A stretch of DNA of 64,000 nucleotides from Halorhabdus salina. GTDB lineage: Archaea > Halobacteriota > Halobacteria > Halobacteriales > Haloarculaceae. Shown piece by piece: positions 1 through 64,000 of the stretch. Location: assembly GCF_013839425.1 (NCBI RefSeq), contig NZ_JACDNP010000001.1:310001-374000 (forward strand). Direction: 5' to 3'. A program made the position numbers and the translations under genes. The notes under the pieces are model-generated. The model worked only from the letters and a program-made list of their open reading frames with translations. It did no database searches and was not told the DNA's origin. Each line of letters opens with the position of its first letter. Positions within the stretch are counted from its first letter, which is position 1.

Positions 1-608
1 TCGCCTCCGTCTGGTCGTGGGTCACGTAGATCGTCGTCGTGTCGAGATCCTCCTGAAGGTGCTGCAACTCCGTCCGCATCTCCGAGCGGAGCTTTGCGTC
101 CAGATTCGCCAGCGGTTCGTCCAGCAGGAACGCCTCCGGTTCGCGGACGATCGCCCGGCCAAGCGCGACACGCTGTTGTTGCCCACCGGAGAGTTCGCCG
201 GGCTTCCGGTCGAGGAGATCGTAGATACCCAGCATCTCCGCCGCGTCCTCGACGCGTTCGCGGATCTCTTCTTTCGAGAGTTCCGTTGCCTCTTCGAGCC
301 CGAAGGACATGTTCCCGCGGACTGTCATGTGTGGGTAAAGAGCGTACGACTGGAACACCATCGCCACGTCCCGTTCCTGGGGCGAGAGGTTCGTGATCAG
401 TTTGTCATCCAGACTGATCGTGCCCTCAGTAGGCATTTCGAGTCCGGCGACCATCCGAAGGGTCGTCGACTTGCCACATCCTGACGGACCGACCAAGACG
501 AGGAACTCACCGTCTCGAATATTGAGATCGAGATCGTCGACTGCGATAATCTCGCCGCTCTTATCCTGGAATTTTTTGGTCACTCCGTCGAGTATTACGT
601 TCGCCATG
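1..608 (-). CDS. Sugar-type ABC transporter ATP-binding protein (MalK/UgpC-like), 3' part outside window
   Basis: ATPase subunit that would energise uptake of a sugar or related solute at the inner face of the membrane. The first ~202 residues are present, starting [13 protein letters not shown]; the gene runs off the left edge. Visible motifs are Walker [10 protein letters not shown], the Q-loop in [13 protein letters not shown], signature LSGGQQQR, Walker B AFLLDEP and the switch His in YVTHDQTEA. The order and spacing fit the CUT1 (MalK/UgpC) subfamily, which normally continues with a C-terminal OBD/TOBE domain, not visible here. Partner permease and binding-protein genes are not in the window, so the substrate cannot be named. 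Nearby galactose genes make a sugar role reasonable but do not prove it. Confidence 0.9.
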
Positions 609-718
609 TTCGATTGTGCGGTATTCTGGTATAAATAATTTTCTCTGTCGAACGATCAGGACCGCACACGAAGTCGAAAGTACGGTGAGACGGGCAAGAT
701 ATTCCGGGAGTAGCTCAC

Positions 719-2593
719 TCAGTCCGCTGACTGTTCCCCGACGTAGAGGTCACCCTCGCTATCGGTGTCGAACTCCTCGAGGGCGTCGTGGAGCGGGCGC
801 GCGTATTGGGTGAGGTCTTCAGCGCGTTCGGACACGGAAGTGAGTTCCGAGGCCTGTTCTTCAGCCGCGCCGGCGACGATGCCGGATTCCGCGAGCGTTT
901 CCTCACTGAGGGTCGCGACCTCGCCAATCCGGGCCGCAATCTCGTTGAGGCGGTTGACCTGTTCGTGCACGTCCTGCTCAGTTTCTTCGGAGGCAAACTG
1001 CTCGAAGGTGTCGGCCAGATCGTCGATCTCCTCCGAGACTTCCTGGAGGCGCTCTTTTTGTTCGTCGGCGTCATCGGCGATCCGCTGGACAGAGTCGGCA
1101 ACGTGGCCGCTTGCGACTCGAACACTGTCGGAGCTGGCTTGCAGGACTTCACCGGTCTCCTCGACCCGGACGGCGAACTGTTTCAGTTGTTCAGTGGTCC
1201 GCTCTAGTTCCGCGACCATCTCGTTGAACGAAGTTGCGATCTGATCCATCGCTTCGTTCTCACCATCCGGATCGAGACGCTGGGTCAGATCCCCGTCCGC
1301 ACAGTGCCGCATAGTGTCTGAGTATTTCTCGGCCTTCTGCTGGAGGTATTCGTTCATCCGCATCGCCTCTGCTCGGGAGACTTCGGCCTCTTTGCGGGCC
1401 CGTTCGGCCTCCTTTATCTGCTGTTGGAGAGACGAGCGCATGTTCTCGAATCCATCGTACAGTTCACCGATCGCGTCGATTCGGGCGGTCCTCGCTGTCG
1501 TTTCGAGATCACCATCGCGAAGCTTGCCTGCCCACTGCCGTAGGCGGTTGAGATCTCGTGTCGTGTTGTACCCGATAGCGGCCCCCAGGACACCGACGAG
1601 GATGACACCACCGAGCGTGGCAAGCCGCCCCCATCGTGAGATGGCCCAGACGAACCCGTAGACGCTCGATCGAGGCTCGTGGACAAGCACAGTCCAGTTC
1701 AGCGGGACATTCGTGACGCTGATCGGGGCATACCCGACAGTGTATTCCTCGTCGATGACAGCCGTTTCAGCTGCCATGTCGGGAATCACACCGGCCGCAC
1801 GATCGGTGCCCCGCAACGTCGCTGCAAGTGTGACCGGCTGCATCGCCTCGTTGTCGCCGTACTGGCCGAGGACCTGCTCACTGTCGGCAGCCACCTGTAC
1901 AACACCGTCGTCGTTGACAACTTGCGTGAAACGAGCATCGCTGTTCGTATCGATCGACGACGCCAGGTCAGCAACGGAGTACTCCATGACGAGATACCGG
2001 TCTGGATGATCAGCAACTGGACTGACGAACGCGACGACTGGCGTCTCGCCAACCCGATGGACGTCAGTGACGTGGACATCCATCACGTCTAGCGAATCGA
2101 AGGGCGTAGACTGTATCCACGCGCGGGTCGTCTGTGAGAGGTTCATCTCGAAAGAGATCTGCGGGCTGGCGACGACCCGTGAGGCGGTCTCGGAGGAGTT
2201 CAGCAGATAAATCGCGTGAACGCCGTAGACGTTCCCGGCTGTCGTTGCCAGTTCCTGTTGGATGTCGAATCGAGAACCCGGATCTGTTCGACTCAACACT
2301 GTGTCTTTCGATGCAAGTTTAACCGAAATGGAGTTGCGCTCGACCCACGTTTCGATCGCGTTTGCCTGCTGGGACGCCAGGTTCTGATACTCTTCTTTGA
2401 CGTTCTGTTCGACCTGTTCGACGACGGCCCCGGTTGCCGTCGCTCCGATAACGCCGATCGTCAGGCCCATGACCACCAAAATAAGTGCGAACTTGAGCGT
2501 GAAGCGCCGGCGGATAAAATTCGGCACGATTCGACTGAATACTGTCCCCCCATCAGACCCAGTCGGTGAATCGAGCGCCCGGTTATCTTCCAT
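719..2593 (-). CDS. Membrane transducer with Cache-like sensor and two HAMP domains but no MCP signalling tip
   Basis: A 624-residue halobacterial-transducer-like protein. A cytoplasmic N-terminus is followed by TM1 (~33-57), an extracellular dCache-like region (~60-312), TM2 (~323-342), HAMP 1 (~343-395), a helical linker, HAMP 2 (~425-470, with the GDLTQRL motif) and a C-terminal coiled coil. In ordinary haloarchaeal transducers the N-helix leads to the conserved CheA/CheW-binding hairpin tip (IAEQTNMLALNA-type). Here the sequence passes from an N-helix segment (DDADEQKERLQEVSEEI, ~508-523) almost directly to the post-tip C-helix (GEVATLSEETLAES, ~557-570; AAEEQASELTSV). Roughly the central half of the signalling domain is absent, with no frameshift or stop. 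It may signal by a non-CheA route or be a decoy; this is inference. No che genes are nearby. Confidence 0.85.
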   Translation of the reverse strand: MEDNRALDSPTGSDGGTVFSRIVPNFIRRRFTLKFALILVVMGLTIGVIGATATGAVVEQVEQNVKEEYQNLASQQANAIETWVERNSISVKLASKDTVLSRTDPGSRFDIQQELATTAGNVYGVHAIYLLNSSETASRVVASPQISFEMNLSQTTRAWIQSTPFDSLDVMDVHVTDVHRVGETPVVAFVSPVADHPDRYLVMEYSVADLASSIDTNSDARFTQVVNDDGVVQVAADSEQVLGQYGDNEAMQPVTLAATLRGTDRAAGVIPDMAAETAVIDEEYTVGYAPISVTNVPLNWTVLVHEPRSSVYGFVWAISRWGRLATLGGVILVGVLGAAIGYNTTRDLNRLRQWAGKLRDGDLETTARTARIDAIGELYDGFENMRSSLQQQIKEAERARKEAEVSRAEAMRMNEYLQQKAEKYSDTMRHCADGDLTQRLDPDGENEAMDQIATSFNEMVAELERTTEQLKQFAVRVEETGEVLQASSDSVRVASGHVADSVQRIADDADEQKERLQEVSEEIDDLADTFEQFASEETEQDVHEQVNRLNEIAARIGEVATLSEETLAESGIVAGAAEEQASELTSVSERAEDLTQYARPLHDALEEFDTDSEGDLYVGEQSAD

Positions 2594-3248
2594 CGTTTAT
2601 CCTCGTGATTTCATACAAGTGGCATGGCCCCGTATATGTTTCTCCAAGCAGTTTTGCCCAGTCCGGAGCTATATACCATAATGAAAAAACCATAATGGTC
2701 ATTAAAACGTTTACAATAGGCGAACGATTATGACCAATTAGAATCGAACGTGACAGCCGAATCCAGACGAACAGACCGGCTATCCCGGATTCGTTCGCCA
2801 CCCCAGCGAAATGCCGAACTGAGAGCAGAAAACCGTTCACCATGTGAGAACGGTAATAACTGCAACGCATTACAGGGACCGTTAGCACAGCAGACCGAAT
2901 GCCACCCCGCTCCCTGTGCCGGGAAGAAACCTGCGGACCGGCCGGATATGTGGCCCAATCAGACGATACACCGAGCCAGAATGGCGATCACGTCGACGAC
3001 GATCGGCACGAGACCAGGAATCGGACATCCGAAACGGGCCGCTCCGAATCGTTCTTACATCGTGAACGAGTGAGGGAGTACCCGACTGCAGAGAACCGGC
3101 ATACGCAGATGTTCGTTCACATACAGAGAACGAACGGGGATGGGAGCCAATTTAACAAACATACGTTTGTAATAGAATCCTCGCGATGGGCAAAACAGCG
3201 AGCGAGATGCCAAGCTGAACAATCGTCGAAAGTCGGCCCCGCGCCAGG
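2594..3248 (-). other. 655-bp intergenic region without a supported gene
   Basis: Stretch between the transducer start and the 3' end of the SMC-related gene. Short open frames on both strands look like chance products of GC-rich DNA: no family resemblance, no ribosome site, no consistent codon use. AT-rich sequence at about 2670-2735, including two accataatg copies at 2675-2683 and 2689-2697, probably holds promoter elements for the transducer. Inverted repeats occur at 2832-2838/2848-2854 (ACCGTTC/GAACGGT) and 3155-3160/3165-3170 (ACAAAC/GTTTGT), function unknown. Confidence 0.5.
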
Positions 3249-5180
3249 TTACTGGAGGGCATCCGCCGGGATCCGGTCGTGGCGGTCGGCTACTGCCTGG
3301 GCGTCATCGGGGAGCAATGCGACGAGCAACACGTCCGCGTACTCCGAAAAGTGATCGACAAGTTTGGCGGTCCGCTCGGCGTCGATCGCTTCCAGCGAGT
3401 CGAGAAGGATGAACGGAACGTCCTCGTAGACCTCGTGTGTGAGATAGCCAGCGAGAGCGAATACAAGTCCAATCAGTTCGCGCTCGCTTTCACTTAGATT
3501 GTCGATCGTCTCCTCGTATCCAGCACCGTCGACCGCCTCCCGGATGACGTGTAACTCGAAGATACTATCGGGGCCTGGACTGTTCTGGGACGAACGCTTT
3601 TCGATCCAGACACGAGTAATATTATCATACTGCAGGATGTCGAGCAGTTCGTCCATGTGGCGGTTGAACGTCTCGACGGCACGCTGTTCGAGCCGATCGA
3701 TTCGAGCGCGCTGCTCGGCGATCTGCTCTCGAAGATCCGACAGTTGGTCGTTCAAGTCCGTGAGGGACGGCAGCGCTTGGATCGACTCGATCTCGTCGGT
3801 AACGTCTTCAAGTTGTTGCTGGAGTTGGCCTCGTTCGTACTGCAGATCACTAAGCCGTTCGTACATCTCCAGCAGATCGTCGTCCCGGAGTTGCTGTGTT
3901 TCTGTGACCTCGGTTTCGAGGTCCGCAATAGTATCGGCGAGCTCCGATTGCCGTGATGAGAGCGTCGAGCGCCGCTCACGCCGCTCGTCCAACCGCTTGT
4001 GTAGCGACGAACGCTCGCTTTGGATCCGGGCCCGTTCTTCGAGCGTGGTTTCGATCGTCTCGCGTTCGTCCTCGAGCGCTTCGACGCGTGCTGTCACGTC
4101 TGTACGCTCGGTGCGTTTTTCGTCGATAACGTCACGCAACGAATCGAGCCGCACATCCACGTCTTTCCGCGTGGCAGCACTCCCACACGTCCAGCAGACG
4201 AGGTCACGTTCGTCGTCAGGTGCCAGTTCGCTCGTCGGGTCAGTGTCTGCAGGTTCGATACCGGGAAGTTCCAGTGACCCATCGAGCAGATCCTGGTTGA
4301 ACTCGACGATAGTAAACAGCGCGTTGATCGTTTCCTCGATCTGCCGACGGCGTTCACGGGCGGCAGCGAGCTCCTCTTTGACGCGGTCCAGATCCTCATC
4401 GGTGTACTCGATATCACCATCAGTCCCAGGGAGTTCAGAGAGTTCTCCTTCCAAGGACTCGATCTCGGCTTCGACGACCTCGATCTCGTTTTCGACGCTG
4501 TTGTACTCCTGACGGGCCTCGTCGAGTTCTTCGACGAGTGAATCGGCTTTGGCTGCCGTTTCGTGGTCAGCCTCGTACTCGTCGATCTCCGTGCGAAGGG
4601 CCGCGATCTCGTCGTCGATCGACACAACGTCCGCGTGCAGGGATTGGCGCCGGTCTTCGAGGGCAGGCAGTTCGTCTTTCCGATCGCTGACCCGACCGAT
4701 CCGGTCGTCGAGTTGGTGTTTGTCCCGCTGCAGCGACTCGATGTGACGCTCGATCTCGTCCGTATCGATCGGCCGCATGATGAGATCCCGGAGATCCGAA
4801 CCCCGTTCGACCGCCCGTCGGGCCGGATTACTCTCCAGCAACGAGACGAACGTCTCGACCAGCGAGCCCTCAGCAATGTACGGATCTCCGTCAACGTGGA
4901 CCGTGTCACCGTCTCGGCGGAAAGTCCGGGTGTACCGTTGTTCACCGATTTGGAGGGTGACCGACCCGTCGTCGACATCTGTCTTGAGCGAGCCGGCCGT
5001 ACCGCCGAGGGCACTGTCGACTGCTGAGAGAAACGAGGTCCGGTTCGTCGCGTTGCGACCGTGAAGAACCGTCACACCGGGATCGATCGTCACGTCTGTC
5101 TGCTCGATTCCACCGACGTTCTCGACGGTGACAGTGATAGAATCAGCCGGTATATCTGTGTCGGTAGCTGATCGGACCAT
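3249..5180 (-). CDS. Archaea-specific SMC-related protein (Rad50-like coiled coil with zinc hook)
   Basis: A 643-residue SMC/Rad50-architecture protein: N-terminal half-ATPase (1-~110), long coiled coil (~145-290), a Rad50-type zinc-hook CxxC (C329-W-T-C332), returning coiled coil (~340-510) and a C-terminal half-ATPase with signature-like NLSESEREL (~561-569) and Walker B-like FILLDSLEAID (~590-600). The Walker A position reads GRNATNRTS, lacking the usual GK, and the catalytic Glu after the Walker B Asp is Ser, so ATP hydrolysis may be weak or absent. This matches, to my knowledge, the haloarchaeal archaea-specific SMC-related family usually found beside rdfA, as here (divergent, 177 bp apart). 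A TATA-like element at 5201-5210 lies 21-30 nt before the ATG. Exact cellular role unproven; a structural role in cell-shape control is inferred from the neighbour. Confidence 0.85.
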   Translation of the reverse strand: MVRSATDTDIPADSITVTVENVGGIEQTDVTIDPGVTVLHGRNATNRTSFLSAVDSALGGTAGSLKTDVDDGSVTLQIGEQRYTRTFRRDGDTVHVDGDPYIAEGSLVETFVSLLESNPARRAVERGSDLRDLIMRPIDTDEIERHIESLQRDKHQLDDRIGRVSDRKDELPALEDRRQSLHADVVSIDDEIAALRTEIDEYEADHETAAKADSLVEELDEARQEYNSVENEIEVVEAEIESLEGELSELPGTDGDIEYTDEDLDRVKEELAAARERRRQIEETINALFTIVEFNQDLLDGSLELPGIEPADTDPTSELAPDDERDLVCWTCGSAATRKDVDVRLDSLRDVIDEKRTERTDVTARVEALEDERETIETTLEERARIQSERSSLHKRLDERRERRSTLSSRQSELADTIADLETEVTETQQLRDDDLLEMYERLSDLQYERGQLQQQLEDVTDEIESIQALPSLTDLNDQLSDLREQIAEQRARIDRLEQRAVETFNRHMDELLDILQYDNITRVWIEKRSSQNSPGPDSIFELHVIREAVDGAGYEETIDNLSESERELIGLVFALAGYLTHEVYEDVPFILLDSLEAIDAERTAKLVDHFSEYADVLLVALLPDDAQAVADRHDRIPADALQ

Positions 5181-5200
5181 TGAATGAAGAGTTGGGAGAC

Positions 5201-5210
5201 ATAGTATAAA
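5201..5210 (-). promoter_or_regulatory. TATA box of the SMC-related gene
   Basis: On the minus strand the sequence reads TTTATACTAT. It ends 21 nt before the start codon at 5180, the expected spacing for a leaderless haloarchaeal transcript. In the same divergent interval an inverted repeat GGGTCCG/CGGACCC (5278-5284/5300-5306, 15-nt loop) lies between the two genes and could be a regulator site. Confidence 0.5.
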
Positions 5211-5357
5211 TCCCCATCGGTAGTGTGAGTCAGTATCACTGCCTGCACTGGTCGATTGTGCGCGTCAATCGAACGCGGGGTCCGATAGTATCATGTCCGC
5301 GGACCCAATATGCAACACCAATGAGAGAATGCGTACTGGCAGTTGGGGTGACAGCCG

Positions 5358-5975
5358 ATGGGTGAGTCGCAGTGCTCGTGTAAGGTCGGCCGAGTCGCCG
5401 AACGCTACGACCTGATAGCCCTCGATGCAGACGTACAAGACCGCCACGACGCAGGAGCGAGTTTACGCGAGTTGGCGACAGTCGTCAACAAGCAAATGCT
5501 TCGGACGGCGGTCGAACGTGCTGGCGGCGATGCGTCGACGCTCGTGTCCAGCGAGCAAGGCGTCGACGCCCTCTTTGACGTCCTCAACGGGGGAGAAGAA
5601 ACCACGGAAACAGAGCGGGTGAGAGTCAAAACGAGGCTGGAACAGGCCGGCGTCGACATCGAGACAGTCACCGACGATTGGATCTCCCACGCGACGATCA
5701 AAAACCACCTGAACGACTGTTTATCCGTCGATACAAGCCGCGAGCCGTCGATAACCGAGTCAGACGCCATCAATACAGTCGAGTGGGCCAGAGCACGCTC
5801 AGAGAACGTGGTCGCAGAGACGATCCAGCGACTGCAGAACGCGGGTCTTCTCGAAATCGACGCGCCGGCGACGAGCGTGACGGTCCGAATTACCTGCGAG
5901 GACTGTGGCCGATCGTACTCCGTCCGAGACCTGCTAGACGCCGAGGGATGTGCCTGCATGGACGATGAGAACTGA
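5358..5975 (+). CDS. rdfA: Rod-determining factor RdfA
   Basis: A 205-residue haloarchaeal protein with the family's N-terminal CKVGRVAERYDL block (residues ~8-19), a helical middle and a C-terminal zinc-ribbon-like segment (CEDCGRSY at ~177-184, then CAC near 198-200). RdfA is known from Haloferax genetics as needed for rod shape; its mechanism is unsettled. It lies divergent to the SMC-related gene, the usual haloarchaeal arrangement, suggesting a joint function or common control. The ATG at 5358 is preceded by GGGGTGACAGCCG, which gives no strong ribosome site. Identification rests on N-terminal family resemblance plus synteny. Confidence 0.8.
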   Translation: MGESQCSCKVGRVAERYDLIALDADVQDRHDAGASLRELATVVNKQMLRTAVERAGGDASTLVSSEQGVDALFDVLNGGEETTETERVRVKTRLEQAGVDIETVTDDWISHATIKNHLNDCLSVDTSREPSITESDAINTVEWARARSENVVAETIQRLQNAGLLEIDAPATSVTVRITCEDCGRSYSVRDLLDAEGCACMDDEN

Positions 5976-6106
5976 ACGACCGTCTAGTGCCCCAACACAA
6001 TACATGCGTATGGTTGTAAAGCGAAAGTTGGAATACACGACATGTGTGACCAATAAAGTGTCCAAAGACCACACTCAACCGGCGAAGCAAGCAGTGGCGA
6101 GGTCAT

Positions 6107-6135
6107 CTGTTCACCGCAGGCGAACAGTATATATA
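6107..6135 (+). promoter_or_regulatory. Dyad operator plus TATA box in front of the IclR gene
   Basis: CTGTTCACC (6107-6115) and GGCGAACAG (6119-6127) form a dyad pairing at 8 of 9 positions around a 3-nt centre. It abuts the TATA box TATATATA (6128-6135), which is centred ~26 nt before the ATG at 6158, so the transcript is probably leaderless. A dyad touching the TATA/BRE region directly ahead of a DNA-binding regulator gene suggests autorepression; the binding protein is inferred, not shown. Confidence 0.6.
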
Positions 6136-6157
6136 GCCGCACGCTGTTGGACAGCAC

Positions 6158-6910
6158 ATGGACCATGCGGACAGCGCGGGCGTCAAGACTGCCCGGACGA
6201 GTTTCTCGATCGTCGAGGCGATTGCCGAACTCGATGGCGCGGGCATCAGTGAACTATCACGATATCTCGATCGCTCGAAAGGCGGCATCCACAAGCACGT
6301 CCACACGCTCGCCGATCTCGGGTATCTGGTCGAAGACAACGGTACGTATCGGTTGAGCCTTGGCTTCTGGACGCTCGGGACCGACGTCCGGGATCGACTG
6401 GTCCCCGAGCAGGTCCAGTCGCTCATCGACGACCTCGCAGCGTCGATTGGCCACGTCGTGACGCTCGTGAGTTACGAGAGTGCGACCGCAGCAGTCGTCT
6501 ATTCGAAGGCCCCTGCCACGGCGTCTGTACGACCCTTTGGGGAAGGTGACTCGCTCCCGTTGCATGCGACGGCCGGCGGCAAGGCGATCCTCGCGTACCT
6601 CCCCGAGTCAGAATGTGATGCAGTACTAGAGAGCGATCTGGAGGCGTACACCGAGGCGACGCTGACAGATCGAGACGACCTTCGTGCAGCCCTCGAGAAC
6701 GTTCGCCAGCAACGCCTCGCCCGTGAGAAGGGTGAATACGACCCGGCTGTCGAGTGTGTCGCAGCACCGATTGTCGACTCCGATGGGTATCCACGTGGGT
6801 CGATCGTCGTCACAAGTGGCACCGAACAATTGCTGGACGGCAACATCGAAGAGGACGCAAGTCTCATCGTCAGCGCCTCGAAATCGCTGGAAAACACGAT
6901 GACCCACTGA
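6158..6910 (+). CDS. IclR-family transcriptional regulator
   Basis: A 250-residue protein with an N-terminal winged helix (~8-70: TSFSIVEAIAELDGAGISEL, then the recognition helix region SKGGIHKHVHTLADLGYL) and an IclR effector domain (~80-248) containing LPLHATAGGKAILAYLPE and REKGEYDPAVECVAAPI, both typical of the family. Haloarchaeal IclR proteins such as XacR control sugar-degradation genes. This one sits just upstream of galT/galE/galK and so may control galactose use, but target and ligand are inferred. A dyad next to its own TATA box suggests autoregulation. The ATG at 6158 was chosen from TATA spacing. Confidence 0.9.
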   Translation: MDHADSAGVKTARTSFSIVEAIAELDGAGISELSRYLDRSKGGIHKHVHTLADLGYLVEDNGTYRLSLGFWTLGTDVRDRLVPEQVQSLIDDLAASIGHVVTLVSYESATAAVVYSKAPATASVRPFGEGDSLPLHATAGGKAILAYLPESECDAVLESDLEAYTEATLTDRDDLRAALENVRQQRLAREKGEYDPAVECVAAPIVDSDGYPRGSIVVTSGTEQLLDGNIEEDASLIVSASKSLENTMTH

Positions 6911-7333
6911 ATACCTGCAACACTGGACGGGCTGGTTCCGCGCCGCATCGCTTTGTCGGTGTCTGCCGGTAGAACACGCGGTGATGAGCCACCGACAGTG
7001 AACGCTCCACATCACCCGCGGCGCGCGAATCCGAGTCGCTGGAGGAGAAGGTCACAGAGGACATCGTGACTGGGTGGGTGCCGTACGTGTCGGGAGACCA
7101 CAAAACGTGAAGTCGCCATAATTCACCAATGAGTGCCGACAAAGTACAAAGACGTAGGGTCACAATAACCGAACGAAAATCACACGATAGCACGATCAGT
7201 CAACTGTGCCCGGAACGACGTTCAGATCGAGTGAACAACCGCTGGCCAAATCGGCAGTCAAAATACAAAAAGCGCACCATTTCGTCGATGGTCGAGTCAG
7301 TGAGCACACTGTAATAGTCAGCGTTCCGCTCGG
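6911..7333. other. 423-bp intergenic region; possible decayed gene tail
   Basis: Lies between convergent iclR and galT. One plus-strand frame (about 6982-7110) encodes a 40-residue acidic stretch ending VTEDIVTGWVPYVSGDHKT and a stop. It looks haloarchaeal in composition but has no start codon, so it may be the remnant of a lost gene. Nothing else was recognised; the AT-richer end next to galT could hold termination signals. Confidence 0.3.
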
Positions 7334-8305
7334 TCAGTTCGCGTCCCGGAGGTCAGCCGCGGCTTCTTCGGCGAGTTTGTTGTTGATATACGCGCCCGCG
7401 CCACGCTCGCTGCCGGCGGGGTACTTGAGTTTCTCCTCGGTCCGGTAGGGCGGGTAGAACTCCATGTGGAAGTGGGCGTAGTCCTCGCCGTTGCCCGTCG
7501 TCGGTTGCTGGTGGGTCGCCATGATGTAGGGCATCTCGAAGCCGAACAGCCCATCGTAGCTAACCTGGAGTTCCTGCAAGACGGCCCCGAGATCCTGTTC
7601 ATGCTGGGCTGTAAAGTCAGCCATCGACGGGACGTGGTCGTTGGCGTAGACGTGGACCTCGTAGGTCCAGCGGGCGTGGAACGGGACGACGGCCGTAAAT
7701 GAGTCGTTCTGGGCGACGATGCGTCGACCGTCCTCGCGCTCGGCGTCGATGACGTCACAGAACAGACAGCGCCCGGTCTCGTCGTGGTGATCGGCCGAGT
7801 TGTCCAGTTCTCGACGGACTTTCGGCGGGACGAACGGATAGGCGTAGATCTGGCCGTGTGGATGGTTGAGCGTGACGCCGACTTCCTCGCCCTTGTTCTC
7901 GAAGATGTAGACGTACTCGTGATCCTCGACGGCCCCGAGGGTCTCGTAGCGATCCCGCCAGAGTTGAACAAGGTTGACAAAGCGATCGACTGGCTGCTCG
8001 GACATCTGGCCGTCATGGTCCTGCGTGAATAGGACGACCTCACACTGCCCGTTGGCAGGTTCGACGGGCGCGAGGTCGGTTCCCTCGACGGCGGGCTCAG
8101 GTGGATCGGGCTGTAAGGACGGGAACCCGTTCTCGACGACCGCCATGTCGTACTCCGGTTCTGGAATGGCCGTCGGATACTCGGCGTCCTCGGCGGTCGG
8201 ACAGAACGGACAGTAATCTTCCGGGGGCTTGAACGTCCGTTCCTGACGGTGAGTCGCGGTGATGACCCACTCCTGTAAGGTCGGATCCCAACGGCGCTCG
8301 GTCAC
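7334..8305 (-). CDS. galT: Galactose-1-phosphate uridylyltransferase
   Basis: Leloir-pathway enzyme exchanging galactose-1-phosphate and UDP-glucose for UDP-galactose and glucose-1-phosphate. About 323 residues, beginning VTERRWDPTLQEWV. The catalytic HPH motif lies in TLNHPHGQIYAYPF, and two zinc-type cysteine pairs are seen (CPFCP near residue 33 and CLFCD in the middle). The open frame continues upstream without similarity, so the start was placed at GTG 8305, nine bases after a GGAGG ribosome site (8315-8319). A second GTG at 8314 touches that site and is less likely. A possible 40-codon leader ORF stops two bases upstream (8307), suggesting translational coupling. galE and galK are close neighbours. 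Confidence 0.93.
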   Translation of the reverse strand: MTERRWDPTLQEWVITATHRQERTFKPPEDYCPFCPTAEDAEYPTAIPEPEYDMAVVENGFPSLQPDPPEPAVEGTDLAPVEPANGQCEVVLFTQDHDGQMSEQPVDRFVNLVQLWRDRYETLGAVEDHEYVYIFENKGEEVGVTLNHPHGQIYAYPFVPPKVRRELDNSADHHDETGRCLFCDVIDAEREDGRRIVAQNDSFTAVVPFHARWTYEVHVYANDHVPSMADFTAQHEQDLGAVLQELQVSYDGLFGFEMPYIMATHQQPTTGNGEDYAHFHMEFYPPYRTEEKLKYPAGSERGAGAYINNKLAEEAAADLRDAN

Positions 8306-8306
8306 G

Positions 8307-8429
8307 TCACGCACCCTCCGGGGGTTCGTTGCCGGGCACTGCCGAATCCGTCGTCGAATCGCCTTCGTCGTCGAACTCGTAGAATACAACGTACCGCTCG
8401 TTGTGATTCGTAGTCTTGTGACTGTGCAT
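8307..8429 (-). CDS. Possible 40-residue leader peptide upstream of galT
   Basis: Small open frame starting MHSHKTTNHNERYVVFYEF and ending at a TGA two bases before the galT GTG. The galT ribosome site (GGAGG, 8315-8319) lies inside its last codons, so translating it could open or couple galT translation. Composition is acidic toward the C-terminus (DDEGDSTTDS), fitting a real haloarchaeal peptide. A palindromic TATA box lies 28-41 nt before its ATG. No homologue is recognised, so it could also be just the 5' leader of the galT mRNA. Confidence 0.35.
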   Translation of the reverse strand: MHSHKTTNHNERYVVFYEFDDEGDSTTDSAVPGNEPPEGA

Positions 8430-8456
8430 TGGGATACGACTCCAATCTCTGTATGA

Positions 8457-8470
8457 ACCATTATAATGGT
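8457..8470. promoter_or_regulatory. Palindromic TATA box/operator of galT
   Basis: ACCATTATAATGGT is a perfect 14-bp palindrome with TTATAA at its centre. It lies 28-41 nt upstream of the leader-ORF ATG (8429) on the minus strand. An operator superimposed on a TATA box would let a repressor block TBP directly. The binding protein is unknown. Confidence 0.5.
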
Positions 8471-8819
8471 ACCGGATGAGCCGACAAACACATCGTGACG
8501 CTGCTGCCGGAAAGCCAGTTTGGACCTCCAGGGCGATCCGTCGGCGGCCATGGAACGACATGAAGAAGCAGAGATAGACAAAAAATGTAGACAGCCACTG
8601 GGATCGATCGCAGGTCCAGCAGTCGATATTTCACCATGACCCGCGTGACTACGGACGACGGCCTCACGGCATATCCCACAACCGCACGCCACGGCAGTCA
8701 ACAACGCTCGAAGGCAGGACAATTGTTTCCAGGGGACACAGACCAGATTCGAGCGGCTGCTTTCGACACCAGGCGATCTTACCGGAACTGTTTTGATAGC
8801 GAACGTGTCATAGACTGGT
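8471..8819. other. Divergent galT/galE intergenic region
   Basis: About 350 bp between the galT promoter and the galE start. No supported gene: open frames here are short, overlap galE in other frames and match nothing recognised. The galE promoter should lie in 8780-8815, where the sequence around TTTTGATAG is the only AT-rich patch near the expected TATA position. Confidence 0.4.
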
Positions 8820-9767
8820 ATGGAGCTGACAGATGCGCAGATTCTGGTAACTGGCGGTGCCGGCCTCATCGGGTCAGCGCTGGCCAAACGACTCGTGACG
8901 GACAACGACGTCGTCGTCGTCGACGACCTCTCGAACGGCCTCCGGGAAACGGTCCCGGACGACGCAACTTTCATCGAAGGCGATCTCGCCGACGAAGCGG
9001 TCGTCGCCGAAGCGATGGATGAAGAGACAGACATCGTCTTCCACCTCGCAGCCGATAAATACGTCAACGCCGAGAAGCCCCGCGAGCAATTCGAGACGAA
9101 CGGCGAAATAACGTACAACCTGCTCGAACGTATGGAAGAAGTCGGCGTCGAGCATGTCGCCTTTACCTCCTCGTCGACGGTGTACGGCGAAGCACCGCGA
9201 CCGACCCCTGAGGACTACGCGCCGCTGGAGCCGATCAGCGAATACGGTGCCGCCAAGTTGGCCGAGGAGAGTCTCCTCTCGGTGTACGCCCACAGCCACG
9301 ATTTCACGGTCTGGAACTTCCGCTTTGCCAACATCGTCGGCCCGCGGTACGGGGCCGGCGTTGTCCCAGACTTCATCTACAAGCTCTCGGAGAATCCCGA
9401 GACGCTCACTATCCGGGGCAATGGCCGCCAAGAGAAGTCCTACATGACCCTCGGCGATTGCATCGACGCGATGTGCTACGTCGTCGAGCACGCCGAGAAG
9501 CCGGTCAACACCTACAACCTGGGCACGCGAACGACCACATCAGTCAACCGCATCGCAGACATCGTGGCCGACGAGATGGGCGTCGATCCCGACTACGAAT
9601 ACACCGGCGGCGACCGCGGCTGGGAGGGCGACGTGCCCAAAATGCGGCTCTCGATCGAGAAACTCGCCGCGCTGGGCTGGGAACCGTCGACTGCCAGTGA
9701 TCAGGCCATCCGAGAAGGCGTCCGAGAAATCCTCGAAGCTGCCGAAAACGAACCGCATTTGAGCTGA
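8820..9767 (+). CDS. galE: NAD-dependent epimerase, probable UDP-glucose 4-epimerase
   Basis: A 315-residue extended short-chain dehydrogenase. The N-terminal Rossmann motif is GGAGLIGS (~12-19), the catalytic region SSSTVYGE (~116-123) and active-site YGAAK (Y and K ~27 residues later). The C-terminal half has the nucleotide-sugar-binding region (NTYNLGT, WEGDVPKMRLS). It should interconvert UDP-galactose and UDP-glucose, completing the Leloir route with galT (divergent) and galK (convergent, 51 bp downstream). Related epimerases act on other UDP-sugars, so specificity rests mainly on gene context. The ATG at 8820 gives a normal family N-terminus. Confidence 0.85.
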   Translation: MELTDAQILVTGGAGLIGSALAKRLVTDNDVVVVDDLSNGLRETVPDDATFIEGDLADEAVVAEAMDEETDIVFHLAADKYVNAEKPREQFETNGEITYNLLERMEEVGVEHVAFTSSSTVYGEAPRPTPEDYAPLEPISEYGAAKLAEESLLSVYAHSHDFTVWNFRFANIVGPRYGAGVVPDFIYKLSENPETLTIRGNGRQEKSYMTLGDCIDAMCYVVEHAEKPVNTYNLGTRTTTSVNRIADIVADEMGVDPDYEYTGGDRGWEGDVPKMRLSIEKLAALGWEPSTASDQAIREGVREILEAAENEPHLS

Positions 9768-9818
9768 GACGTGTCGACCTGAAATCGCCACATCCACGAC
9801 ATTGCCCGACCGGACAAT

Positions 9819-10901
9819 TTAATCGAGCCGTTCGACCCGAACGCCAGCCGATGGCGTGACGAGATGCGTCGCGGGTTCCAGATCGGGGAACTCCTCCCGA
9901 TACGCCGCCGTCAGCGACTCGGCGAACGACGCCGCCTCGTCCTCGTCGACGACCGCGATCGCCGCCCCGCCCCATCCAGCGCCGGTGAGGCGTGCGCCGT
10001 AGGCCCCTTCCTCGACGGCCGTCTCGACCACGTAATCGAGTTCCGCGCAACTGGCCTCGTAGTGCTCGGCGATGTCCCGGTGAGCCTCGAGAAGCAGGCC
10101 ACCGAACCGTTCGAGATTCCCGTCTGACAGTGCCGCTTTCGCTTGCTCGACGCGCTCGTTCTCCCGGACGACGAATCCCAAACGCTCACGTTCCAGTGCC
10201 GGAAGGTCTTCGAGATCCTCCTCGCTGACGACCTTCGACGATTCGGCACCCAGTTTTTCCAGTGCGCTTTCGACGGTTTCGCGACGCTGATTGTAAGCCG
10301 AGTCGACCAACTCCCGGGAGACGCCGGTGTGGAAGACGACGACCCGGATGCCTTCCGGAATGGGTACTGACTCGTATTCCAGCGTCTCGGTGTCGATCAT
10401 GAGCGCGTGATCGTCCCGGCCCAGCGCGACGGCGAACTGATCCATAATACCACAGGACATCCCAACGTACTCGTTCTCGACGCGCTGACTCAGGCGTGCC
10501 ATTCGTTCCCGAGACAGCCCAAGGTCGTAAGCGTCGTTCAGAAAAGCCATGACCGCCAGTTCGAGACTCGCCGAGGAACTCAATCCCGAGCCCAGCGGCA
10601 GCGTGGCGCTGAGTTGCCCGGTGAACCCACCGGGGTCGTACCCCTCGTCCTGGAGGATCGCATAGCAGCCTTTGATATAATCGATCCAGTCGTCGTCGGG
10701 TTCGAGGGTGTCCGTTTCGAACGTGTACCTGGTTTCGACGGCGTCCGAGGCGACTTCGACGGCCGCACTCGGCGCTGCCTCCAGTTCCGTGTGCAAATCT
10801 GTCGCGAACGGCATTACGTAGCCGCCCGTGTAATCGGTATGTTCGCCGATTAAATTCACTCGTCCGGGCGACCGAACCCGGTAGGTTGACTCGCGAGTCA
10901 T
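9819..10901 (-). CDS. galK: Galactokinase
   Basis: GHMP-family kinase phosphorylating galactose to galactose-1-phosphate with ATP. 360 residues with the galactokinase signature GRVNLIGEHTDYTGGYVMP near the N-terminus (~13-31), the GHMP ATP loop LPLGSGLSSSASLE (~100-113), the catalytic-base region CGIMDQFA (~143-150) and the C-terminal GARLTGAGWGGAAIA motif. The ATG at 10901 lies inside a perfect palindrome (10887-10900), which may be chance. It feeds galT and galE. A full galK-galT-galE set is noteworthy in haloarchaea, where galactose is commonly handled by oxidative routes. Confidence 0.95.
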   Translation of the reverse strand: MTRESTYRVRSPGRVNLIGEHTDYTGGYVMPFATDLHTELEAAPSAAVEVASDAVETRYTFETDTLEPDDDWIDYIKGCYAILQDEGYDPGGFTGQLSATLPLGSGLSSSASLELAVMAFLNDAYDLGLSRERMARLSQRVENEYVGMSCGIMDQFAVALGRDDHALMIDTETLEYESVPIPEGIRVVVFHTGVSRELVDSAYNQRRETVESALEKLGAESSKVVSEEDLEDLPALERERLGFVVRENERVEQAKAALSDGNLERFGGLLLEAHRDIAEHYEASCAELDYVVETAVEEGAYGARLTGAGWGGAAIAVVDEDEAASFAESLTAAYREEFPDLEPATHLVTPSAGVRVERLD

Positions 10902-11376
10902 TTCGCTATCACTCTCGCAGATTCGGACCAGGGAGAAAAGCCTGGCGACACCGTGAGCGTCTCGGGCAGTCAGTCGGGCAGACCAGTCAGCACTGGCCAG
11001 AACCGACTAGGGGAACTAGTATAAGATAAAATAATAGTATATTTTTCCGAGTATTATAAGAACTATACTTCTATCACCTCCGCACAAAGGCAATACCTTG
11101 TAGTAAGACGCGTACCTCTGATTTCAGCCAAAAAAAGTAAAATAAGGCAGTTTTATAGACATAATTCCCCAAGTTAGCAAAATATTCCCGAAATTAAAGT
11201 GAAAATATGGGCCAATTTGTGGATTAAATATATTCTACACCATTTGTCTACAACATGTAGTTACTGATATTTTCCCCAATATATAAAATGCCATATCAAT
11301 CTTTGGACAGTCATCGCCGTTCCCACCCCATAGTCAGCAGCACTCTTTTAGTGAAGACAGGTAGGAATATCGACGA
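10902..11376. other. 475-bp intergenic region with AT-rich island
   Basis: The interval from about 11015 to 11290 is strikingly AT-rich compared with the GC-rich surroundings, with runs such as AAGATAAAATAATAGTATAT, AAAAAAAGTAAAATAAGG and TTAAATATATTCTACACC. No open frame, tRNA-like fold or repeat family was recognised. It could be a promoter-dense region for galK and the downstream RNase gene, a scar of inserted DNA, or an unwinding element. No origin-type repeats or orc1/cdc6 gene are present, so an origin is not supported. Confidence 0.5.
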
Positions 11377-11829
11377 ATGGCACCGCCCGATCTCCTCCTG
11401 GATGCAATGTTGGGGAAACTCGCGAGGTACCTCCGGATGTGTGGGTACGACGCGGCCTACGCCCTGGACCGGGGTGTGGAGGCCGACAATCAACTCCGCA
11501 CCATCGCCCGCCGCGAGGATCGCCTGTTGCTCACGCGTGATCAGACCCTGGCAACCGAGACGGCTCAAAGCCTGCTACTGGAATCGAAGGATATCACGGA
11601 GCAACTTCGGGAACTCGCCGAGGCCGGATTCGATCTGACGTTAGCCGACTCACCGTCACACTGTGGGCGTTGTAACGGGCCGCTGGCGCGGCTCGATCCT
11701 GACGAACAGACGCCGGCTGACGTCCCGGACCCGGCCACAGAGGGTGTCTGGCGCTGTCAATCCTGCGGCCAGCACTTCTGGAAGGGCAGTCACTGGGCGG
11801 ACGTGGCAGCGACCCTCGCGGCCCTCTGA
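11377..11829 (+). CDS. Mut7-C RNase domain protein (PIN-like fold plus zinc ribbon)
   Basis: A 150-residue protein of the Mut7-C family: MAPPDLLLDAMLGKLARYLR with an acidic residue in the LLDAMLGKLARYLRM motif, then LLLTRDQTLA, as in PIN-fold nucleases. A C-terminal zinc ribbon follows (C-G-R-C near 93-96 and C-Q-S-C near 125-128). The family is predicted to cleave RNA; its archaeal substrate is unknown. It is followed 53 bp later, same strand, by a wHTH-type conserved protein. The ATG at 11377 fits the family N-terminus. Confidence 0.88.
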   Translation: MAPPDLLLDAMLGKLARYLRMCGYDAAYALDRGVEADNQLRTIARREDRLLLTRDQTLATETAQSLLLESKDITEQLRELAEAGFDLTLADSPSHCGRCNGPLARLDPDEQTPADVPDPATEGVWRCQSCGQHFWKGSHWADVAATLAAL

Positions 11830-11882
11830 AAGACCCGGCCGAATGCGGAAGGCAATAGTATCGGCTTCCCGAATCGTCGCTG

Positions 11883-12374
11883 ATGACCCTCTCCGAGGAC
11901 GCTTTGCAACGGCTGGTCACCGTGGTCGCCCTCCAGCCGACAAAAAACGCCGAACTACAGGACCGCTGGGACCTAGACAGTGGGAGCGAGGTCCACCGTG
12001 TGCTCGAAGACGAACTCGGCGACTACTACTACCGCAACGAGGATAGCCTCATCTGTGCGACGCCAGAGGCTGCCGAACTCGTCGAAGACGAAGGGCTGAT
12101 CGACGGTGGGAACGACGACCAGGTCCTGCACGTCACCGAACTGCAAGCGGCTATCGTCGAGGTGATCGCCGAACCTGACGGAGAGACACAAAGCGTCGTC
12201 AGCGTCCTCAAAGACCTCCGTGAGGACGGCCACGACCCAGCCGTTGAAGACGTTCGGAAGGCTCTCCGGAATCTGACGGACAAAGGTGTCCTCGAACGGG
12301 TGCGCACGACCGTCCCGACGTTCCGGCTCGCCGTCGAGCGGGACGAACTCGTGATCGAAGTCCTCGAAGAATAG
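11883..12374 (+). CDS. Haloarchaeal winged-helix-like conserved protein (DUF5797-like)
   Basis: A 163-residue acidic protein. The first ~75 residues (EDALQRLVTVVALQPTKNAE, then GSEVHRVLEDELGDYYYR) resemble the haloarchaeal DUF5797 family as I remember it. The second half (~80-163: ELQAAIVEVIAEPDGETQSV, then a helical KDLREDGHDPAVEDVRKALRN and a basic/hydrophobic wing-like strand) looks like a winged helix. A regulatory or nucleic-acid-binding role is inferred; no target is known. Convergent with the next gene, with 2 bp between stop codons. Confidence 0.7.
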   Translation: MTLSEDALQRLVTVVALQPTKNAELQDRWDLDSGSEVHRVLEDELGDYYYRNEDSLICATPEAAELVEDEGLIDGGNDDQVLHVTELQAAIVEVIAEPDGETQSVVSVLKDLREDGHDPAVEDVRKALRNLTDKGVLERVRTTVPTFRLAVERDELVIEVLEE

Positions 12375-12376
12375 CG

Positions 12377-13423
12377 TCACTCCAGCCCGGGCCGGTGTCG
12401 ACGTCGTTGCCGGTCGAGGACGCGCTGGATCGCCTTGCCTGGACCACCCGAAAGGGGCCAGTCCGACGCGCGCCAGACTGGCGGCTCCGGCTCGAACGCC
12501 GAACAGGCACCGCGACACTCCGCGCTGGTCTGAGAGCGGTCTTTCGCTTGGCAGGTGGGGACTGGACCAGTCTGTGTCCAGCCGAGGTCGAAGTGCCGGC
12601 AATCCGGGCGCATCGTCTCGACATAGGCCCGCCAGCCGCGCTCGTAGGCCCGTTCGGCGATCTCGACGCGCTTCTGGTGCTTCCAGTCCGAGTCGGCGTA
12701 CTCGAAGCGGGCGGCCGACGCGTCGTGATCGCCACCGTCGGGTCGCTCGAGGATCCGCGTCCCCGGACGGTCCGGATTCAGCGAGCGCGGATGCCAGGCC
12801 ACCTCAGCGTCGCCGGACGCTAGATCGACGACCAGGATGCCGGCCTCGACTGGGAAATCTTCGAGGAGTGCGGGCTCGATTCGCTCGCCGGTCGCCGCCG
12901 TCCCGACCCACACTTCGTCGGCGATTCCCATGGCCACGTCCCGCTGGAGTTGCGGGGCGAGGGCACGGGCTGCGCTGGCGTCGAGATCCGGTTTGTTCTC
13001 GATGGCGACGATCCGGTCGATCCAGTCGGGGTAGCGATATTTCTGGCGGATCTCGATACGGCCATCCCGCTTTCGCGTGTCCAGAATATCGCGGTCGGCC
13101 GCCCGATGGATCGCCTCGCGGACGTACCGCCAGGGATAACCTGGCTCCGGGAGTGCATCGCGGTAGTACGTCCACTCAGCGGGCGCGTGTGGAATTACAT
13201 CCAGCAAATCCGAATCAAGCGCATCCTCGCCAAACCGGGCACGTTGACGGAGCCCGTCTGGATCGCATTCGAACACGATCGTATCCCAGCGACGGTGCTT
13301 CGTGCCGAGTTGCCGGGCGACGAGTATCGGCCGCTGGCGATCGCTGCCGGGTGGCCACGCGCGCTCGGCCCACTGGCAGACCCGGAGTTCGAAGTCGAAC
13401 TCGGCGTGGTAGCCCGGAGGCAC
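12377..13423 (-). CDS. Haloarchaeal conserved protein of DUF5787 type
   Basis: About 348 residues. The first recognisable block is EFDFELRVCQWAERAWPP, with later YRYPDWIDRIVAIENKPDLD and a C-terminal cysteine cluster (C-R-H-F, C-Q-A-K, C-R-G-A-C-S). The IVAIENKPDLD and LQRDVAMGIADEVWVGT segments resemble a restriction-endonuclease-like fold (acidic residue plus E-x-K), so nuclease activity is possible but speculative. The open frame extends upstream into the Nudix gene. GTG 13423 (VPPGYHAEFDFELR) was chosen as the only usable start codon between that gene's stop and the conserved block; no clear ribosome site precedes it. Confidence 0.65.
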   Translation of the reverse strand: MPPGYHAEFDFELRVCQWAERAWPPGSDRQRPILVARQLGTKHRRWDTIVFECDPDGLRQRARFGEDALDSDLLDVIPHAPAEWTYYRDALPEPGYPWRYVREAIHRAADRDILDTRKRDGRIEIRQKYRYPDWIDRIVAIENKPDLDASAARALAPQLQRDVAMGIADEVWVGTAATGERIEPALLEDFPVEAGILVVDLASGDAEVAWHPRSLNPDRPGTRILERPDGGDHDASAARFEYADSDWKHQKRVEIAERAYERGWRAYVETMRPDCRHFDLGWTQTGPVPTCQAKDRSQTSAECRGACSAFEPEPPVWRASDWPLSGGPGKAIQRVLDRQRRRHRPGLE

Positions 13424-13488
13424 AGTTGTATCGATGGCACTCGCTCTCGAAGGCGTTTCGGTCCGACGATTCTCGACAGCCGACCGGC

Positions 13489-13911
13489 TCAGACGTCTTG
13501 CTCGTCGATGAAGTCGTGGGCCTCCTCGAAGATTTCCCGGGGGCCGTCCTGGGTGATGGTGTTTTTCGCCTGTTCGTAGTCGCGCCACTGGTGGTCGTGG
13601 TGCTCGGTCGAGAGCTCTGCGCTTGCCTCGAACGATTTCGCGATGAACAGGTGGACAGTCTTGTGAATCGTCTCGCCGTTCGCCTCGAAGACGTAGTCGT
13701 AGTCCTTACGGAAGCCATCGATGAGCCGGAAATCGGCGATTCCGGCTTCCTCTTTCACTTCGCGAATGGCCGTCTGCTGGAGTTCCTCCTCGCCCTCGAT
13801 CCCGCCCTTGGGGAACTCCCAGTCCCCCGGTCGGCTCTTGAGCAGCAGGTACTCACGCTGGCCACGCGTATCGCGAAAGAGGATGGCTCCCGCGCTCGTG
13901 GCCTCGATCAT
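13489..13911 (-). CDS. Nudix hydrolase, bis(5'-nucleosyl)-tetraphosphatase type
   Basis: A 140-residue protein with a complete Nudix box GGIEGEEELQQTAIREVKEE AGI (split here only for length; ~36-58), matching GX5EX7REUXEEXGU. The preceding SRPGDWEFPKGG and the overall length fit the Ap4A hydrolase subgroup, which clears dinucleoside polyphosphates. The ATG at 13911 is followed by the family's IEATSAGAILFR start. The DUF5787-type gene follows on the same strand 65 bp downstream, possibly in one transcript. Confidence 0.9.
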   Translation of the reverse strand: MIEATSAGAILFRDTRGQREYLLLKSRPGDWEFPKGGIEGEEELQQTAIREVKEEAGIADFRLIDGFRKDYDYVFEANGETIHKTVHLFIAKSFEASAELSTEHHDHQWRDYEQAKNTITQDGPREIFEEAHDFIDEQDV

Positions 13912-14071
13912 TATCGAACGATAATTCAGCGGAACTTAAGAGCATATCGGAGCGCGGAACGACTCGCCACTGGTCAATTGACCTCGCGCGATCGTCAAGG
14001 GGATAGGAGACGACACTCGCGACCGACGAAAGCATGGGTTTTTGCCGCTCGGCCGTCGACCCCCTGACGGT

Positions 14072-14398
14072 ATGCCGTTCGTGACGAAGCTGACGGTCGA
14101 AAGCGGGGATCGATACGCCCTTGAGGACGTGGTGAGCGAAATCAAAGAAACGGCCGCCCGCAAGGGCGTCGAGCTCAAGGGTCCCCATCCCCAATCCCCC
14201 GAGGACATAACCGTTCCGCAGTCGAAACGCCTCAGCGCGGACGGCGATCGGTTTGACCCCTGGCGGCACACTGTTTTCACCCGGACGATCGAGATTATCG
14301 GCTACGAAGAGTTCGCTCGCGACGTGACCGGCTGGGAATTTCCCAACCGCGTCCACGTCGGAGCGAGTGTCGAACAGCGCCGGGGCACCGGTCGCTGA
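14072..14398 (+). CDS. uS10/mL48-family ribosomal-protein-like paralogue
   Basis: A 108-residue protein (MPFVTKLTVESGDRYALEDV) with the uS10 fold pattern: strand, helix, KGVELKGPHPQSPEDITVPQ, then RTIEIIGYEEFARDV. It resembles a haloarchaeal S10-like paralogue annotated as uS10/mL48 family, not the canonical rpsJ, which belongs with the EF-1alpha genes and is absent here. Role in the ribosome or elsewhere unknown. An in-frame GTG-type start 30 bp upstream would add MPLGRRPPDG; the ATG at 14072 was preferred because conservation begins there. Confidence 0.75.
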   Translation: MPFVTKLTVESGDRYALEDVVSEIKETAARKGVELKGPHPQSPEDITVPQSKRLSADGDRFDPWRHTVFTRTIEIIGYEEFARDVTGWEFPNRVHVGASVEQRRGTGR

Positions 14399-14449
14399 CC
14401 GAGGGGCCGAACCGCGAGCGGTTTAGGCCCCCCGCCCGTTCGTGGAGAC

Positions 14450-15727
14450 ATGTCCGACACACCCGAGCACCTCAGTGAACTCCGGCGCGATTTGCATCGC
14501 CATCCCGAACCGGCCTGGCGCGAGTTCTACACGACCGCTCGCATCCTCGAGGAGATCGAGCGCATCGGCGTCGACGACGTATTCGTCGGTCGCGACGCAC
14601 TCGACCTCGATGCACGGACCGGCGTCCCGGACGACGACGAACTGGCCCACTGGCGAGCACGGGCACGCGAAGCCGGCGTCGACGACGCGACGCTCGAACA
14701 GCTCGACGGCGGGGCGACCGGCACGATCGCCGTCCTCGAACGTGGCGAGGGACCGACAGTCGCCCTCCGGGTCGACATCGATGCTCTTCCCCGAACCGAA
14801 TCGACAGACCCCGATCACGAACCCGTCGCCGAGGGGTTCCGGCCGGATCACGACGACGCGATGCACGCCTGTGGCCACGACGCCCACGCCACGATCGGCG
14901 TCGGCGTCCTCGAAGCGATCGCCGACAGCGACTTCGAGGGGACGTTGAAAGTCATCTTCCAGCCCGCCGAGGAAGTCATCGGCGGCGGGCGCGCGATCGC
15001 CGAGAGTGGCCACCTCGACGACGTTGAGTATCTACTCGCCACCCACATCGGCCTGGGACATCCGACGGGCGAGATCGTCGCCGGCGTCGAGGATATCCTC
15101 GCCGTCGCGAACTTCGACGCCGAGTTTGCCGGCGAACCAGCCCACGCTGGGGGCCATCCCGACCGGGGCCGCAACGCGGTCCAGGCGATGGCCACCGCCG
15201 TCCAGAACCTCTATGCGATCCCGCGACACGGCGATAGCGCGACGCGGATCAACGCCGGCGACGTGGGTGGCGGGTCGGCCTCGAACGTGATCCCCGAGGC
15301 GGCATACATCCGCGGGGAAGTCCGCGGTGAGACGACCGAAGGCAAAGAGTTCATGCGCGAACACGCGACGGACGTCCTCGAGTCGGCCGCGTCGATGCAC
15401 GACTGTGACGTGAGCATCGAGTGGACTGGCGAAGCACCCAGTGCAGATCCTGACGAATCGATTCGCGAGATCGTGTTTTCGGCGGCTGGCGACATCCCAG
15501 CCGTCAAAAATAGGCTCCAGTCAGACGATCTCGGTGGCAGTGAAGACGCGACCTATCTCATGCAACGCGTTCAGGAAAAGGGCGGGAAAGCGACGTTCGT
15601 CGGGATCGGGACCGACCACCCGGATGGTCACCACACCGCCACGTTCGACGTCGACGAGGCGTCGATCGGGATCGGCATCGGCGTGCTAACGCGGGCGATC
15701 CAGGAACTCACCCACCAGCGACCCTGA
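14450..15727 (+). CDS. M20-family amidohydrolase (p-aminobenzoyl-glutamate/IAA-amino-acid hydrolase-like)
   Basis: A 425-residue metal-dependent amidohydrolase. Metal ligands are visible in MHACGHDAHAT (~138-148), FQPAEE (~171-176), ATHIGLGHPTG (~196-206) and near the C-terminus DHPDGHHTATFD. A dimerisation insert (~215-320: EPAHAGGHPDRGRNAV, GGSASNVIPEAAYIRGEVRG) lies between the catalytic segments. Such enzymes hydrolyse N-acyl or amide conjugates; AbgA/AbgB-type architecture (extra ~50 residues before the metal motif) suggests aminobenzoyl-glutamate or a similar amide. The substrate is not determinable. Monocistronic, 51 bp after the uS10-like gene. Confidence 0.87.
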   Translation: MSDTPEHLSELRRDLHRHPEPAWREFYTTARILEEIERIGVDDVFVGRDALDLDARTGVPDDDELAHWRARAREAGVDDATLEQLDGGATGTIAVLERGEGPTVALRVDIDALPRTESTDPDHEPVAEGFRPDHDDAMHACGHDAHATIGVGVLEAIADSDFEGTLKVIFQPAEEVIGGGRAIAESGHLDDVEYLLATHIGLGHPTGEIVAGVEDILAVANFDAEFAGEPAHAGGHPDRGRNAVQAMATAVQNLYAIPRHGDSATRINAGDVGGGSASNVIPEAAYIRGEVRGETTEGKEFMREHATDVLESAASMHDCDVSIEWTGEAPSADPDESIREIVFSAAGDIPAVKNRLQSDDLGGSEDATYLMQRVQEKGGKATFVGIGTDHPDGHHTATFDVDEASIGIGIGVLTRAIQELTHQRP

Positions 15728-15762
15728 AACGGCTTGCCGAACGGCCGGTTCGATCGCCGGAG

Positions 15763-16233
15763 CTATCCCTTGGGCCCAGTCCACGTGCTGACGACGACCG
15801 TTCGGCCGTGGTTCCCTTGCTGGATAACTTTGACCGTTGCGCCGGAGAAATCAGGCGTCCCGGAGACGTCACTCCCGTCGATGCGAACGGTCGAGGCGGC
15901 AGTGAGGTTCTCGTCGGCAGAGAGTGATCCATCAAGCGACGCCAGTTCGTATTCACCGTTCGCGGCCGCTGGAGTCGCGTTTTCGATGACGACGACGGTA
16001 TTCTCGACCGGGAGGTCGGTCCCGCCATCGTGGTCGATCAGGACAGTATCGTTGCTGTCTCCCAGTGAGATCTCAAGATCGACTGCCTGGACGAGATCGC
16101 GATCGGCCGCGTCCATCTCCATGACGAACACGCCGACCGTCGCTGCGAGCAAGACGGTGATACTCAACAGTAAGAGGATCCCGACGACCGGTGCGATCGC
16201 GGCAGTCTGTTTCCTGAGCGGCTCCCCGTACAT
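15763..16233 (-). CDS. Type IV pilin-like protein (archaeal Pilin_N)
   Basis: A 156-residue protein with a class III prepilin-like start: short charged MYGEPLRKQ, then a 23-residue hydrophobic helix beginning TAAIAPVVGILLLLSITVLL, and an extracellular beta-rich acidic domain (ENTVVVIENATPAAANGEYE). This matches haloarchaeal pilins/DUF1628, probably cleaved before the hydrophobic helix by PibD and used in adhesion pili. No assembly ATPase is nearby. An AT-rich promoter (16325-16336) lies ~95 nt before the ATG, implying an untranslated leader. Confidence 0.82.
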   Translation of the reverse strand: MYGEPLRKQTAAIAPVVGILLLLSITVLLAATVGVFVMEMDAADRDLVQAVDLEISLGDSNDTVLIDHDGGTDLPVENTVVVIENATPAAANGEYELASLDGSLSADENLTAASTVRIDGSDVSGTPDFSGATVKVIQQGNHGRTVVVSTWTGPKG

Positions 16234-16324
16234 GGTTCCCCACGGTCGGTAGACTGCAACAACATCACGTCGCCCCCGACAGTCGGGCCCCCACCCGACA
16301 CTCAGTTACCTATTACTACGTTAG

Positions 16325-16336
16325 TTTATTATAAAA
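16325..16336 (-). promoter_or_regulatory. TATA-like promoter element of the pilin gene
   Basis: Minus strand reads TTTTATAATAAA in an otherwise GC-rich gap between the 3' end of the reductase gene and the pilin start. At ~95 nt from the ATG it would give a leader of about 65 nt, unusual here, where most promoters sit ~30 nt from the start. Confidence 0.4.
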
Positions 16337-16370
16337 CAATTGGGGCGACCGACAGCACCACTCGAGCGCC

Positions 16371-17735
16371 TCAATACTTCGGATCGGCACCCGTGGTCGC
16401 GTAGACTCGATCGAGAATGGCATCCCGTTGGTCCATCCAGTCGTCGAACGCCTCGGGCGAGTCGGGATAGGCTTCGTAGTGATCGAGCAGGTCGTCGGCG
16501 TGTCCCTTCGTTCGATAGAGATCGATGATTGTCCCCCAGTGACCGAAGCTCTTCAGGGCCGTCTTGAGCTTGAGCGACAGTGTGAGATCCGCAGAGCCGG
16601 AGTACAGGGCTTCGGAGAGCGCACTGACGGGCAACCGGGCGAGCAGGCCCATCAGATCGTCGATGTCGTAGGCTGTCGTGAAGATGTTGTAGACGTCAAG
16701 GGCCGCGTAGCGTGCCCCGAAGTGGTCCATCACGCGCTCGTTGTACTCCCAGAGTGCGGCTTCACTGACGTCGCCGTCCTCGATCGCCTCAACCGCCTGT
16801 TCGGCGGCATACTGGCCGGCGTAGGCAGCGCCCGCGATGCCACCGCCCGTGGTGGGATTGACGTGCCCGGCGGCGTCGCCGACCGCCATAAATCCGGGCG
16901 CGACCGCCGAGTCGTAGGGCCGGCGGGTCGGCAGTGCGGCCCCGAGTTTGTCCTCGACAGTTGCGCCCTCGAATTCCTCGCGTTCCCGGAGATCGCGTTT
17001 GAGCGCGTCGACGAGTTCCATCGGATCTTCGTTCATCTGAAAGCCCAGGCCGGCGTTGATCTCGGTGTCCGTCCGCGGGAAATACCAGAGATAGCCAGCC
17101 GAGCGCTCGGTCGGTTTGAACACCAGGGCATCGTCCCACTCGACCGGCTCCTCGACTTCGACGACCTCACGATAGGCCGAACAGAACTGCGAATACGTGA
17201 CGTTCGTGTCAAAAGTCGCCTCGCTCAGATCGGCCTCGTCCTGGAGGGTCGACAGCGCCCCGGCGGCGTCGATCACCACGTCGGCCTCGTAGGTCTTGGA
17301 CTCGCCGTCCTGTACGGCCTCAAGGCCATCGATTTTGCCGTTCTGGACGACGTCTTTGACGACCGTATCGAAGTGGATATCGACGCCCGCATCCTGGGCA
17401 CCGTCGATGAGTCGACGACCGTACTCAAAGCGATCGATGACGGCGAGTTCGCCTGGAATCGGAATCTCCAGGACCGTATCCTCCTCGGGGATTTCGAATC
17501 GGCCGTGATCGACGCCCGTGTTCGTGAACGCGGGTTCGATCTGTTCGCGCGGGATCGCCTCGGGGAACTCACTCGCGCCTTTCAAGGCGTCGCCACAGGC
17601 GATGTGCCCGGCTTCCTCGGCGGGCTTCCGTTCGAGTATCGCCACGTCCAGTCCCCTGTTGGCAACTGTCGCCGCGGCATAACAACCGGCCGTCCCGGCC
17701 CCGGCGACGACGACGTCGTACTCGGCAGTGGTCAT
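16371..17735 (-). CDS. Geranylgeranyl reductase-family FAD protein
   Basis: A 454-residue flavoprotein with an N-terminal FAD motif (VVVAGAGTAGCYAAATVANRG, ~8-28), the family's ACGDALKGA block (~47-55), and GFMAVGDAAGHVNPTTGGGI (~285-304), diagnostic of geranylgeranyl reductases. In archaea these saturate the isoprenoid chains of membrane lipids (digeranylgeranylglycerophospholipid reductase) or of menaquinone. Haloarchaea carry several paralogues and this sequence alone does not decide which substrate. The divergent ferredoxin at 17854 is a plausible electron donor by position. The ATG at 17735 gives the expected short lead into the FAD motif. Confidence 0.88.
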   Translation of the reverse strand: MTTAEYDVVVAGAGTAGCYAAATVANRGLDVAILERKPAEEAGHIACGDALKGASEFPEAIPREQIEPAFTNTGVDHGRFEIPEEDTVLEIPIPGELAVIDRFEYGRRLIDGAQDAGVDIHFDTVVKDVVQNGKIDGLEAVQDGESKTYEADVVIDAAGALSTLQDEADLSEATFDTNVTYSQFCSAYREVVEVEEPVEWDDALVFKPTERSAGYLWYFPRTDTEINAGLGFQMNEDPMELVDALKRDLREREEFEGATVEDKLGAALPTRRPYDSAVAPGFMAVGDAAGHVNPTTGGGIAGAAYAGQYAAEQAVEAIEDGDVSEAALWEYNERVMDHFGARYAALDVYNIFTTAYDIDDLMGLLARLPVSALSEALYSGSADLTLSLKLKTALKSFGHWGTIIDLYRTKGHADDLLDHYEAYPDSPEAFDDWMDQRDAILDRVYATTGADPKY

Positions 17736-17853
17736 GCACCCCGCTCAACACCGAGCGGGGTTAATTCTTTGCGCTTGCAACCCGATGCTGTCTGCCCCGA
17801 TGCGTCATCACGGTGAATAAAGAGTTTTGTCGAGGTCATACCTACGAGTGGCC

Positions 17854-18192
17854 ATGACCGAGTATACCGTGGAGTTCGTGGGGACGGGCGAAACTATCGA
17901 GGTCGCAGACACGGACACGATCTTGAGCCGCTGTCTCGATGAAGGGGTCGCCCAAGAGTACTCCTGTCGGGTCGGGATGTGTCTGGCCTGTACCGCCGAG
18001 ATCGTCGAGGGCGAAGTCACCCAGCCAGCCGCCCGTGGCCTGACCGACGAAGAGAAAGAAACCTACGCACTGACTTGCATGGCACGCCCGAAATCGGACC
18101 TGAAACTCGATCGCGGAAAATACCCCCCAAGCATCGAAGACGACGCGGCGGTCGAGGCAGGCACAGACGAGGAAGCACCAGCCGACGATTGA
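17854..18192 (+). CDS. Plant-type [2Fe-2S] ferredoxin
   Basis: A 112-residue electron carrier beginning MTEYTVEFVGTGETIEV. Cluster ligands C38, C43, C46 and C75 (SCRVGMCLACTAEI, then LTCMARP) fit the C-x4-C-x2-C-x~29-C pattern. A C-terminal acidic tail (~90-112, TDEEAPADD) is present, but not the long N-terminal acidic insert of the main halophilic ferredoxin, so this is a secondary ferredoxin. Divergent from the geranylgeranyl reductase gene (118 bp). Upstream in-frame codons could add nine residues (MSRSYLRVA), but the ATG at 17854 gives the normal N-terminus. Confidence 0.9.
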   Translation: MTEYTVEFVGTGETIEVADTDTILSRCLDEGVAQEYSCRVGMCLACTAEIVEGEVTQPAARGLTDEEKETYALTCMARPKSDLKLDRGKYPPSIEDDAAVEAGTDEEAPADD

Positions 18193-18222
18193 TCGGGACG
18201 GTACCACCGCACCGCGGTCCGG

Positions 18223-19623
18223 TCACTCTAGTTTTGCGGCAGTGTCGCGGACGAGTCCGTCGATGAGTTCCGGCGTCGTGGGATGGTACGCCCGATCCGG
18301 AATCTCCCTGACGTCCAGTTCCATTTCGACGGCCAGTTGCATCGTCTTTGCCATCACGTCGGCGTGGTAGTGCAGGCCCTGGTATCCGAGGACCGTCCCG
18401 TCTGTCCCGACGACGAGGCGTGCGAGGCCATCGGCGACGTTTTTGGTCTTGAAGACACCGTCACTGGAGGCATCCCGCGTCGCAGTGACGAAGTCCAGAC
18501 CGGCGGCGTCGGCCGACTCGACCGAGTGCCCGACCCGAGCAAACGGCAGCACGCCGAGCCCCGAGAAGATGACGTGGTGATGGACGTTCTCGTAGGTCTC
18601 CAGGGACTCGCCTGCACGGTGTCGCCGGATGTTCTCAGCCGCCGTGAAGCCCTCTTCTTTGGCGACGTGGAGGATCGGCTCCCGGCCGTTGACGTCCCCG
18701 ACGACGAAGACGCGATCGTCGCCGACAGCCTGCATCGTGTCTCGAACCCAGCCGTCGTCCGGTTCGAGTGCAGTGTGCTCGATGCCAAGCCGGTCGATGG
18801 CCGGTTCCCGGCCAGTGAAAACGTACAGATCGTCGGCCTCGAACGTCCGCGTCTCGCCGTCGGTTTCGACATCCATGCGAATGCCCCCGTCGGCCGTCTG
18901 TTCGACCGCCGTAGCGTCGGCGTCGACCAGCAGGTCGGCGTCGAAGTGCTCGCGATAGTAGGCAAGCAACTCCTCGCCGAAGGGCTCGTCCGCTTCGCGG
19001 AGAACATCCGGGAGCGCTTCGATGACGGTGAGATCCATATCGGCAGCCTCAGTCAAATATGGGATCAGTTCCAGGCCGATGTATCCCAGTCCGAGAGCAA
19101 TCCCTGAATCAGGGAAGTCAGTGCTGTCGAGTACCTCAGCACTCGTCTGGACGGGCACGTCGTCGATACCCGGGATCGGTGGGATCGCCACGTTCGAGCC
19201 GGTCGCGATCACGACGTAATCTGGTTCGATCCGTCGCCCGTCGACCTCGAGGACGCGATCGTCGACGAAGCGGGCGGTGTCGTGGATGAACTCGACGTTG
19301 TCACGTTCAGCGAGTTCAGCGATGGAGTCCCGGCGGTGCTGTGCCCAGCTCGAGGTGTGCTCGTTCTTCCGCTCGACGACAGCCTCCAGGTCGACGTCGG
19401 GTACGTCCCCGACCAGGCGCGGGTCGTCCTGGGCGGCAAAGCGGTGTTCAGCCGCCGAGAGGACCTCTTTGGAGGGCATACAACCGCGGAGAATACAGAG
19501 CCCGCCACCCGGGTCGCCGTCGTCGATCAGCGTCAGTTCGACGTCAGGGTCCGCAGCCAGTTCGCCGGCCACGGCAGAGCCGGCGCTGCCGTACGCGCCG
19601 AGGACTGCCACGTGTGTGGTCAT
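18223..19623 (-). CDS. Lipoamide dehydrogenase/mercuric reductase-like flavoprotein
   Basis: A 466-residue pyridine-nucleotide-disulfide oxidoreductase. FAD-binding N-terminus MTTHVAVLGAYGSAGSAV, redox pair C43/C48 in GGLCILRGCMPSKE, NAD(P) motif GLGYIGLELIPYLTEA (~178-193), second FAD motif RVFVVGDVNG (~305-314) and C-terminal HPTTPE carrying the catalytic His-Glu pair. The glycine motif GAYGSAG departs from the usual GxGxxG in its third position. No 2-oxoacid dehydrogenase E1/E2 genes adjoin, so its disulfide substrate is unknown. The frame extends 19 codons upstream; ATG 19623 was taken because the flavin motif starts immediately after. Confidence 0.85.
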   Translation of the reverse strand: MTTHVAVLGAYGSAGSAVAGELAADPDVELTLIDDGDPGGGLCILRGCMPSKEVLSAAEHRFAAQDDPRLVGDVPDVDLEAVVERKNEHTSSWAQHRRDSIAELAERDNVEFIHDTARFVDDRVLEVDGRRIEPDYVVIATGSNVAIPPIPGIDDVPVQTSAEVLDSTDFPDSGIALGLGYIGLELIPYLTEAADMDLTVIEALPDVLREADEPFGEELLAYYREHFDADLLVDADATAVEQTADGGIRMDVETDGETRTFEADDLYVFTGREPAIDRLGIEHTALEPDDGWVRDTMQAVGDDRVFVVGDVNGREPILHVAKEEGFTAAENIRRHRAGESLETYENVHHHVIFSGLGVLPFARVGHSVESADAAGLDFVTATRDASSDGVFKTKNVADGLARLVVGTDGTVLGYQGLHYHADVMAKTMQLAVEMELDVREIPDRAYHPTTPELIDGLVRDTAAKLE

Positions 19624-19838
19624 ACGTGAACACGGGCTGGCGCGAAGAAAAACCGTTTGGACCGTGCCAATCACCACCACTCGCCACGACCGTCAAAAAT
19701 CTGCCAGCGCCTGACTCGCTGGACATCCTGTAGCAGTGACCGAAAGGACAGGCCATATATGCCCCGGGTCCGTACTTATGGGTGATCACTGGTGTCACTC
19801 GTTCGGCCCGCGAGATGGCCCCGTCACCGCCCCAAACT

Positions 19839-20420
19839 ATGACGAGCCGCGTATACAGACTCCATTCGACGCTCGAATTGCCCCTCGAAGATGTCTACGA
19901 TCACTTCGACGACCCGGACTTACCGGCCGAAATCGAAGACGTAGACATCACCCGACGGAACAACACACTCATCTTGAGTGCCGTCGCTACCGATGGCGAC
20001 ATCAGCAAATACACGCCGACAGCCCAGTTGAAGGCCAGCGTGACCGAAAACCGCGTCTACGAAGAGGAACCCGAGCCACCCCACGGCGGCGGTGGTGGTG
20101 GCCAGTGGGGTGCACTCACCGAAGAGGAAGAAGAAGAGATCGAATCCGAACTCGTCGAGTACGCCTGTTTCAAAGGCGATCGGGAGACTGTCCTGCAGAA
20201 CACGAGTGTACAGTTCCCGATGTTCAAGGTCCTCTGTGACATTGCCGAAATCGCAGAGAAAGGAACCTTGACCGCGATCATTGCGATCGACGGCGATCTG
20301 GAGGCCGTCCAGATCGTCGACGGCGAGCGCCGACCGGCCTCGATCGGCGTCACCGAAGACCCCGCCGACGACCGGGGCGAAGACGGCGTCGACTGGCGGG
20401 ACAACGATTTTATTGCCTAA
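19839..20420 (+). CDS. Haloarchaeal conserved protein of unknown function
   Basis: A 193-residue acidic protein (MTSRVYRLHSTLELPLEDVY). The N-terminal ~70 residues alternate strands and helices (ITRRNNTLILSAVATDGDIS, KYTPTAQLKASVTENRVYEE), followed by a glycine-rich linker (HGGGGGGQWG) and an acidic run (EEEEEEIESELVEYACFKGD). The family is familiar from haloarchaeal genomes but has no known function; nothing here suggests a catalytic site. The ATG at 19839 was preferred over an in-frame upstream start at 19782 because conservation begins at TSRVYRLHS. Followed 63 bp later by the PAPS-reductase-family gene. Confidence 0.75.
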   Translation: MTSRVYRLHSTLELPLEDVYDHFDDPDLPAEIEDVDITRRNNTLILSAVATDGDISKYTPTAQLKASVTENRVYEEEPEPPHGGGGGGQWGALTEEEEEEIESELVEYACFKGDRETVLQNTSVQFPMFKVLCDIAEIAEKGTLTAIIAIDGDLEAVQIVDGERRPASIGVTEDPADDRGEDGVDWRDNDFIA

Positions 20421-20483
20421 CGGGCGATTCGCCAGCGGCGTTCGAAAGACTCAACTGCAGAGTAATTATATCTAATTACACAC

Positions 20484-21461
20484 ATGGTGAGCGAAGTCAA
20501 CTTCCCCGAGTACCTCGACGTTGACTATACCGACGGCGACGGTGAGGAACTCTCGGACTATCCGAGCACCGAACACAAGATCGAAAAGGCCATCGAAGTC
20601 ACGAAGGAGGGCCTCGAACAGTACGACAACCCCGTCGTGATGTGGACCGGCGGGAAAGACTCGACGCTGACGCTTTACTTCGTCAAGGAGGTCGCCGACC
20701 GCTTCGACCTGGAGGTCCCGCCGGTCGTGTTCATCGACCACTACCAGCACTTCGATGAACTCATCGACTTCTGTAAGCACTGGGCCGATGAATGGGACCT
20801 CGAAGTCATCTGGGCGCGGAACACGGACGTCGGCGACTACGTGGACGAGAACGGTCTCGAACCGGGCGATGACATCCCCGTTGACGCCCTCAGCGAGCAC
20901 AACCAGCACCACATCCGGAATATCCTCGAATACGAAGAGGACACCTTCCCGTTCCTGCTTGACACCTACGTCGGCAACCACCTGCTGAAAACCGTCGCGC
21001 TGAACGACGCTATCGAGGAGTACGACGTCGACGGGATTCTCAGCGGTGTCCGGTGGGACGAACAGGAGGCCCGCGCCGACGAGACGTTCTTCTCACCGCG
21101 ACACGACCCCGATATCTACCCACCCCACGACCGGATCCAGCCGATCCTCCAGTTCGGCGAACCGGACGTCTGGGAGACGTTCTGGAACTTCGTCGTCCCG
21201 GATACCGTCGAGGACTTCCCTGAAGAGGGGTACGTCCCGCAGGGTCAGGATGACCTGCCAGCGGACATCGAGAAAGAGGACGTGCCGGTCAGTCCCAAGT
21301 ACTTCGCCGGCTTCCGGTCGCTGGGTAGCGAAGTCAGCACTGACAAGTCCGCCGAGGAGCCCGCCTGGCTGCAGGACATGGCCAACACGACCGAGCGCGC
21401 CGGCCGCGCCCAGGACAAAGAAGACCTGATGGAGCGCCTGCGCGACCTGGGCTACATGTAA
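20484..21461 (+). CDS. Phosphoadenosine phosphosulfate reductase-family protein
   Basis: A 325-residue protein of the ATP-pyrophosphatase/PAPS reductase superfamily. The PP-loop VVMWTGGKDSTLTLYF lies at ~51-66, followed by FIDHYQHFDELIDFC and a GVRWDEQEARADE segment typical of the sulfate-reduction family. The C-terminal ~100 residues (FAGFRSLGSEVSTDKSAEEP) replace the usual redox CxxC end, so true PAPS or APS reduction is uncertain; a sulfur-transfer or adenylation role is an alternative. An AT-rich box (20464-20478) sits unusually close to the ATG, only ~15 nt away. Confidence 0.78.
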   Translation: MVSEVNFPEYLDVDYTDGDGEELSDYPSTEHKIEKAIEVTKEGLEQYDNPVVMWTGGKDSTLTLYFVKEVADRFDLEVPPVVFIDHYQHFDELIDFCKHWADEWDLEVIWARNTDVGDYVDENGLEPGDDIPVDALSEHNQHHIRNILEYEEDTFPFLLDTYVGNHLLKTVALNDAIEEYDVDGILSGVRWDEQEARADETFFSPRHDPDIYPPHDRIQPILQFGEPDVWETFWNFVVPDTVEDFPEEGYVPQGQDDLPADIEKEDVPVSPKYFAGFRSLGSEVSTDKSAEEPAWLQDMANTTERAGRAQDKEDLMERLRDLGYM

Positions 21462-21491
21462 GAGGGACCTTGTTTCGCCTCCGGTATTCTC

Positions 21492-21554
21492 GGCCCGCGT
21501 AGCGGGCCTGTGGTACCATCGGGCGAAAAATCCGGACGCGGCCGCCGCGTCCGG
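21492..21554. terminator. Two strong hairpins between convergent genes
   Basis: GGCCCGC(21492-21498)/GCGGGCC(21502-21508) has a 3-nt loop. CCGGACGCGG(21532-21541)/CCGCGTCCGG(21545-21554) is a perfect 10-bp stem with a 3-nt loop, preceded by GAAAAAT. They sit just after the PAPS-reductase-family gene and before the end of the convergent regulator gene. A transcription barrier for both strands is the simplest reading; there is no long T-run. Confidence 0.45.
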
Positions 21555-21670
21555 CCAAGCGCGCTCACTGTTCGCGGCTCCAGCGCTCTCGTTGGAGAAT
21601 CGCCACTTCATTCGATCCTCCCACAGGTATCAAGTTGCCCACCGGACAGCGATCCATGTCGCCACGCGCG

Positions 21671-22549
21671 TCAAGGGGTCGACTGCCGGGGTTCGACGAG
21701 CGCCGTCTCGATGACTGTGCCTGACCCAGAAAGCGTCACGTCAAGGCGATCGGTATCCCGCTCGATGTGGACGATTATCCGGAGCGGTTCGGTCGCTTCG
21801 ACCGAAACGCTGTCGTCGCCCAGACAGAACGAAAGCGTCCAGAACGGCACCTGGTCGATATCGATCCCGTGATCTGCCAGGAACGCAACGACGGCTGGAT
21901 CGTCCAGCAACCGCAGGCCAACGGGCGTCCCGATTTCGACCCGACAATGTTGGCAGACGCTGATCGTCGCGACATCGAGGTACCAGTCGGGATCGAGCGT
22001 CACGTGGGTCTTCATCCGGCCACTGCAATGGGGACAAACGCCGGAGGCTGCCAGTGTGAAATCTCGCCAGAGCTGTCGTGAATACGCCAGAAACAACTCT
22101 TCTGGATCACGGGATGCCAGCCCACGTGGCGGAAAGTATCCGTAGTGGACGACAACCGAACACGCGGGACAACTGATCTCGATGTGTCCGTCCTCGTAAC
22201 TCGCCCGGAGAGACGCGCCACAGTCCGGGCACGGCGTCTCGAGGTCGCGTTCGATCGGGGACGGTGGTTCGCCAAAGCGTTCGTCAAAAAGGATATCCAT
22301 CGCGCGCCCACCGGCTGGCCGAAGGCGATACTGCTCGTCGTCCTTCCTGACGAACCGACCCAGGAGTTGAGCGAGGTGATAGTTGAATCGACCGCTGTCG
22401 TCGAAATCGGCTGCCGACTGCAGTCCAGCAAACGAGAGTGGCTGCTCGTTCCACAGCGCAAGCAAGATCGCGATACGGTTCTCGTCGGCAAGCGTGCCAA
22501 ATGCGTCGGCGGCCCGATCGACAGTCATTGAGACCGCGTCGTCGACCAT
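21671..22549 (-). CDS. ArsR-type winged-helix regulator with zinc-ribbon C-terminal domain
   Basis: A 292-residue haloarchaeal regulator. The N-terminal wHTH (~10-85: AADAFGTLADENRIAILLAL, DDSGRFNYHLAQLLGRFVRK) is ArsR-like. The remainder holds two zinc-ribbon cysteine sets (C-P-D-C/C-P-A-C near 107-131 and C-P-H-C/C-Q-H-C near 172-199) and a C-terminal beta domain, as in many haloarchaeal regulators of unknown ligand. It faces away from the GH13 gene (starts 228 bp apart, divergent), making control of that gene possible but unproven. Confidence 0.8.
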   Translation of the reverse strand: MVDDAVSMTVDRAADAFGTLADENRIAILLALWNEQPLSFAGLQSAADFDDSGRFNYHLAQLLGRFVRKDDEQYRLRPAGGRAMDILFDERFGEPPSPIERDLETPCPDCGASLRASYEDGHIEISCPACSVVVHYGYFPPRGLASRDPEELFLAYSRQLWRDFTLAASGVCPHCSGRMKTHVTLDPDWYLDVATISVCQHCRVEIGTPVGLRLLDDPAVVAFLADHGIDIDQVPFWTLSFCLGDDSVSVEATEPLRIIVHIERDTDRLDVTLSGSGTVIETALVEPRQSTP

Positions 22550-22740
22550 GCCCAGGGTAACATCCGAAGCCCCCTGAATGTACCTTCCCGATTCCGAACA
22601 GAAAGAATCTTCACAACGTCCGCTGACAGCCCAACCGCTTTGGGGCCTGCGGGACGAATGGCTCGGTCACTCGGCCAACTAGCCGGTGAACGCCCCGCCT
22701 CACGCAAAGCGGTCAGCCACCGGACAGAAATATAATTCAG

Positions 22741-22750
22741 AATATATTTA
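22741..22750 (+). promoter_or_regulatory. TATA box of the GH13 gene
   Basis: AATATATTTA, inside a longer AT-rich stretch 22730-22752, lies ~31 nt (centre) before the ATG at 22778, as expected for a leaderless or very short-leader haloarchaeal transcript. It supports starting the gene at 22778 rather than at the in-frame alternative at 22751, which would fall directly beside the box. Confidence 0.55.
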
Positions 22751-22777
22751 TTGGCGTCCAGCGGTGACAGGACAGAC

Positions 22778-24853
22778 ATGCACCATCCAGGCCCACCGCG
22801 GTTCACGACCGTCGGCGACGCTGTTGAACTGGCCCCGCGAGACCCGGATCCGGACGGGTCATACGACTGGACCCTCATCGACACACCTATCGAGAGTGAA
22901 ACGACAGTCGACGACGGCGCAGTCGAGTACTTGCGACCGGACGTACCGGGCGTCTACCGTATCGAACTCGAGGCGCCCGACGACACTCACCAGCTGACAG
23001 TCCGGGCGTTTCCGGACGAACGGCAGCCTGCCTGCTTCGAGATATCGATCGATGACTTCGAGACACCAGCCGACGAGATCGATCGGGTCGGCGTCATCGG
23101 CTTGTTCAACGACCACCTTCGGGGGCGTGACGAGGCGGTCCGCGAGGGAGACACTTACGTCTTCGAGGCCCAGCTCGAGCCGGGGATCTACAACTGTACG
23201 TTCATCGTCAACGACGGCGAAGAACACGTCCATCGGGAATTCACTGTCGCCGGGCCGGGACGGCCACGGATTTCACTCGATGCGACTCGGGACGGCGAAG
23301 TAATCCGCATCGACGCTGACGGACGCCCGCCGGCAGACAGTCCGGCCGAGGCGGGCGATCTCGACGTTACGTTCTGCCTCGACGACCGCGCCGACCTCGA
23401 CGAGAGCGCCCTCGAAATTGACGGCCAGACAGCCAGGCTACCGGCCAGTGCGATCGACGATCCGGTCCACGTTCACGCCGTGGCGCTCGACCAACGCCAC
23501 AGCGTCAGAGACACGGTAGTCGTCGGTAACGGAGGAGACGATATCTCCCACCCCAACGAGCCGCCCGCCTGGGTCGAGACCGCGACAATCTACGAGATCT
23601 ACGTGCGATCTTTCGCTGGAGAACGCGTCCAGACGACGTTTTCCGCCCTCGAACGCCGGCTGCCGTACATCGAATCACTCGGTGTGAATACCGTCTGGCT
23701 CACGCCAATCCTGGCCTCACCCACGGAACACGGGTATCACACCACGAACTTCTTCGAAGTGGCAACGGACCTTGGAACCCGCGAAGAGTTCGAGTCGTTC
23801 GTCGCTGCCTGCCACGAGCGAGATATCAAGGTCGTGTTCGATCTCGTGATCAATCACGCCGATCACGAACACCCGGCGTTCACACAGAGCGCGGCCGGAG
23901 TCTCCGCGTTCCGTGACTGGTTCGTCTGGAACGAGCGCGCTGAACCGGACGAGGATCGCTCGCGTGGGCCAGGGCCCAGCGACATGCGCGCCCAACGGTA
24001 CTTCAACTGGAGCCACATTCCAAACTTCAACTACGACGAACCAGCGGTCCGATCGTTCTTACTCGATGTCGTCGAAGAGTGGGCACCGGTCGTCGACGGC
24101 TTCCGGTGTGACGTCGCCTGGGGCGTTCCCCACGGCTTTTGGAAAGAAGTCCGCGAGCGCGTCCGCGATATTGATCCCGAATTCCTCCTGCTGGACGAGA
24201 CAGTACCAGTCCACGACCCGGACTATCACGATCTGGAGTTCGATCTTCACTACGGGACCCGTGTCTACGATACCCTCCGAAACATCGGGAGCGGTGACGC
24301 GCCGGCGAGGGCCCTCCTCGACGCCGTCGCGGACGCCGAACGCGCGGGGTTCCCAGATCAGGCCCCCCAGATGCGATACGTCGAGAATCACGACGAGGAT
24401 CGCTACCTCGCCGAGTACGGCCGCGATGCGCTGCGTGGGGCCGTCGCCGCGACGTTCACCATGCCGGGCGTACCGATGATCTATGCCGGACAGGAGCGCG
24501 GCATGACCGAATACCGAGGGCCGATCGAGTGGCAGTCCGGCGACACTGGGCTGACGAATGTCCACCGTCGACTCAGCGACACTCGCTCGGAAACGCCGGC
24601 GCTGGAATCTGGCACCCTCGAACAAATCGAGTACGACGCCGACACAGAACAAGCGGTCGCGTTCGCACGCGCGACTGATGACCAGCGCGTGATCGTCGCG
24701 CTCCACTTTGGACCAGGGACGGCGACAGTTAGACTCCCTGCGGGAATCGAAGCCACGGAGTTGGTCACCGGAGACACAGTCGAAGCGGCCCCGAAGGACG
24801 GTGGCGTGGCAGTTTCTGTCGACGATGTCGTCATCGTAGAGGCCCAGAGCTAA
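22778..24853 (+). CDS. Intracellular GH13 alpha-amylase-type glycosidase
   Basis: A 691-residue glycoside hydrolase. The first ~255 residues form beta-rich, starch-binding-like or immunoglobulin-like domains; a GH13 (beta/alpha)8 barrel begins at WVETATIYEIYVRSF (~265). All four GH13 regions are visible: DLVINH, GFRCDVA (nucleophile Asp ~445), LLLDET (acid/base Glu ~474) and VENHDED (Asp ~539). A C-terminal beta-domain (~590-691) follows. No signal peptide or Tat motif is present, so it probably acts on cytoplasmic alpha-glucans or imported maltodextrins (neopullulanase/cyclomaltodextrinase-like); product specificity cannot be assigned. Divergent from a wHTH regulator gene. Confidence 0.88.
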   Translation: MHHPGPPRFTTVGDAVELAPRDPDPDGSYDWTLIDTPIESETTVDDGAVEYLRPDVPGVYRIELEAPDDTHQLTVRAFPDERQPACFEISIDDFETPADEIDRVGVIGLFNDHLRGRDEAVREGDTYVFEAQLEPGIYNCTFIVNDGEEHVHREFTVAGPGRPRISLDATRDGEVIRIDADGRPPADSPAEAGDLDVTFCLDDRADLDESALEIDGQTARLPASAIDDPVHVHAVALDQRHSVRDTVVVGNGGDDISHPNEPPAWVETATIYEIYVRSFAGERVQTTFSALERRLPYIESLGVNTVWLTPILASPTEHGYHTTNFFEVATDLGTREEFESFVAACHERDIKVVFDLVINHADHEHPAFTQSAAGVSAFRDWFVWNERAEPDEDRSRGPGPSDMRAQRYFNWSHIPNFNYDEPAVRSFLLDVVEEWAPVVDGFRCDVAWGVPHGFWKEVRERVRDIDPEFLLLDETVPVHDPDYHDLEFDLHYGTRVYDTLRNIGSGDAPARALLDAVADAERAGFPDQAPQMRYVENHDEDRYLAEYGRDALRGAVAATFTMPGVPMIYAGQERGMTEYRGPIEWQSGDTGLTNVHRRLSDTRSETPALESGTLEQIEYDADTEQAVAFARATDDQRVIVALHFGPGTATVRLPAGIEATELVTGDTVEAAPKDGGVAVSVDDVVIVEAQS

Positions 24854-25089
24854 ATTATCGCGGTTGCCCACCAGTGTCGCCAGCCCCGTTAGAAACACCC
24901 GAAAAAGACGTGGGCCATGCAGATTGTTCGTCTTCGTTCGGGATGGAGGTCGCTCCGCAAAACTGTACGGGGTCGATCACGTGACCGAACAAAGGTGCCC
25001 GCCAGCTTCTGGTCTTGGCGACGCACGCCTCGTTGTGGTCGCGGTGCATCGCCTGGATGGCAGAGAGACGACGCTCGGCGAGTGAAATC

Positions 25090-25527
25090 CTATCGCTCTT
25101 CTGAGTCCAGCACGCGAATCTGATCGCCGCGAACAGTCACCGGAATCGGGACCGTCGCTTCGTAGAGTTCGACGGTGACCTGATCCTTGCCTTCGTCGAT
25201 CCGCTGGACCTGGGCCTTCTCTCCCTTGAACGGGCCGGCGACGAGTTCGACGATGTCGCTCTCGGCGATCCCTTCGACGTCCGGCTTCGGCGAGAGGAAG
25301 TGTTCGACCTCCTTGATCGAAGACTTCCCCTGCACGACGCCGTTGGCGTGTGGGATTTCGTCGAGGATCCGGTCGAACACCGAGGCGTCCTCGGCCTCAA
25401 CCATGACGTAGGAAGTCAACGAGTCCGGAGCGAGGGCGGCATGAACCGCTTCTTCCTCGCGGTTGATGATCATATCCGCGACGGTGCGTTCCTGGCTAGC
25501 GGTGGTCTTGACGGCGTAGATGCCCAT
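25090..25527 (-). CDS. spt5: Transcription elongation factor Spt5 (NusG family)
   Basis: A 145-residue archaeal Spt5: NGN domain (~1-85, MGIYAVKTTASQERTVADMI) that binds the RNA polymerase clamp, then a KOW domain (~95-135, IVELVAGPFKGEKAQVQRID). It increases processivity and, with ribosomal protein S10, can couple transcription to translation. The ATG overlaps the secE stop as TGATG, so both are translated from one message. The open frame extends far upstream over secE in another frame and was trimmed to this start. secE-spt5 is the conserved archaeal pairing. Confidence 0.95.
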   Translation of the reverse strand: MGIYAVKTTASQERTVADMIINREEEAVHAALAPDSLTSYVMVEAEDASVFDRILDEIPHANGVVQGKSSIKEVEHFLSPKPDVEGIAESDIVELVAGPFKGEKAQVQRIDEGKDQVTVELYEATVPIPVTVRGDQIRVLDSEER

Positions 25528-25700
25528 CAGGCACCACCCGGGAGGACCGTCATGACGACGAAGATGACGAATCCGAGCAGCCCGACCAGCAGGATACCCG
25601 CGCCAGCGATCTTCGCGACCTGGCTGAATTCCTGCCAGGAGGGGGTACTCGCGAGCTTGAGCACCCGCACGTATGAGGTAAGATCGTACGGTACGTCCAT
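25527..25700 (-). CDS. secE: Protein translocase SecE (Sec61 gamma)
   Basis: A 57-residue single-span translocon subunit. Amphipathic N-terminal helix MDVPYDLTSYVRVLKLAS, then the conserved PSWQEFSQVAKI and one transmembrane helix (GAGILLVGLLGFVIFVVMTV). It clamps SecY in the membrane. The ATG at 25700 was chosen over a TTG at 25715, which adds MQRYC with no support. Its stop overlaps the spt5 start. Confidence 0.92.
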   Translation of the reverse strand: MDVPYDLTSYVRVLKLASTPSWQEFSQVAKIAGAGILLVGLLGFVIFVVMTVLPGGA

Positions 25701-25834
25701 GCAGTAGCGTTGCAACTCGGGGCTTTTCTATGTATTGATGCCTCTCGACAGCGAACACACACCGATATCGCGCGATCACTGACCGAAGCCGAACGATCCG
25801 GTCAGGAGGCAGCCGAACTCTCTCCGGTAGCCGC

Positions 25835-27565
25835 TCAGCTCTGGGTGCCGTCTCGACCGGCGTTGTCCGACGCTCGGCGATCGGCTACCGGCGTGAATTC
25901 CAGGCGCGCACCACCGTCTGAGCTTTCGGTCGCGGCCGCCTCGAATCCGTGTGCCCGGGCGATCTCTTCGACGATCGCCAATCCGAACCCGGTCCCGTCG
26001 TCACTCGTCGTGTAGCCGTGGTCGAAGATCGTCGCCCGCTCGTCCGCCGGGATCCCTGGGCCGTCATCAGCAACGTAGAACCCGCCACTGTCGATCGGTC
26101 CGACAGTGATCGTGATGGCACCCTCCGTTCCGGACCGACGCTCAGCCCCGGCAGTACCGTGTTCGATGCTGTTTCGAAAACAGTTCTCGAAGAGTCGGAC
26201 CAACCGATCTGGATCACCATCGATGGTCAACGGATCGGCGATGGCGAGCGTCGCCGGTTCGCTTTCGAATGCCTCCCACGCCTGTCTGGCGACAGTCTCC
26301 AGAGAGACAGGTTCGGGGTCGGCCAGTTCCCGGCCCTCGTGAGCCATCGAGAGGAGGTCCTCGACGAGTTCGTCCATCCGCTCCAACGCGTCTGCCGCCC
26401 CGGTGATGTGCTCACTGTCGAACTCGACAGCGGCAGCTTCGATGGAGCCACTCGCCACCTGCAGTGGATTCCGAAGATCGTGTGAGATCGTGTGGACCAA
26501 CCGCTCGAGGCGTTCGTTCTGGCGTCTGAGTTCCCGCTCGTTTTCGACCTGTGTCGTCACGTCGTGAAATGCCAGCACAGCCCCATTGTAGGTGCCGTCG
26601 GCGAGTGGTAGCAGTCGGACGTGGATATTGCAGATGCGTGGATCGCCGTCGATGGGATCGATCTGCACCGCCTCACTGACGTGGCGTTCGTATACGTGCT
26701 CGGCCTGATCATCGCCCCCATCGTCGCTCTGTAGCGTGGCTTCACCGTCCTCCGCTGCGTTGCCGTCACGCACGTCGCTGGGCTGGTGAGTTGTCTCGTC
26801 TCGCTCCCGATCCCCGCGGTCAGCCATGAATGTCCTGACAGCAGTGTCGAACTGCTCGGCAAAGTTTCCCAACAGTGGGTCACCCTGGGTCTGGTAGTCG
26901 ATCAACGGACGATCGAGAATCCGTCCCTCGGAGCCAACGAGATTGCGACGGGCGGGTTCGTTGGCCCAGGTCACCCGGCCCTCCGCATCGACCGCAAGCA
27001 ACCAAACCGGAACCCGGTCGACGACTGCTTCGAGTTCCGAGAGTGTCTCTTCGAGTGCCTTGAGTTCGGAGATATCGCGCGATAGACCGAAGGTCCCCAC
27101 GATATCGCCGTTCTCGTCGTATCGTGGCAGTTTGGTCACCCGGTACCAGGTCACGCCGTCCGGCGTGGCGAGGCGTTCTTCTTTGCCGACGATCAACTCG
27201 CCAGTCTGCATGATCCGCTGTTCTTCCTGGTAGCGGTCTCTGGCCTCCGCATCCGGCATATAGTCGAAGTCAGACTTCCCTCGCACGTCCGACCGTGACT
27301 CGTCGACTTCCCGGGCTTTCGACTCACTGATCCGAATGAAGCGGCTCTCCTCGTCCTTGAAGTAGACCGTATCGCCCGTATCCAGATGGAGACCGCTCAA
27401 GAACTGCTCGAACAGTCGCGCATCACGTCTATCCGCAGCCGAGTGGACCGCCCGCCGGAGCTGATTCGCAATCGCCGCCGGGACAGCGCCCACAGTCGCA
27501 GTCGCCCCTCGATCGAGGGCGGTCGTGACGGTCGATGCGTGGTCGTCCGCAGTCACGTAAATCAT
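25835..27565 (-). CDS. PAS-PAS sensor histidine kinase with split N-terminal pseudo-receiver
   Basis: A 576-residue soluble kinase. Residues 1-~40 (MIYVTADDHASTVTTALDRG) look like the C-terminal half of a receiver domain; its N-terminal half is encoded by the overlapping upstream frame. PAS 1 follows (~48-170, ending FGLSRDISELKALEE), PAS 2 (~178-335, with an acidic insert of ~60 residues), HisKA with phosphoacceptor His in LVHTISHDLRNPL (~356-368), and a HATPase domain with N-box FRNSIEHG, G1 DDGPGIP and G2 GTGFGLAI. No transmembrane helix is seen. It lies between ftsZ1 and secE-spt5, on the same strand. The ATG at 27565 overlaps the upstream stop as ATGA. Confidence 0.88.
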   Translation of the reverse strand: MIYVTADDHASTVTTALDRGATATVGAVPAAIANQLRRAVHSAADRRDARLFEQFLSGLHLDTGDTVYFKDEESRFIRISESKAREVDESRSDVRGKSDFDYMPDAEARDRYQEEQRIMQTGELIVGKEERLATPDGVTWYRVTKLPRYDENGDIVGTFGLSRDISELKALEETLSELEAVVDRVPVWLLAVDAEGRVTWANEPARRNLVGSEGRILDRPLIDYQTQGDPLLGNFAEQFDTAVRTFMADRGDRERDETTHQPSDVRDGNAAEDGEATLQSDDGGDDQAEHVYERHVSEAVQIDPIDGDPRICNIHVRLLPLADGTYNGAVLAFHDVTTQVENERELRRQNERLERLVHTISHDLRNPLQVASGSIEAAAVEFDSEHITGAADALERMDELVEDLLSMAHEGRELADPEPVSLETVARQAWEAFESEPATLAIADPLTIDGDPDRLVRLFENCFRNSIEHGTAGAERRSGTEGAITITVGPIDSGGFYVADDGPGIPADERATIFDHGYTTSDDGTGFGLAIVEEIARAHGFEAAATESSDGGARLEFTPVADRRASDNAGRDGTQS

Positions 27566-27789
27566 GGAACGTCGAGCGTCGAAAGGCGCTCAACCGCCCC
27601 GAGAGCCTCCTCAAGCGTCCCAGACACGGCCACGACGTCGATCCCCGCGTCGCGGGCGGACGACATCGCCGCCTCCACCGTCGAACTGTACCGAAGATCG
27701 ATGTCGTGGTCGGACAGTGTCTGCTCGGATGAGACCGGGGAGTCGGGCGTTACCCACAGTGCCGTTACCCGCCCCCGATTGTGCATCAT
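27562..27789 (-). CDS. N-terminal half of a pseudo-receiver domain, coupled or frameshifted to the kinase
   Basis: A 75-residue frame beginning MMHNRGRVTALWVTPDSPVS with a receiver-like pattern: beta-strand VTALWV, helix EAAMSSARDAG, strand IDVVAVS, helix TLEEALGAVERLS and STLDVP. It stops exactly where a receiver would continue with its fourth strand; that continuation (MIYVTADD...) opens the next frame, overlapping by ATGA. Insertion of one base would join the two into a complete domain. The usual phosphoacceptor Asp after strand 3 is not evident (DVVAVSG), so this is probably a pseudo-receiver. Either a recent frameshift, a sequencing error, or a genuinely two-piece protein. Confidence 0.6.
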   Translation of the reverse strand: MMHNRGRVTALWVTPDSPVSSEQTLSDHDIDLRYSSTVEAAMSSARDAGIDVVAVSGTLEEALGAVERLSTLDVP

Positions 27790-27886
27790 CGATGAGAGGA
27801 TTTCTGAGGAGTGAACAAAACAGTTTTCGTTTGATAAGGGATCCCGAAGCGACCGAACAGCCACTCGATCGTCGTTCAGACAGTGA

Positions 27887-29047
27887 CTATTCCACGTAGT
27901 CGATGTCGTCGCCCATGCGCTGGGCGGCCTTCTCGCGTTCGGCCTCGCTTTTGCCGTAGATCTGTGGACTCTCGACACCCGTGACGACGATCATGGTCTC
28001 CATCTCACCCTCGTAGTCGTGGTTGACGGACGCGCCCCAGATGATCCGCGCATCGGGGTCGATCCGATCGTAGATCTCCTCGACGACGCCCTCGGCCTCC
28101 TCGATGGACATGTCCGGCCCACCGACGACGTTGACCAGCGCGGAGTTCGCGCCGTCGAACTCGACGTCGAGCAGCGGCGAGCGCAACGCCGAACGGATCG
28201 AATCCTGGGCCTTGTTCTCTGAATCGGACTCGCCGAGGCCGATCATCGCGACGCCACCGTTCTCCATGATCGTGCGAACGTCGGCGAAGTCGACGTTGAC
28301 CAGGCCGGGCTTAGTGATCAGTTCGGTCATGCCTTTGACCGAACGCATCAGGACGCGGTCACAGATCTTGAAGGCGTCCTGCAACGGCATCGACGGAGCA
28401 TAATCGAGCAGGCGATCGTTCGGCACGACGATGACCGTGTCCGAAACGGATCGGAGGCGTTCCAGGCCGGCGTCCGCGTTGGCCCGCCGTCGCTCGCCTT
28501 CAGCCGTAAAGGGAATCGTGACGATCGAGATCGTGAGCGCGCCGGCCTCCTGGGCAGCCTGGGCGATGACGGGCGCCGCACCCGTGCCAGTCCCGCCGCC
28601 CAGACCAGCCGTGACGAACACCATGTCAGAGCCGTCGATCGACTGCTGGATGTCCTCCATGTTCTCTTGGGCGGCTTCCTCGCCAATCTTGGGCACCGAC
28701 CCGGCACCGCGGCCGCCGGTACGCTTCTTGCCGATGAGGATTTTCGTGTCGGCCTTGACCTCATCGGCGAGGTGCTGGGCGTCGGTGTTTGCCGCGACGA
28801 GTTTCGCCCCGTGGATGCCTTCTTCCATCATCCGCGTGACCGTGTTGCCGCCAGCACCGCCCGCACCGACGACGGTAATCTTCGTCTCTAAGTCCTCGAC
28901 GACGTCGGACAGTTCTTCGTCAGTCATCTGCCCCGAGGTCGAAACGTCCTCTGTCGTGGTGTCACTTGTTCCCGGCGGGTTGTCTGCGGGGGGGTCCTCG
29001 CGGTCCTCCTCGGCTTCTTCCATAGCGTCGTCGATAATGGAGTCCAT
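27887..29047 (-). CDS. ftsZ1: Cell division protein FtsZ1
   Basis: A 386-residue tubulin-family GTPase forming part of the archaeal division ring. An acidic disordered N-terminal tail (~1-50) precedes the Rossmann start [14 protein letters not shown]. The tubulin signature is [12 protein letters not shown] (~149-160); the T7-loop region is [15 protein letters not shown] (catalytic Asp). The C-terminal domain ends in a short acidic tail. The long N-terminal tail and sequence are like haloarchaeal FtsZ1, the paralogue that recruits other divisome parts. An AT-rich element at 29072-29084 lies about 30 nt before the ATG. Confidence 0.95.
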
Positions 29048-29186
29048 ATTTAAGTGTCCCGTAGCAGTTCAATACTAATTATCTTTCTCATCGCGTCCGA
29101 CGGGCGTCAGACGCTACTCGTCCCGAATTTCACCGGTTCGGAGTCACCAATGCTGTCCGACTTGGCCTCACCGGCGACGGGGACAC

Positions 29187-29825
29187 CTATCCGAAGTTCT
29201 CGACTTTGGCTTGGCCAGCGTCGCCCCCCGCAGCCTCGATAGCGTCAGTCGCGACATCCAAGAAACCCGCGAAGCCATAGACGAACACCTGCTCGCCGGT
29301 GTCACCGGTGATCGCCTCGACAGCGGCCGCGCTGACAGCGCTGTCTTCGGACAAAATGGAGACATCGACGCCTCGATCGTCCAAGGAAGCCAATCGATCG
29401 TCGTGAATCGGGTCGTCGTCGCGATAAATCAGGGCGGCTTGCCCGCCGTCTTCGAGGGTTCGTTCGGCGATCCCGATAGCAGGCCCAACGCCGGGGCCCC
29501 CCGCGAGGACGACGACGCGGTCCTCGCCCTCGTAGTAGGCGCTGCCGAACGGGCCCGAAACGGCGATCTTGTCGCCAGGTTCGAGCTCGGCAATGTGCGG
29601 GCCGAGTGCGCCGTCGTCATCGATCTCGACGGTGATCTCGAAGGTCTCCGTGACGGTCGGCGAGGAGATGGTATAGAAGCGCGGCGCATCGGCGACCGAA
29701 GGCAGTGAGAACTTGACGAACTGGCCAGGGGCTGCGTCGAAACCAGCTGGTGTCGCCACGTCGAGTGTGACTGCGTCGGGGCCGACTGTGCGGACGGCAC
29801 TAACGGTCGTGATCGTTCGATCCAT
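29187..29825 (-). CDS. Ferredoxin-NADP reductase-type FAD oxidoreductase
   Basis: A 212-residue FNR-family protein: FAD-binding barrel (~1-95, with RFYTISSP binding flavin and FGSAYYEGEDR) and an NAD(P) domain starting at VVVLAGGPGVGPAIGIAERT. It would pass electrons between NAD(P)H and a carrier such as ferredoxin. Directly divergent from korAB (starts 137 bp apart), whose reaction reduces ferredoxin, suggesting a functional link. The upstream in-frame extension was trimmed to ATG 29825 (MDRTITTVSAVRTVG), where the flavin domain begins. Confidence 0.87.
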   Translation of the reverse strand: MDRTITTVSAVRTVGPDAVTLDVATPAGFDAAPGQFVKFSLPSVADAPRFYTISSPTVTETFEITVEIDDDGALGPHIAELEPGDKIAVSGPFGSAYYEGEDRVVVLAGGPGVGPAIGIAERTLEDGGQAALIYRDDDPIHDDRLASLDDRGVDVSILSEDSAVSAAAVEAITGDTGEQVFVYGFAGFLDVATDAIEAAGGDAGQAKVENFG

Positions 29826-29962
29826 GCGCGGGGGTAAGAGGGGAGTAACCAATGCCATTTGGGGTAGCGGCACCGAAGCCAGCCACCATAGAGCGGCAAA
29901 ACGCCACGCACACTGCAGGTTGCAGAAGGCTTTTTCTCGGTGGCGGGATAGATCAGACTTAC

Positions 29963-31735
29963 ATGGAAAACGATCTCAATTGGGCTATCGGCGGGGAGGC
30001 CGGCGACGGGATCGACTCGACGGGCAAGATCTTCGCCCGGGCGCTCTCTCGGGCCGGCCGCCACGTCTTCACGTCCAAGGATTTCGCTTCGCGCATCCGC
30101 GGGGGCTATACGGCCTACAAGGTCCGGACAGCCGTCGATCGGGTCGAGAGCGTCGTCGATCGCCTCGACATCCTCATCGCACTGACTGAACGGACCATCG
30201 ACGAAAATCTCGACGAGCTCCGGACGGGCAGTGTCATCATCTACGATGGCGAGCAGACGACGATGCAGGACGTCGAAATTCCGGAGGACATGATCGGCCT
30301 GGAAGTCCCACTCACCGACCTTGCTGAGGGGGCCGGCGGCGCGATCATGCGCAACGTCGTCGCGCTGGGGGCAGCCTGTGAGGTCGCGGACTTCCCGGTA
30401 GAGTACCTCGATGAAGCCCTGGTCAAGCGCTTCGGCGAGAAGGGTGAGGCCATCGTCGCCAATAACCGCGAGGCTGCGCGGTTGGGTCGGGATTACGTCC
30501 ACGAAGAGACGGACTGCACCAGCCAGTTCAGCCTCGAAACGACTGACGAGGACTACGTCCTACTCAACGGCGACGAAGCAATCGGAATGGCCGCTATCGC
30601 CGCCGGCTGTCGCTTCTATGCGGGCTATCCGATCACGCCCGCGACCGACATCATGGAGTATCTGACGGGCCGGATCGAGGCCTTTGGCGGCGCGGTCGTC
30701 CAGGCCGAGGACGAGCTCTCGGCGATCAACATGGCACTGGGCGCAGCCAGAGCGGGCGCGCGGGCGATGACCGGCACGTCCGGGCCGGGGATCGACCTGA
30801 TGAGCGAGACCTTCGGCCTCGTTGCCACAAGCGAGACGCCGCTGGTCATCGCGAACGTCATGCGCTCGGGCCCCTCGACGGGGATGCCGACCAAACAAGA
30901 GCAGGGTGACCTGAACGCGATGCTCTATGGCGGGCACGGCGAGATCCCGCGGTTCGTCCTCGCGCCGACGACGATCGGAGAGTGTTTCGACCGGACCGTC
31001 GAGGCGTTCAACCTCGCCGAGAAATACCAGATCCCTGTCTATCTGACCGCAGACCTCTCGATGGCAGTCACCGAACAGACCTACCCGCCCGAGCGATTCG
31101 ACATGGACGCGGTAGAGATCGACCGCGGCAAGGTTGTCGAAGGCGACGCGGTCGATGAATGGCTCGACGAGAAGGACCGGTTCCGAGCCCACGCCGCAAC
31201 CGAGGACGGCGTCAGCCCGCGAGCCCTCCCAGGGACCCCCGAGGCGGCACACATGACGACCGGGCTCGAACACGACGAACTCGGCCGGCGAACCGAGGAA
31301 GAGGACGTCCGCGTCGAGCAAGTCCAGAAACGCCAGCGCAAGGTCGAGACCGCCCGCGAGCGCGAGGACTTCGATTATCGGGCGTTCGGCGATTCCGACG
31401 CCGAGACGCTCGTGCTCTCCTGGGGCTCGAACGAGGGCGCGATGCGGGAGGCCCTGGAAATCCTCGACGAGCGGGGGATTGACGTCCGGTTCCTCTCGGT
31501 ACCGTACATCTATCCGCGACCCGACCTGACCGAGGAGGTTCAAGCAGCCAAGACCGTCATCGTCGTCGAGTGTAACGCGACGGGACAGTTCGCCGACCTT
31601 ATCGAGCACGACACGCTGACGCGGGTCGAACGCGTCACGAAATACACAGGCGTCCGGTTCATGGCCGACGAACTCGCTGAGGAAATCGAATCGGCGATCG
31701 CTGGCCAACGCGCCCCACCGGAGGTGAAACGATGA
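29963..31735 (+). CDS. korA: 2-oxoacid:ferredoxin oxidoreductase, fused gamma-alpha subunit
   Basis: A 590-residue subunit of the CoA-dependent ferredoxin-reducing 2-oxoacid oxidoreductase, which replaces NAD-linked 2-oxoacid dehydrogenases in haloarchaea. The N-terminal ~190 residues are the gamma domain (WAIGGEAGDGIDSTGKIFAR), fused to the alpha/pyrimidine-binding part (~195-590: GCRFYAGYPITPATDIMEYL, TGTSGPGIDLMSE). 2-Oxoglutarate is the likelier substrate (KorA type), but pyruvate cannot be excluded from sequence. The stop overlaps the korB start as ATGA. Start at ATG 29963 (MENDLNWAIGGEAG) because upstream codons show no conservation. Confidence 0.92.
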   Translation: MENDLNWAIGGEAGDGIDSTGKIFARALSRAGRHVFTSKDFASRIRGGYTAYKVRTAVDRVESVVDRLDILIALTERTIDENLDELRTGSVIIYDGEQTTMQDVEIPEDMIGLEVPLTDLAEGAGGAIMRNVVALGAACEVADFPVEYLDEALVKRFGEKGEAIVANNREAARLGRDYVHEETDCTSQFSLETTDEDYVLLNGDEAIGMAAIAAGCRFYAGYPITPATDIMEYLTGRIEAFGGAVVQAEDELSAINMALGAARAGARAMTGTSGPGIDLMSETFGLVATSETPLVIANVMRSGPSTGMPTKQEQGDLNAMLYGGHGEIPRFVLAPTTIGECFDRTVEAFNLAEKYQIPVYLTADLSMAVTEQTYPPERFDMDAVEIDRGKVVEGDAVDEWLDEKDRFRAHAATEDGVSPRALPGTPEAAHMTTGLEHDELGRRTEEEDVRVEQVQKRQRKVETAREREDFDYRAFGDSDAETLVLSWGSNEGAMREALEILDERGIDVRFLSVPYIYPRPDLTEEVQAAKTVIVVECNATGQFADLIEHDTLTRVERVTKYTGVRFMADELAEEIESAIAGQRAPPEVKR

Positions 31736-32595
31736 GTTCTGAGACGCACTTCACCGACTTCAAATCCGACAAGCAACCGACCTGGTGTCCCGGGTGTGGC
31801 GACTTCGGGACGATGAACGGCATGATGAAAGCCCTCGCCGAGACGGGCAACGATCCCGACAACACGTTCGTCGTCGCCGGGATCGGCTGTTCGGGCAAGA
31901 TCGGGACGTACATGCACAGCTACGCGCTCCATGGCGTCCACGGCCGCGCCCTCCCGGTCGGCACAGGGGTGAAGCTCGCCAATCCCGATCTGGAAGTGAT
32001 GGTCGCCGGCGGCGACGGCGACGGCTACTCGATCGGGGTCGGGCACTTCATCCACGCCGTCCGGCGCAATATCGACATCACCTACGTCGTGATGGACAAC
32101 CGCATCTACGGCCTGACGAAAGGGCAGGCCTCGCCTACCTCGCGGCAGGGCTTCGAGACGGCGACCTCCCCCGACGGCACCACGGAACCCCCGGTCAATC
32201 CCCTGGCGCTGGCGCTCGCGGCAGGCGGGACCTTTATCGCCCAGTCCTTTTCCTCGGACTCCCAGCGCCACACCGAACTTGTCAAGCGTGCGGTCGAACA
32301 CGACGGATTCGGCTTCGTCAACGTGTTCTCGCCCTGTGTGACGTTCAACGACGTCGACACGTATGACTATTTCCGGGACGCCATCGTCAATCTGGATGAG
32401 ACTGACCACGATCCCGGTAACTATCAGTCCGCCCGCGACAAGATCATGGATCCCGGCACCGAGCACATCGGCGTCCTCTACGAGAGCGAGGAAAGCGTGC
32501 CCTTCAGCGACCGCGAGGGCATCGAGGGCAACATGGCCGACATCCCCGACGGCGCGCCCGAACGCGCCGATCGACTGGTCCGGGAATTTTACTGA
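31732..32595 (+). CDS. korB: 2-oxoacid:ferredoxin oxidoreductase, beta subunit
   Basis: A 287-residue thiamine-diphosphate-binding subunit. TWCPGCGDFG (~18-27) opens the domain; GGDGDGYSIGVGHFIHAVRR (~87-106) and MDNRIYGLTKGQASPTS (~122-138) carry the TPP/Mg motif. Together with the alpha subunit it forms acyl-CoA, CO2 and reduced ferredoxin. The last ~60 codons have a second, diverged copy downstream (33298-33478), so the present 3' end may have been replaced or rebuilt by recombination. Confidence 0.93.
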   Translation: MSSETHFTDFKSDKQPTWCPGCGDFGTMNGMMKALAETGNDPDNTFVVAGIGCSGKIGTYMHSYALHGVHGRALPVGTGVKLANPDLEVMVAGGDGDGYSIGVGHFIHAVRRNIDITYVVMDNRIYGLTKGQASPTSRQGFETATSPDGTTEPPVNPLALALAAGGTFIAQSFSSDSQRHTELVKRAVEHDGFGFVNVFSPCVTFNDVDTYDYFRDAIVNLDETDHDPGNYQSARDKIMDPGTEHIGVLYESEESVPFSDREGIEGNMADIPDGAPERADRLVREFY

Positions 32596-32694
32596 ACGGG
32601 TCCTTGTTCTCCAGAAAACGTACTCGGGGAGTATCTGATACGGATTGAATTATAGCCCACAAAACATTTACTCGCCTGCTCTAACCGCGCCAGT

Positions 32695-33270
32695 ATGAGA
32701 CGAATTTCACTACTACTGATGGGAGTGTTCGTCGGGATGTTGTTTTCCGGCTGTCTATCGGTCGCCACCCCAGCAAGTCCCCACACCGCCACAAGCGGAG
32801 ACATGCCAGCACTAACCGTTTCCAGTGCCGTTACAGACAGTGACAGCACGTATATGCCAGAAAATAATTCAGTCCGCTACCGCTCCGCCATCATGCAAAC
32901 GGATGAGGATGGCCGCCCTACTGGGGAGCAAGCTGAGTACAGCGTCGTAGCTTTCGAAACATGGGGGGACAGCGAAGCCGCATCTCTGGCAGCCGAAAGC
33001 GTCCGCGAGCAACTCATCGATCAATTACCCGATGCCTTGGAAAGTGTGGACGTACTCGTGAGTCATGATGGGGGTCACCGATCCATCACGGTCGCGTACG
33101 TAGTCAGCAAAGACGCCGACGGAGATGTTCTCAGCACACCCGATTTCGGGTTTGAGACACTCGTTAGCAAGACGCCGAGTGAAGTCACCGCGACAGTCTC
33201 TCTTGATGGAAACCACTATACAGCAACATACAATGTGACCGTCGAACGAATGGAACTCACGCAAAGCTGA
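32695..33270 (+). CDS. Predicted secreted lipoprotein, unknown function
   Basis: A 191-residue protein with a lipoprotein signal: MRRISLLLMGVFVGMLFSGC, lipobox FSGC with Cys ~20. The mature part is an acidic single domain (EYSVVAFETWGDSEAASLAA, TVAYVVSKDADGDVLSTPDF) with no recognised family. Base composition is lower in GC than flanking genes (codons such as AAT, ATA, TTA are frequent). It sits exactly between korB and a second copy of the korB 3' end, so it was probably brought in by recombination. An AT-rich stretch upstream (about 32640-32670) may be its promoter. Confidence 0.75.
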   Translation: MRRISLLLMGVFVGMLFSGCLSVATPASPHTATSGDMPALTVSSAVTDSDSTYMPENNSVRYRSAIMQTDEDGRPTGEQAEYSVVAFETWGDSEAASLAAESVREQLIDQLPDALESVDVLVSHDGGHRSITVAYVVSKDADGDVLSTPDFGFETLVSKTPSEVTATVSLDGNHYTATYNVTVERMELTQS

Positions 33271-33297
33271 ATCAGCCAGTGACGAGTGTCCCAGCGT

Positions 33298-33478
33298 AGA
33301 CTATCAGTCCGCACGCGAGAAAATCATCTACCCGAGTACCGAGCACATCGGCGTCCTCTACGAGAGCGAGGAGAGCGTGCCCTTCAGCGACCGCGAGGGC
33401 ATCGACGACAACATGGCGGACATCCCCGATGGCGCGCCCGAACGCGCCGATCGACTGGACCGAGAATTTTACGGAACC
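33298..33478 (+). pseudogene. Diverged duplicate of the korB 3' end
   Basis: Encodes YQSAREKIIYPSTEHIGVLY then ESEESVPFSDREGIDDNMAD and the rest up to REFY, colinear with the last ~58 codons of korB (32418-32597). About one base in ten differs, many at third positions, so it looks like DNA from a related strain or species rather than a fresh copy. It has no start or upstream korB sequence. The 3' end of the minus-strand membrane-protein gene (stop 33469-33471) lies inside it. Confidence 0.9.
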
Positions 33479-34797
33479 GACCCGGTTTCGGTCGACATCG
33501 GCCGTCGGGAACGGCCGATTGCGTACGCGACTGATCCGAGCAGCGCAGTGATGAGCGCCCACAGTGCGGTGATCGCTGGAGCATACAGGTCTGCGTAACT
33601 CCCGTACGGAGCCCACCCCACGGTGACGAACAGCGGTGAGAGTAAAATCACCCCGGTGAGTAGCCACTGTACAGACCGCTGTTGAGCGAGCGCGAGCGGG
33701 ACGAACAGCATCGCCGTGACGACCGCAACCGCACTCCCATACCCCCTTGCCATCGGTCCAAGCGATCCGGCGACTAGCGGGGCCCCGATCAGCGCTACCA
33801 CCGCGACGGCAACCCCTGCCCGGACGAGCCACCGGGCGTCGATACCGACACCGAGTCGGCCAGTGAGCAACGCATACTGAATTGCGATCAAACCGACCGA
33901 GAGCGCGACGAGCGGAGCGAGGATGGACGCACTCAACACGAGCGTGAATGTCGCCCCAGCCAGTCCGAGTGCGAGTCCAGAAGCGACGCCCAGCCCGGCG
34001 GTCACGCCGAGGAACGCCAGGAGCCCCCTCGTCGACGCGTCGGCGAACGCCCCACGCAATCGATTACGGAGCGCGAGACAGGCCGCGAGCAGGACCGTTG
34101 GAACGGCGACTGTCTCCGGGACAGCTTCGCCTTTCAGCTGTGCGATGTCGAGACCGACTGCGAGTTGGGACGCGACGCTGCTGTGGATACCTCCGTCTTC
34201 GGCGAACGTGAGATACCACCCCGGCGAGATAGTTCGATCGAAAGAATCGCTATACGTTCCATCCAACGCGATCGCCGTCTCGTTCAGTCGATGCGCCGCA
34301 GGTGCCCGAGCGAGTGTGTCTCCCTGTGGACCGGTGACGACGACCCGGTCGGCGTTGACACCGTACCAGCGACCGTCCTCCCCCTGGGCATGGAAGTAAT
34401 CAACGACGAGCACGCCGCCAGCGCTTCGGTGGCCCATCCGCGGAACGTCGTAGGTCAAGACGACAGCATTTCCGCGTGCAGTCATCGAGAAATTCCGCGG
34501 ATCGGATTCGCCCCGGTGACCACGAAGTGCGTCGTCGGCCGCCGACTGCACGGCCGAGGGATCGACGCTCGAATCCGCTCGCGTATCAAGTTTGACAGTC
34601 CAGTGTCCCACCCCATCCTTGTCGATGTTAATCGTGACCATCGAGGACTCGACATCGCTCCCGCTCACGACGTCGTCGGTACAGACCTCACAGAGCGGTT
34701 GGGGCGGTGGCCGTGCGGCAACGATAACTGAACCGCTCACAAGCACGACGAGCAACAAGAGACAGGCAGCGACCCCCAAATTGCGACGGAAACCCAT
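33469..34797 (-). CDS. Membrane protein with secreted N-terminal domain, unknown function
   Basis: A 442-residue protein. Signal anchor MGFRRNLGVAACLLLLVVLV, then an extracellular domain (~35-225: VTINIDKDGVGHWTVKLDTR, PGWYLTFAEDGG) and a C-terminal block of about eight transmembrane helices (~240-435, rich in Ala, Leu and Val). This layout, an external ligand-binding-like domain plus multiple helices, recurs in haloarchaeal proteins of unknown role. The stop codon TAA comes from the korB-duplicate DNA, so its last residues may have been altered by that event. The start was trimmed to ATG 34797 before the hydrophobic segment; GTG/TTG options upstream lack support. Confidence 0.72.
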   Translation of the reverse strand: MGFRRNLGVAACLLLLVVLVSGSVIVAARPPPQPLCEVCTDDVVSGSDVESSMVTINIDKDGVGHWTVKLDTRADSSVDPSAVQSAADDALRGHRGESDPRNFSMTARGNAVVLTYDVPRMGHRSAGGVLVVDYFHAQGEDGRWYGVNADRVVVTGPQGDTLARAPAAHRLNETAIALDGTYSDSFDRTISPGWYLTFAEDGGIHSSVASQLAVGLDIAQLKGEAVPETVAVPTVLLAACLALRNRLRGAFADASTRGLLAFLGVTAGLGVASGLALGLAGATFTLVLSASILAPLVALSVGLIAIQYALLTGRLGVGIDARWLVRAGVAVAVVALIGAPLVAGSLGPMARGYGSAVAVVTAMLFVPLALAQQRSVQWLLTGVILLSPLFVTVGWAPYGSYADLYAPAITALWALITALLGSVAYAIGRSRRPMSTETGSVP

Positions 34798-34896
34798 ACG
34801 GACCAGACGACAGCACGCTAACAAGAAGCTACTGGTCGATTCGCAAGTTCAGCAGTCGGCGGGCAGTTTCATAGTTCAGTGACCGAACGACAACCC

Positions 34897-35097
34897 ATGG
34901 TCGATGAGAACGGTCGGTTACTCGCCGTCGCGCTCGTCGCGATTGGTCTGGCCCTAACGTTCGGGTACAGTCTGTTTGTCAACGGAACCATACTGCTCTG
35001 GACGTGGTTTGTCGTCCCGATCATCTTCCTCTATCTCTGCTGGCGGTTCGTCCGGGCACACGAGCGAATCGCCGACGCACTCGAAGGCGAGGCCTGA
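34897..35097 (+). CDS. Small two-helix membrane protein
   Basis: A 66-residue protein: MVDENGRLLAVALVAIGLAL and two hydrophobic segments (~7-26 and ~31-50, WTWFVVPIIFLYLCWRFVRA) with an acidic C-terminus. Divergent from the preceding membrane protein and 17 bp from the convergent fen1 end. An in-frame GTG at 34879 would add MTERQP. Function unknown. Confidence 0.65.
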   Translation: MVDENGRLLAVALVAIGLALTFGYSLFVNGTILLWTWFVVPIIFLYLCWRFVRAHERIADALEGEA

Positions 35098-35114
35098 AAT
35101 CGGTACCTCGACAG

Positions 35115-36095
35115 TCACGCCCAGTCATCTAGTCCAGTCTGCACGACCGAGGACTCGATACGCTCGAACCCACGCTCGACCTCGTCCGGATCAACCTCCC
35201 ACTCCTCGGTGACGAACGAGCGAGCAGCGTCGAGATCTGGCTCGATCGACGTCTCGAAGGAATAGTCGTCAGTGACGGCAGGATCGAGGAACAACTCGCG
35301 GATTCGATCGGCGTTCTCGACGTAGACGTCTTCGGCCTCGCTGACGCCCCAGAGGTCGCCGTGCTCCTTGACAGCCTTGACTGCTGTTTTCGGGCCGTAG
35401 CCCCGGACGCCCTCGTTGAAGTCCGTTCCACAGAGCAGCGCCACGTCGACCAGTTGCTCCCAGGAGAGGTCGTGTTCGGTAAGGGTGGCCTGGAAGTCCA
35501 TCAGTTCAGGGTCACCCTTGCTGGTGAGTTGGCGGAGGGTGCGGGGCGCGCCAAAGAGGAGGGCATCGTAGTCCTCGGTGCCGACGTAATCCACGTCTCC
35601 CTGTCTGGCCATGTGGGCGGCTTGGCCCTCACCCTCGGCCGGGGCGTCGATGACGGGCACGTCGAGCAACTCAAGCAGGTCCCGCGTGGTCTCCAGAATG
35701 ACGTCAGTCAATCGCTGGGTTCTTGACTCCAGGCGAGCGACCCTGACCGCATCGCCTTCCTCACGGGCGTCTTCGAGATCGTCCTCGTAGCGTTCGCGTT
35801 GTTCACGCCGACGCTGGACCTCGTCGTCCTTGAGGTCCGTGACGGCACCGTCGAACACCATCACCGGTGTGACTTCGTGCTCGAAGAACTTCGGGAGTCC
35901 CTGGATGACGCCAACGAGGTTAGCGACCTCGTCGCCCTCGGCCGTCGTGTAGACCGTGTCGTTGGTCCACTTGACCGTCGTCGTGAGATAGCGATACAGC
36001 CAGTTGTGCGCGTCGACAGCGACGACCGAGCCGGCCAATTCCTCGAAGGCGATCGACTCGATGGCCGCGATATCCCGGAGATCGGCGTTTCCCAT
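35115..36095 (-). CDS. fen: Flap endonuclease 1
   Basis: A 326-residue structure-specific nuclease removing 5' flaps in Okazaki-fragment maturation and repair. The N-terminal XPG domain has [14 protein letters not shown] and VFDG; the internal XPG domain has [20 protein letters not shown] and [14 protein letters not shown] (acidic metal ligands), followed by [16 protein letters not shown] (helix-hairpin-helix). It ends in a PCNA-binding PIP box, QTGLDDWA. The N-terminus is MGNADLRDI, as in archaeal FEN-1, where the initiating residues must be near the active site. Confidence 0.95.
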
Positions 36096-36104
36096 CGCTG
36101 CCGA

Positions 36105-36680
36105 TTACGTGCCACGGTGGTTTGAATCCCCCGTCGCTGGCTCGCTGTCCGCATCCGCGGGAGCAGGGACGATCGCCGACAGATCGGCCCCTTCGTGGGA
36201 CTGGACGAACGCTCGCTGGCGCTCACTCAGGTCGCGGTCACGATAGCTATCGAGTCCGTCGCGATACGTGTTACCGTCACGATCGGCAGCTGTCGAACAG
36301 ACGAGTTCGGCAAGGCCCGTTCGCTCGCCGGTAAACGCGAGTCCGGCCTTGTAGAAGGCCTCGTAGGCGATCGGATTGTTGACGCCGGCTTTCACCTCGG
36401 CGTAGCCTCGATCCTGTGCTCGATCGACGACGAATCGGAGCAGTGCCGAGCCGATGCCCTCGCCACGACGGTCGGCACGGACCGTCACGTACCGGATTCG
36501 AAGACAGTCTGCGTCGGTTCGATCCGGGTCGAACGCCGCGGCGGCGACGATCTCGCCATCGTCACGAACGACGGCTTTCCCCGTACTGGAGATGACAAAC
36601 TTCCCCGCGTAGGCAAAGCGTTCGTGATCGAGGTCGAGTGGCACCTCGGCCGGCGGCCAGGCCAGGATCGCGTACTCCAC
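36105..36680 (-). CDS. GNAT-family N-acetyltransferase
   Basis: A 191-residue protein with the GNAT acetyl-CoA core (IRYVTVRADRRGEGIGSALL, ~70-89, containing the R-x-x-G-x-G/A loop) and a following helix-strand-helix (VDRAQDRGYAEVKAGVNNPI AYEAFYKAGLAFTGE). The acceptor is unknown. GTG 36680 (VEYAILAWPPAEVPLDLDHE) was chosen because family similarity begins there; codons further upstream overlap the next gene's promoter region. It ends 9 bp from fen1 and is probably co-transcribed with it. Confidence 0.85.
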   Translation of the reverse strand: MEYAILAWPPAEVPLDLDHERFAYAGKFVISSTGKAVVRDDGEIVAAAAFDPDRTDADCLRIRYVTVRADRRGEGIGSALLRFVVDRAQDRGYAEVKAGVNNPIAYEAFYKAGLAFTGERTGLAELVCSTAADRDGNTYRDGLDSYRDRDLSERQRAFVQSHEGADLSAIVPAPADADSEPATGDSNHRGT

Positions 36681-36766
36681 ACCGGCACGAAGCACGCGAG
36701 GGCAAAATGATTGTCCCCCCGATCGAAACGGGAACACCCAAGGTGTGGGCCACATTTGCTTGCAAC

Positions 36767-37201
36767 ATGGTATCTGTCGCCGCCACACTCCGGAACCGAA
36801 TCGAGGTCTCCGCCGCGACAGCTATCCTCGCAGCGGGCGATCTGGTGGCCGTCGCTGCGTTCGTCGTGATCGGCTCAGTCGGCGCACATCAAGGCTCGTT
36901 GTCGAATATGAGTCAGATGGCTGGGACGGCTGTCCCGTTCCTCGTCGGGTGGCTACTTGCCGCGTTTCTAGGGAGCCTCTACACCGAAGACGCCCGGCGG
37001 TCAGTCCTCCGAGCAGTCTCGTGGACCATCCCTGCCTGGATTACGGCAGCGCTGATCGCACAGGTACTCCGTTGGTCGCCACTAACCCCGGATTCGTTCT
37101 CAGGAATCTTTTTGCTGATCTCTATCGCCGCGGGCCTAGTGTTGCTCACACCGTGGCGCGGGATCGCAGCCTACTGGTTCAGCGACGGAACATGGCACTG
37201 A
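36767..37201 (+). CDS. DUF3054-family membrane protein
   Basis: A 144-residue protein with four predicted helices: ATAILAAGDLVAVAAFVVIG (~14-33), AVPFLVGWLLAAFLGSLY, VSWTIPAWITAALIAQVL and SGIFLLISIAAGLVLLTPWR. The GDL-near-N-terminus and central W-R/W-T pattern fit DUF3054, found in bacteria and haloarchaea, function unknown. ATG 36767 follows TTTGCTTGCAAC; an upstream ATG at 36707 is possible but adds a charged, non-conserved stretch. Confidence 0.8.
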   Translation: MVSVAATLRNRIEVSAATAILAAGDLVAVAAFVVIGSVGAHQGSLSNMSQMAGTAVPFLVGWLLAAFLGSLYTEDARRSVLRAVSWTIPAWITAALIAQVLRWSPLTPDSFSGIFLLISIAAGLVLLTPWRGIAAYWFSDGTWH

Positions 37202-37239
37202 ACTGACTTGACCTCGACGTAGCAAAATGAAGCCGTTCG

Positions 37240-37407
37240 TCAGCGATACTCTTCGAGTGTGACAGCCACGGACGACTGTACCCAGGCCTTGTGATTCTCG
37301 CGGTCGTAAATGACGAACTCGTCGGTGTCGAGACGGAGCGGTGCGTAGCGGTCGCCGGATTGGTGGCGCTGCATGTCGGCCGTATCGTCCGTAGGCTTTG
37401 TACTCAT
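37240..37407 (-). CDS. Small haloarchaeal conserved protein (DUF7331-like)
   Basis: A 55-residue acidic protein, MSTKPTDDTADMQRHQSGDR then YAPLRLDTDEFVIYDRENHK and AWVQSSVAVTLEEYR. The core pattern (D-x-F-V-I-Y-D-x-E-N-x-x-A-W-V) matches a widespread short haloarchaeal family of unknown function, DUF7331 as I recall it. A GC-rich inverted repeat (TGGCGGCC/GGCCGCCA, 37420-37436) lies directly upstream and could affect expression. Convergent with the DUF3054 gene. Confidence 0.7.
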   Translation of the reverse strand: MSTKPTDDTADMQRHQSGDRYAPLRLDTDEFVIYDRENHKAWVQSSVAVTLEEYR

Positions 37408-37758
37408 GGTAGGTCACAATGGCGGCCTGGCCGCCACGATGTGTCCTCTACACGACAGTTGGTTCCAGAGTTTCATAAACACTCGCTCCAAATTATCACA
37501 CGGGATAACAGATCGGAGCGAAGACAGACAACAGTTGATATCCTCCCCGCGCTAAAGCGCGAGGTTTTGCGCCTGCTCATCCCATAACACCGAGCCCCCG
37601 TAGGAGAACTATCGGCCGATTTTGCAGAGAGTCGCAAGTTCGGTCCCAGGCATCGCCACCGGGTCGGTCCCCAAACAAAGGATCGTCTCGAGTCTGTGCT
37701 GAGAGAGGCGACAGATGCCACAAGGAAGTCGGGCGCTGTCGAGTCGACGGTCTAGAGA
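37408..37758. other. Intergenic region with IS-like end, no supported gene
   Basis: Holds the upstream region of the small DUF7331-like gene (37408-37500), the minus-strand IS200/IS605-like right end (37536-37567) and ~190 bp of non-coding sequence up to the psh stop. Reverse-strand frames beside the right end are short and lack the zinc-finger (CxxC) pattern of TnpB, so a transposase remnant is not demonstrable. Confidence 0.5.
37536..37567 (-). mobile_element. IS200/IS605-like right-end hairpin (minus strand)
   Basis: On the minus strand: AAACC then stem CCTCGCGC, loop TTTA, stem GCGCGGGG, then AGGATATCA. The same layout, with stem changes that keep pairing, appears on the plus strand at 39195-39226. 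In haloarchaeal IS200/IS605 elements a hairpin followed by GAGGATGTCA-type sequence marks the right end recognised by TnpA. No tnpA or intact tnpB is adjacent. Confidence 0.6.
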
Positions 37759-38781
37759 TCAGAGATACGGACCAAGACCGAGTGCCTCGATGAGACTCAC
37801 GCCGCTGGCAAGCGCGCCAAAGAGGTACCCCGCGATCACGCCCCCGTTCAGCAGTGGGAGTCCGGCGTGGGCACGCCCTTTTAGCACCATTAGCAGGAGG
37901 ACAGCCAGCCCAACGAAGGTTCCGACCATCGCCGTGACAGCCGGCAGTGCGGTCGTGAATCCACCGATGCCGATCGTCGGGGCCGACGCGGGCGCGAAGA
38001 AGGCCGCCGAGGCGACCAGTACCGTCGGAACCACGGCGTCGCCCAGTCCGATGAACAGCGCGTCCCGATCTTCGAAGGACCCGTCATCCGCGTCAGTGTC
38101 AGCGTCTTCGCCGTTCTCGACAGCTGTCTCAGTCTCCGCCGAATCGGCACCGTCCATCGGCCCGTCGTCCGCGATAAACGAGTATCCCAGCGTCGTCGGC
38201 GCGACCAGCACGACGGGGACGTTGAGGTCCATCACCCCCTCCGCGAGCGTCAGCATGTGTTCGGTGCCATAGACGCTGATCGCGTCGTAGACCGCCAGCA
38301 CGGTCAATAGGACCAGAGCCGGCAACACCCCGAACGTGATGCCAAACAGGCCAGCTGCACCCGCCCCCATGACTGCACCGGCAATGTCGATCACCCACCA
38401 CTCCGGATAGACGAGCAACCCGACGCCGATGGCGATCGCGCCCGCCCCCGCAAGGACGTGAACGCCACCGGCGACTGGCAGGGTCACCACCGGCGGGACC
38501 AGGATGGAGAACACGAGCCAGGAGATATACACCCCGGTGAGGATGATCAGTCCGCGGATCGCCCACTCGCCGTTGTACCGGAACGCGGCGAGCATCACAC
38601 CAGTCATCACGAGAATTGCCAGGATGTACAGCAGGCTATTCGTCGGATCCTGCGGGTCTTCGACGGGCTGGAGACCAGCGCCCTTCAGCGGTTCGACCAG
38701 CGCCAGCGCGCCGAGTTGCACGGCCAGGAAGATCGCGACGATGATAGAGACGGCGAGCCATAACCCCGGATTCCGATCCAT
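37759..38781 (-). CDS. Presenilin-family intramembrane aspartyl protease PSH
   Basis: A 340-residue polytopic protein with about nine helices. The catalytic aspartates lie in VYDAIS (YD motif, ~178) and GLGDAVVP (GxGD motif, ~250), and the third family motif appears as GLPLLNGG (PAL-type) near 312. A cytosolic acidic loop (~210-240, DADTDADDGSFEDRD) separates the active-site helices, as in archaeal PSH enzymes. It should cut transmembrane substrates within the bilayer; targets unknown. Start ATG 38781; a TTG at 38793 would add four residues. Flanked by two outward-facing IS605-type right ends, so the gene may lie within a former transposon-derived segment. Confidence 0.9.
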   Translation of the reverse strand: MDRNPGLWLAVSIIVAIFLAVQLGALALVEPLKGAGLQPVEDPQDPTNSLLYILAILVMTGVMLAAFRYNGEWAIRGLIILTGVYISWLVFSILVPPVVTLPVAGGVHVLAGAGAIAIGVGLLVYPEWWVIDIAGAVMGAGAAGLFGITFGVLPALVLLTVLAVYDAISVYGTEHMLTLAEGVMDLNVPVVLVAPTTLGYSFIADDGPMDGADSAETETAVENGEDADTDADDGSFEDRDALFIGLGDAVVPTVLVASAAFFAPASAPTIGIGGFTTALPAVTAMVGTFVGLAVLLLMVLKGRAHAGLPLLNGGVIAGYLFGALASGVSLIEALGLGPYL

Positions 38782-39223
38782 GTCACGGGGCAATCGCGGC
38801 GGCGGGAAAAGCGATTCCGTTCGGGCTGACGGTTCCGCTGTGAGCTACCTGATTCAGCGAGAGAGTCCCGCCGTTTTTTTAGGGCGGGCGTGAATCGCGT
38901 CCACTTCCACTCCGCTTGCCACGGGTTTAAGCCCGCTGGGGTCGAATTTAAAAGTAACAACTCGGGAAAAGTGGGTGTGGTTTGGCGTTCACCCGTCATC
39001 AAAAACGCGAGCCTGCCCGAGTCAGACTCGGACGCGAGTCCAAGTCAGGTGGATGGCACTGTCCGCACGGGCCAAGCAGATACCCAAGCACACCACTCCC
39101 TTTCGAGGGACTGACGGCTTGCGTGTAAACCGGAGTACCCCTGAGGGGAATCTTGCCACCGGTGGCGTCGGCCCGTCTGACCCCAAGCGCGTGGAAACCT
39201 CGGCGTTTACGCCGAGGAGGATG
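38782..39223. other. 442-bp non-coding region, possible IS605 3' remnant
   Basis: Contains a CCCGCC/GGCGGG hairpin with a T7 loop (38867-38888) and a long segment (about 39040-39194) that reads like the conserved DNA just inside an IS200/IS605 right end, ending in the hairpin at 39198-39217. The plus-strand frames here are short or interrupted, and none shows a TnpB zinc finger, so any transposase gene has been lost. Confidence 0.45.
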
Positions 39224-39226
39224 TCA
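39195..39226 (+). mobile_element. IS200/IS605-like right-end hairpin (plus strand) abutting gar1
   Basis: AAA, stem CCTCGGCG, loop TTTA, stem CGCCGAGG, then AGGATGTCA. Its last bases TCA are the complement of the gar1 stop codon, so the element's right end ends at the gene's 3' end. It pairs in layout with the oppositely oriented copy at 37536-37567. Confidence 0.62.
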
Positions 39227-39451
39227 TCGCGCGTACAGCGTCTCGCCGACGATCCTGGGTGGATGGACACCATCGTCGATCGTGACGGCGAGATACGGAC
39301 GCTCGGCGGGGCCGAAGACGTCCACGACGCGACCGACCGTCTCTAAGGACTCGTCGATGACTTCGGTCCCGATGTCGGGATACGTCTCGTCCTCACACTG
39401 GAGGACGGCCACGCCCTGGGCCAGCCCCCGAACCGCGCCGGCCCGGCGCAT
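39224..39451 (-). CDS. gar1: H/ACA ribonucleoprotein subunit Gar1
   Basis: A 75-residue beta-barrel protein ([52 protein letters not shown]) of the archaeal H/ACA particle, in which it binds Cbf5 and tunes product release during rRNA pseudouridylation. The start at ATG 39451 overlaps the srp19 stop as TGATG, giving coupled translation; srp19-gar1 is a familiar haloarchaeal gene pair. The 3' end touches an IS605-like right end. Confidence 0.92.
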   Translation of the reverse strand: MRRAGAVRGLAQGVAVLQCEDETYPDIGTEVIDESLETVGRVVDVFGPAERPYLAVTIDDGVHPPRIVGETLYAR

Positions 39452-39729
39452 CACTCGCGGAGCGCGGCGACGTAGGCCGCCACGGCCCCCAGGAGGTCGC
39501 TCTTGGTCGCGTCGTCGGCGTCCTTGACGAGCACTCGACCGCGAGTCTCGTACTCCCGCGGATAGGTCTTCTCGCGTTCGATCACCGCGTCGTAGCCCAC
39601 CTGCTGGACTGCCTGTGCGATCTCGTCGACCGTCGGCTCGGCGACCGCCAGATCCTCAGCGACGCGCCGGCCCTCGCTACGCGTCAACTCGGCGTCCAGA
39701 GCGGCCGGCCAGATGACGTTCTCGACCAT
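39451..39729 (-). CDS. srp19: Signal recognition particle protein SRP19
   Basis: A 92-residue protein, [20 protein letters not shown] with [20 protein letters not shown] and [15 protein letters not shown]. It binds helices 6 and 8 of 7S RNA and promotes Ffh (SRP54) loading. The [17 protein letters not shown] block and the K/R-rich strand near residue 66 are typical of archaeal SRP19. Translationally coupled to gar1 downstream. Confidence 0.93.
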
Positions 39730-39761
39730 GCCAAGAGGTCGAAGGTCCAGGGGTAAACGCC

Positions 39762-41324
39762 TTACTGGTCATGCCTACCGATTCCGGCGACTGTCGGTAC
39801 CACACCGGCCGCCTCGATCGGTTCGACCAACCGGGCCGCCGAGTCGAAGGGCTCTCCCGGATCGGTCGAACCATCCGGGCGTTCGATGCCGGCGTCCGCG
39901 AAGACGGTCTCAAGAAACGCTGCCCGGAGCGACCGGTTCTCGAAACACCCGTGGAGGTACGTCCCGAGTACCCCCTCGTTCGCGGCACTCGTCGGGCCGA
40001 TCGGCCGGGGAACGTCCGGCGGAACCGTCGTCTCGCCCATGTGGATCTCGTAGCCCGAGACCGAGCCGCTTGCACCCGCGATCGGACCGACACCAGTCAC
40101 CTCGTATGTCGCCGCTGTCACGCGTTTCTCGCTCGAAAATTCGGTCTCGACCGGGAGCAAACCGAGACCACGAACCGTCCCCGTCTCCGTCGTGCTCTCG
40201 ACGCCGATATTACTGAGCCGCTCACCGAGCAGTTGATACCCCCCGCAGATCCCGACGATCGGTCCCTCGAAGTCACGGACGGCATCGCCAAGCCGCGCGT
40301 CACCCAACGCGAGCAGGTCATCGACAGTGTTCTTCGTCCCCGGGAGGACGAGCGCGTCGGCGTCTCCGAGGCCAGTGTCGAGCGGAAGAAACGTGACGCG
40401 GACGCCCGGTTCGCGAGCGAGCGGCGCGAGATCCGCCACGTTCGAGAGGTGCCCCAGTCGCGGGACGCCGACGGTGACCCACTGGTCCGGGGAGACACCA
40501 TCGCCGTCCCCCCAGGTGCCGCGCTTGCCCTCATCGGGGAGCGACAGGCTATCTTCCTCGGGCAATCCCGGGTCGTCGTGTGGCAAAACGGCGACGACAT
40601 GGACGCCCGTGCGCTCCTCGATCGCCTGGATCCCGGGTTCGAGCAGGGAGCGATCGCCGCGGAACTTGTTGATCGCAAGCCCGACCACGCGATCCCGGAG
40701 ATCGTCGGGCAACAGTTCCAGCGTGCCATAGAGACTGGCGAAGACCCCGCCGCGTTCGATGTCGCCGACGAGCAAGATTTCAGCGTCTCCGAAGCGGGCG
40801 GTCTCGACGTTTGCCAGATCGCGATCCTGGAGGTTGATCTCGGCGATTGAACCTGCTCCTTCGGCGACGATCACGTCGTGACGAGCGGCGAGTCGGTCGT
40901 GGGCCTCGCGGGCGGCCCGTCGAGCGCGATCCCAGTGCTCGTCGTAGTACGCCCCCGCCGAGAAGTGCCCGACTGCTTCGCCCTCGATGATAAGTTGACT
41001 CTCGCCGTCCCCTCTCGGTTTGAGCAACACGGGGTTGTGATCGGTCGTCGGTACGACGCCGGCTGCCTGCGCCTGGACGTACTGGGAGATGCCGATCTCG
41101 CCGTATGCGTCGGGGTCGCCGCGAGCGGGATCGTTGTCAGCCCCCTCGCCGACGGCCCCGACAGCGTTCGGTTTGAATCCCACCCGGGCGTTATTGGACA
41201 TGTTCTGGGCCTTGAACGGCGCGACGGAGACCCCTCGATCTGCCAACCGTCGGCAGAGCCCGGCGACGATCGTACTCTTGCCGACGTGGCTGGCCGTGCC
41301 GGCGACGAGCAGCGTCACCGCCAT
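39762..41324 (-). CDS. cbiP: Cobyric acid synthase
   Basis: A 520-residue glutamine-dependent amidotransferase that amidates side chains b, d, e and g of adenosylcobyrinic acid a,c-diamide. The N-terminal dethiobiotin-synthetase-like ATPase domain opens [20 protein letters not shown] (P-loop), with [12 protein letters not shown] next. The C-terminal GATase domain (~255-520) has [20 protein letters not shown], the nucleophile Cys in [11 protein letters not shown] and the His in [10 protein letters not shown]. Last gene of the minus-strand corrinoid array, 19 bp after the adenosyltransferase gene. Confidence 0.95.
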
Positions 41325-41343
41325 GGGCAGTTCCGCCTGGTCA

Positions 41344-42051
41344 TCAGTACTCGGTGCCTTTCCGTGCCGGCTGTCCCGCCTCCAGCGGGTGGACTTGCTT
41401 CTCGATGTGGCTCAGCAAGTCGGCCTCACCTTCGAGATACGTCGGGTATTCGTGGCCGCCGGTCAGGACGAGTTCGAGCCCGTCGGGTTTGTCGTCGATC
41501 AGCGCCAGCACGTCGTCGGTGTCGATTAGTCCCCGGTTGGCCGCGTAGATTACTTCATCCAGAATCAGCATGTGGACGCCCGCAGTCGGGTCGCCGTCGA
41601 GTGCGAAGGGCGTCCTCGGATCGCCCTCGGCCGTGGCCTCGACAATCTCCCGGGCGCGAGCGAGGGCGGCCCGTGCCCTGGCGGCGTGTTCATCGTCATC
41701 CGAGCCGTCCATGAAGCCGTGCCAGCCCACGTGACCGGTGTTCTCGATCGTGTAGCCGGGAACCTGCGCGATCGCATTGAATTCCCCGCGGACACCCTCG
41801 ACCGAGGGAGTCCCGCCTTTCATGAACTGGAGAACGTGGACGCGATAGCCGTGACCGGCCGCGCGCAGGCCCATCCCCAGGGCGGCCGTCGTCTTTCCCT
41901 TCCCGTCGCCCCACCAGGCCTGGACGAGGCCGAAGGACTCGGGTGCAGCAGGCTCGATCGGTTCAGTGTCGGGCACCGCCTTCGCGTCGCCCGGCGCTGT
42001 CGGTTCATCGGTCGTCGGTTCCTCGTCGTCGTCAGTAGTATGCTGTGTCAT
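41344..42051 (-). CDS. cobA: Cob(I)yrinic acid a,c-diamide adenosyltransferase
   Basis: A 235-residue CobA/CobO-type (BtuR) ATP:corrinoid adenosyltransferase. P-loop [21 protein letters not shown] (~48-68) and [10 protein letters not shown] follow a ~38-residue acidic, Thr/Glu-rich extension (~1-38) that is likely disordered. The core ends [20 protein letters not shown] and [11 protein letters not shown]. It attaches the 5'-deoxyadenosyl ligand to Co(I). Overlaps the cbiA stop by 4 bp (ATGA). Confidence 0.93.
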
Positions 42052-43352
42052 CGTGATCGCTCCAGTAGCGTGTCGAAGGCACCACTCGCCGCGTGGACGT
42101 GCGCATAGGTTCCCAGCGTCTCGTACTCGGTGAGTCCGTCGCGCCCGTCTGCGATCCCCTCACCGTCGACGCTGAACGCGAGCGTCGCGTCGCTGTCGAG
42201 GTTGGCCCGCGAGTAGTGGAACTCGTGGCCCCGCAGGTCCTCGCCGGTGTCCGCCGTCGGCGTCCGTCGATCGGCCGTCAACTGGACGTGCCCAAGCGCC
42301 TGATAGCGCTCGCACATCTCGACCGTCGCCGGGAGGACCCCCGCCATGTCGTATCGCTCGCCATCGGTCGTCCGTAGTGACTCCGCGAGCGCCATGAATC
42401 CGCCACATTCACCATAGACCGGCACTCCCTCGGCCGCCCGTTCGGCAAGTGCCTCGAGCGTCGGGCTCTCGGCCAGTTGCGGGGCGAACCGCTCCGGGTA
42501 GCCGCCCGGCAGATACACCGCGTCTGCCGCCGGGAGGTCGTCACCAGCGACGGGGGAGAAAGTCACGAGGTCGCCATTAGTGTCCAATCGCTCTCGGACA
42601 GCCGGATAGACGAACCGGAAGGCCCGATCCCGAGCGATCGCCACCCGCGGTTTCTCAGCGAGCGCGGATTCCTCGTACGGACCGGGATCCGGGGCCGGCT
42701 CATCGGCGATCGCTCGAAGGCGGTCCGTTCGAAGGTGTGCCGCTGCGTCGTCGAGCGCGGCCTCGGAGATCGGCGCTTCGTCTCCGAGGTGGAGTCCCAA
42801 ATGACGGTCCGGGATGTCGAGGTCAGCATCCGGCGGTATCCGGCCACAGTATTCGAGTTCGGCGGGCAATGCCTCCCGGATCGATCGTTCGTGGCTCCCG
42901 CCGTGGGCCTGCTGGGCGATCACCCCCGAGACCCGTATGTCCGAGTCCGTTCGGTCGGCGTACGCCAGGAAGCCCAACGCTGTCGCCGCGACGCTCTCGG
43001 CCCCGGCGCTGGCGTCGACGACGAGGACAACCGGAAGGTCGAGATCCGCGGCGACGTCGGCGGTACTGCATCGCTGGCCGTCGTAGACGCCCATCACGCC
43101 CTCGATCACGCAGATGTCACCCTCGCCGCGGTGGTAGTTCCGCCGCAGTCCGTCCTCACTTTCGAGCCAGGTGTCAAGCGTCCGGGACGGGCGGTCGACC
43201 ACCGTTTCGTGGTGGCTCGGATCGATGAAGTCCGGGCCCGCTTTGGCCGGCTGGACGGTCAGGCCCTCGTGCTGGAACGCTCGGATGATCGCCAGCGTCG
43301 CAACAGTCTTGCCGACGCTCGACGCCGTCCCGCCGACGACGAGGCCCCTCAT
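42048..43352 (-). CDS. cbiA: Cobyrinic acid a,c-diamide synthase
   Basis: A 434-residue amidotransferase amidating the a and c carboxylates of the corrin ring with glutamine and ATP. The N-terminal ATPase domain begins MRGLVVGGTASSVGKTVATL (P-loop); the GATase domain includes VFSPVAGDDLPAADAVYLPGGYPERFAPQL, the Cys in VYGECGGFMALA and the C-terminal His in GTYAHVHAASG. Its start overlaps the end of the cbiZ gene (43349-43352, ATGA). Presence of this enzyme shows that the organism can process late precursors de novo as well as salvage corrinoids. Confidence 0.95.
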   Translation of the reverse strand: MRGLVVGGTASSVGKTVATLAIIRAFQHEGLTVQPAKAGPDFIDPSHHETVVDRPSRTLDTWLESEDGLRRNYHRGEGDICVIEGVMGVYDGQRCSTADVAADLDLPVVLVVDASAGAESVAATALGFLAYADRTDSDIRVSGVIAQQAHGGSHERSIREALPAELEYCGRIPPDADLDIPDRHLGLHLGDEAPISEAALDDAAAHLRTDRLRAIADEPAPDPGPYEESALAEKPRVAIARDRAFRFVYPAVRERLDTNGDLVTFSPVAGDDLPAADAVYLPGGYPERFAPQLAESPTLEALAERAAEGVPVYGECGGFMALAESLRTTDGERYDMAGVLPATVEMCERYQALGHVQLTADRRTPTADTGEDLRGHEFHYSRANLDSDATLAFSVDGEGIADGRDGLTEYETLGTYAHVHAASGAFDTLLERSR

Positions 43353-44074
43353 GGCTCGAACACCGCCGCACCCTCGGTCGTGGCCGCGCCGTGTTCGGCG
43401 TCAGCGACGCTCGCCGGTGGCTCGCTATCGTCGTACCGTGACCGGTAACTCGCCGTGATCGCGTCCCGGACGCAGGCTCGCGTGGCCCGGCCGACAGGCG
43501 TGGCACTGCCCGTGAACTGTGTTGTCTCGCCCGTCGGATCGCAGGCAACGACGATCGCGTCGCTGGTCGTGCCGGTGAACCCGACCAACTCGAGAAGCGT
43601 GGCCGTCCGCGCCTCGGCGGCGACTGCCACGAGATTGGCCATCCCGGCCTCGGTTAGCGACCGCGTGGTACCGACGACGAGGTTGACGGTCCCTGGATCG
43701 GGCGGCTCATCCGTCTCCTCGGTCGTCCCACCCGCAGCTCGGCGCTCGTCAGGTTCGAGGGGCAGCGTCGTCGGATTCGAGAGCCCGACAGTCGCAAAGA
43801 CGGTGACGGGGCCGAGGCGTGCGCCCCTGGCGTGGCGCTGATCGACGCCAGTCAAGAGGACCGGCCCGGCAGTCGCGTCGAACCCGGCACGGTCGAGTCG
43901 CCGCGCAACATCCGCCGAAATGTCCTCGGGATCCCAGCTTTTCGGAACCGTGCAGTTGTAAGCCGTCCCATCTCGACAAAAGCCGCCGTCCCAGCCCGTC
44001 GAGAGCCATCGTGTGTCGGAGCGTTCGAGTGCCAGGACATCCTCCGAATGCGTCGGATCGAAGTACTCAGACAT
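43349..44074 (-). CDS. cbiZ: Adenosylcobinamide amidohydrolase
   Basis: About 241 residues, MSEYFDPTHSEDVLALERSD. CbiZ cleaves the aminopropanol arm from incomplete corrinoids to give cobyric acid, so that salvaged molecules can re-enter the pathway. The family's conserved YNCTVPKSWDP, ARGARLGPVTVFATVGLSNP and GTVNLVVGTTRSLTEAGMAN blocks are present. Start at ATG 44074, overlapping the cobD stop by 8 bp. CbiZ is mainly archaeal; its company with BtuFCD fits salvage. Confidence 0.92.
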   Translation of the reverse strand: MSEYFDPTHSEDVLALERSDTRWLSTGWDGGFCRDGTAYNCTVPKSWDPEDISADVARRLDRAGFDATAGPVLLTGVDQRHARGARLGPVTVFATVGLSNPTTLPLEPDERRAAGGTTEETDEPPDPGTVNLVVGTTRSLTEAGMANLVAVAAEARTATLLELVGFTGTTSDAIVVACDPTGETTQFTGSATPVGRATRACVRDAITASYRSRYDDSEPPASVADAEHGAATTEGAAVFEP

Positions 44075-45077
44075 CCGCGAACACCTCCAGGGCCCGGTCG
44101 GTCGCCATCTGATCCCGCACCGCGATCCGGACATGCTTCTCCAGCCCCCGGAATGTCCGGGCGTCCCGAATCGCGACATCGTGTTCGGCAGCGGTCGAAA
44201 GCACCGTATCGACGCCCGGCTCACCCACCTCGACAAGCAGGAATGGCGCATCCGATGGGAGAACGTCGAACTGGTCGTTCAAACCCTCTCGCAATCGGTC
44301 GCGCTCCTCGCAAATCCTGCGCTGCGTTTCCGCGACGAACGCCGACTGGTGCATGGAGTAGCGCCCGGTCGCGAGCGCGGGGACACTTACGTTCCAGGGC
44401 CGTCTCGCGGCACTCATGGCTTCGCCCAGTGGACCGGTCGCCACGGCGAAGCCAGCCCGGATCCCGGGCAAGCCGAACAGTTTCGTCAACGACCGGGCGA
44501 CCGTGACGCCCGGCGTCCCGGCGAGTGACGTCTGCCCCGTGAACCCCAAGAAGGCCTCGTCGACCAGCAAGTGCGTATCGACTTCACGGCAGCGCCCGGC
44601 GAACGCAAGCAAGTCGTCTCGTGCGTACAGCGTCCCCGTGGGGTTGTTTGGATTGCAGATGATCGCCAGTTCGTGTTGGGCTGGATCGGCGGCCAGAATC
44701 TCGTCGTGAGGGACGAACGTCGGTTCGGCACCCTGCAGTCGGACCTCGCGGGCGTAGGAACTGAAGCTCGGGGCGGGCACGAGGACGGACTCGCCAGACT
44801 CGACGGCGAGATCGACAGTCAACCTGATCGCGGCCAGGCCGCCCGGCATCGGGATGACCTGGTTGGCGTCGCAATCGACGTACTCGGCGGCAGTCTCTCG
44901 ATAAGCAGTCGGTGGTTCGGCCGGGTAGCGCCGTGCGTCGTCGAGTGCATCCCGGTAGACATCCTCGACGCCGTCGGGCGTCCGAGGGTTGATATTCGCG
45001 CTCAGATCCAGCACGTCGGGATCGTCGCTGCTGCCGTGTTCGACGCGCTCGACCCCGCGTGCGTGCTTGCGGTCCAT
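44067..45077 (-). CDS. cobD: Threonine-phosphate decarboxylase/aminotransferase-like protein
   Basis: A 336-residue fold-type I PLP enzyme making (R)-1-amino-2-propanol phosphate for the corrinoid side arm. PLP motifs: VLDLSANINPRTPDGVED, IICNPNNPTGTLY, VDEAFLGFTGQTSL and the Schiff-base Lys in ARSLTKLFGLPGIRAG. Trimmed to ATG 45077 (MDRKHARGVERVEHGS), four bases downstream of the cobT-type gene stop, because codons upstream lie in the neighbouring gene. The neighbouring corrinoid genes support the CobD assignment over a histidinol-phosphate aminotransferase. Confidence 0.9.
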   Translation of the reverse strand: MDRKHARGVERVEHGSSDDPDVLDLSANINPRTPDGVEDVYRDALDDARRYPAEPPTAYRETAAEYVDCDANQVIPMPGGLAAIRLTVDLAVESGESVLVPAPSFSSYAREVRLQGAEPTFVPHDEILAADPAQHELAIICNPNNPTGTLYARDDLLAFAGRCREVDTHLLVDEAFLGFTGQTSLAGTPGVTVARSLTKLFGLPGIRAGFAVATGPLGEAMSAARRPWNVSVPALATGRYSMHQSAFVAETQRRICEERDRLREGLNDQFDVLPSDAPFLLVEVGEPGVDTVLSTAAEHDVAIRDARTFRGLEKHVRIAVRDQMATDRALEVFADV

Positions 45078-45078
45078 C

Positions 45079-46080
45079 TCAGATCGCCCCCAGCAATCGA
45101 TCGTACAGTCGCTCGGTTCGATCCCGGACCGCTTGCAGTTCGATCCCGCGACGGCGGGCCAGCGCGAGCGCGCCGCCCATCCCGACGCCCTCCTTGCCCT
45201 CGCCGGCGGCGAACCGCTCGATTCCGGCGTGGCCACAGTCCCCCAGTTCCGGATCGGTCACCGTAAGCGAGAGATCGAGTTCGTCGACGGTTTCGCGGAC
45301 AGTCGCCGAGGCGTCTGCGGCGACGTAAGCGGTCGTCGCGAGTTCCAGAGGGGCCCCAATCCCGGCGTGGCGGAGCAACGCAGCGGCGGCGAGCATTTGC
45401 GTCCCGCCCGCCATTGTCACCGACGCGCCAGCCGACAGTGCGCCCTCGACCACGCCCGCGACGCCTGCCAGGACGGGATCGCCCTGGAGACGGACGGCCC
45501 GCCGCGGCTCGCCGACCAGTCCGTCCGGCTCGATTTCGCTCGCGTCGAATCCCGCTCGAACAGCGCCGCGCTTTCGCTCGACTGGATTCTGGGGTAACGA
45601 GGAAGAGACTGAGAGATCGACGCCGAGTGCTCGGGCAACCCCAAGCGAAGTCGTGGTCCCGCCAGGAATCGTCTCGCCGACGTATATCCGATCGCTGGAC
45701 GCATCGGCGAGTTCTTTCCCGGCTTCTCTCCCGCGCTCCCAGATCGCATCGGCCTCCGGCACCGGAACCCCCGTCCGCACGTCGCCACCGGGTTGTTCAG
45801 CTATGGTCGTCGTGTCGATCCCGGGGTCGGTCGCGAGTCCGGCGTCGATCACCCTGGCGTCGAACCCGTCGAGGTCGCGAACCGCTCGCGTCACCAGCGC
45901 CGGCGTGGGACAGCCGGCCGGGCTAACTGGCACGGCCGGCGCGTCGATGGGCTCACCTTCGATGAGGAGTTCCGCGTCGGCCGTCGGGGTCGTCGCCATC
46001 GCTTCGGGGTCGGCCCCAGCGGCGCTAATTCCCTCAATCCGTGCCGTCTCGGTCGTTCCGGCGACAAGAACGAACGTCAC
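45079..46080 (-). CDS. cobT: Archaeal-type nicotinate-nucleotide-dimethylbenzimidazole phosphoribosyltransferase
   Basis: A 333-residue protein of the archaeal CobT family (MTFVLVAGTTETARIEGISA; YVGETIPGGTTTSLGVARAL; VTMAGGTQMLAAAALLRHAG). It would make alpha-ribazole phosphate for the lower ligand. The family's glycine-rich GETIPGGTT motif is present. Positioned between cobY (4-bp overlap) and cobD. The base used in vivo (DMB or another) cannot be judged here. Confidence 0.88.
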   Translation of the reverse strand: MTFVLVAGTTETARIEGISAAGADPEAMATTPTADAELLIEGEPIDAPAVPVSPAGCPTPALVTRAVRDLDGFDARVIDAGLATDPGIDTTTIAEQPGGDVRTGVPVPEADAIWERGREAGKELADASSDRIYVGETIPGGTTTSLGVARALGVDLSVSSSLPQNPVERKRGAVRAGFDASEIEPDGLVGEPRRAVRLQGDPVLAGVAGVVEGALSAGASVTMAGGTQMLAAAALLRHAGIGAPLELATTAYVAADASATVRETVDELDLSLTVTDPELGDCGHAGIERFAAGEGKEGVGMGGALALARRRGIELQAVRDRTERLYDRLLGAI

Positions 46081-46646
46081 AGGAACACCTCCGAGCGGAG
46101 GAGGGCCGCCGCGACCTGTGCATCCCGCGCGTGGTTGACGTTCACCGCGAGGCGTGGCTTCTCGAAGACGACCCGTCGGTCACGATCGCTCGCCGCGATC
46201 ACGTTGAGGCCCGACGGGACGAGGTCAGAAGCGTCCGCAGCGATCGTCGTGTCGATGCTCGCACCGAGACGGCGTTTCAGGGCCGCCGGAACACACGCTG
46301 TCATCGAATTACCTTCGTGAGAATCGAGTATGGAATCGACCGTTTCACCCGAAAGCAACGGGAGATCGGCGGCGACAGTCAGCACCGGGCGCTCGACCCG
46401 GTTGAGGGCGTATTGCAGGTCCGCAACGTAGCCGTCGCCGGGCGTATCGATCGTCGGCAGCGCGATGTGTTCGCGGGTGCGTGGGGCGTTCGGTGACGTG
46501 ACGGCATAGGTCTGGTCGACCGAACTCGTTTCGAGTGCGTTGGCGACGCGATCCACCAGCGGCCGTCCGACGATCTCGACGAGCGGTTTCTCGGGCTCCA
46601 GCTCCAGTCGAGTTCCCCGACCGCCACACATCAGCAGAGCGTCCAC
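46077..46646 (-). CDS. cobY: Adenosylcobinamide-phosphate guanylyltransferase CobY
   Basis: A 189-residue nucleotidyltransferase with the sugar-nucleotide-type signature MDALLMCGGRGTRLELEPEK (~1-20), acidic AADLPLLSG (~92-100) and a SGLNVIAAS strand. CobY is the archaeal non-homologous replacement for bacterial CobU: it transfers GMP to adenosylcobinamide phosphate but lacks the kinase activity, matching a pathway that makes the phosphate directly through CobD/CbiB. Overlaps cobS by 16 bp and cobT by 4 bp. Confidence 0.92.
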   Translation of the reverse strand: MDALLMCGGRGTRLELEPEKPLVEIVGRPLVDRVANALETSSVDQTYAVTSPNAPRTREHIALPTIDTPGDGYVADLQYALNRVERPVLTVAADLPLLSGETVDSILDSHEGNSMTACVPAALKRRLGASIDTTIAADASDLVPSGLNVIAASDRDRRVVFEKPRLAVNVNHARDAQVAAALLRSEVFL

Positions 46647-47371
46647 ACGATCACCCCCGCGTGCAGTGCGACGAGGCGAGCGATCTCGGCGGTCGCGCCC
46701 AGGACGTCCCCGTCGACGCCACCGAGCTCCCGGTTAGCCCACACAATGATCGGTCCGGCACATGCAACGGCCGCAACAAGCGCGACGGCGGCCGACGGCT
46801 CGGGCCACGTCAGGGCAGCTGCGGGAAGGGCGACGACGACCGGCCCGAGCGCATTCTGTGGGCCGAGACGGTCGGTAAACTGCGCGCCCAGGCCGTCGTG
46901 GGTAGCTGACCCGAAACAGGCCGCCAGCGCGACGGCGCACTTCGCCCCGACGTCAGCAGCGACGACGAGCAGCACGGCCCGACCCGGCAGTCGAGCCAGC
47001 GCATATCCGGCTGTGGCCAGTCCGACGAAGACCAGCCCGACCGCTGCGACCGCGCCGACGCCGACAGTCGTATCCGAAAGTACCTCGCGGCGGCGCTCTC
47101 GATCGCCGTGGACGACCGCCGCGTCACCGAGGTCGGCCACGCCATCGAGGTGGTTGATCCCGGTGAGGACGTACAGCCAAGCCACGAAGCCAAACGCGGC
47201 GGTGGCGGGTGGCACCGGCGCGAGAAGCGCAAGCGCCGCAAGGCCGCCGATAAGATAGCCGACCAACGGGAACGTTGCCGGGCGGGCACGGAACGCGTGC
47301 CAGGCTGTCTCGTCATGCCCGATCGGGAGGCGCGTTAGAAAGCCCACCGCGCCACGGACGGCGTTCAGCAT
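46631..47371 (-). CDS. cobS: Adenosylcobinamide-GDP ribazoletransferase CobS
   Basis: A 246-residue membrane enzyme joining activated cobinamide to alpha-ribazole (phosphate), the last assembly step. MLNAVRGAVGFLTRLPIGHD, then YLIGGLAALALLAPVPPATA and the acidic GINHLDGVADLGDAAVVHGD motif (metal-binding DGxxD type), with about six helices. ATG 47371 chosen from this conserved start. Overlaps cbiB by 7 bp. Confidence 0.93.
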   Translation of the reverse strand: MLNAVRGAVGFLTRLPIGHDETAWHAFRARPATFPLVGYLIGGLAALALLAPVPPATAAFGFVAWLYVLTGINHLDGVADLGDAAVVHGDRERRREVLSDTTVGVGAVAAVGLVFVGLATAGYALARLPGRAVLLVVAADVGAKCAVALAACFGSATHDGLGAQFTDRLGPQNALGPVVVALPAAALTWPEPSAAVALVAAVACAGPIIVWANRELGGVDGDVLGATAEIARLVALHAGVIVWTLC

Positions 47372-48342
47372 TGTGCCACCCCCGCGACCATGAGCAGGGG
47401 AACGTCCGACGCGAGCGGCACAGCCACGAGACTGACCGACACAAGCCCCGCGATCACACCGGCGATTCCAACGACACGGATCGCCGCAGTTGCGACCTCC
47501 GTGTTCGGAAGGGGCGCGTCCGGATTCAGGACGTACGCGCCCGGTTTCTCGAGGCGGATGTCGAGGATGACGGCGAGCGTGGCCATCGGCCACCCGGAGT
47601 TCGGCGACGATGGCCGGTCACGGAAGTCACGAGCACGCCACAACGCGCCGGGATTGCGCCCGGCTATCGCCAGCAACACCGCAGTTACCCGCGCCGGGAC
47701 CCACATCACGAGGTCATCAAGCCGGGCACTCGCCCAGCCGATCGGCTTCTCGCGATAGCCAAGCATCGAATCCAGCGTGTTGACGGCCTTCACCCAGACG
47801 GCCGCTCCAATCCCAACTGAGAGCGACAGCTGTGCACCAACGACGAAGGCCCCCAGCGGCGCAACAAATCCGTCGGCGAGGTTCTCCGCGAGACTCTCGA
47901 CGGCACCGCTTCGAATCTGGGTCGGAGCGAGGGGTTCGGGGTTTCGACCCACGAGGGCAGGAAGTTGCTCACGGGCTCGTTCCGGGTCAGTCTCGCTCGC
48001 CTCGAGTACCGCTCGTGCGTTCTCCAACAAGCGACGGAGGCTTATCGAGCTGAACAGGAGCAAACCGGCGAGGACCACCGCCGCGAGTGAGGGCAGGAAA
48101 GCGACTGCGAGCCAGGCTACGGTGGCCACACTTGCGGGGGCGATCACGGCGACCAATACCCCAACGAGTCGCGAGGTCGACCACCAACGATCGAGAACGG
48201 AAATCGCCCGGCCGAAGAGCGCGACCGGATGAATCGCTTCGGGTGGTTCCCCGATCGCTGCGTCAAGTAGCACGGCTATCAGGACGGTGACCGGCGGCTC
48301 GACGCGGACCGACAGCGCGCCGAGGGCCACCGTCTCAGCCAT
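47365..48342 (-). CDS. cbiB: Adenosylcobinamide-phosphate synthase CbiB
   Basis: A 325-residue integral membrane protein attaching aminopropanol phosphate to the f-propionate of adenosylcobyric acid. VLIAVLLDAAIGEPPEAIHP VALFGRAI (~20-47) carries the conserved D-x-x-x-G-E/D-P-P-x-x-x-H-P motif; RSGAVESLAENLADGFVAPL and KAVNTLDSMLGYREKPIGWA are further family blocks. Start ATG 48342, 4 bp after the btuF stop, so it follows btuF directly in the transcript. Confidence 0.93.
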   Translation of the reverse strand: MAETVALGALSVRVEPPVTVLIAVLLDAAIGEPPEAIHPVALFGRAISVLDRWWSTSRLVGVLVAVIAPASVATVAWLAVAFLPSLAAVVLAGLLLFSSISLRRLLENARAVLEASETDPERAREQLPALVGRNPEPLAPTQIRSGAVESLAENLADGFVAPLGAFVVGAQLSLSVGIGAAVWVKAVNTLDSMLGYREKPIGWASARLDDLVMWVPARVTAVLLAIAGRNPGALWRARDFRDRPSSPNSGWPMATLAVILDIRLEKPGAYVLNPDAPLPNTEVATAAIRVVGIAGVIAGLVSVSLVAVPLASDVPLLMVAGVAQC

Positions 48343-48346
48343 CGAC

Positions 48347-49534
48347 CTATCGACGCCGTGCAACGACGCCGGCACTGACGAGCGCGGTGATCGCCCCGAT
48401 GACACCGAATCCGGGGCCGCTGGTCGTCGTCGGTTCGGTCGTTGTCCCCATCGTCTGGTTGGACTGGAACGTGACGTTACCGTCGATGGTGGTCGTGTCG
48501 GTAGCTGTGTCCGTCGCCGTCGCAGTTGTCGTTTCGGTGGCGGTCGTGGTCACGGCGTTCGCGTCACAGACCGATGCGGACACAGACGCCGGGTCGACGG
48601 TGACGTCAGCAGTCGCATCCGAGTGGAACGCCGTCGCCATCTGCTGGAGTGGCTGGGTCACGCGTGGCCCCGCCTGGTTCATGTAGTTCCGGTTAACCTG
48701 GAGGACCTGGTCCTCCTGAATCGCGGTGGTTTGGTTGATTTCAGGGCCGGACGGAACGGATCCGCCCGAGGGAACGACGATCCAGTCAGGATCCTCGTCG
48801 ACGATCACTTCGTTGCTGATGACGTCGTAACCGCTGATGTTGGCTGCGCTCGCGACGTTCTCCCCACCTGCGGCCTCAATCACGTCACCGATGAAGGTCT
48901 GGGAACCGGCCGTGTACCCGCCGCCCAGCGCGTAGAGAACTTTCGGCTGTTCCTCGTCGGCTGTCGCGTTCCGGTATGCGTCGAGGGTCGCCTGCGTCCG
49001 GGCACTGACCTCGCGGGCGGTCTCGTATTCACCCACGAGGCGGCCTGTCAATTGGGTCTTTTCGACGACGTCAGCGACCGACGCTGCCTGAGCGAACCGA
49101 TAGACGGTGATGTCCGCGTTCCGGAGTTTCTCGACGGCGTCTTCGCTAATAATGTTGGGCGCGAGGACGAGATCGGGATCGAGACCGACGATCGTCTCAG
49201 TCTCTGGTTGGCCCTTCTGACCGACGACGTTTTCCTTCTCGGTCGAGCCGTTCAGGTACTCCGTGTAGTACCGGACGGGCATCCCGACAACCTTGTCCTG
49301 GGCACCGATTTCCCACATCACCTGTGCGGCACTCGGCGCAAGCACAACCACATCCTCGGGTTCTTGCGCGACGGATACTGTCGCCCCAGTGGCGTCAGTC
49401 ACCTCGATCGGGTACGTGCAATTGACGGTCGTTTCTGAGCCAGTGGCCTGGCCGGCGGCGGGACCGAGCGCCGTACCGCCCAGGCTGGCGATCAATACGA
49501 CTGCGAGCAAGACACTGCCGACAGTTCGCTTCAT
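48347..49534 (-). CDS. btuF: Corrinoid ABC transporter substrate-binding protein, PGF-CTERM anchored
   Basis: A 395-residue secreted binding protein. Signal peptide MKRTVGSVLLAVVLIASLGG (cleavage ~30), BtuF-like bilobal domain (~40-300: VVVLAPSAAQVMWEIGAQDK, GLDPDLVLAPNIISEDAVEK), a Thr-rich linker (~310-372) for glycosylation, and a C-terminal PGF-CTERM tripartite sorting signal (GPGFGVIGAITALVSAGVVA plus RRR). It captures B12/cobinamide outside the cell and is probably lipid-anchored by archaeosortase A. Divergent from btuCD, sharing a palindromic TATA box at 49561-49570. Confidence 0.93.
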   Translation of the reverse strand: MKRTVGSVLLAVVLIASLGGTALGPAAGQATGSETTVNCTYPIEVTDATGATVSVAQEPEDVVVLAPSAAQVMWEIGAQDKVVGMPVRYYTEYLNGSTEKENVVGQKGQPETETIVGLDPDLVLAPNIISEDAVEKLRNADITVYRFAQAASVADVVEKTQLTGRLVGEYETAREVSARTQATLDAYRNATADEEQPKVLYALGGGYTAGSQTFIGDVIEAAGGENVASAANISGYDVISNEVIVDEDPDWIVVPSGGSVPSGPEINQTTAIQEDQVLQVNRNYMNQAGPRVTQPLQQMATAFHSDATADVTVDPASVSASVCDANAVTTTATETTTATATDTATDTTTIDGNVTFQSNQTMGTTTEPTTTSGPGFGVIGAITALVSAGVVARRR

Positions 49535-49560
49535 GTACTCCCGGCTGTGAGCTTGTTCAA

Positions 49561-49570
49561 TAAATATTTA
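49561..49570. promoter_or_regulatory. Shared palindromic TATA box between btuF and btuC
   Basis: TAAATATTTA is a perfect palindrome centred at 49565.5. The btuF ATG (49534, minus) and the btuC ATG (49597, plus) are each 31.5 nt from that centre. A single symmetric TATA box can therefore serve both near-leaderless transcripts in either orientation. The gap is only 62 bp and holds no other AT-rich element. Confidence 0.65.
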
Positions 49571-49596
49571 CCTAATGCAAATCAACTTGCTCCCAG

Positions 49597-50697
49597 ATGC
49601 GGTTCGGCACGCGCCTCCTGAGCTGGATGATCGGCCTCCTCGCGGCGTTGTTCGCCGTCGTCGTGGTGAGCGCCGCAATCGGGCCGGTCGCCCTGGATCT
49701 CCCCACCGTCGCGAAGGCGACGCTCAACGCCATCGGCGTCCCGGCAGGACTGGGCGTTGGGCTGGGCGAAAGTGCGATCCTCGGTGTCACCATTCCCTCG
49801 CCGACGGTCGACGTGAGCTACGCCTACCCCTTCGCCTTCGATGTTCCCGGGACGGCCGAAACGATCGTCCGGCAGGTCCGATTGCCACGGATCGCGCTGG
49901 GGGCGGTCGTCGGCTTTGCGCTCGCCTCAGCGGGCGCGGTCATGCAGGGGTTCTTCCGGAATCCCATGGCCGATCCGTCGATTATCGGTGTCTCCTCGGG
50001 GGCGGCGCTGGGAGCCGTCGCGACGATCGCGTTCCCGGTCGCCATGCCGTTGGGCCTCCAGACGGCCGCGTTCGTCGGTGCCCTCGTGGCCGCCTTCGTC
50101 GTTTACACGATCGCGACCGAGAACGGTCGGACGCCCGTCGCCACGCTGTTGCTCGCGGGCGTGGCCGTCCAGACGTTCCTCGGCGCGGTAATCTCATATA
50201 CGCTCTTGCAATCCGGTGAGAGTCTCGACCGGGCCGTCTTCTGGTTGATGGGCCACCTCAACAACAGCACGTGGGCGGAAGTCGAGGTGACGCTCCCGCT
50301 CGCGCTGGTCACCTTCCTCGGCCTGCTCACCTATTCGCAGGACCTGAACGTCCTCATGCTCGGGGAGGAAGACGCCCAGACGGTCGGTATCCCGGTCGAG
50401 CGGACCAAACGAATCCTGCTCGCGCTTTCCAGTATCGTGACCGCCGCGGCGGTCGCCGTCGCGGGCGTCATCGGCTTTGTCGGGTTGATCGTCCCACACG
50501 TGATGCGCCTGCTCGTCGGCCCGGACCATCGGATTCTCCTGCCGACGAGCGCGCTTGCCGGCGCGACCTTCCTCGTCGCGACCGATACCGTCGCTCGATC
50601 CGGCCCGGCGGAGTTACCGGTCGGCATCGTCACCGCTGCCCTGGGCGCACCCTTCTTCCTGTATCTGCTGCGACGCCGGGAGGTCCACGAGCTATGA
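49597..50697 (+). CDS. btuC: Corrinoid ABC transporter permease
   Basis: A 366-residue FecCD/BtuC-type permease with about ten helices. Family blocks: RLPRIALGAVVGFALASAGA (~94-113), MQGFFRNPMADPSIIGVSSG (~114-133) and, near the C-terminus, GVIGFVGLIVPHVMRLLVGP containing the coupling-helix region. Forms the pore for corrinoid uptake with BtuD. Overlaps btuD by ATGA. Confidence 0.95.
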   Translation: MRFGTRLLSWMIGLLAALFAVVVVSAAIGPVALDLPTVAKATLNAIGVPAGLGVGLGESAILGVTIPSPTVDVSYAYPFAFDVPGTAETIVRQVRLPRIALGAVVGFALASAGAVMQGFFRNPMADPSIIGVSSGAALGAVATIAFPVAMPLGLQTAAFVGALVAAFVVYTIATENGRTPVATLLLAGVAVQTFLGAVISYTLLQSGESLDRAVFWLMGHLNNSTWAEVEVTLPLALVTFLGLLTYSQDLNVLMLGEEDAQTVGIPVERTKRILLALSSIVTAAAVAVAGVIGFVGLIVPHVMRLLVGPDHRILLPTSALAGATFLVATDTVARSGPAELPVGIVTAALGAPFFLYLLRRREVHEL

Positions 50698-51968
50698 TGA
50701 AGACAACACAGACCGAGCCAACGATCGTCGTCGAGGACGTCTCCCTGTCGCTGGGTGCTGTGGACGTTCTCGACGGCGTCTCACTGTCGGCCGACCGCGG
50801 GGAGTTCCTCGGACTGGTCGGCCCGAACGGCGCTGGCAAGACGACCCTGTTGCGGACACTCAACGGTGTCTTCGAACCAGACGAAGGGGTGGTCAGCCTC
50901 GACGGAGAACGGATCGACCGCCTCGATTCCCGTGCCGTCGCCCGCCGGGTCGCGACCGTCCCGCAAGATACCTCGGTCGCGTTCGACTTCGCCGTCGAGG
51001 ATGTCGTTCGGATGGGGCGGACGCCGTACCGCTCGCGGACCGACATCGTCGCCGACGATACGGACCGTGATGCCGTCGAAGACGCCCTGGCGCGGACCGA
51101 GATGCTCGACCTGCGTGATCGCCCGATCACCGAGGTCAGTGGTGGGGAGCGACAGCGCGCCTACGTCGCTCGCGCGTTGGCCCAGGATACCCCGGCGCTC
51201 GTGCTGGACGAACCGACCGCGAGCCTCGACATCAACCACCAGGTTCGCGTTCTGGAACTGATCGCCGAACTCGTCGCGAGCGGGACGACCGCCGTCGCCG
51301 CGATTCACGACCTCGATCTGGCTGCGCGGTACTGCGACCGCCTCGCGTTGCTGGCCGACGGTCGGCTCCAGGCCGTCGGCGACCCGGAGACGGTGCTGAC
51401 CGACGACCACCTCCAGCCGGCCTTCGACACCCGGACTGCTGTGACGCCGGACGCCGTCACTGGCGCGCCCAACGTGACCGCCATCACCGATCCAGCGCGT
51501 GATCGGGACACCCACGTCCACGTCCTGGGGAGCGGCGCGACGGCTGCCCGCGTCCTGACGAAACTCTGGCAGGCCGGCTTCGACGTGACCGTGGGCCCGC
51601 TTGCCAGCGGTGACACCGCGCTCTCGGTGGCTCGTGAACTCGACGTTGAAGCGATCGAAACGCCGCCGCTTTCCGGCCCTGACGAGGGGGCACTGACAGA
51701 CGCGCACGAACACTGCCGGGAAGCACGGGCGACAGTCCTGGCCGATCCCGTACTCGGCCCGGACGAGCACGTCCTCGATCTCGCCGAAGCGAGCGAGCGG
51801 TCGATCCTCATCGAGCGACGGCCATTGGCCGAGCGCAACCGGGCCGGCGACGAGGCTCGACGACGCTATCGGAACCTCGAATCGGACGCCATCGGGGCCT
51901 CAGTACACGGACTCGTCCCGGCAATCGTCGAGGCGACGGCCGCTCAAGCGGTCCCGGCCGACGACTGA
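50694..51968 (+). CDS. btuD: Corrinoid ABC transporter ATP-binding protein with C-terminal extension
   Basis: A 424-residue ATPase. ABC domain (~1-255): Walker A VGPNGAGKTTLLRTL, Q-loop TVPQDTSVAF, signature VSGGERQRAYVARAL, Walker B PALVLDEPTASLD, switch AAIHDLDLAARY. A further ~170 residues (~256-424) form an additional domain opening DTHVHVLGSGATAARVLTKL, resembling a Rossmann-like sensor fold, with LSGPDEGALTDAHEHCREAR. Such an extension is known in haloarchaeal BtuD but its job is unclear; corrinoid or nucleotide sensing is a guess. Start ATG 50694, overlapping the btuC stop. Confidence 0.92.
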   Translation: MMKTTQTEPTIVVEDVSLSLGAVDVLDGVSLSADRGEFLGLVGPNGAGKTTLLRTLNGVFEPDEGVVSLDGERIDRLDSRAVARRVATVPQDTSVAFDFAVEDVVRMGRTPYRSRTDIVADDTDRDAVEDALARTEMLDLRDRPITEVSGGERQRAYVARALAQDTPALVLDEPTASLDINHQVRVLELIAELVASGTTAVAAIHDLDLAARYCDRLALLADGRLQAVGDPETVLTDDHLQPAFDTRTAVTPDAVTGAPNVTAITDPARDRDTHVHVLGSGATAARVLTKLWQAGFDVTVGPLASGDTALSVARELDVEAIETPPLSGPDEGALTDAHEHCREARATVLADPVLGPDEHVLDLAEASERSILIERRPLAERNRAGDEARRRYRNLESDAIGASVHGLVPAIVEATAAQAVPADD

Positions 51969-52409
51969 TTACTCGCACTCACGCCGCCCGAACAACCCCT
52001 TGACGAGCATCGAGAGCACAACGTCGTCGTCCTGATTTGTTGTGGTCACTGCCAGGTCGACCCGGCCACGTTCCTCGTCGAACGCCTCTACTCCCACGAC
52101 ATCCATCTCCGCCGTGAGTTCGTCGCCCGGGAAGACCGGCGTCGGCCAGCGCAGATCGTCGACGCCAAGACCGGCCCGGACCGCCGAATCCGCGAGTAAT
52201 CCGTCGACCATGAGACGCATCGTGAGTGAGCCGGTGTGCCAGCCGCTGGCGATGAGGTCGTCGAACATGCTGTCCTCGGAATCGCGCTCGACGTGCATCG
52301 GGAGGGGGTCGAACTGCTCGGAGAAGTCGACGATCGCCTCGGCGGTGACGGACCGAGGCCCTCCAGTCCAGCTGTCACCGACGGCAAAGTCCTCAAAGTA
52401 CCGAGTCAT
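51969..52409 (-). CDS. MaoC-family dehydratase
   Basis: A 146-residue hot-dog-fold protein. MTRYFEDFAVGDSWTGGPRS then the hydratase-type motif FSEQFDPLPMHVERD (D-x-N-P-x-H-x-D variant), HTGSLTMRLMVDGLL and FPGDELTAEMDVVGVEAF. It should hydrate or dehydrate an acyl-CoA (enoyl-CoA hydratase-like); substrate unknown. The stop codon follows the btuD stop directly, so the two genes converge with no spacer. The upstream in-frame extension was dropped to ATG 52409. Confidence 0.85.
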   Translation of the reverse strand: MTRYFEDFAVGDSWTGGPRSVTAEAIVDFSEQFDPLPMHVERDSEDSMFDDLIASGWHTGSLTMRLMVDGLLADSAVRAGLGVDDLRWPTPVFPGDELTAEMDVVGVEAFDEERGRVDLAVTTTNQDDDVVLSMLVKGLFGRRECE

Positions 52410-52449
52410 GCCGTAGAGTGACGGGACGACGGGAGAAAAACGGCCTGGC

Positions 52450-53163
52450 TCAGTCCGACTGCTCGTCGAGCCAGTCCTGGAACTCGCCCTGACTGACGAC
52501 CTCGACGGTCCCAAGCATGCCCGAGTGGCCGGCACCACAGTACTCCGCACAGTACAGTTGGTGTTCGCCAGTCTCGGTCGGTTCGGTGATCAAATAGTTC
52601 GCTTGCTCGGGGAAGGCGTCCTGTTTCAGTCCCAGCCCCGGCACGTGGAACGAATGCAGCCAGTCTTTCGAGGTGACGTTGAGCCGCACCTCTCGATCGA
52701 CCGGCAGCACGAGCGTACTCCCGGTCGTGACGTTGTGCTCGGGATAGTTGAACGTCCAGGCGTACTTCTCAGCGACGACCTGCACTTCGAGCGTGTCGTC
52801 GTCGGCTCCGATGGAGTCGCCAGTCGTTGCCACGTGATCCTGGGCGAGGACGCCCATGGAGGCGACGCCGACGAACAGCAACACGACTGCGGTCGCCACT
52901 GTCCAGGTGATCTCCAGACGGCGATTCTCCTGGGTCGGCAGGGCTTCCGTGACCTTCCCGGCGCGGTATCGCCAGACGGTATAGATGAGGATCGCCTCGA
53001 CGAGCACCGTGATCGGAATCGCCACCGCCAGCAGTTCGGTATTGAGCCCCCAGATCAGCCCATCCGTCGTCGAGGTCCCCGATTGGGCCGCCACGGTGGG
53101 GACGAGTGTCGAAATCCCCGCCAGCGTGAACGCGGCGACCAGCCCAGTTCGCGTCTCGCTCAT
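52450..53163 (-). CDS. coxB: Cytochrome c oxidase subunit II
   Basis: A 237-residue subunit. N-terminal signal/hydrophobic stretch MSETRTGLVAAFTLAGISTL, two transmembrane helices (~38-60, ~92-112) and an outward cupredoxin domain with the binuclear CuA site: H in LHSFHVPGLGLKQDAF and YCAEYCGAGHSGM (two Cys, His, Met). It accepts electrons (from halocyanin or a cytochrome) for the haem-copper oxidase; subunit I is not in the window. ATG 53163 was chosen as the start of the hydrophobic leader. The neighbouring haem-synthesis fusion gene supports terminal-oxidase biogenesis. Confidence 0.93.
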   Translation of the reverse strand: MSETRTGLVAAFTLAGISTLVPTVAAQSGTSTTDGLIWGLNTELLAVAIPITVLVEAILIYTVWRYRAGKVTEALPTQENRRLEITWTVATAVVLLFVGVASMGVLAQDHVATTGDSIGADDDTLEVQVVAEKYAWTFNYPEHNVTTGSTLVLPVDREVRLNVTSKDWLHSFHVPGLGLKQDAFPEQANYLITEPTETGEHQLYCAEYCGAGHSGMLGTVEVVSQGEFQDWLDEQSD

Positions 53164-53262
53164 AGGCCTGCTTCGGGACAGCCAGTCATAAAGAGCGTTC
53201 ATCCGGCGAATTTCGGCGATTCCTCGCAAGCGTTTCCGGCGAATCCCGTCGGGAGACTGGCT

Positions 53263-55002
53263 TCATCCGTCGAGGACCAGCCGGACCACGTTCCCGGACG
53301 GGTCGTTCTCCGCAAACGCAAGGCTGCCACCGGAGCGCCTGACGACCAGCGACACGAACCATAACCCGAGCCCGCGACCGTGATTCAAGGGATCGATTAC
53401 ACCATCGGCGTTGACGACATCGACTTCCATGTCCGGGATCGGCGGGCCAGGATCGGCAATCTCGATGACGACAGTGTCCTCGGCGGTACTGACGTCGACA
53501 GTCACCGTTGGTGCCGACTGCTCTCCGTGGATGATGGCGTTTTCGAGGAGTTCGATCATGGCTGCCGACAGATGTGTGGACGCTGTGACAGTCGCGCCCG
53601 AGGGAGCCGAGACGGAGATCCGGGCGTCCGGAAACTGCTCGCGGATGGTCTCGACGGCAGCGTTGATGACTGTGGCGACGTTGACTCGTTCGCGGTTCGG
53701 GGTATCAGCCAGCAGTCGCGTGATCCGACGCTCCTTATCGAACGTGTCGAGCAGGGAATCGCTCGTCTCGAGGATCTTGCTGGCGTGACTCCGGGTGGTG
53801 ACGCTGCCCTCCGATTCGATCAGCTCGGCGTGTCCAGTGATAACGTTGAGACTATTGCGGGCATTGTGCCGCAGAATCCGGTCGATCTTGTGTAACTGAT
53901 TGATGCGCTCGTTGCGCTCAGTGATGTCCCGGATCGTCGACCCGTAACCCCGGACCTCACCGTCGACGCCCCACAGCGGATAGTAGCGGACATCGAGCAA
54001 TCGGGACCCCAGAGCAGGATGATTGCGCACCATCTCGTACTGGATGGTTTCGCCGGCCAGGACGCGGTCGACGTGCGCTTCGAGGCGGTCGTAGGCGTCG
54101 GCGCTGACGACGTCCGAAAGCGATTGTCCCTCAATAGCCGTCTGGTCGACGCCGTGATAGGCACAGTACGTCTCATTGGCAAAGAGGAACCGCTGATCGG
54201 CGTCGAGTGCCGCCAACAGGTCGGTCGAGCTCTCGACGGCCTGTTCGTAGTTGCGGAGTCGTTCCTCGACTCGGCGGACCTCACTGATGTCCCTGACGAT
54301 CAGGACAGCTGCTGATCGGCCGACCCATTCGGTCGGCTGGGCGGACACCTCGACGGGGAACGTCCCGGCTGGGCTTTCGAGGGTCGCGTCGACGGCCTCG
54401 ACCGTTCGCTCGCCGTTGCCAATGGCCGCGAGTCGGTCCTCGTCCATCTCGATCCCTTCGAAAGACAGCGCCGCCAGGAACGGTTCGCCGACGACGTGCT
54501 CGCGGCGTTGGGCTCCATACAGATCGAGCAACCGGGTGTTTGCAAACGCAAACCGACCGTCCTGAACGATCGCGATCGCGTCCCGGGCCGCATCAAGATG
54601 GGTTGCCGCTCGGGCCTCGGCAGCGAGTCGGTCCCGTTTCGCCCGATAATACTCGACTGCCTGCTCGACCAACGTCGTGACCCGGTCGGGATCCACCGAT
54701 CCGGTGAACGTATCGGTCGCACCTGCCGCGGTTGCCTGTCGTGCCGCCTCGCCGTTGGCGAACAGCATGACCGGCAAGTCAGGTGCCCGGGATCGGATTG
54801 CCTCCAGCAACGCGACACCGTCGATCATCGGCGGATCGTGATCACAGACGACGCACTCGACACCGCCGTTCCGATCGATTTCGTTGATCGCAGCGTCAAT
54901 GGACGTCACCGACGAGACGTCGATCCGACCGTTCGTCTCCAGAGGGTGGGTCGCGCCGTCCGTCGCGACCGCGAGGACGTGGATCGGATCAAAATGGGTC
55001 AT
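53263..55002 (-). CDS. REC-PAS-PAS histidine kinase (bacterio-opsin-activator/soluble type)
   Basis: A 579-residue soluble hybrid sensor. Receiver (~8-125) with candidate phosphoacceptor D54 in CVVCDHDPPMIDG; PAS 1 (~140-255: AIAIVQDGRFAFANTRLLDL); PAS 2 (~265-385, ending YGSTIRDITERNERI); a HisKA-like dimerisation helix with His in DRILRHNARNSLNVITGH; and a HATPase domain with ELLENAIIHG, a degenerate G1 (ADPGPPIP) and G2 HGRGLGLWFV. No membrane span. The signal is unknown. The open frame continues upstream without similarity; ATG 55002 (MTHFDPIHVLAVATDGATHP) starts the receiver. Confidence 0.88.
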   Translation of the reverse strand: MTHFDPIHVLAVATDGATHPLETNGRIDVSSVTSIDAAINEIDRNGGVECVVCDHDPPMIDGVALLEAIRSRAPDLPVMLFANGEAARQATAAGATDTFTGSVDPDRVTTLVEQAVEYYRAKRDRLAAEARAATHLDAARDAIAIVQDGRFAFANTRLLDLYGAQRREHVVGEPFLAALSFEGIEMDEDRLAAIGNGERTVEAVDATLESPAGTFPVEVSAQPTEWVGRSAAVLIVRDISEVRRVEERLRNYEQAVESSTDLLAALDADQRFLFANETYCAYHGVDQTAIEGQSLSDVVSADAYDRLEAHVDRVLAGETIQYEMVRNHPALGSRLLDVRYYPLWGVDGEVRGYGSTIRDITERNERINQLHKIDRILRHNARNSLNVITGHAELIESEGSVTTRSHASKILETSDSLLDTFDKERRITRLLADTPNRERVNVATVINAAVETIREQFPDARISVSAPSGATVTASTHLSAAMIELLENAIIHGEQSAPTVTVDVSTAEDTVVIEIADPGPPIPDMEVDVVNADGVIDPLNHGRGLGLWFVSLVVRRSGGSLAFAENDPSGNVVRLVLDG

Positions 55003-55260
55003 TGGTTGGTCTGTTCCCGAGCGTCGCCGAAACGTGCGATGTGCCGATGCTCTCTTCGTTCCTATAGGGTGGCTGGAAGGATGACTCTTTGGACGCCAGC
55101 AACCGTCGGTGATGACCCGCGCGTGGGCGTGATCGTGAAGATGAACCCGGTTCAGTCCGGTGCTGTGAGTCAATCCACGACCCCCCGGCCCGACTTCCGA
55201 CAAGTGTTGCAGCGGGGCGAAGCCTAAGTATCACCCGGGACGGAGGTGAAATGAGAACCA

Positions 55261-56682
55261 GTGTTACGGAACCGGATCGACGACGTCCCGCTGTCGACAC
55301 TGCTCGCCGGGACGATCGTCGGTGTCTATCTGCTCGTTATCGCGGGGGCGACCGCCTCCATCGCCGACGCCGCCGCGACCTGCTCGACCTGGCCGGCCTG
55401 CCAGGCCCCTTCAGCCGAGTCACCAGCGCTGCTGATCGCCTGGGGCCATCGATTGCTGGCGGCGGCCGTCGGCGTCGCGGTACTATTGAGTTCGATCGTC
55501 GGCTTCCGACGCGTCTCTGATCGCCGTGTCCGGGCCGCACTCGTCGTCGCTGCCATCCTCTTCCCGGTCCAGGTCGCTCTGGGGGCCGTCGTTACGGTCA
55601 CCGGCGCGGCCGGGATCTCGCCGGCGGTCCACCTCGGGGTGGCGATGAGTATCTTCGGCTCGCTCGTACTCGCGCTGGCCTGGCACCTCGAAGTCACGTA
55701 TGGTGATCCGACGGACGGCCCGACGACCACTCCGACGCCGGCCCCGGAACCAGCCAAAGAGCTTCCCGACGGCGGGACCGCAGAAGTCGGGGTCAGCCCC
55801 GATCGCAGCCGTATCGACGAGGCGATCACGACCCTTCGAGCGTATGTCAGTCTGACCAAGCCGCGACTGATGTGGTTGCTCTGTCTCGTCGCCTCAGCCG
55901 GCATGGCGCTGGCGGCGGGACCGGCGTTGACGGTCGGGACAGTCCTGGCGACGCTTTCCGGGGGCGTGCTGGCCATCGGCGCGAGCGGTACGTTCAACCA
56001 CGTCCTCGAACGCGACGTCGATCGACGGATGCAGCGGACCGCCGATCGGCCCCTCGCGATGGATCGCGTCCCCCTCCGGAACGCCATCGCCTTCGGCGTG
56101 ATCCTGGCCGGGCTATCGCTGGCTGTTTTCGCCTCGATCAACCTGCTGGCAGCGGCGCTTGGCCTCTCAGCGATCCTCTTCTACAGCGTCGTCTACACGC
56201 TCCTGCTCAAACCCAACACGGTCCAGAACACGGTCATCGGCGGCTTCGCCGGCGCACTGCCGGCGCTGATCGGGTGGACCGCAGTGACGGGCCGAATCGG
56301 CGTCCCCGGCCTCGCACTGGCAGGGGTTGTCTTCCTGTGGACGCCGGCACACTTCTACAACCTGGCGCTTGCCTACCAGGAGGACTACGAACGCGGCGGC
56401 TTCCCGATGATGCCTGTCGTCCGCGGGGAGACGGTGACCCGCAAGCACATCCTGCTGTACCTCGGGGCGACACTGCTTGCCGCAAGCGGGCTTGCCGCGC
56501 TGGCGAATCTGGGCGTGCTCTACGGCGCAACGGTCGCCGCCGTCGGAGCCGTCTTCTTGTGGGCCGTCCTGCGGTTGCACCGTGAGCGAACGACGGCCGC
56601 GGCCTTCCGGGCCTTCCACGCCTCCAACGCCTTCCTCGGGGCTGCCCTGGTCGCGATCGTGATCGACACCCTGGCCGTATGA
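55261..56682 (+). CDS. Fused haem A synthase (CtaA, half-size) and haem O synthase (CtaB)
   Basis: A 473-residue membrane protein. The N-terminal ~150 residues form a four-helix CtaA/COX15-type unit (cysteine pair CSTWPACQ in the first loop, GHRLLAAAVGVAVLL and VHLGVAMS with haem-ligand-type His). A Pro/Thr-rich linker (~155-185, DGPTTTPTPAPEPAKE) joins it to a UbiA-type farnesyltransferase (~195-473) with NHVLERDVDRRMQRTADRPL and YQEDYERGGFPMMP, the two acidic prenyl-diphosphate motifs. It should farnesylate haem B and then oxidise haem O to A for the oxidase. The start is a GTG (MLRNRIDDVPLSTL). Overlaps the next gene by ATGA. Confidence 0.88.
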   Translation: MLRNRIDDVPLSTLLAGTIVGVYLLVIAGATASIADAAATCSTWPACQAPSAESPALLIAWGHRLLAAAVGVAVLLSSIVGFRRVSDRRVRAALVVAAILFPVQVALGAVVTVTGAAGISPAVHLGVAMSIFGSLVLALAWHLEVTYGDPTDGPTTTPTPAPEPAKELPDGGTAEVGVSPDRSRIDEAITTLRAYVSLTKPRLMWLLCLVASAGMALAAGPALTVGTVLATLSGGVLAIGASGTFNHVLERDVDRRMQRTADRPLAMDRVPLRNAIAFGVILAGLSLAVFASINLLAAALGLSAILFYSVVYTLLLKPNTVQNTVIGGFAGALPALIGWTAVTGRIGVPGLALAGVVFLWTPAHFYNLALAYQEDYERGGFPMMPVVRGETVTRKHILLYLGATLLAASGLAALANLGVLYGATVAAVGAVFLWAVLRLHRERTTAAAFRAFHASNAFLGAALVAIVIDTLAV

Positions 56683-57386
56683 GCACGGTCTCGTTCCGGC
56701 GATCACGACTAATACCCTCGAAGGAATTGCTTCTCTGGGGCGCGCTACTTATCAACACGGAAGCGCTGCTTCTGCTGGGTTACCTTCTGCTCAGCGACTC
56801 CCAATTGCTGAATCTGGCGGCCCTCCGGTTGTACGTCTATCCGTTCGTCTGGATCAACGTCTCCCTGTGGGCGCTCGTTCGCGTCCGTCCGCCCGCCGCG
56901 TCCCGCCGTCGTCGACTGCTGGCTGGGGGCCTGGCCGCCGGGTACTTCCTCGTACTGGCGTACCTGGGCGGACTCGCCTCGCTTTCGGGGACCAGCGGCG
57001 TCAGTGCATCCATCTCTGCCCTCTCGATTCCACCCGGCTGGGGGCCGGCAATCTCCATCGACGCTTTCGGCGTCCTGGTCACGCTGCTCCCATTCAAGAC
57101 GCTCGGATATATTACGTTGTCATACCTCGTATACACAACCGTCGTCGAAGCGGCCGGCACGCTCCCGGCCATACTCGGACTGTTCTCGTGTGTCTCTTGC
57201 GTGTGGGCTGCCGTCGTCATCCCGTTGACTGGGGCCATCGGCGGCACCTCAGCGATCGCTGGCCTCGTCTACGCCGGTGGATACGACCTCTCGACGGCCA
57301 TCTTCGTGCTTGCCGTGGTATTGCTCGCCTGGCACCCCTCGATGTCGTCGCTGAATCGAATCGGCTTTCCCGGAGGAAGGGGGTGA
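56679..57386 (+). CDS. Haloarchaeal membrane protein of unknown function (DUF7546-like)
   Basis: A 235-residue protein with about six to seven helices: LLLWGALLINTEALLLLGYL, LRLYVYPFVWINVSLWALVR, then ILGLFSCVSCVWAAVVIPLT and others. A cysteine pair (SCVSCVW, ~168-174) in a helix is notable. It resembles haloarchaeal proteins found beside cox/haem genes. Coupled to the CtaA-CtaB fusion by a 4-bp overlap and followed 7 bp later by an ABC exporter, so it probably belongs to this unit. Confidence 0.72.
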   Translation: MSTVSFRRSRLIPSKELLLWGALLINTEALLLLGYLLLSDSQLLNLAALRLYVYPFVWINVSLWALVRVRPPAASRRRRLLAGGLAAGYFLVLAYLGGLASLSGTSGVSASISALSIPPGWGPAISIDAFGVLVTLLPFKTLGYITLSYLVYTTVVEAAGTLPAILGLFSCVSCVWAAVVIPLTGAIGGTSAIAGLVYAGGYDLSTAIFVLAVVLLAWHPSMSSLNRIGFPGGRG

Positions 57387-57393
57387 TCGAGAC

Positions 57394-58359
57394 GTGACTG
57401 ACGCAATCGTCGCCGAAGACGTTCGGCGCGCCTACGGCGACACTGTGGCGCTATCTGGCGTCTCCCTGTCTGTCCCAGCCGGCGAGGTCTTCGCGCTGGT
57501 CGGCCCGAACGGCGCCGGCAAGACCACGCTCGTCCGGTCGATCACGGGGACGACGGACTACGAGGGATCGATCGCACTGTTCGGCGACCACCCGCGAACG
57601 TTCGACCGATCGCGACTCGGATTGCTCCCACAGGACTTCACGCCCCACGAGCGATTGACTGCCCAGGAGCTGATCGCGTACTACGCCGGGCTGTACGACC
57701 AAACGCACCCACCAGGGCAGATTCTGACCGACGTCGGCCTCACCGACAGTGCTGAGGTCCCCTACGAAGATCTCTCGGGCGGCCAGCAACGACGCGCCTG
57801 CGTGGGGACGGCGCTGGTCAATGATCCCGATCTCCTCATTCTGGACGAACCGACGACCGGGATCGACCCGGCCGGTCGGCGGCACCTGTGGACGCTGCTA
57901 GAGGAACTGGCAGAGACGGGAACGACGATCCTGCTGACGACCCATTACATGGCCGAGGCCGAGCGGCTGGCCGATCGAGTCGGGTTGCTGGCAGACGGCG
58001 AATTGGTCGCGGTCGATACACCAGCCGCGCTGATCGACGCCCATGGCGGCGAGACGCGACTGACTGTCGAGACCACGCCAGCGCCGAACGCGGTCTCGCT
58101 GGATCTCGAGTACCGGACGGCCGTGTCGGGGACCGAACTCGTCGTCTACGACGTCGGACCGACCGAGATCGGTGCAGTCGTCGACCGGCTGGCAGCCGCC
58201 GGCCTAGAGGCCGAGTCGTTGACCTGGAGTGAACCGAGCCTCGCAGACGTCTATCTGGAACTCGCAGGTGAATCTGTCGAAGGCAATATTGGCCGATCCG
58301 AAGGACAAACGCCCGAAAGCGGTGATCTCGACGCGCTCACAACGGAGGGACCATCGTGA
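57394..58359 (+). CDS. ABC-2 exporter ATP-binding protein
   Basis: A 321-residue ATPase. Walker A VGPNGAGKTTLVRS (~36-49), Q-loop LLPQDFTPHERLTA, signature LSGGQQRRACVGTAL (~128-142), Walker B LLILDEPTTGIDPAG and switch LLTTHYMAEAERLADRVG. This follows the DrrA/CcmA-type pattern for export. The last ~30 residues are an acidic tail. Its stop overlaps the permease start (ATGA). The cargo is unknown. Confidence 0.93.
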   Translation: MTDAIVAEDVRRAYGDTVALSGVSLSVPAGEVFALVGPNGAGKTTLVRSITGTTDYEGSIALFGDHPRTFDRSRLGLLPQDFTPHERLTAQELIAYYAGLYDQTHPPGQILTDVGLTDSAEVPYEDLSGGQQRRACVGTALVNDPDLLILDEPTTGIDPAGRRHLWTLLEELAETGTTILLTTHYMAEAERLADRVGLLADGELVAVDTPAALIDAHGGETRLTVETTPAPNAVSLDLEYRTAVSGTELVVYDVGPTEIGAVVDRLAAAGLEAESLTWSEPSLADVYLELAGESVEGNIGRSEGQTPESGDLDALTTEGPS

Positions 58360-59147
58360 GCCTGCCGGGCCGGGTCAGCAGCGAGACGCGCGCAGCGGCG
58401 AAATCGTTCCTGCGCCGGCGGACGGCCGTGTTTTTCACGTTCCTGTTCCCGCTGTTGATCGTCGTCATCTTCGGGGCCTTAGTCCAGACCCAGCCCACCG
58501 GTGGTGGGCTGTTCACCGAAGCGCCGGCCTACTACGTACCGGGGTATCTTGCCGTCGTCGTCCTCTTTACGCCACTGTCCCGTGTCGGCAGCGAGGTTGC
58601 CCGCCACCGGGAAGGCAATCGCTTCGAGAAACTGGCGACGACACCCCTCTCCCGCGGAGAGTGGCTCGCCGCCCAGACACTGGTCAACGTCGCGATCATC
58701 GGCCTCGCGGGCGCGCTCGTCCTCGCCGTGATGGTAGCGGTGACTGGGGCCGAAATCGTTCTTTCGCCGTTGCTTGCGGTCTTTCTGGCGCTCGGGGTCG
58801 CGCTGTTCTGTGGGATCGGCGCGCTGATCGGCTCACTCGCCGATTCCCAGGACGGCGTGATCTCGGCGAGCAACGCCATCGCGATCCCACTCCTGTTCCT
58901 CTCGGAGACGTTCGTCCCGCCGTACCTGCTGCCGGAGTGGTTCCGCCCGCTGATGGACCTCTCGCCACTGACGTACTTCTCGCGTGGCGTCCGGGCCGTG
59001 GTCACTGACACCGGCCCGTCGGCCGAAGGGACCGTCGTCGCCGCTTGGCCATCGGGACCGGAGCCGCTGTTCAATCTCGTCGTCCTTGCGGTGCTAGGGG
59101 CGGTCGCGTTCGCTATCGGGACGATCGCGTTGCCCCGGACGGATTAA
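58356..59147 (+). CDS. ABC-2 type transporter permease
   Basis: A 263-residue permease with six helices. VFFTFLFPLLIVVIFGALVQ (TM1), the ABC-2 hallmark region VARHREGNRFEKLATTPLSRGEWLAAQTL, then AIAIPLLFLSETFVPPYLLP and LSPLTYFSRGVRAVVTDTG near the C-terminus. Pairs with the ATPase gene it overlaps. Convergent with the hicBA pair (the hicA stop is 1 bp from this stop). Confidence 0.9.
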   Translation: MSLPGRVSSETRAAAKSFLRRRTAVFFTFLFPLLIVVIFGALVQTQPTGGGLFTEAPAYYVPGYLAVVVLFTPLSRVGSEVARHREGNRFEKLATTPLSRGEWLAAQTLVNVAIIGLAGALVLAVMVAVTGAEIVLSPLLAVFLALGVALFCGIGALIGSLADSQDGVISASNAIAIPLLFLSETFVPPYLLPEWFRPLMDLSPLTYFSRGVRAVVTDTGPSAEGTVVAAWPSGPEPLFNLVVLAVLGAVAFAIGTIALPRTD

Positions 59148-59399
59148 TCACGCGTGGGTGGCGATCCACTCACAAAAGGCGTCGAAATCCTCAGCACCAG
59201 CGTCCTCAGCGATCGAGCGGAGCGTCCCCGTTTTGAGTTCATCGTGTAGCGGGACAGTCACCTGCCGCCGATCGGTTTCGTTCGTCGGGTGTTCGTAGTA
59301 CAATTGGGCGTGATCGCCGGTCGTCCGCCGCCATTCGAATCCCCCGACATTGACGAGCACTTTCAGGACAGCCATTCCAGAAAACGTCCCCCGACCCAT
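59148..59399 (-). CDS. hicA: HicA-family toxin (mRNA interferase)
   Basis: An 83-residue YcfA/HicA protein: MGRGTFSGMAVLKVLVNVGG, FEWRRTTGDHAQLYYEHPTN (catalytic His in TTGDHAQL) and VPLHDELKTGTLRSIAEDAG. HicA folds as a dsRNA-binding-like domain and cuts mRNA to stop translation. It follows the HicB gene by 2 bp on the same strand, so antitoxin is translated first, the reverse of the classic hicA-hicB order. Confidence 0.9.
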   Translation of the reverse strand: MGRGTFSGMAVLKVLVNVGGFEWRRTTGDHAQLYYEHPTNETDRRQVTVPLHDELKTGTLRSIAEDAGAEDFDAFCEWIATHA

Positions 59400-59401
59400 T
59401 G

Positions 59402-59671
59402 CTACTCAAGAACGTCCGGAAGATCGCTATCGCCAGTTGTATTGTCCGACGGATCGATCCCCACTTCGCGGAGTTCTTCCTCGGACGGGTCGCGACCGAG
59501 GTCGCCCTCGCGAAGTGCAACTGCTTCGTCGAGATTTTCCAGTGCAGCCTCCCGAGATGGTCCCTGTGTAGTGACCTCGGTCTCGACGTCCGTTGCAACC
59601 CACCAGTCGCCGTCGCGCCACAGTCGGATCTCTTCGTCGTGAACGTCACCGTCCACGGTCGAACTAGCCAT
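59402..59671 (-). CDS. hicB: HicB-family antitoxin
   Basis: An 89-residue partly-RNase-H-fold protein: strands EEIRLWRDGDWWVATDVETE and VTTQGPSREAALENLDEAVA, characteristic of HicB, followed by an acidic tail (DPSEEELREVGIDPSD) in place of the usual ribbon-helix-helix DNA-binding domain. It should neutralise the downstream HicA; autoregulation may need another factor. ATG 59671 was chosen because codons upstream (MTTLSVNSVM...) lie in promoter-like DNA. Confidence 0.87.
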   Translation of the reverse strand: MASSTVDGDVHDEEIRLWRDGDWWVATDVETEVTTQGPSREAALENLDEAVALREGDLGRDPSEEELREVGIDPSDNTTGDSDLPDVLE

Positions 59672-59814
59672 ACTGGCTTCGTATACACCACGTGGCACAA
59701 TAATTGTTGGCTCAAAACGGCACATCACTGAATTCACTGAGAGAGTCGTCACAACCGGGACCCCCTACACTGACGCCGGAAGTTAAGCCCCTGGCGCGAG
59801 TGGCCACGAATGCA

Positions 59815-61227
59815 ATGACAGACAGTGACGAGTACCGCATTGAGGCGGACAGTCTGGGGGAGATCGAAGTGCCGGCCGACGCCTACTGGGGGGCACAGAC
59901 CCAGCGAGCTATCGAGAACTTCCCGATCAGCGATCAGCGCTTCGGACGGCGATTCATTCGGGCACTCGGGATCGTCAAAAAAGCGTCCGCACAGACCAAC
60001 CAGGAGTTGGGACTACTGGCGGATTCGAACGCCGAGCCGATCATCGCCGCCGCCGAGGAAGTCATCGCCGGCGACCACGACGACCAGTTCCCCGTCGACA
60101 TCTTCCAGACGGGCTCTGGCACGTCGACGAACATGAATGCAAACGAGGTGATCGCCAACCGCGCGACAGAGATCTCTGGTGGCGAGGTTGGTTCGAAGGC
60201 GATCCACCCCAACGATCACGTCAATTACGGCCAGTCGAGCAACGACGTGATCCCGACGGCGATGCACGTCGCCGCCCTGGAGGCCGTCGAGCGTGACGTG
60301 CTCCCGGCTCTGGAAACCCTCCGAGAGGAACTCCAGGAAAAAGAGGCCGAATTCGACGACGTGGTCAAGACCGGCCGAACACACCTTCAGGATGCCACCC
60401 CGATCCGACTCGGTCAGGAGTTTTCGGGCTACCGGGCCCAAATAGAGAAGGGCATCGAGCGTGTCGAATCCTCAAGCGAACGCCTAGAGGAACTCGCACT
60501 GGGCGGGACCGCCGTCGGGACTGGCCTGAACACCCATCCCGAGTTTCCCGAACTGGCGGCGGAGTACATCGCCGAGGAAACCCTCCTACCCTTCCGAGAG
60601 GCCGACAATCACTTCGAGGCCCAGGCCGCTCACGACGCGATGGGGGAGGCCCACGGCGCGTTGCGAACCGTCGCGGGCTCACTGCACAAGATCGCCAACG
60701 ACCTGCGTTTGCTGGCCTCCGGGCCACGCAACGGCCTGGGTGAGATCGACCAGCCCGAGAACCAGCCTGGCTCCTCGATCATGCCCGGGAAGATCAATCC
60801 GGTCGTCGCCGAGTCAGTCAACCAGGTCTACGCCCAGGTGGTCGGCAACGACGCGACCGTCTCGACGGGCGCGGCCAACGGCCAGATCGACCTGAACCTC
60901 TACAAGCCCGTGATCGCGAAGAACTTCCTGGCGTCCGCAGAATTGCTCACTAACGTCAGCGGAACCTTCGCCGAGAAGTTTGTCGCGAAATTGGAGGCCG
61001 ACCGCGACCACTGCGAGGAGCGCGTCGAGCAGAGCATGGCACTGGCGACGGCGCTCAATCCCGCGATCGGCTACGACAAGGCCAGCGAGGTCGCCAAAGA
61101 AGCGATGAAGACGGGCGAGACGATCCGCGAGGTCGCCGTCGAGAAGGGCTATCTTACCGCCGAAGAGGCAGAGGAAGTGCTCGATCCCGCCCGGATGACC
61201 GAGCGAGTCATTCTGGGCGACGACTGA
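59815..61227 (+). CDS. fumC: Class II fumarate hydratase
   Basis: A 470-residue fumarase of the citric-acid cycle (fumarate + water to malate), heat-stable and iron-free. N-terminal DSLGEIEVPADAYWGAQTQR, catalytic-region GSGTSTNMNANEVIANRATE, TGRTHLQDATPIRLGQEFSG, and the superfamily signature SSIMPGKINPV with the catalytic Ser. Length is normal. Start ATG 59815 (MTDSDEYRIEADSL); the longer open frame has no similarity upstream. Adjacent to the hicBA pair and a lipoprotein gene; no operon partner. Confidence 0.95.
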   Translation: MTDSDEYRIEADSLGEIEVPADAYWGAQTQRAIENFPISDQRFGRRFIRALGIVKKASAQTNQELGLLADSNAEPIIAAAEEVIAGDHDDQFPVDIFQTGSGTSTNMNANEVIANRATEISGGEVGSKAIHPNDHVNYGQSSNDVIPTAMHVAALEAVERDVLPALETLREELQEKEAEFDDVVKTGRTHLQDATPIRLGQEFSGYRAQIEKGIERVESSSERLEELALGGTAVGTGLNTHPEFPELAAEYIAEETLLPFREADNHFEAQAAHDAMGEAHGALRTVAGSLHKIANDLRLLASGPRNGLGEIDQPENQPGSSIMPGKINPVVAESVNQVYAQVVGNDATVSTGAANGQIDLNLYKPVIAKNFLASAELLTNVSGTFAEKFVAKLEADRDHCEERVEQSMALATALNPAIGYDKASEVAKEAMKTGETIREVAVEKGYLTAEEAEEVLDPARMTERVILGDD

Positions 61228-61251
61228 GCATGGCAGACGGCTCGACCGACA

Positions 61252-62091
61252 CTACCTACCTTCGATCGGTCGCGTCGTCCCGTTAGCGTACCGTGACCGT
61301 GCCGTCTCGACCCACTCGGGTTGGGCAACGGTGACGTCGCCAACCTGCTCGAATTCGAAGTGGTAGCGAACCTGCTCGACTGAGCCCGCCTGGATAGTCG
61401 TATAGCTCGCCGTAAGGTTCCAGACGAGGCCATCCGGGGTGACGTACGCCCGAACCGAGTAGTTCTCCATCGTCGAACCGCCCAATCCCGCCGGATTTCG
61501 ACCGACGATCCGATACAGCGTTCGTCCGTCGACTGAGACGCGATCGACGCGAGCCGTTTCGACGTTCAGGTACCGCCCGACGGCTGCCGTCGTGGAACTG
61601 ACGAATCTGTCGTGGCCAGGAATGATAGCTGACCGATCGTACCTCGTTTGTCCCCAGGAATACGCCTGTGCACGAGCAAACTGGACGCTGGCGTTGGCAT
61701 ACTGGCTATATCTGGAGTAGAAGGCATCCTTCGGATGGTTGAGGAACATCGTCGCATCCCGCGAGAACCGCGTCGCGTTTTCGAGAACGATCACGTCGAA
61801 CGTATTTGAACTCGATGTAACGTTGCCGACCGTCCCGATCCAGTTTCGCTCGGCCCGCCACCGGAAGGATTGGTTTGCCAGCACGTCTTCTTGGGCGCCG
61901 ACGAGCACGGCGACGTCAATGCGACCGTCGGCCCAGACGCCCGGCGCGACTGTTGCCCCAGGACCGCTCTCCGGGGCATCAGTCGGCACCGGGGCCGGCG
62001 TGACCGTCGACGGGTCTTTCCCACCCCCACCGATGGCGCTACACCCCGCTGTCGTCGCCAGCACGACGACGAACAAGACGCGCCATCGCAT
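61252..62091 (-). CDS. Haloarchaeal lipoprotein (DUF7537-like)
   Basis: A 279-residue secreted protein: signal MRWRVLFVVVLATTAGCSAI with lipobox TAGC (Cys ~17), an acidic/Thr-Pro linker (~20-50), then a beta-rich domain (TFDVIVLENATRFSRDATMF; TLYRIVGRNPAGLGGSTMEN; VWNLTASYTTIQAGSVEQVR) like the haloarchaeal DUF7537 family. Presumed anchored outside the membrane; function unknown. Divergent from gatE (124 bp). Confidence 0.78.
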   Translation of the reverse strand: MRWRVLFVVVLATTAGCSAIGGGGKDPSTVTPAPVPTDAPESGPGATVAPGVWADGRIDVAVLVGAQEDVLANQSFRWRAERNWIGTVGNVTSSSNTFDVIVLENATRFSRDATMFLNHPKDAFYSRYSQYANASVQFARAQAYSWGQTRYDRSAIIPGHDRFVSSTTAAVGRYLNVETARVDRVSVDGRTLYRIVGRNPAGLGGSTMENYSVRAYVTPDGLVWNLTASYTTIQAGSVEQVRYHFEFEQVGDVTVAQPEWVETARSRYANGTTRPIEGR

Positions 62092-62215
62092 ACCTCGGTC
62101 TGGGTGAGCCAGCTACAAAAACACGCGGAGACCAGAAACGTGTAGCGCTCACCCGCGATCGCCTCGGGCGGCAACAACGGAGCGTTTTTCCCGTCAGCCG
62201 TGTCACTGCCCGGTA

Positions 62216-64000
62216 ATGACTGCAGAGTACGAGTACGACGATCTAGGGCTGGTTGCTGGCCTCGAAATCCACCAGCAACTGGACACGGCGACGAAACTAT
62301 TCTGTAACTGCCCAACAGCCCTCCAAGAGCCGGACGAATCGTCGAAAACCATCTCGCGATACCTTCACCCGACGACGAGTGAACTGGGGGAACTCGACGA
62401 GGCTGCACTCGAAGAGAGTCAGGTCGAACGCGAGTTCGAGTATCTCATGTACGACTCGACCTGCCTGGTCGAAGCCGACGACGAGCCGCCACATCGCGTC
62501 GACGACGAGGCACTCGCGGTGTCGATGGAGATCGCACAGTTGCTCGATATGAGCGTCGTCGATCAGATTCACGTCATGCGGAAACTCGTCATCGACGGTT
62601 CGAACACCTCAGGCTTCCAGCGGACGATGATGGTCGCGACTGACGGCGAGATCGAGACCAGCGAGGGGCCAGTCGGTGTCGAGGACCTCATGCTCGAAGA
62701 GGAGAGCGCCCAGCGCCTCACAGAAACCGAATCTGGTGTCCGCTACAGTCTCGACCGGCTCGGCATCCCCTTAGTCGAAATCGGGACCAAACCGGACATT
62801 CGCTCACCCCAGCAAGCCCAGGAGGCCGCCGAGCGGATCGGCATGCTGCTGCGCTCGACCGGCGAGGTCCGACGCGGGCTGGGCACCATCCGCCAGGACG
62901 TCAACGTCTCGATCGCCGAGGGCGCTCGTGTCGAGATCAAAGGCGTCCAGAGTCTCGAAGACATCGAGGCAATCGTTCGCAACGAAGTCGGCCGCCAGGC
63001 TGAACTGCTCGAGATCGCTAGCGAACTCGACGAGCGGGATGCCACGGTCGGAGATATCCAAGACGTCACGAGCGTGTTCGAGGAGACCGACAGCGGTGTC
63101 ATCCAAGGCGCGCTCGGAGATGGGGGCAAGGTGTGGGCGGTCCCGCTTCCCGGCTTTGGCGGGCTCGTCGGCCGCGAGATCCAGCCGGATCGGCGTCTCG
63201 GCACCGAGTTCTCCGATCACGCCAAGCGACACGGAGCCGGCGGCATCTTCCACACGGACGAACTCCCCGCTTACGGCGTCACCGAGAGCGAGGTCGAGGC
63301 ACTCGCCGAGGCAGTCGACCTCGATCCAGCCGTCGTCGGCGAGGACACGACCGACGCGGTCGCGATCGTCGCAGACGACCCTGAAACCGCCGAGCAGGCC
63401 ATCGACGCGGTCGCCAAGCGGGCCGAAACGGCGATGGACGGCGTGCCAGAAGAGACGCGCGACGCCACAGAAGAGGCGACAACTCGCTATCTGCGCCCAC
63501 TGCCCGGGGCGGCGCGGATGTACCCCGAGACGGACGTTCCCCCGGTCGAACCCGACCCCGAAACGGTCGAGACGCCCGAGTTGCTCACCGAGAAGACCGA
63601 GCGCTACCAGGACGAGTTCGACCTCGACGCCGGACTCGCCGAACAGGTCGCCTACGGCCAACGCTGGGCGCTGTTCGAGGAGGCAGTCGAGCGTGGTGTC
63701 GACGCCACGCTTGCCGCCCAGACGGTCGAGTCGACGATCACGGAGATCCGCCGGGACGGTGCGCCCGTCGAGAACCTCACCGACGAACACTTCCGTGACG
63801 TCTTCGCGTTGCTCGCCGAGGACGAACTCGCCAAGGAAGGCGTCCCGAACCTGCTTTCCGCCCTCGCCGAAAACCCCGAACTGAGCGCCGAGGCGGCGGC
63901 CGAGCAAGAGGACCTCGGCAGTGCGGCCGAAGACGAGGTCCGTGAGGCTGTGGTCCGCGTCGTCGAACGCAACGCCGAGCAAATCAGCGAGGAGGGAATG
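62216..64000 (+). CDS. gatE: Glu-tRNA(Gln) amidotransferase subunit E (3' end outside window)
   Basis: First 595 codons of the archaeal GatE, beginning MTAEYEYDDLGLVAGLEIHQ. With GatD it converts Glu-tRNA(Gln) to Gln-tRNA(Gln), since archaea lack a direct GlnRS route. The GatB-like kinase core (GLEIHQQLDTATKLFCNCPT; ESGVRYSLDRLGIPLVEIGT; GLGTIRQDVNVSIAEGARVE) is followed by the GatE-specific AspRS-like insert (~300-430, ALGDGGKVWAVPLPGFGGLV) and a YqeY-like helical tail (VPNLLSALAENPE). The full protein is usually ~620 residues, so about 25 are missing. Confidence 0.95.
   Translation, partial: MTAEYEYDDLGLVAGLEIHQQLDTATKLFCNCPTALQEPDESSKTISRYLHPTTSELGELDEAALEESQVEREFEYLMYDSTCLVEADDEPPHRVDDEALAVSMEIAQLLDMSVVDQIHVMRKLVIDGSNTSGFQRTMMVATDGEIETSEGPVGVEDLMLEEESAQRLTETESGVRYSLDRLGIPLVEIGTKPDIRSPQQAQEAAERIGMLLRSTGEVRRGLGTIRQDVNVSIAEGARVEIKGVQSLEDIEAIVRNEVGRQAELLEIASELDERDATVGDIQDVTSVFEETDSGVIQGALGDGGKVWAVPLPGFGGLVGREIQPDRRLGTEFSDHAKRHGAGGIFHTDELPAYGVTESEVEALAEAVDLDPAVVGEDTTDAVAIVADDPETAEQAIDAVAKRAETAMDGVPEETRDATEEATTRYLRPLPGAARMYPETDVPPVEPDPETVETPELLTEKTERYQDEFDLDAGLAEQVAYGQRWALFEEAVERGVDATLAAQTVESTITEIRRDGAPVENLTDEHFRDVFALLAEDELAKEGVPNLLSALAENPELSAEAAAEQEDLGSAAEDEVREAVVRVVERNAEQISEEGM

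Follow-up and report, generated by a model that had tools for sequence, protein, structure and literature searches.

A receiver domain divided by a one-base frameshift between two overlapping frames in front of a histidine kinase of Halorhabdus salina, most probably through damage to the gene or a sequencing error

The window analyzed here, i.e., the whole 64,000-nucleotide stretch of H. salina DNA from whose first letter all positions are counted, contains a histidine kinase frame and a short frame that overlaps its start, both lying between ftsZ and secE-nusG. The features of this region are as follows:

25090 to 25715, minus strand: secE-nusG, the downstream flank, with matches in same-genus loci
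25835 to 27565, minus strand: 576-aa kinase frame, running from receiver strand 4 to helix 5 and then through PAS_4, PAS, HisKA and HATPase_c (from Pfam and motifs)
27562 to 27565, minus strand: ATGA overlap of the small-frame stop and the kinase-frame start (from the sequence)
27562 to 27789, minus strand: 75-aa frame ending in TGA, with the first three strands and first three helices of a degenerate receiver (from translation and profile match)
27566 to 27589, minus strand: 24-base interval that contains the frame change, with the best register between GTTCC and ATG
27887 to 29047, minus strand: ftsZ, the upstream flank, with 93-98% identity to the ftsZ genes of six species of the genus

Sequence and translation confirmed both frames at these positions, and with them the description in a first-pass annotation of this DNA, where a small frame ending ...STLDVP-stop meets a kinase beginning MIYVTADD at an ATGA junction. 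The 75-codon frame is coding from 27789 to 27565 and closes with TGA at 27564-27562 (C-terminal end ...VERLSTLDVP), and the ATG of the kinase frame occupies 27565-27563, with the junction reading GTT CCA TGA in the small frame and ATG ATT TAC GTG in the kinase frame. As it stands in the assembly, the sequence bearing the frameshift is GTTCCATGATT. Going upstream from its ATG, the kinase frame meets a TGA (27590-27592) after only eight codons, and these open codons (APFDARRS) bear no resemblance to the family, which brackets the frame change to 27566-27589. The homology of the small frame runs on to DVP, and the loss of one base between GTTCC and ATG is sufficient to explain the break, in line with the earlier proposal that one extra base would restore continuity. 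Both frames have coding composition and are free of other lesions. Phase variation, which had also been offered as an explanation, finds no footing here, in that the junction has neither a repeat nor a long homopolymer, with runs of at most 3-4 bases.

The kinase frame is complete in its catalytic parts. Pfam identifies PAS_4 at residues 65-169 (7.8e-23), PAS at 177-246, HisKA at 353-408 (2.4e-9) and HATPase_c at 450-559 (2.7e-18), i.e., two PAS domains ahead of HisKA, and the H, N, G1 and G2 motifs that accompany HisKA and HATPase are all intact (HDLRNP, at 362; ENCFRNSIEHG; DDGPGIP; GTGFGLAI). An N-terminal receiver is not contained in this polypeptide, being complete only across both frames, and we therefore claim membership of the REC-(PAS)n-HisKA-HATPase class for the ancestral gene only.

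The first-pass annotation had read the two pieces as a receiver-like domain cut before strand 4, and profile comparisons bear out the joined domain, with the qualification that the receiver is a degenerate one. Against a profile built from the N-termini of 25 relatives, the joined pieces scored 54.9 bits in a single alignment that is gapless at the junction, compared with 18.4 bits for the 75-aa piece and 35.4 bits for the kinase side taken separately. The 18.4 bits of the 75-aa piece compare with 12.4 for the best of about 2000 shuffles, and the first 60 residues of the kinase ORF scored 19.1 bits against 10.8 for their best shuffle. With a second profile, made from 17 relatives for which only the kinase piece had served as query, the joined score (45.4) again exceeded that of the kinase side (33.5); the 75-aa piece was weaker here (12.3 bits, a score exceeded by 1 of about 1985 shuffles), and is by itself a weak match. 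Pfam called no receiver in either piece, and Pfam and NCBIfam together gave no useful domain call for the 75-aa piece. Judged by its sequence relatives, one of which (L151) passes the Pfam Response_reg cut-off, the domain is a degenerate receiver. Fold prediction, which was run on a fused relative (L098), gave beta1-alpha1 to beta5-alpha5 for the homologous domain (pLDDT 81), with CheY-like receivers as the best PDB matches; strand 4 of this prediction is located at the residues equivalent to the cut site, and the cut comes just before strand 4. The phospho-acceptor Asp expected at the end of strand 3 is absent (IDVVAVSG), as it is in close relatives (e.g., VDLLVVLGA), and the domain thus does not qualify as a phosphorylatable receiver (Response_reg).

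Relatives were collected by searching the first 175 residues of the kinase frame against 146 family genomes, and both pieces end to end against 392 genomes of the order. The closest are 31-36% identical over the N-terminal part and fused. The check suggested earlier for a fused ORF in related genomes gave a positive answer: in 27 haloarchaeal loci from the 392 order genomes, the match extends from one side of the junction to the other within one uninterrupted frame, free of stops. The position of the PAS motif FxKD/YxKD points the same way: the 32 relatives in which it was located have it 105 or more residues from the start (139-171 in the 25 profile relatives), compared with 68 in the kinase frame and 143 once the two pieces are joined. 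We also looked for separate conserved small proteins, which would mark the small ORF as independent, but a freestanding homologue of the 75-aa piece turned up neither in 59 nor in 392 genomes searched; used alone as a genome query, the piece gave weak matches only, and the plausible ones lie inside kinase-sized frames. The same split was found in no relative. In a related kinase of another family (L136, G230:C1), receiver strand 1 seems to be in a different frame, upstream of 2115 on the minus strand, with VAVTLVSPDAP in one frame and the remainder in another; this domain may thus have been frameshifted there independently. No orthologue was found in the genomes searched, where the best matches reach at most about 55% identity and cover the kinase core only; a scan of named genomes gave only distant kinases and no strain counterpart, and plasmid records gave distant haloarchaeal PAS kinases only. 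For this reason the fused ancestor in this lineage is one that we infer from relatives about 33% identical. On this evidence it is probable that both frames are the remains of one haloarchaeal REC-PAS-PAS-HisKA-HATPase kinase gene that encoded about 651 residues and that a net one-base change has split.

A frameshift-controlled sensor, in which programmed ribosomal frameshifting joins both frames into one protein, had been raised as well, and a -1 shift at CCA TGA would indeed yield a continuous domain. However, inspection of the junction showed no slippery heptamer around GTT CCA TGA, and the relatives, which are in a single frame, need no shift, making this reading extremely improbable.

The meaning of the ATGA overlap was assessed by simulating one-base deletions through the receiver regions of relatives. 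Such deletions ended in ATGA in 16% of cases and in GTGA in 31% (47% together), and the start codon was always in the original frame. The overlap is therefore an expected by-product of a deletion and no evidence of a selected two-piece design, which, together with the lack of the split in any relative, counts against a conserved form of the two-piece arrangement considered earlier. A two-piece sensor could also be functional in this organism alone, with the half receiver as a separate subunit made in fixed ratio through termination-reinitiation and reassembling on the kinase, and two observations are in its favor, namely that both frames have coding composition without other lesions, and that an overlap of four bases is the most frequent arrangement in Haloferax volcanii, with short overlaps being enriched among genes for complex subunits (PMC10666635). 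Yet no relative has the split, random one-base deletions give the overlap at the frequencies stated above, the 45 bases ahead of the kinase ATG contain no Shine-Dalgarno-like motif, and a half domain of 75 aa is unlikely to fold alone. We consider such a functional two-piece sensor improbable, and it is without positive support. That a one-base deletion produced a working two-piece sensor, so that a single mutation would have caused gene fission inside a domain, we hold to be quite improbable.

A net one-base change could lie in the organism or in the assembly, and the sequence around the locus bears on this choice. The source is a draft assembly of 25 contigs, with no orthologue for comparison, and a single one-base lesion in an otherwise intact gene is what a sequencing or assembly error would leave if the gene were intact in the organism and one base were missing from the assembly. 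Against an error, a comparison of about 40 window genes (some 13,900 codons) with those of the closest species (G002) revealed no frameshift inside a real gene, and the junction contains no long homopolymer. Apparent frameshifts near 13,995-14,021 and 36,720 in this comparison were rejected as lying outside real genes. The same genome contains a second receiver-PAS-kinase gene (L157, 781-2183; G000:C12:293280-294682) with a frameshift close to the PAS/HisKA boundary and, in addition, an in-frame TAG; its counterpart in G002 is 81% identical and forms one open frame of 499 aa. A second frameshifted kinase in one assembly is compatible with sequencing error, whereas the in-frame TAG is more like natural decay, and the state of L157 fits a loss of kinase genes in this lineage. 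Because the neighboring genes are clean and L157 is broken here and intact in the closest species, we favor real decay, and infer a real mutation at the locus under study; sequencing error is the unlikely, though by no means negligible, alternative. The ftsZ / secE-nusG gap itself (window 25716-27886; L085, L086, L087) varies within Halorhabdus, with the kinase present only here, a substrate-binding protein and a transducer in three genomes (G001, G002, G004) and nothing in three others (G003, G005, G006). Synteny was therefore rejected as an aid to the history of the split, since sister species carry other genes or nothing between ftsZ and secE-nusG.

Taken as a split fused gene, the locus suggests the following course. 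In the simplest case, one base would have been lost just before receiver strand 4, leaving the kinase, dimerisation and PAS modules intact. Since the stop created by the frameshift overlaps an ATG in the original frame, ribosomes ending the 75-aa piece could restart, and would then make a kinase with the second receiver half only. Given that the receiver has no phospho-acceptor Asp, what was lost would probably be a regulatory or dimerising module and not phosphotransfer, and the likely outcome would be a kinase whose regulation is altered or constitutive, or a kinase that is being lost. The protein is thus of a known kind with a one-base frameshift, by real mutation or by sequencing error; what we see here is most likely an ordinary sensor kinase gene that was damaged or misread in sequencing, rather than a novel sensor in two parts. 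By itself this case has little significance, being one more frameshifted kinase. About every second one-base deletion in these GC-rich genomes runs into a stop that overlaps an ATG or GTG of the original frame. What remains after a frameshift can therefore be two coupled frames and not a null gene, and broken genes may be concealed among annotated ATGA pairs.

Two known systems are relevant for comparison. Termination-reinitiation has been demonstrated in Haloferax volcanii, where 9 of 9 tested close or overlapping pairs were strictly coupled (PMC6728339), and the locus described here shares with such pairs (PMC6728339, PMC10666635) a four-base ATGA overlap on one strand of a haloarchaeal genome, one of the short same-strand overlaps (ATGA, GTGA or TGATG) typical of these pairs. 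By analogy, the overlap may keep the kinase half translated. The known pairs are whole genes, often for subunits, whereas here each frame encodes half of a single domain, and the overlap has no Shine-Dalgarno motif nearby. The second system is the archaeal REC-PAS-HisK class, a known class of which up to 40% might not get phosphorylated (PMC5847659). The locus differs from it in that the receiver is divided over two frames by one base and has no close orthologue. Once the frames are joined, the domain order is identical to REC-(PAS)n-HisKA-HATPase, the receiver is without the phospho-acceptor Asp, and the product of 651 aa is similar in length to close fused relatives of about 595-665 aa.
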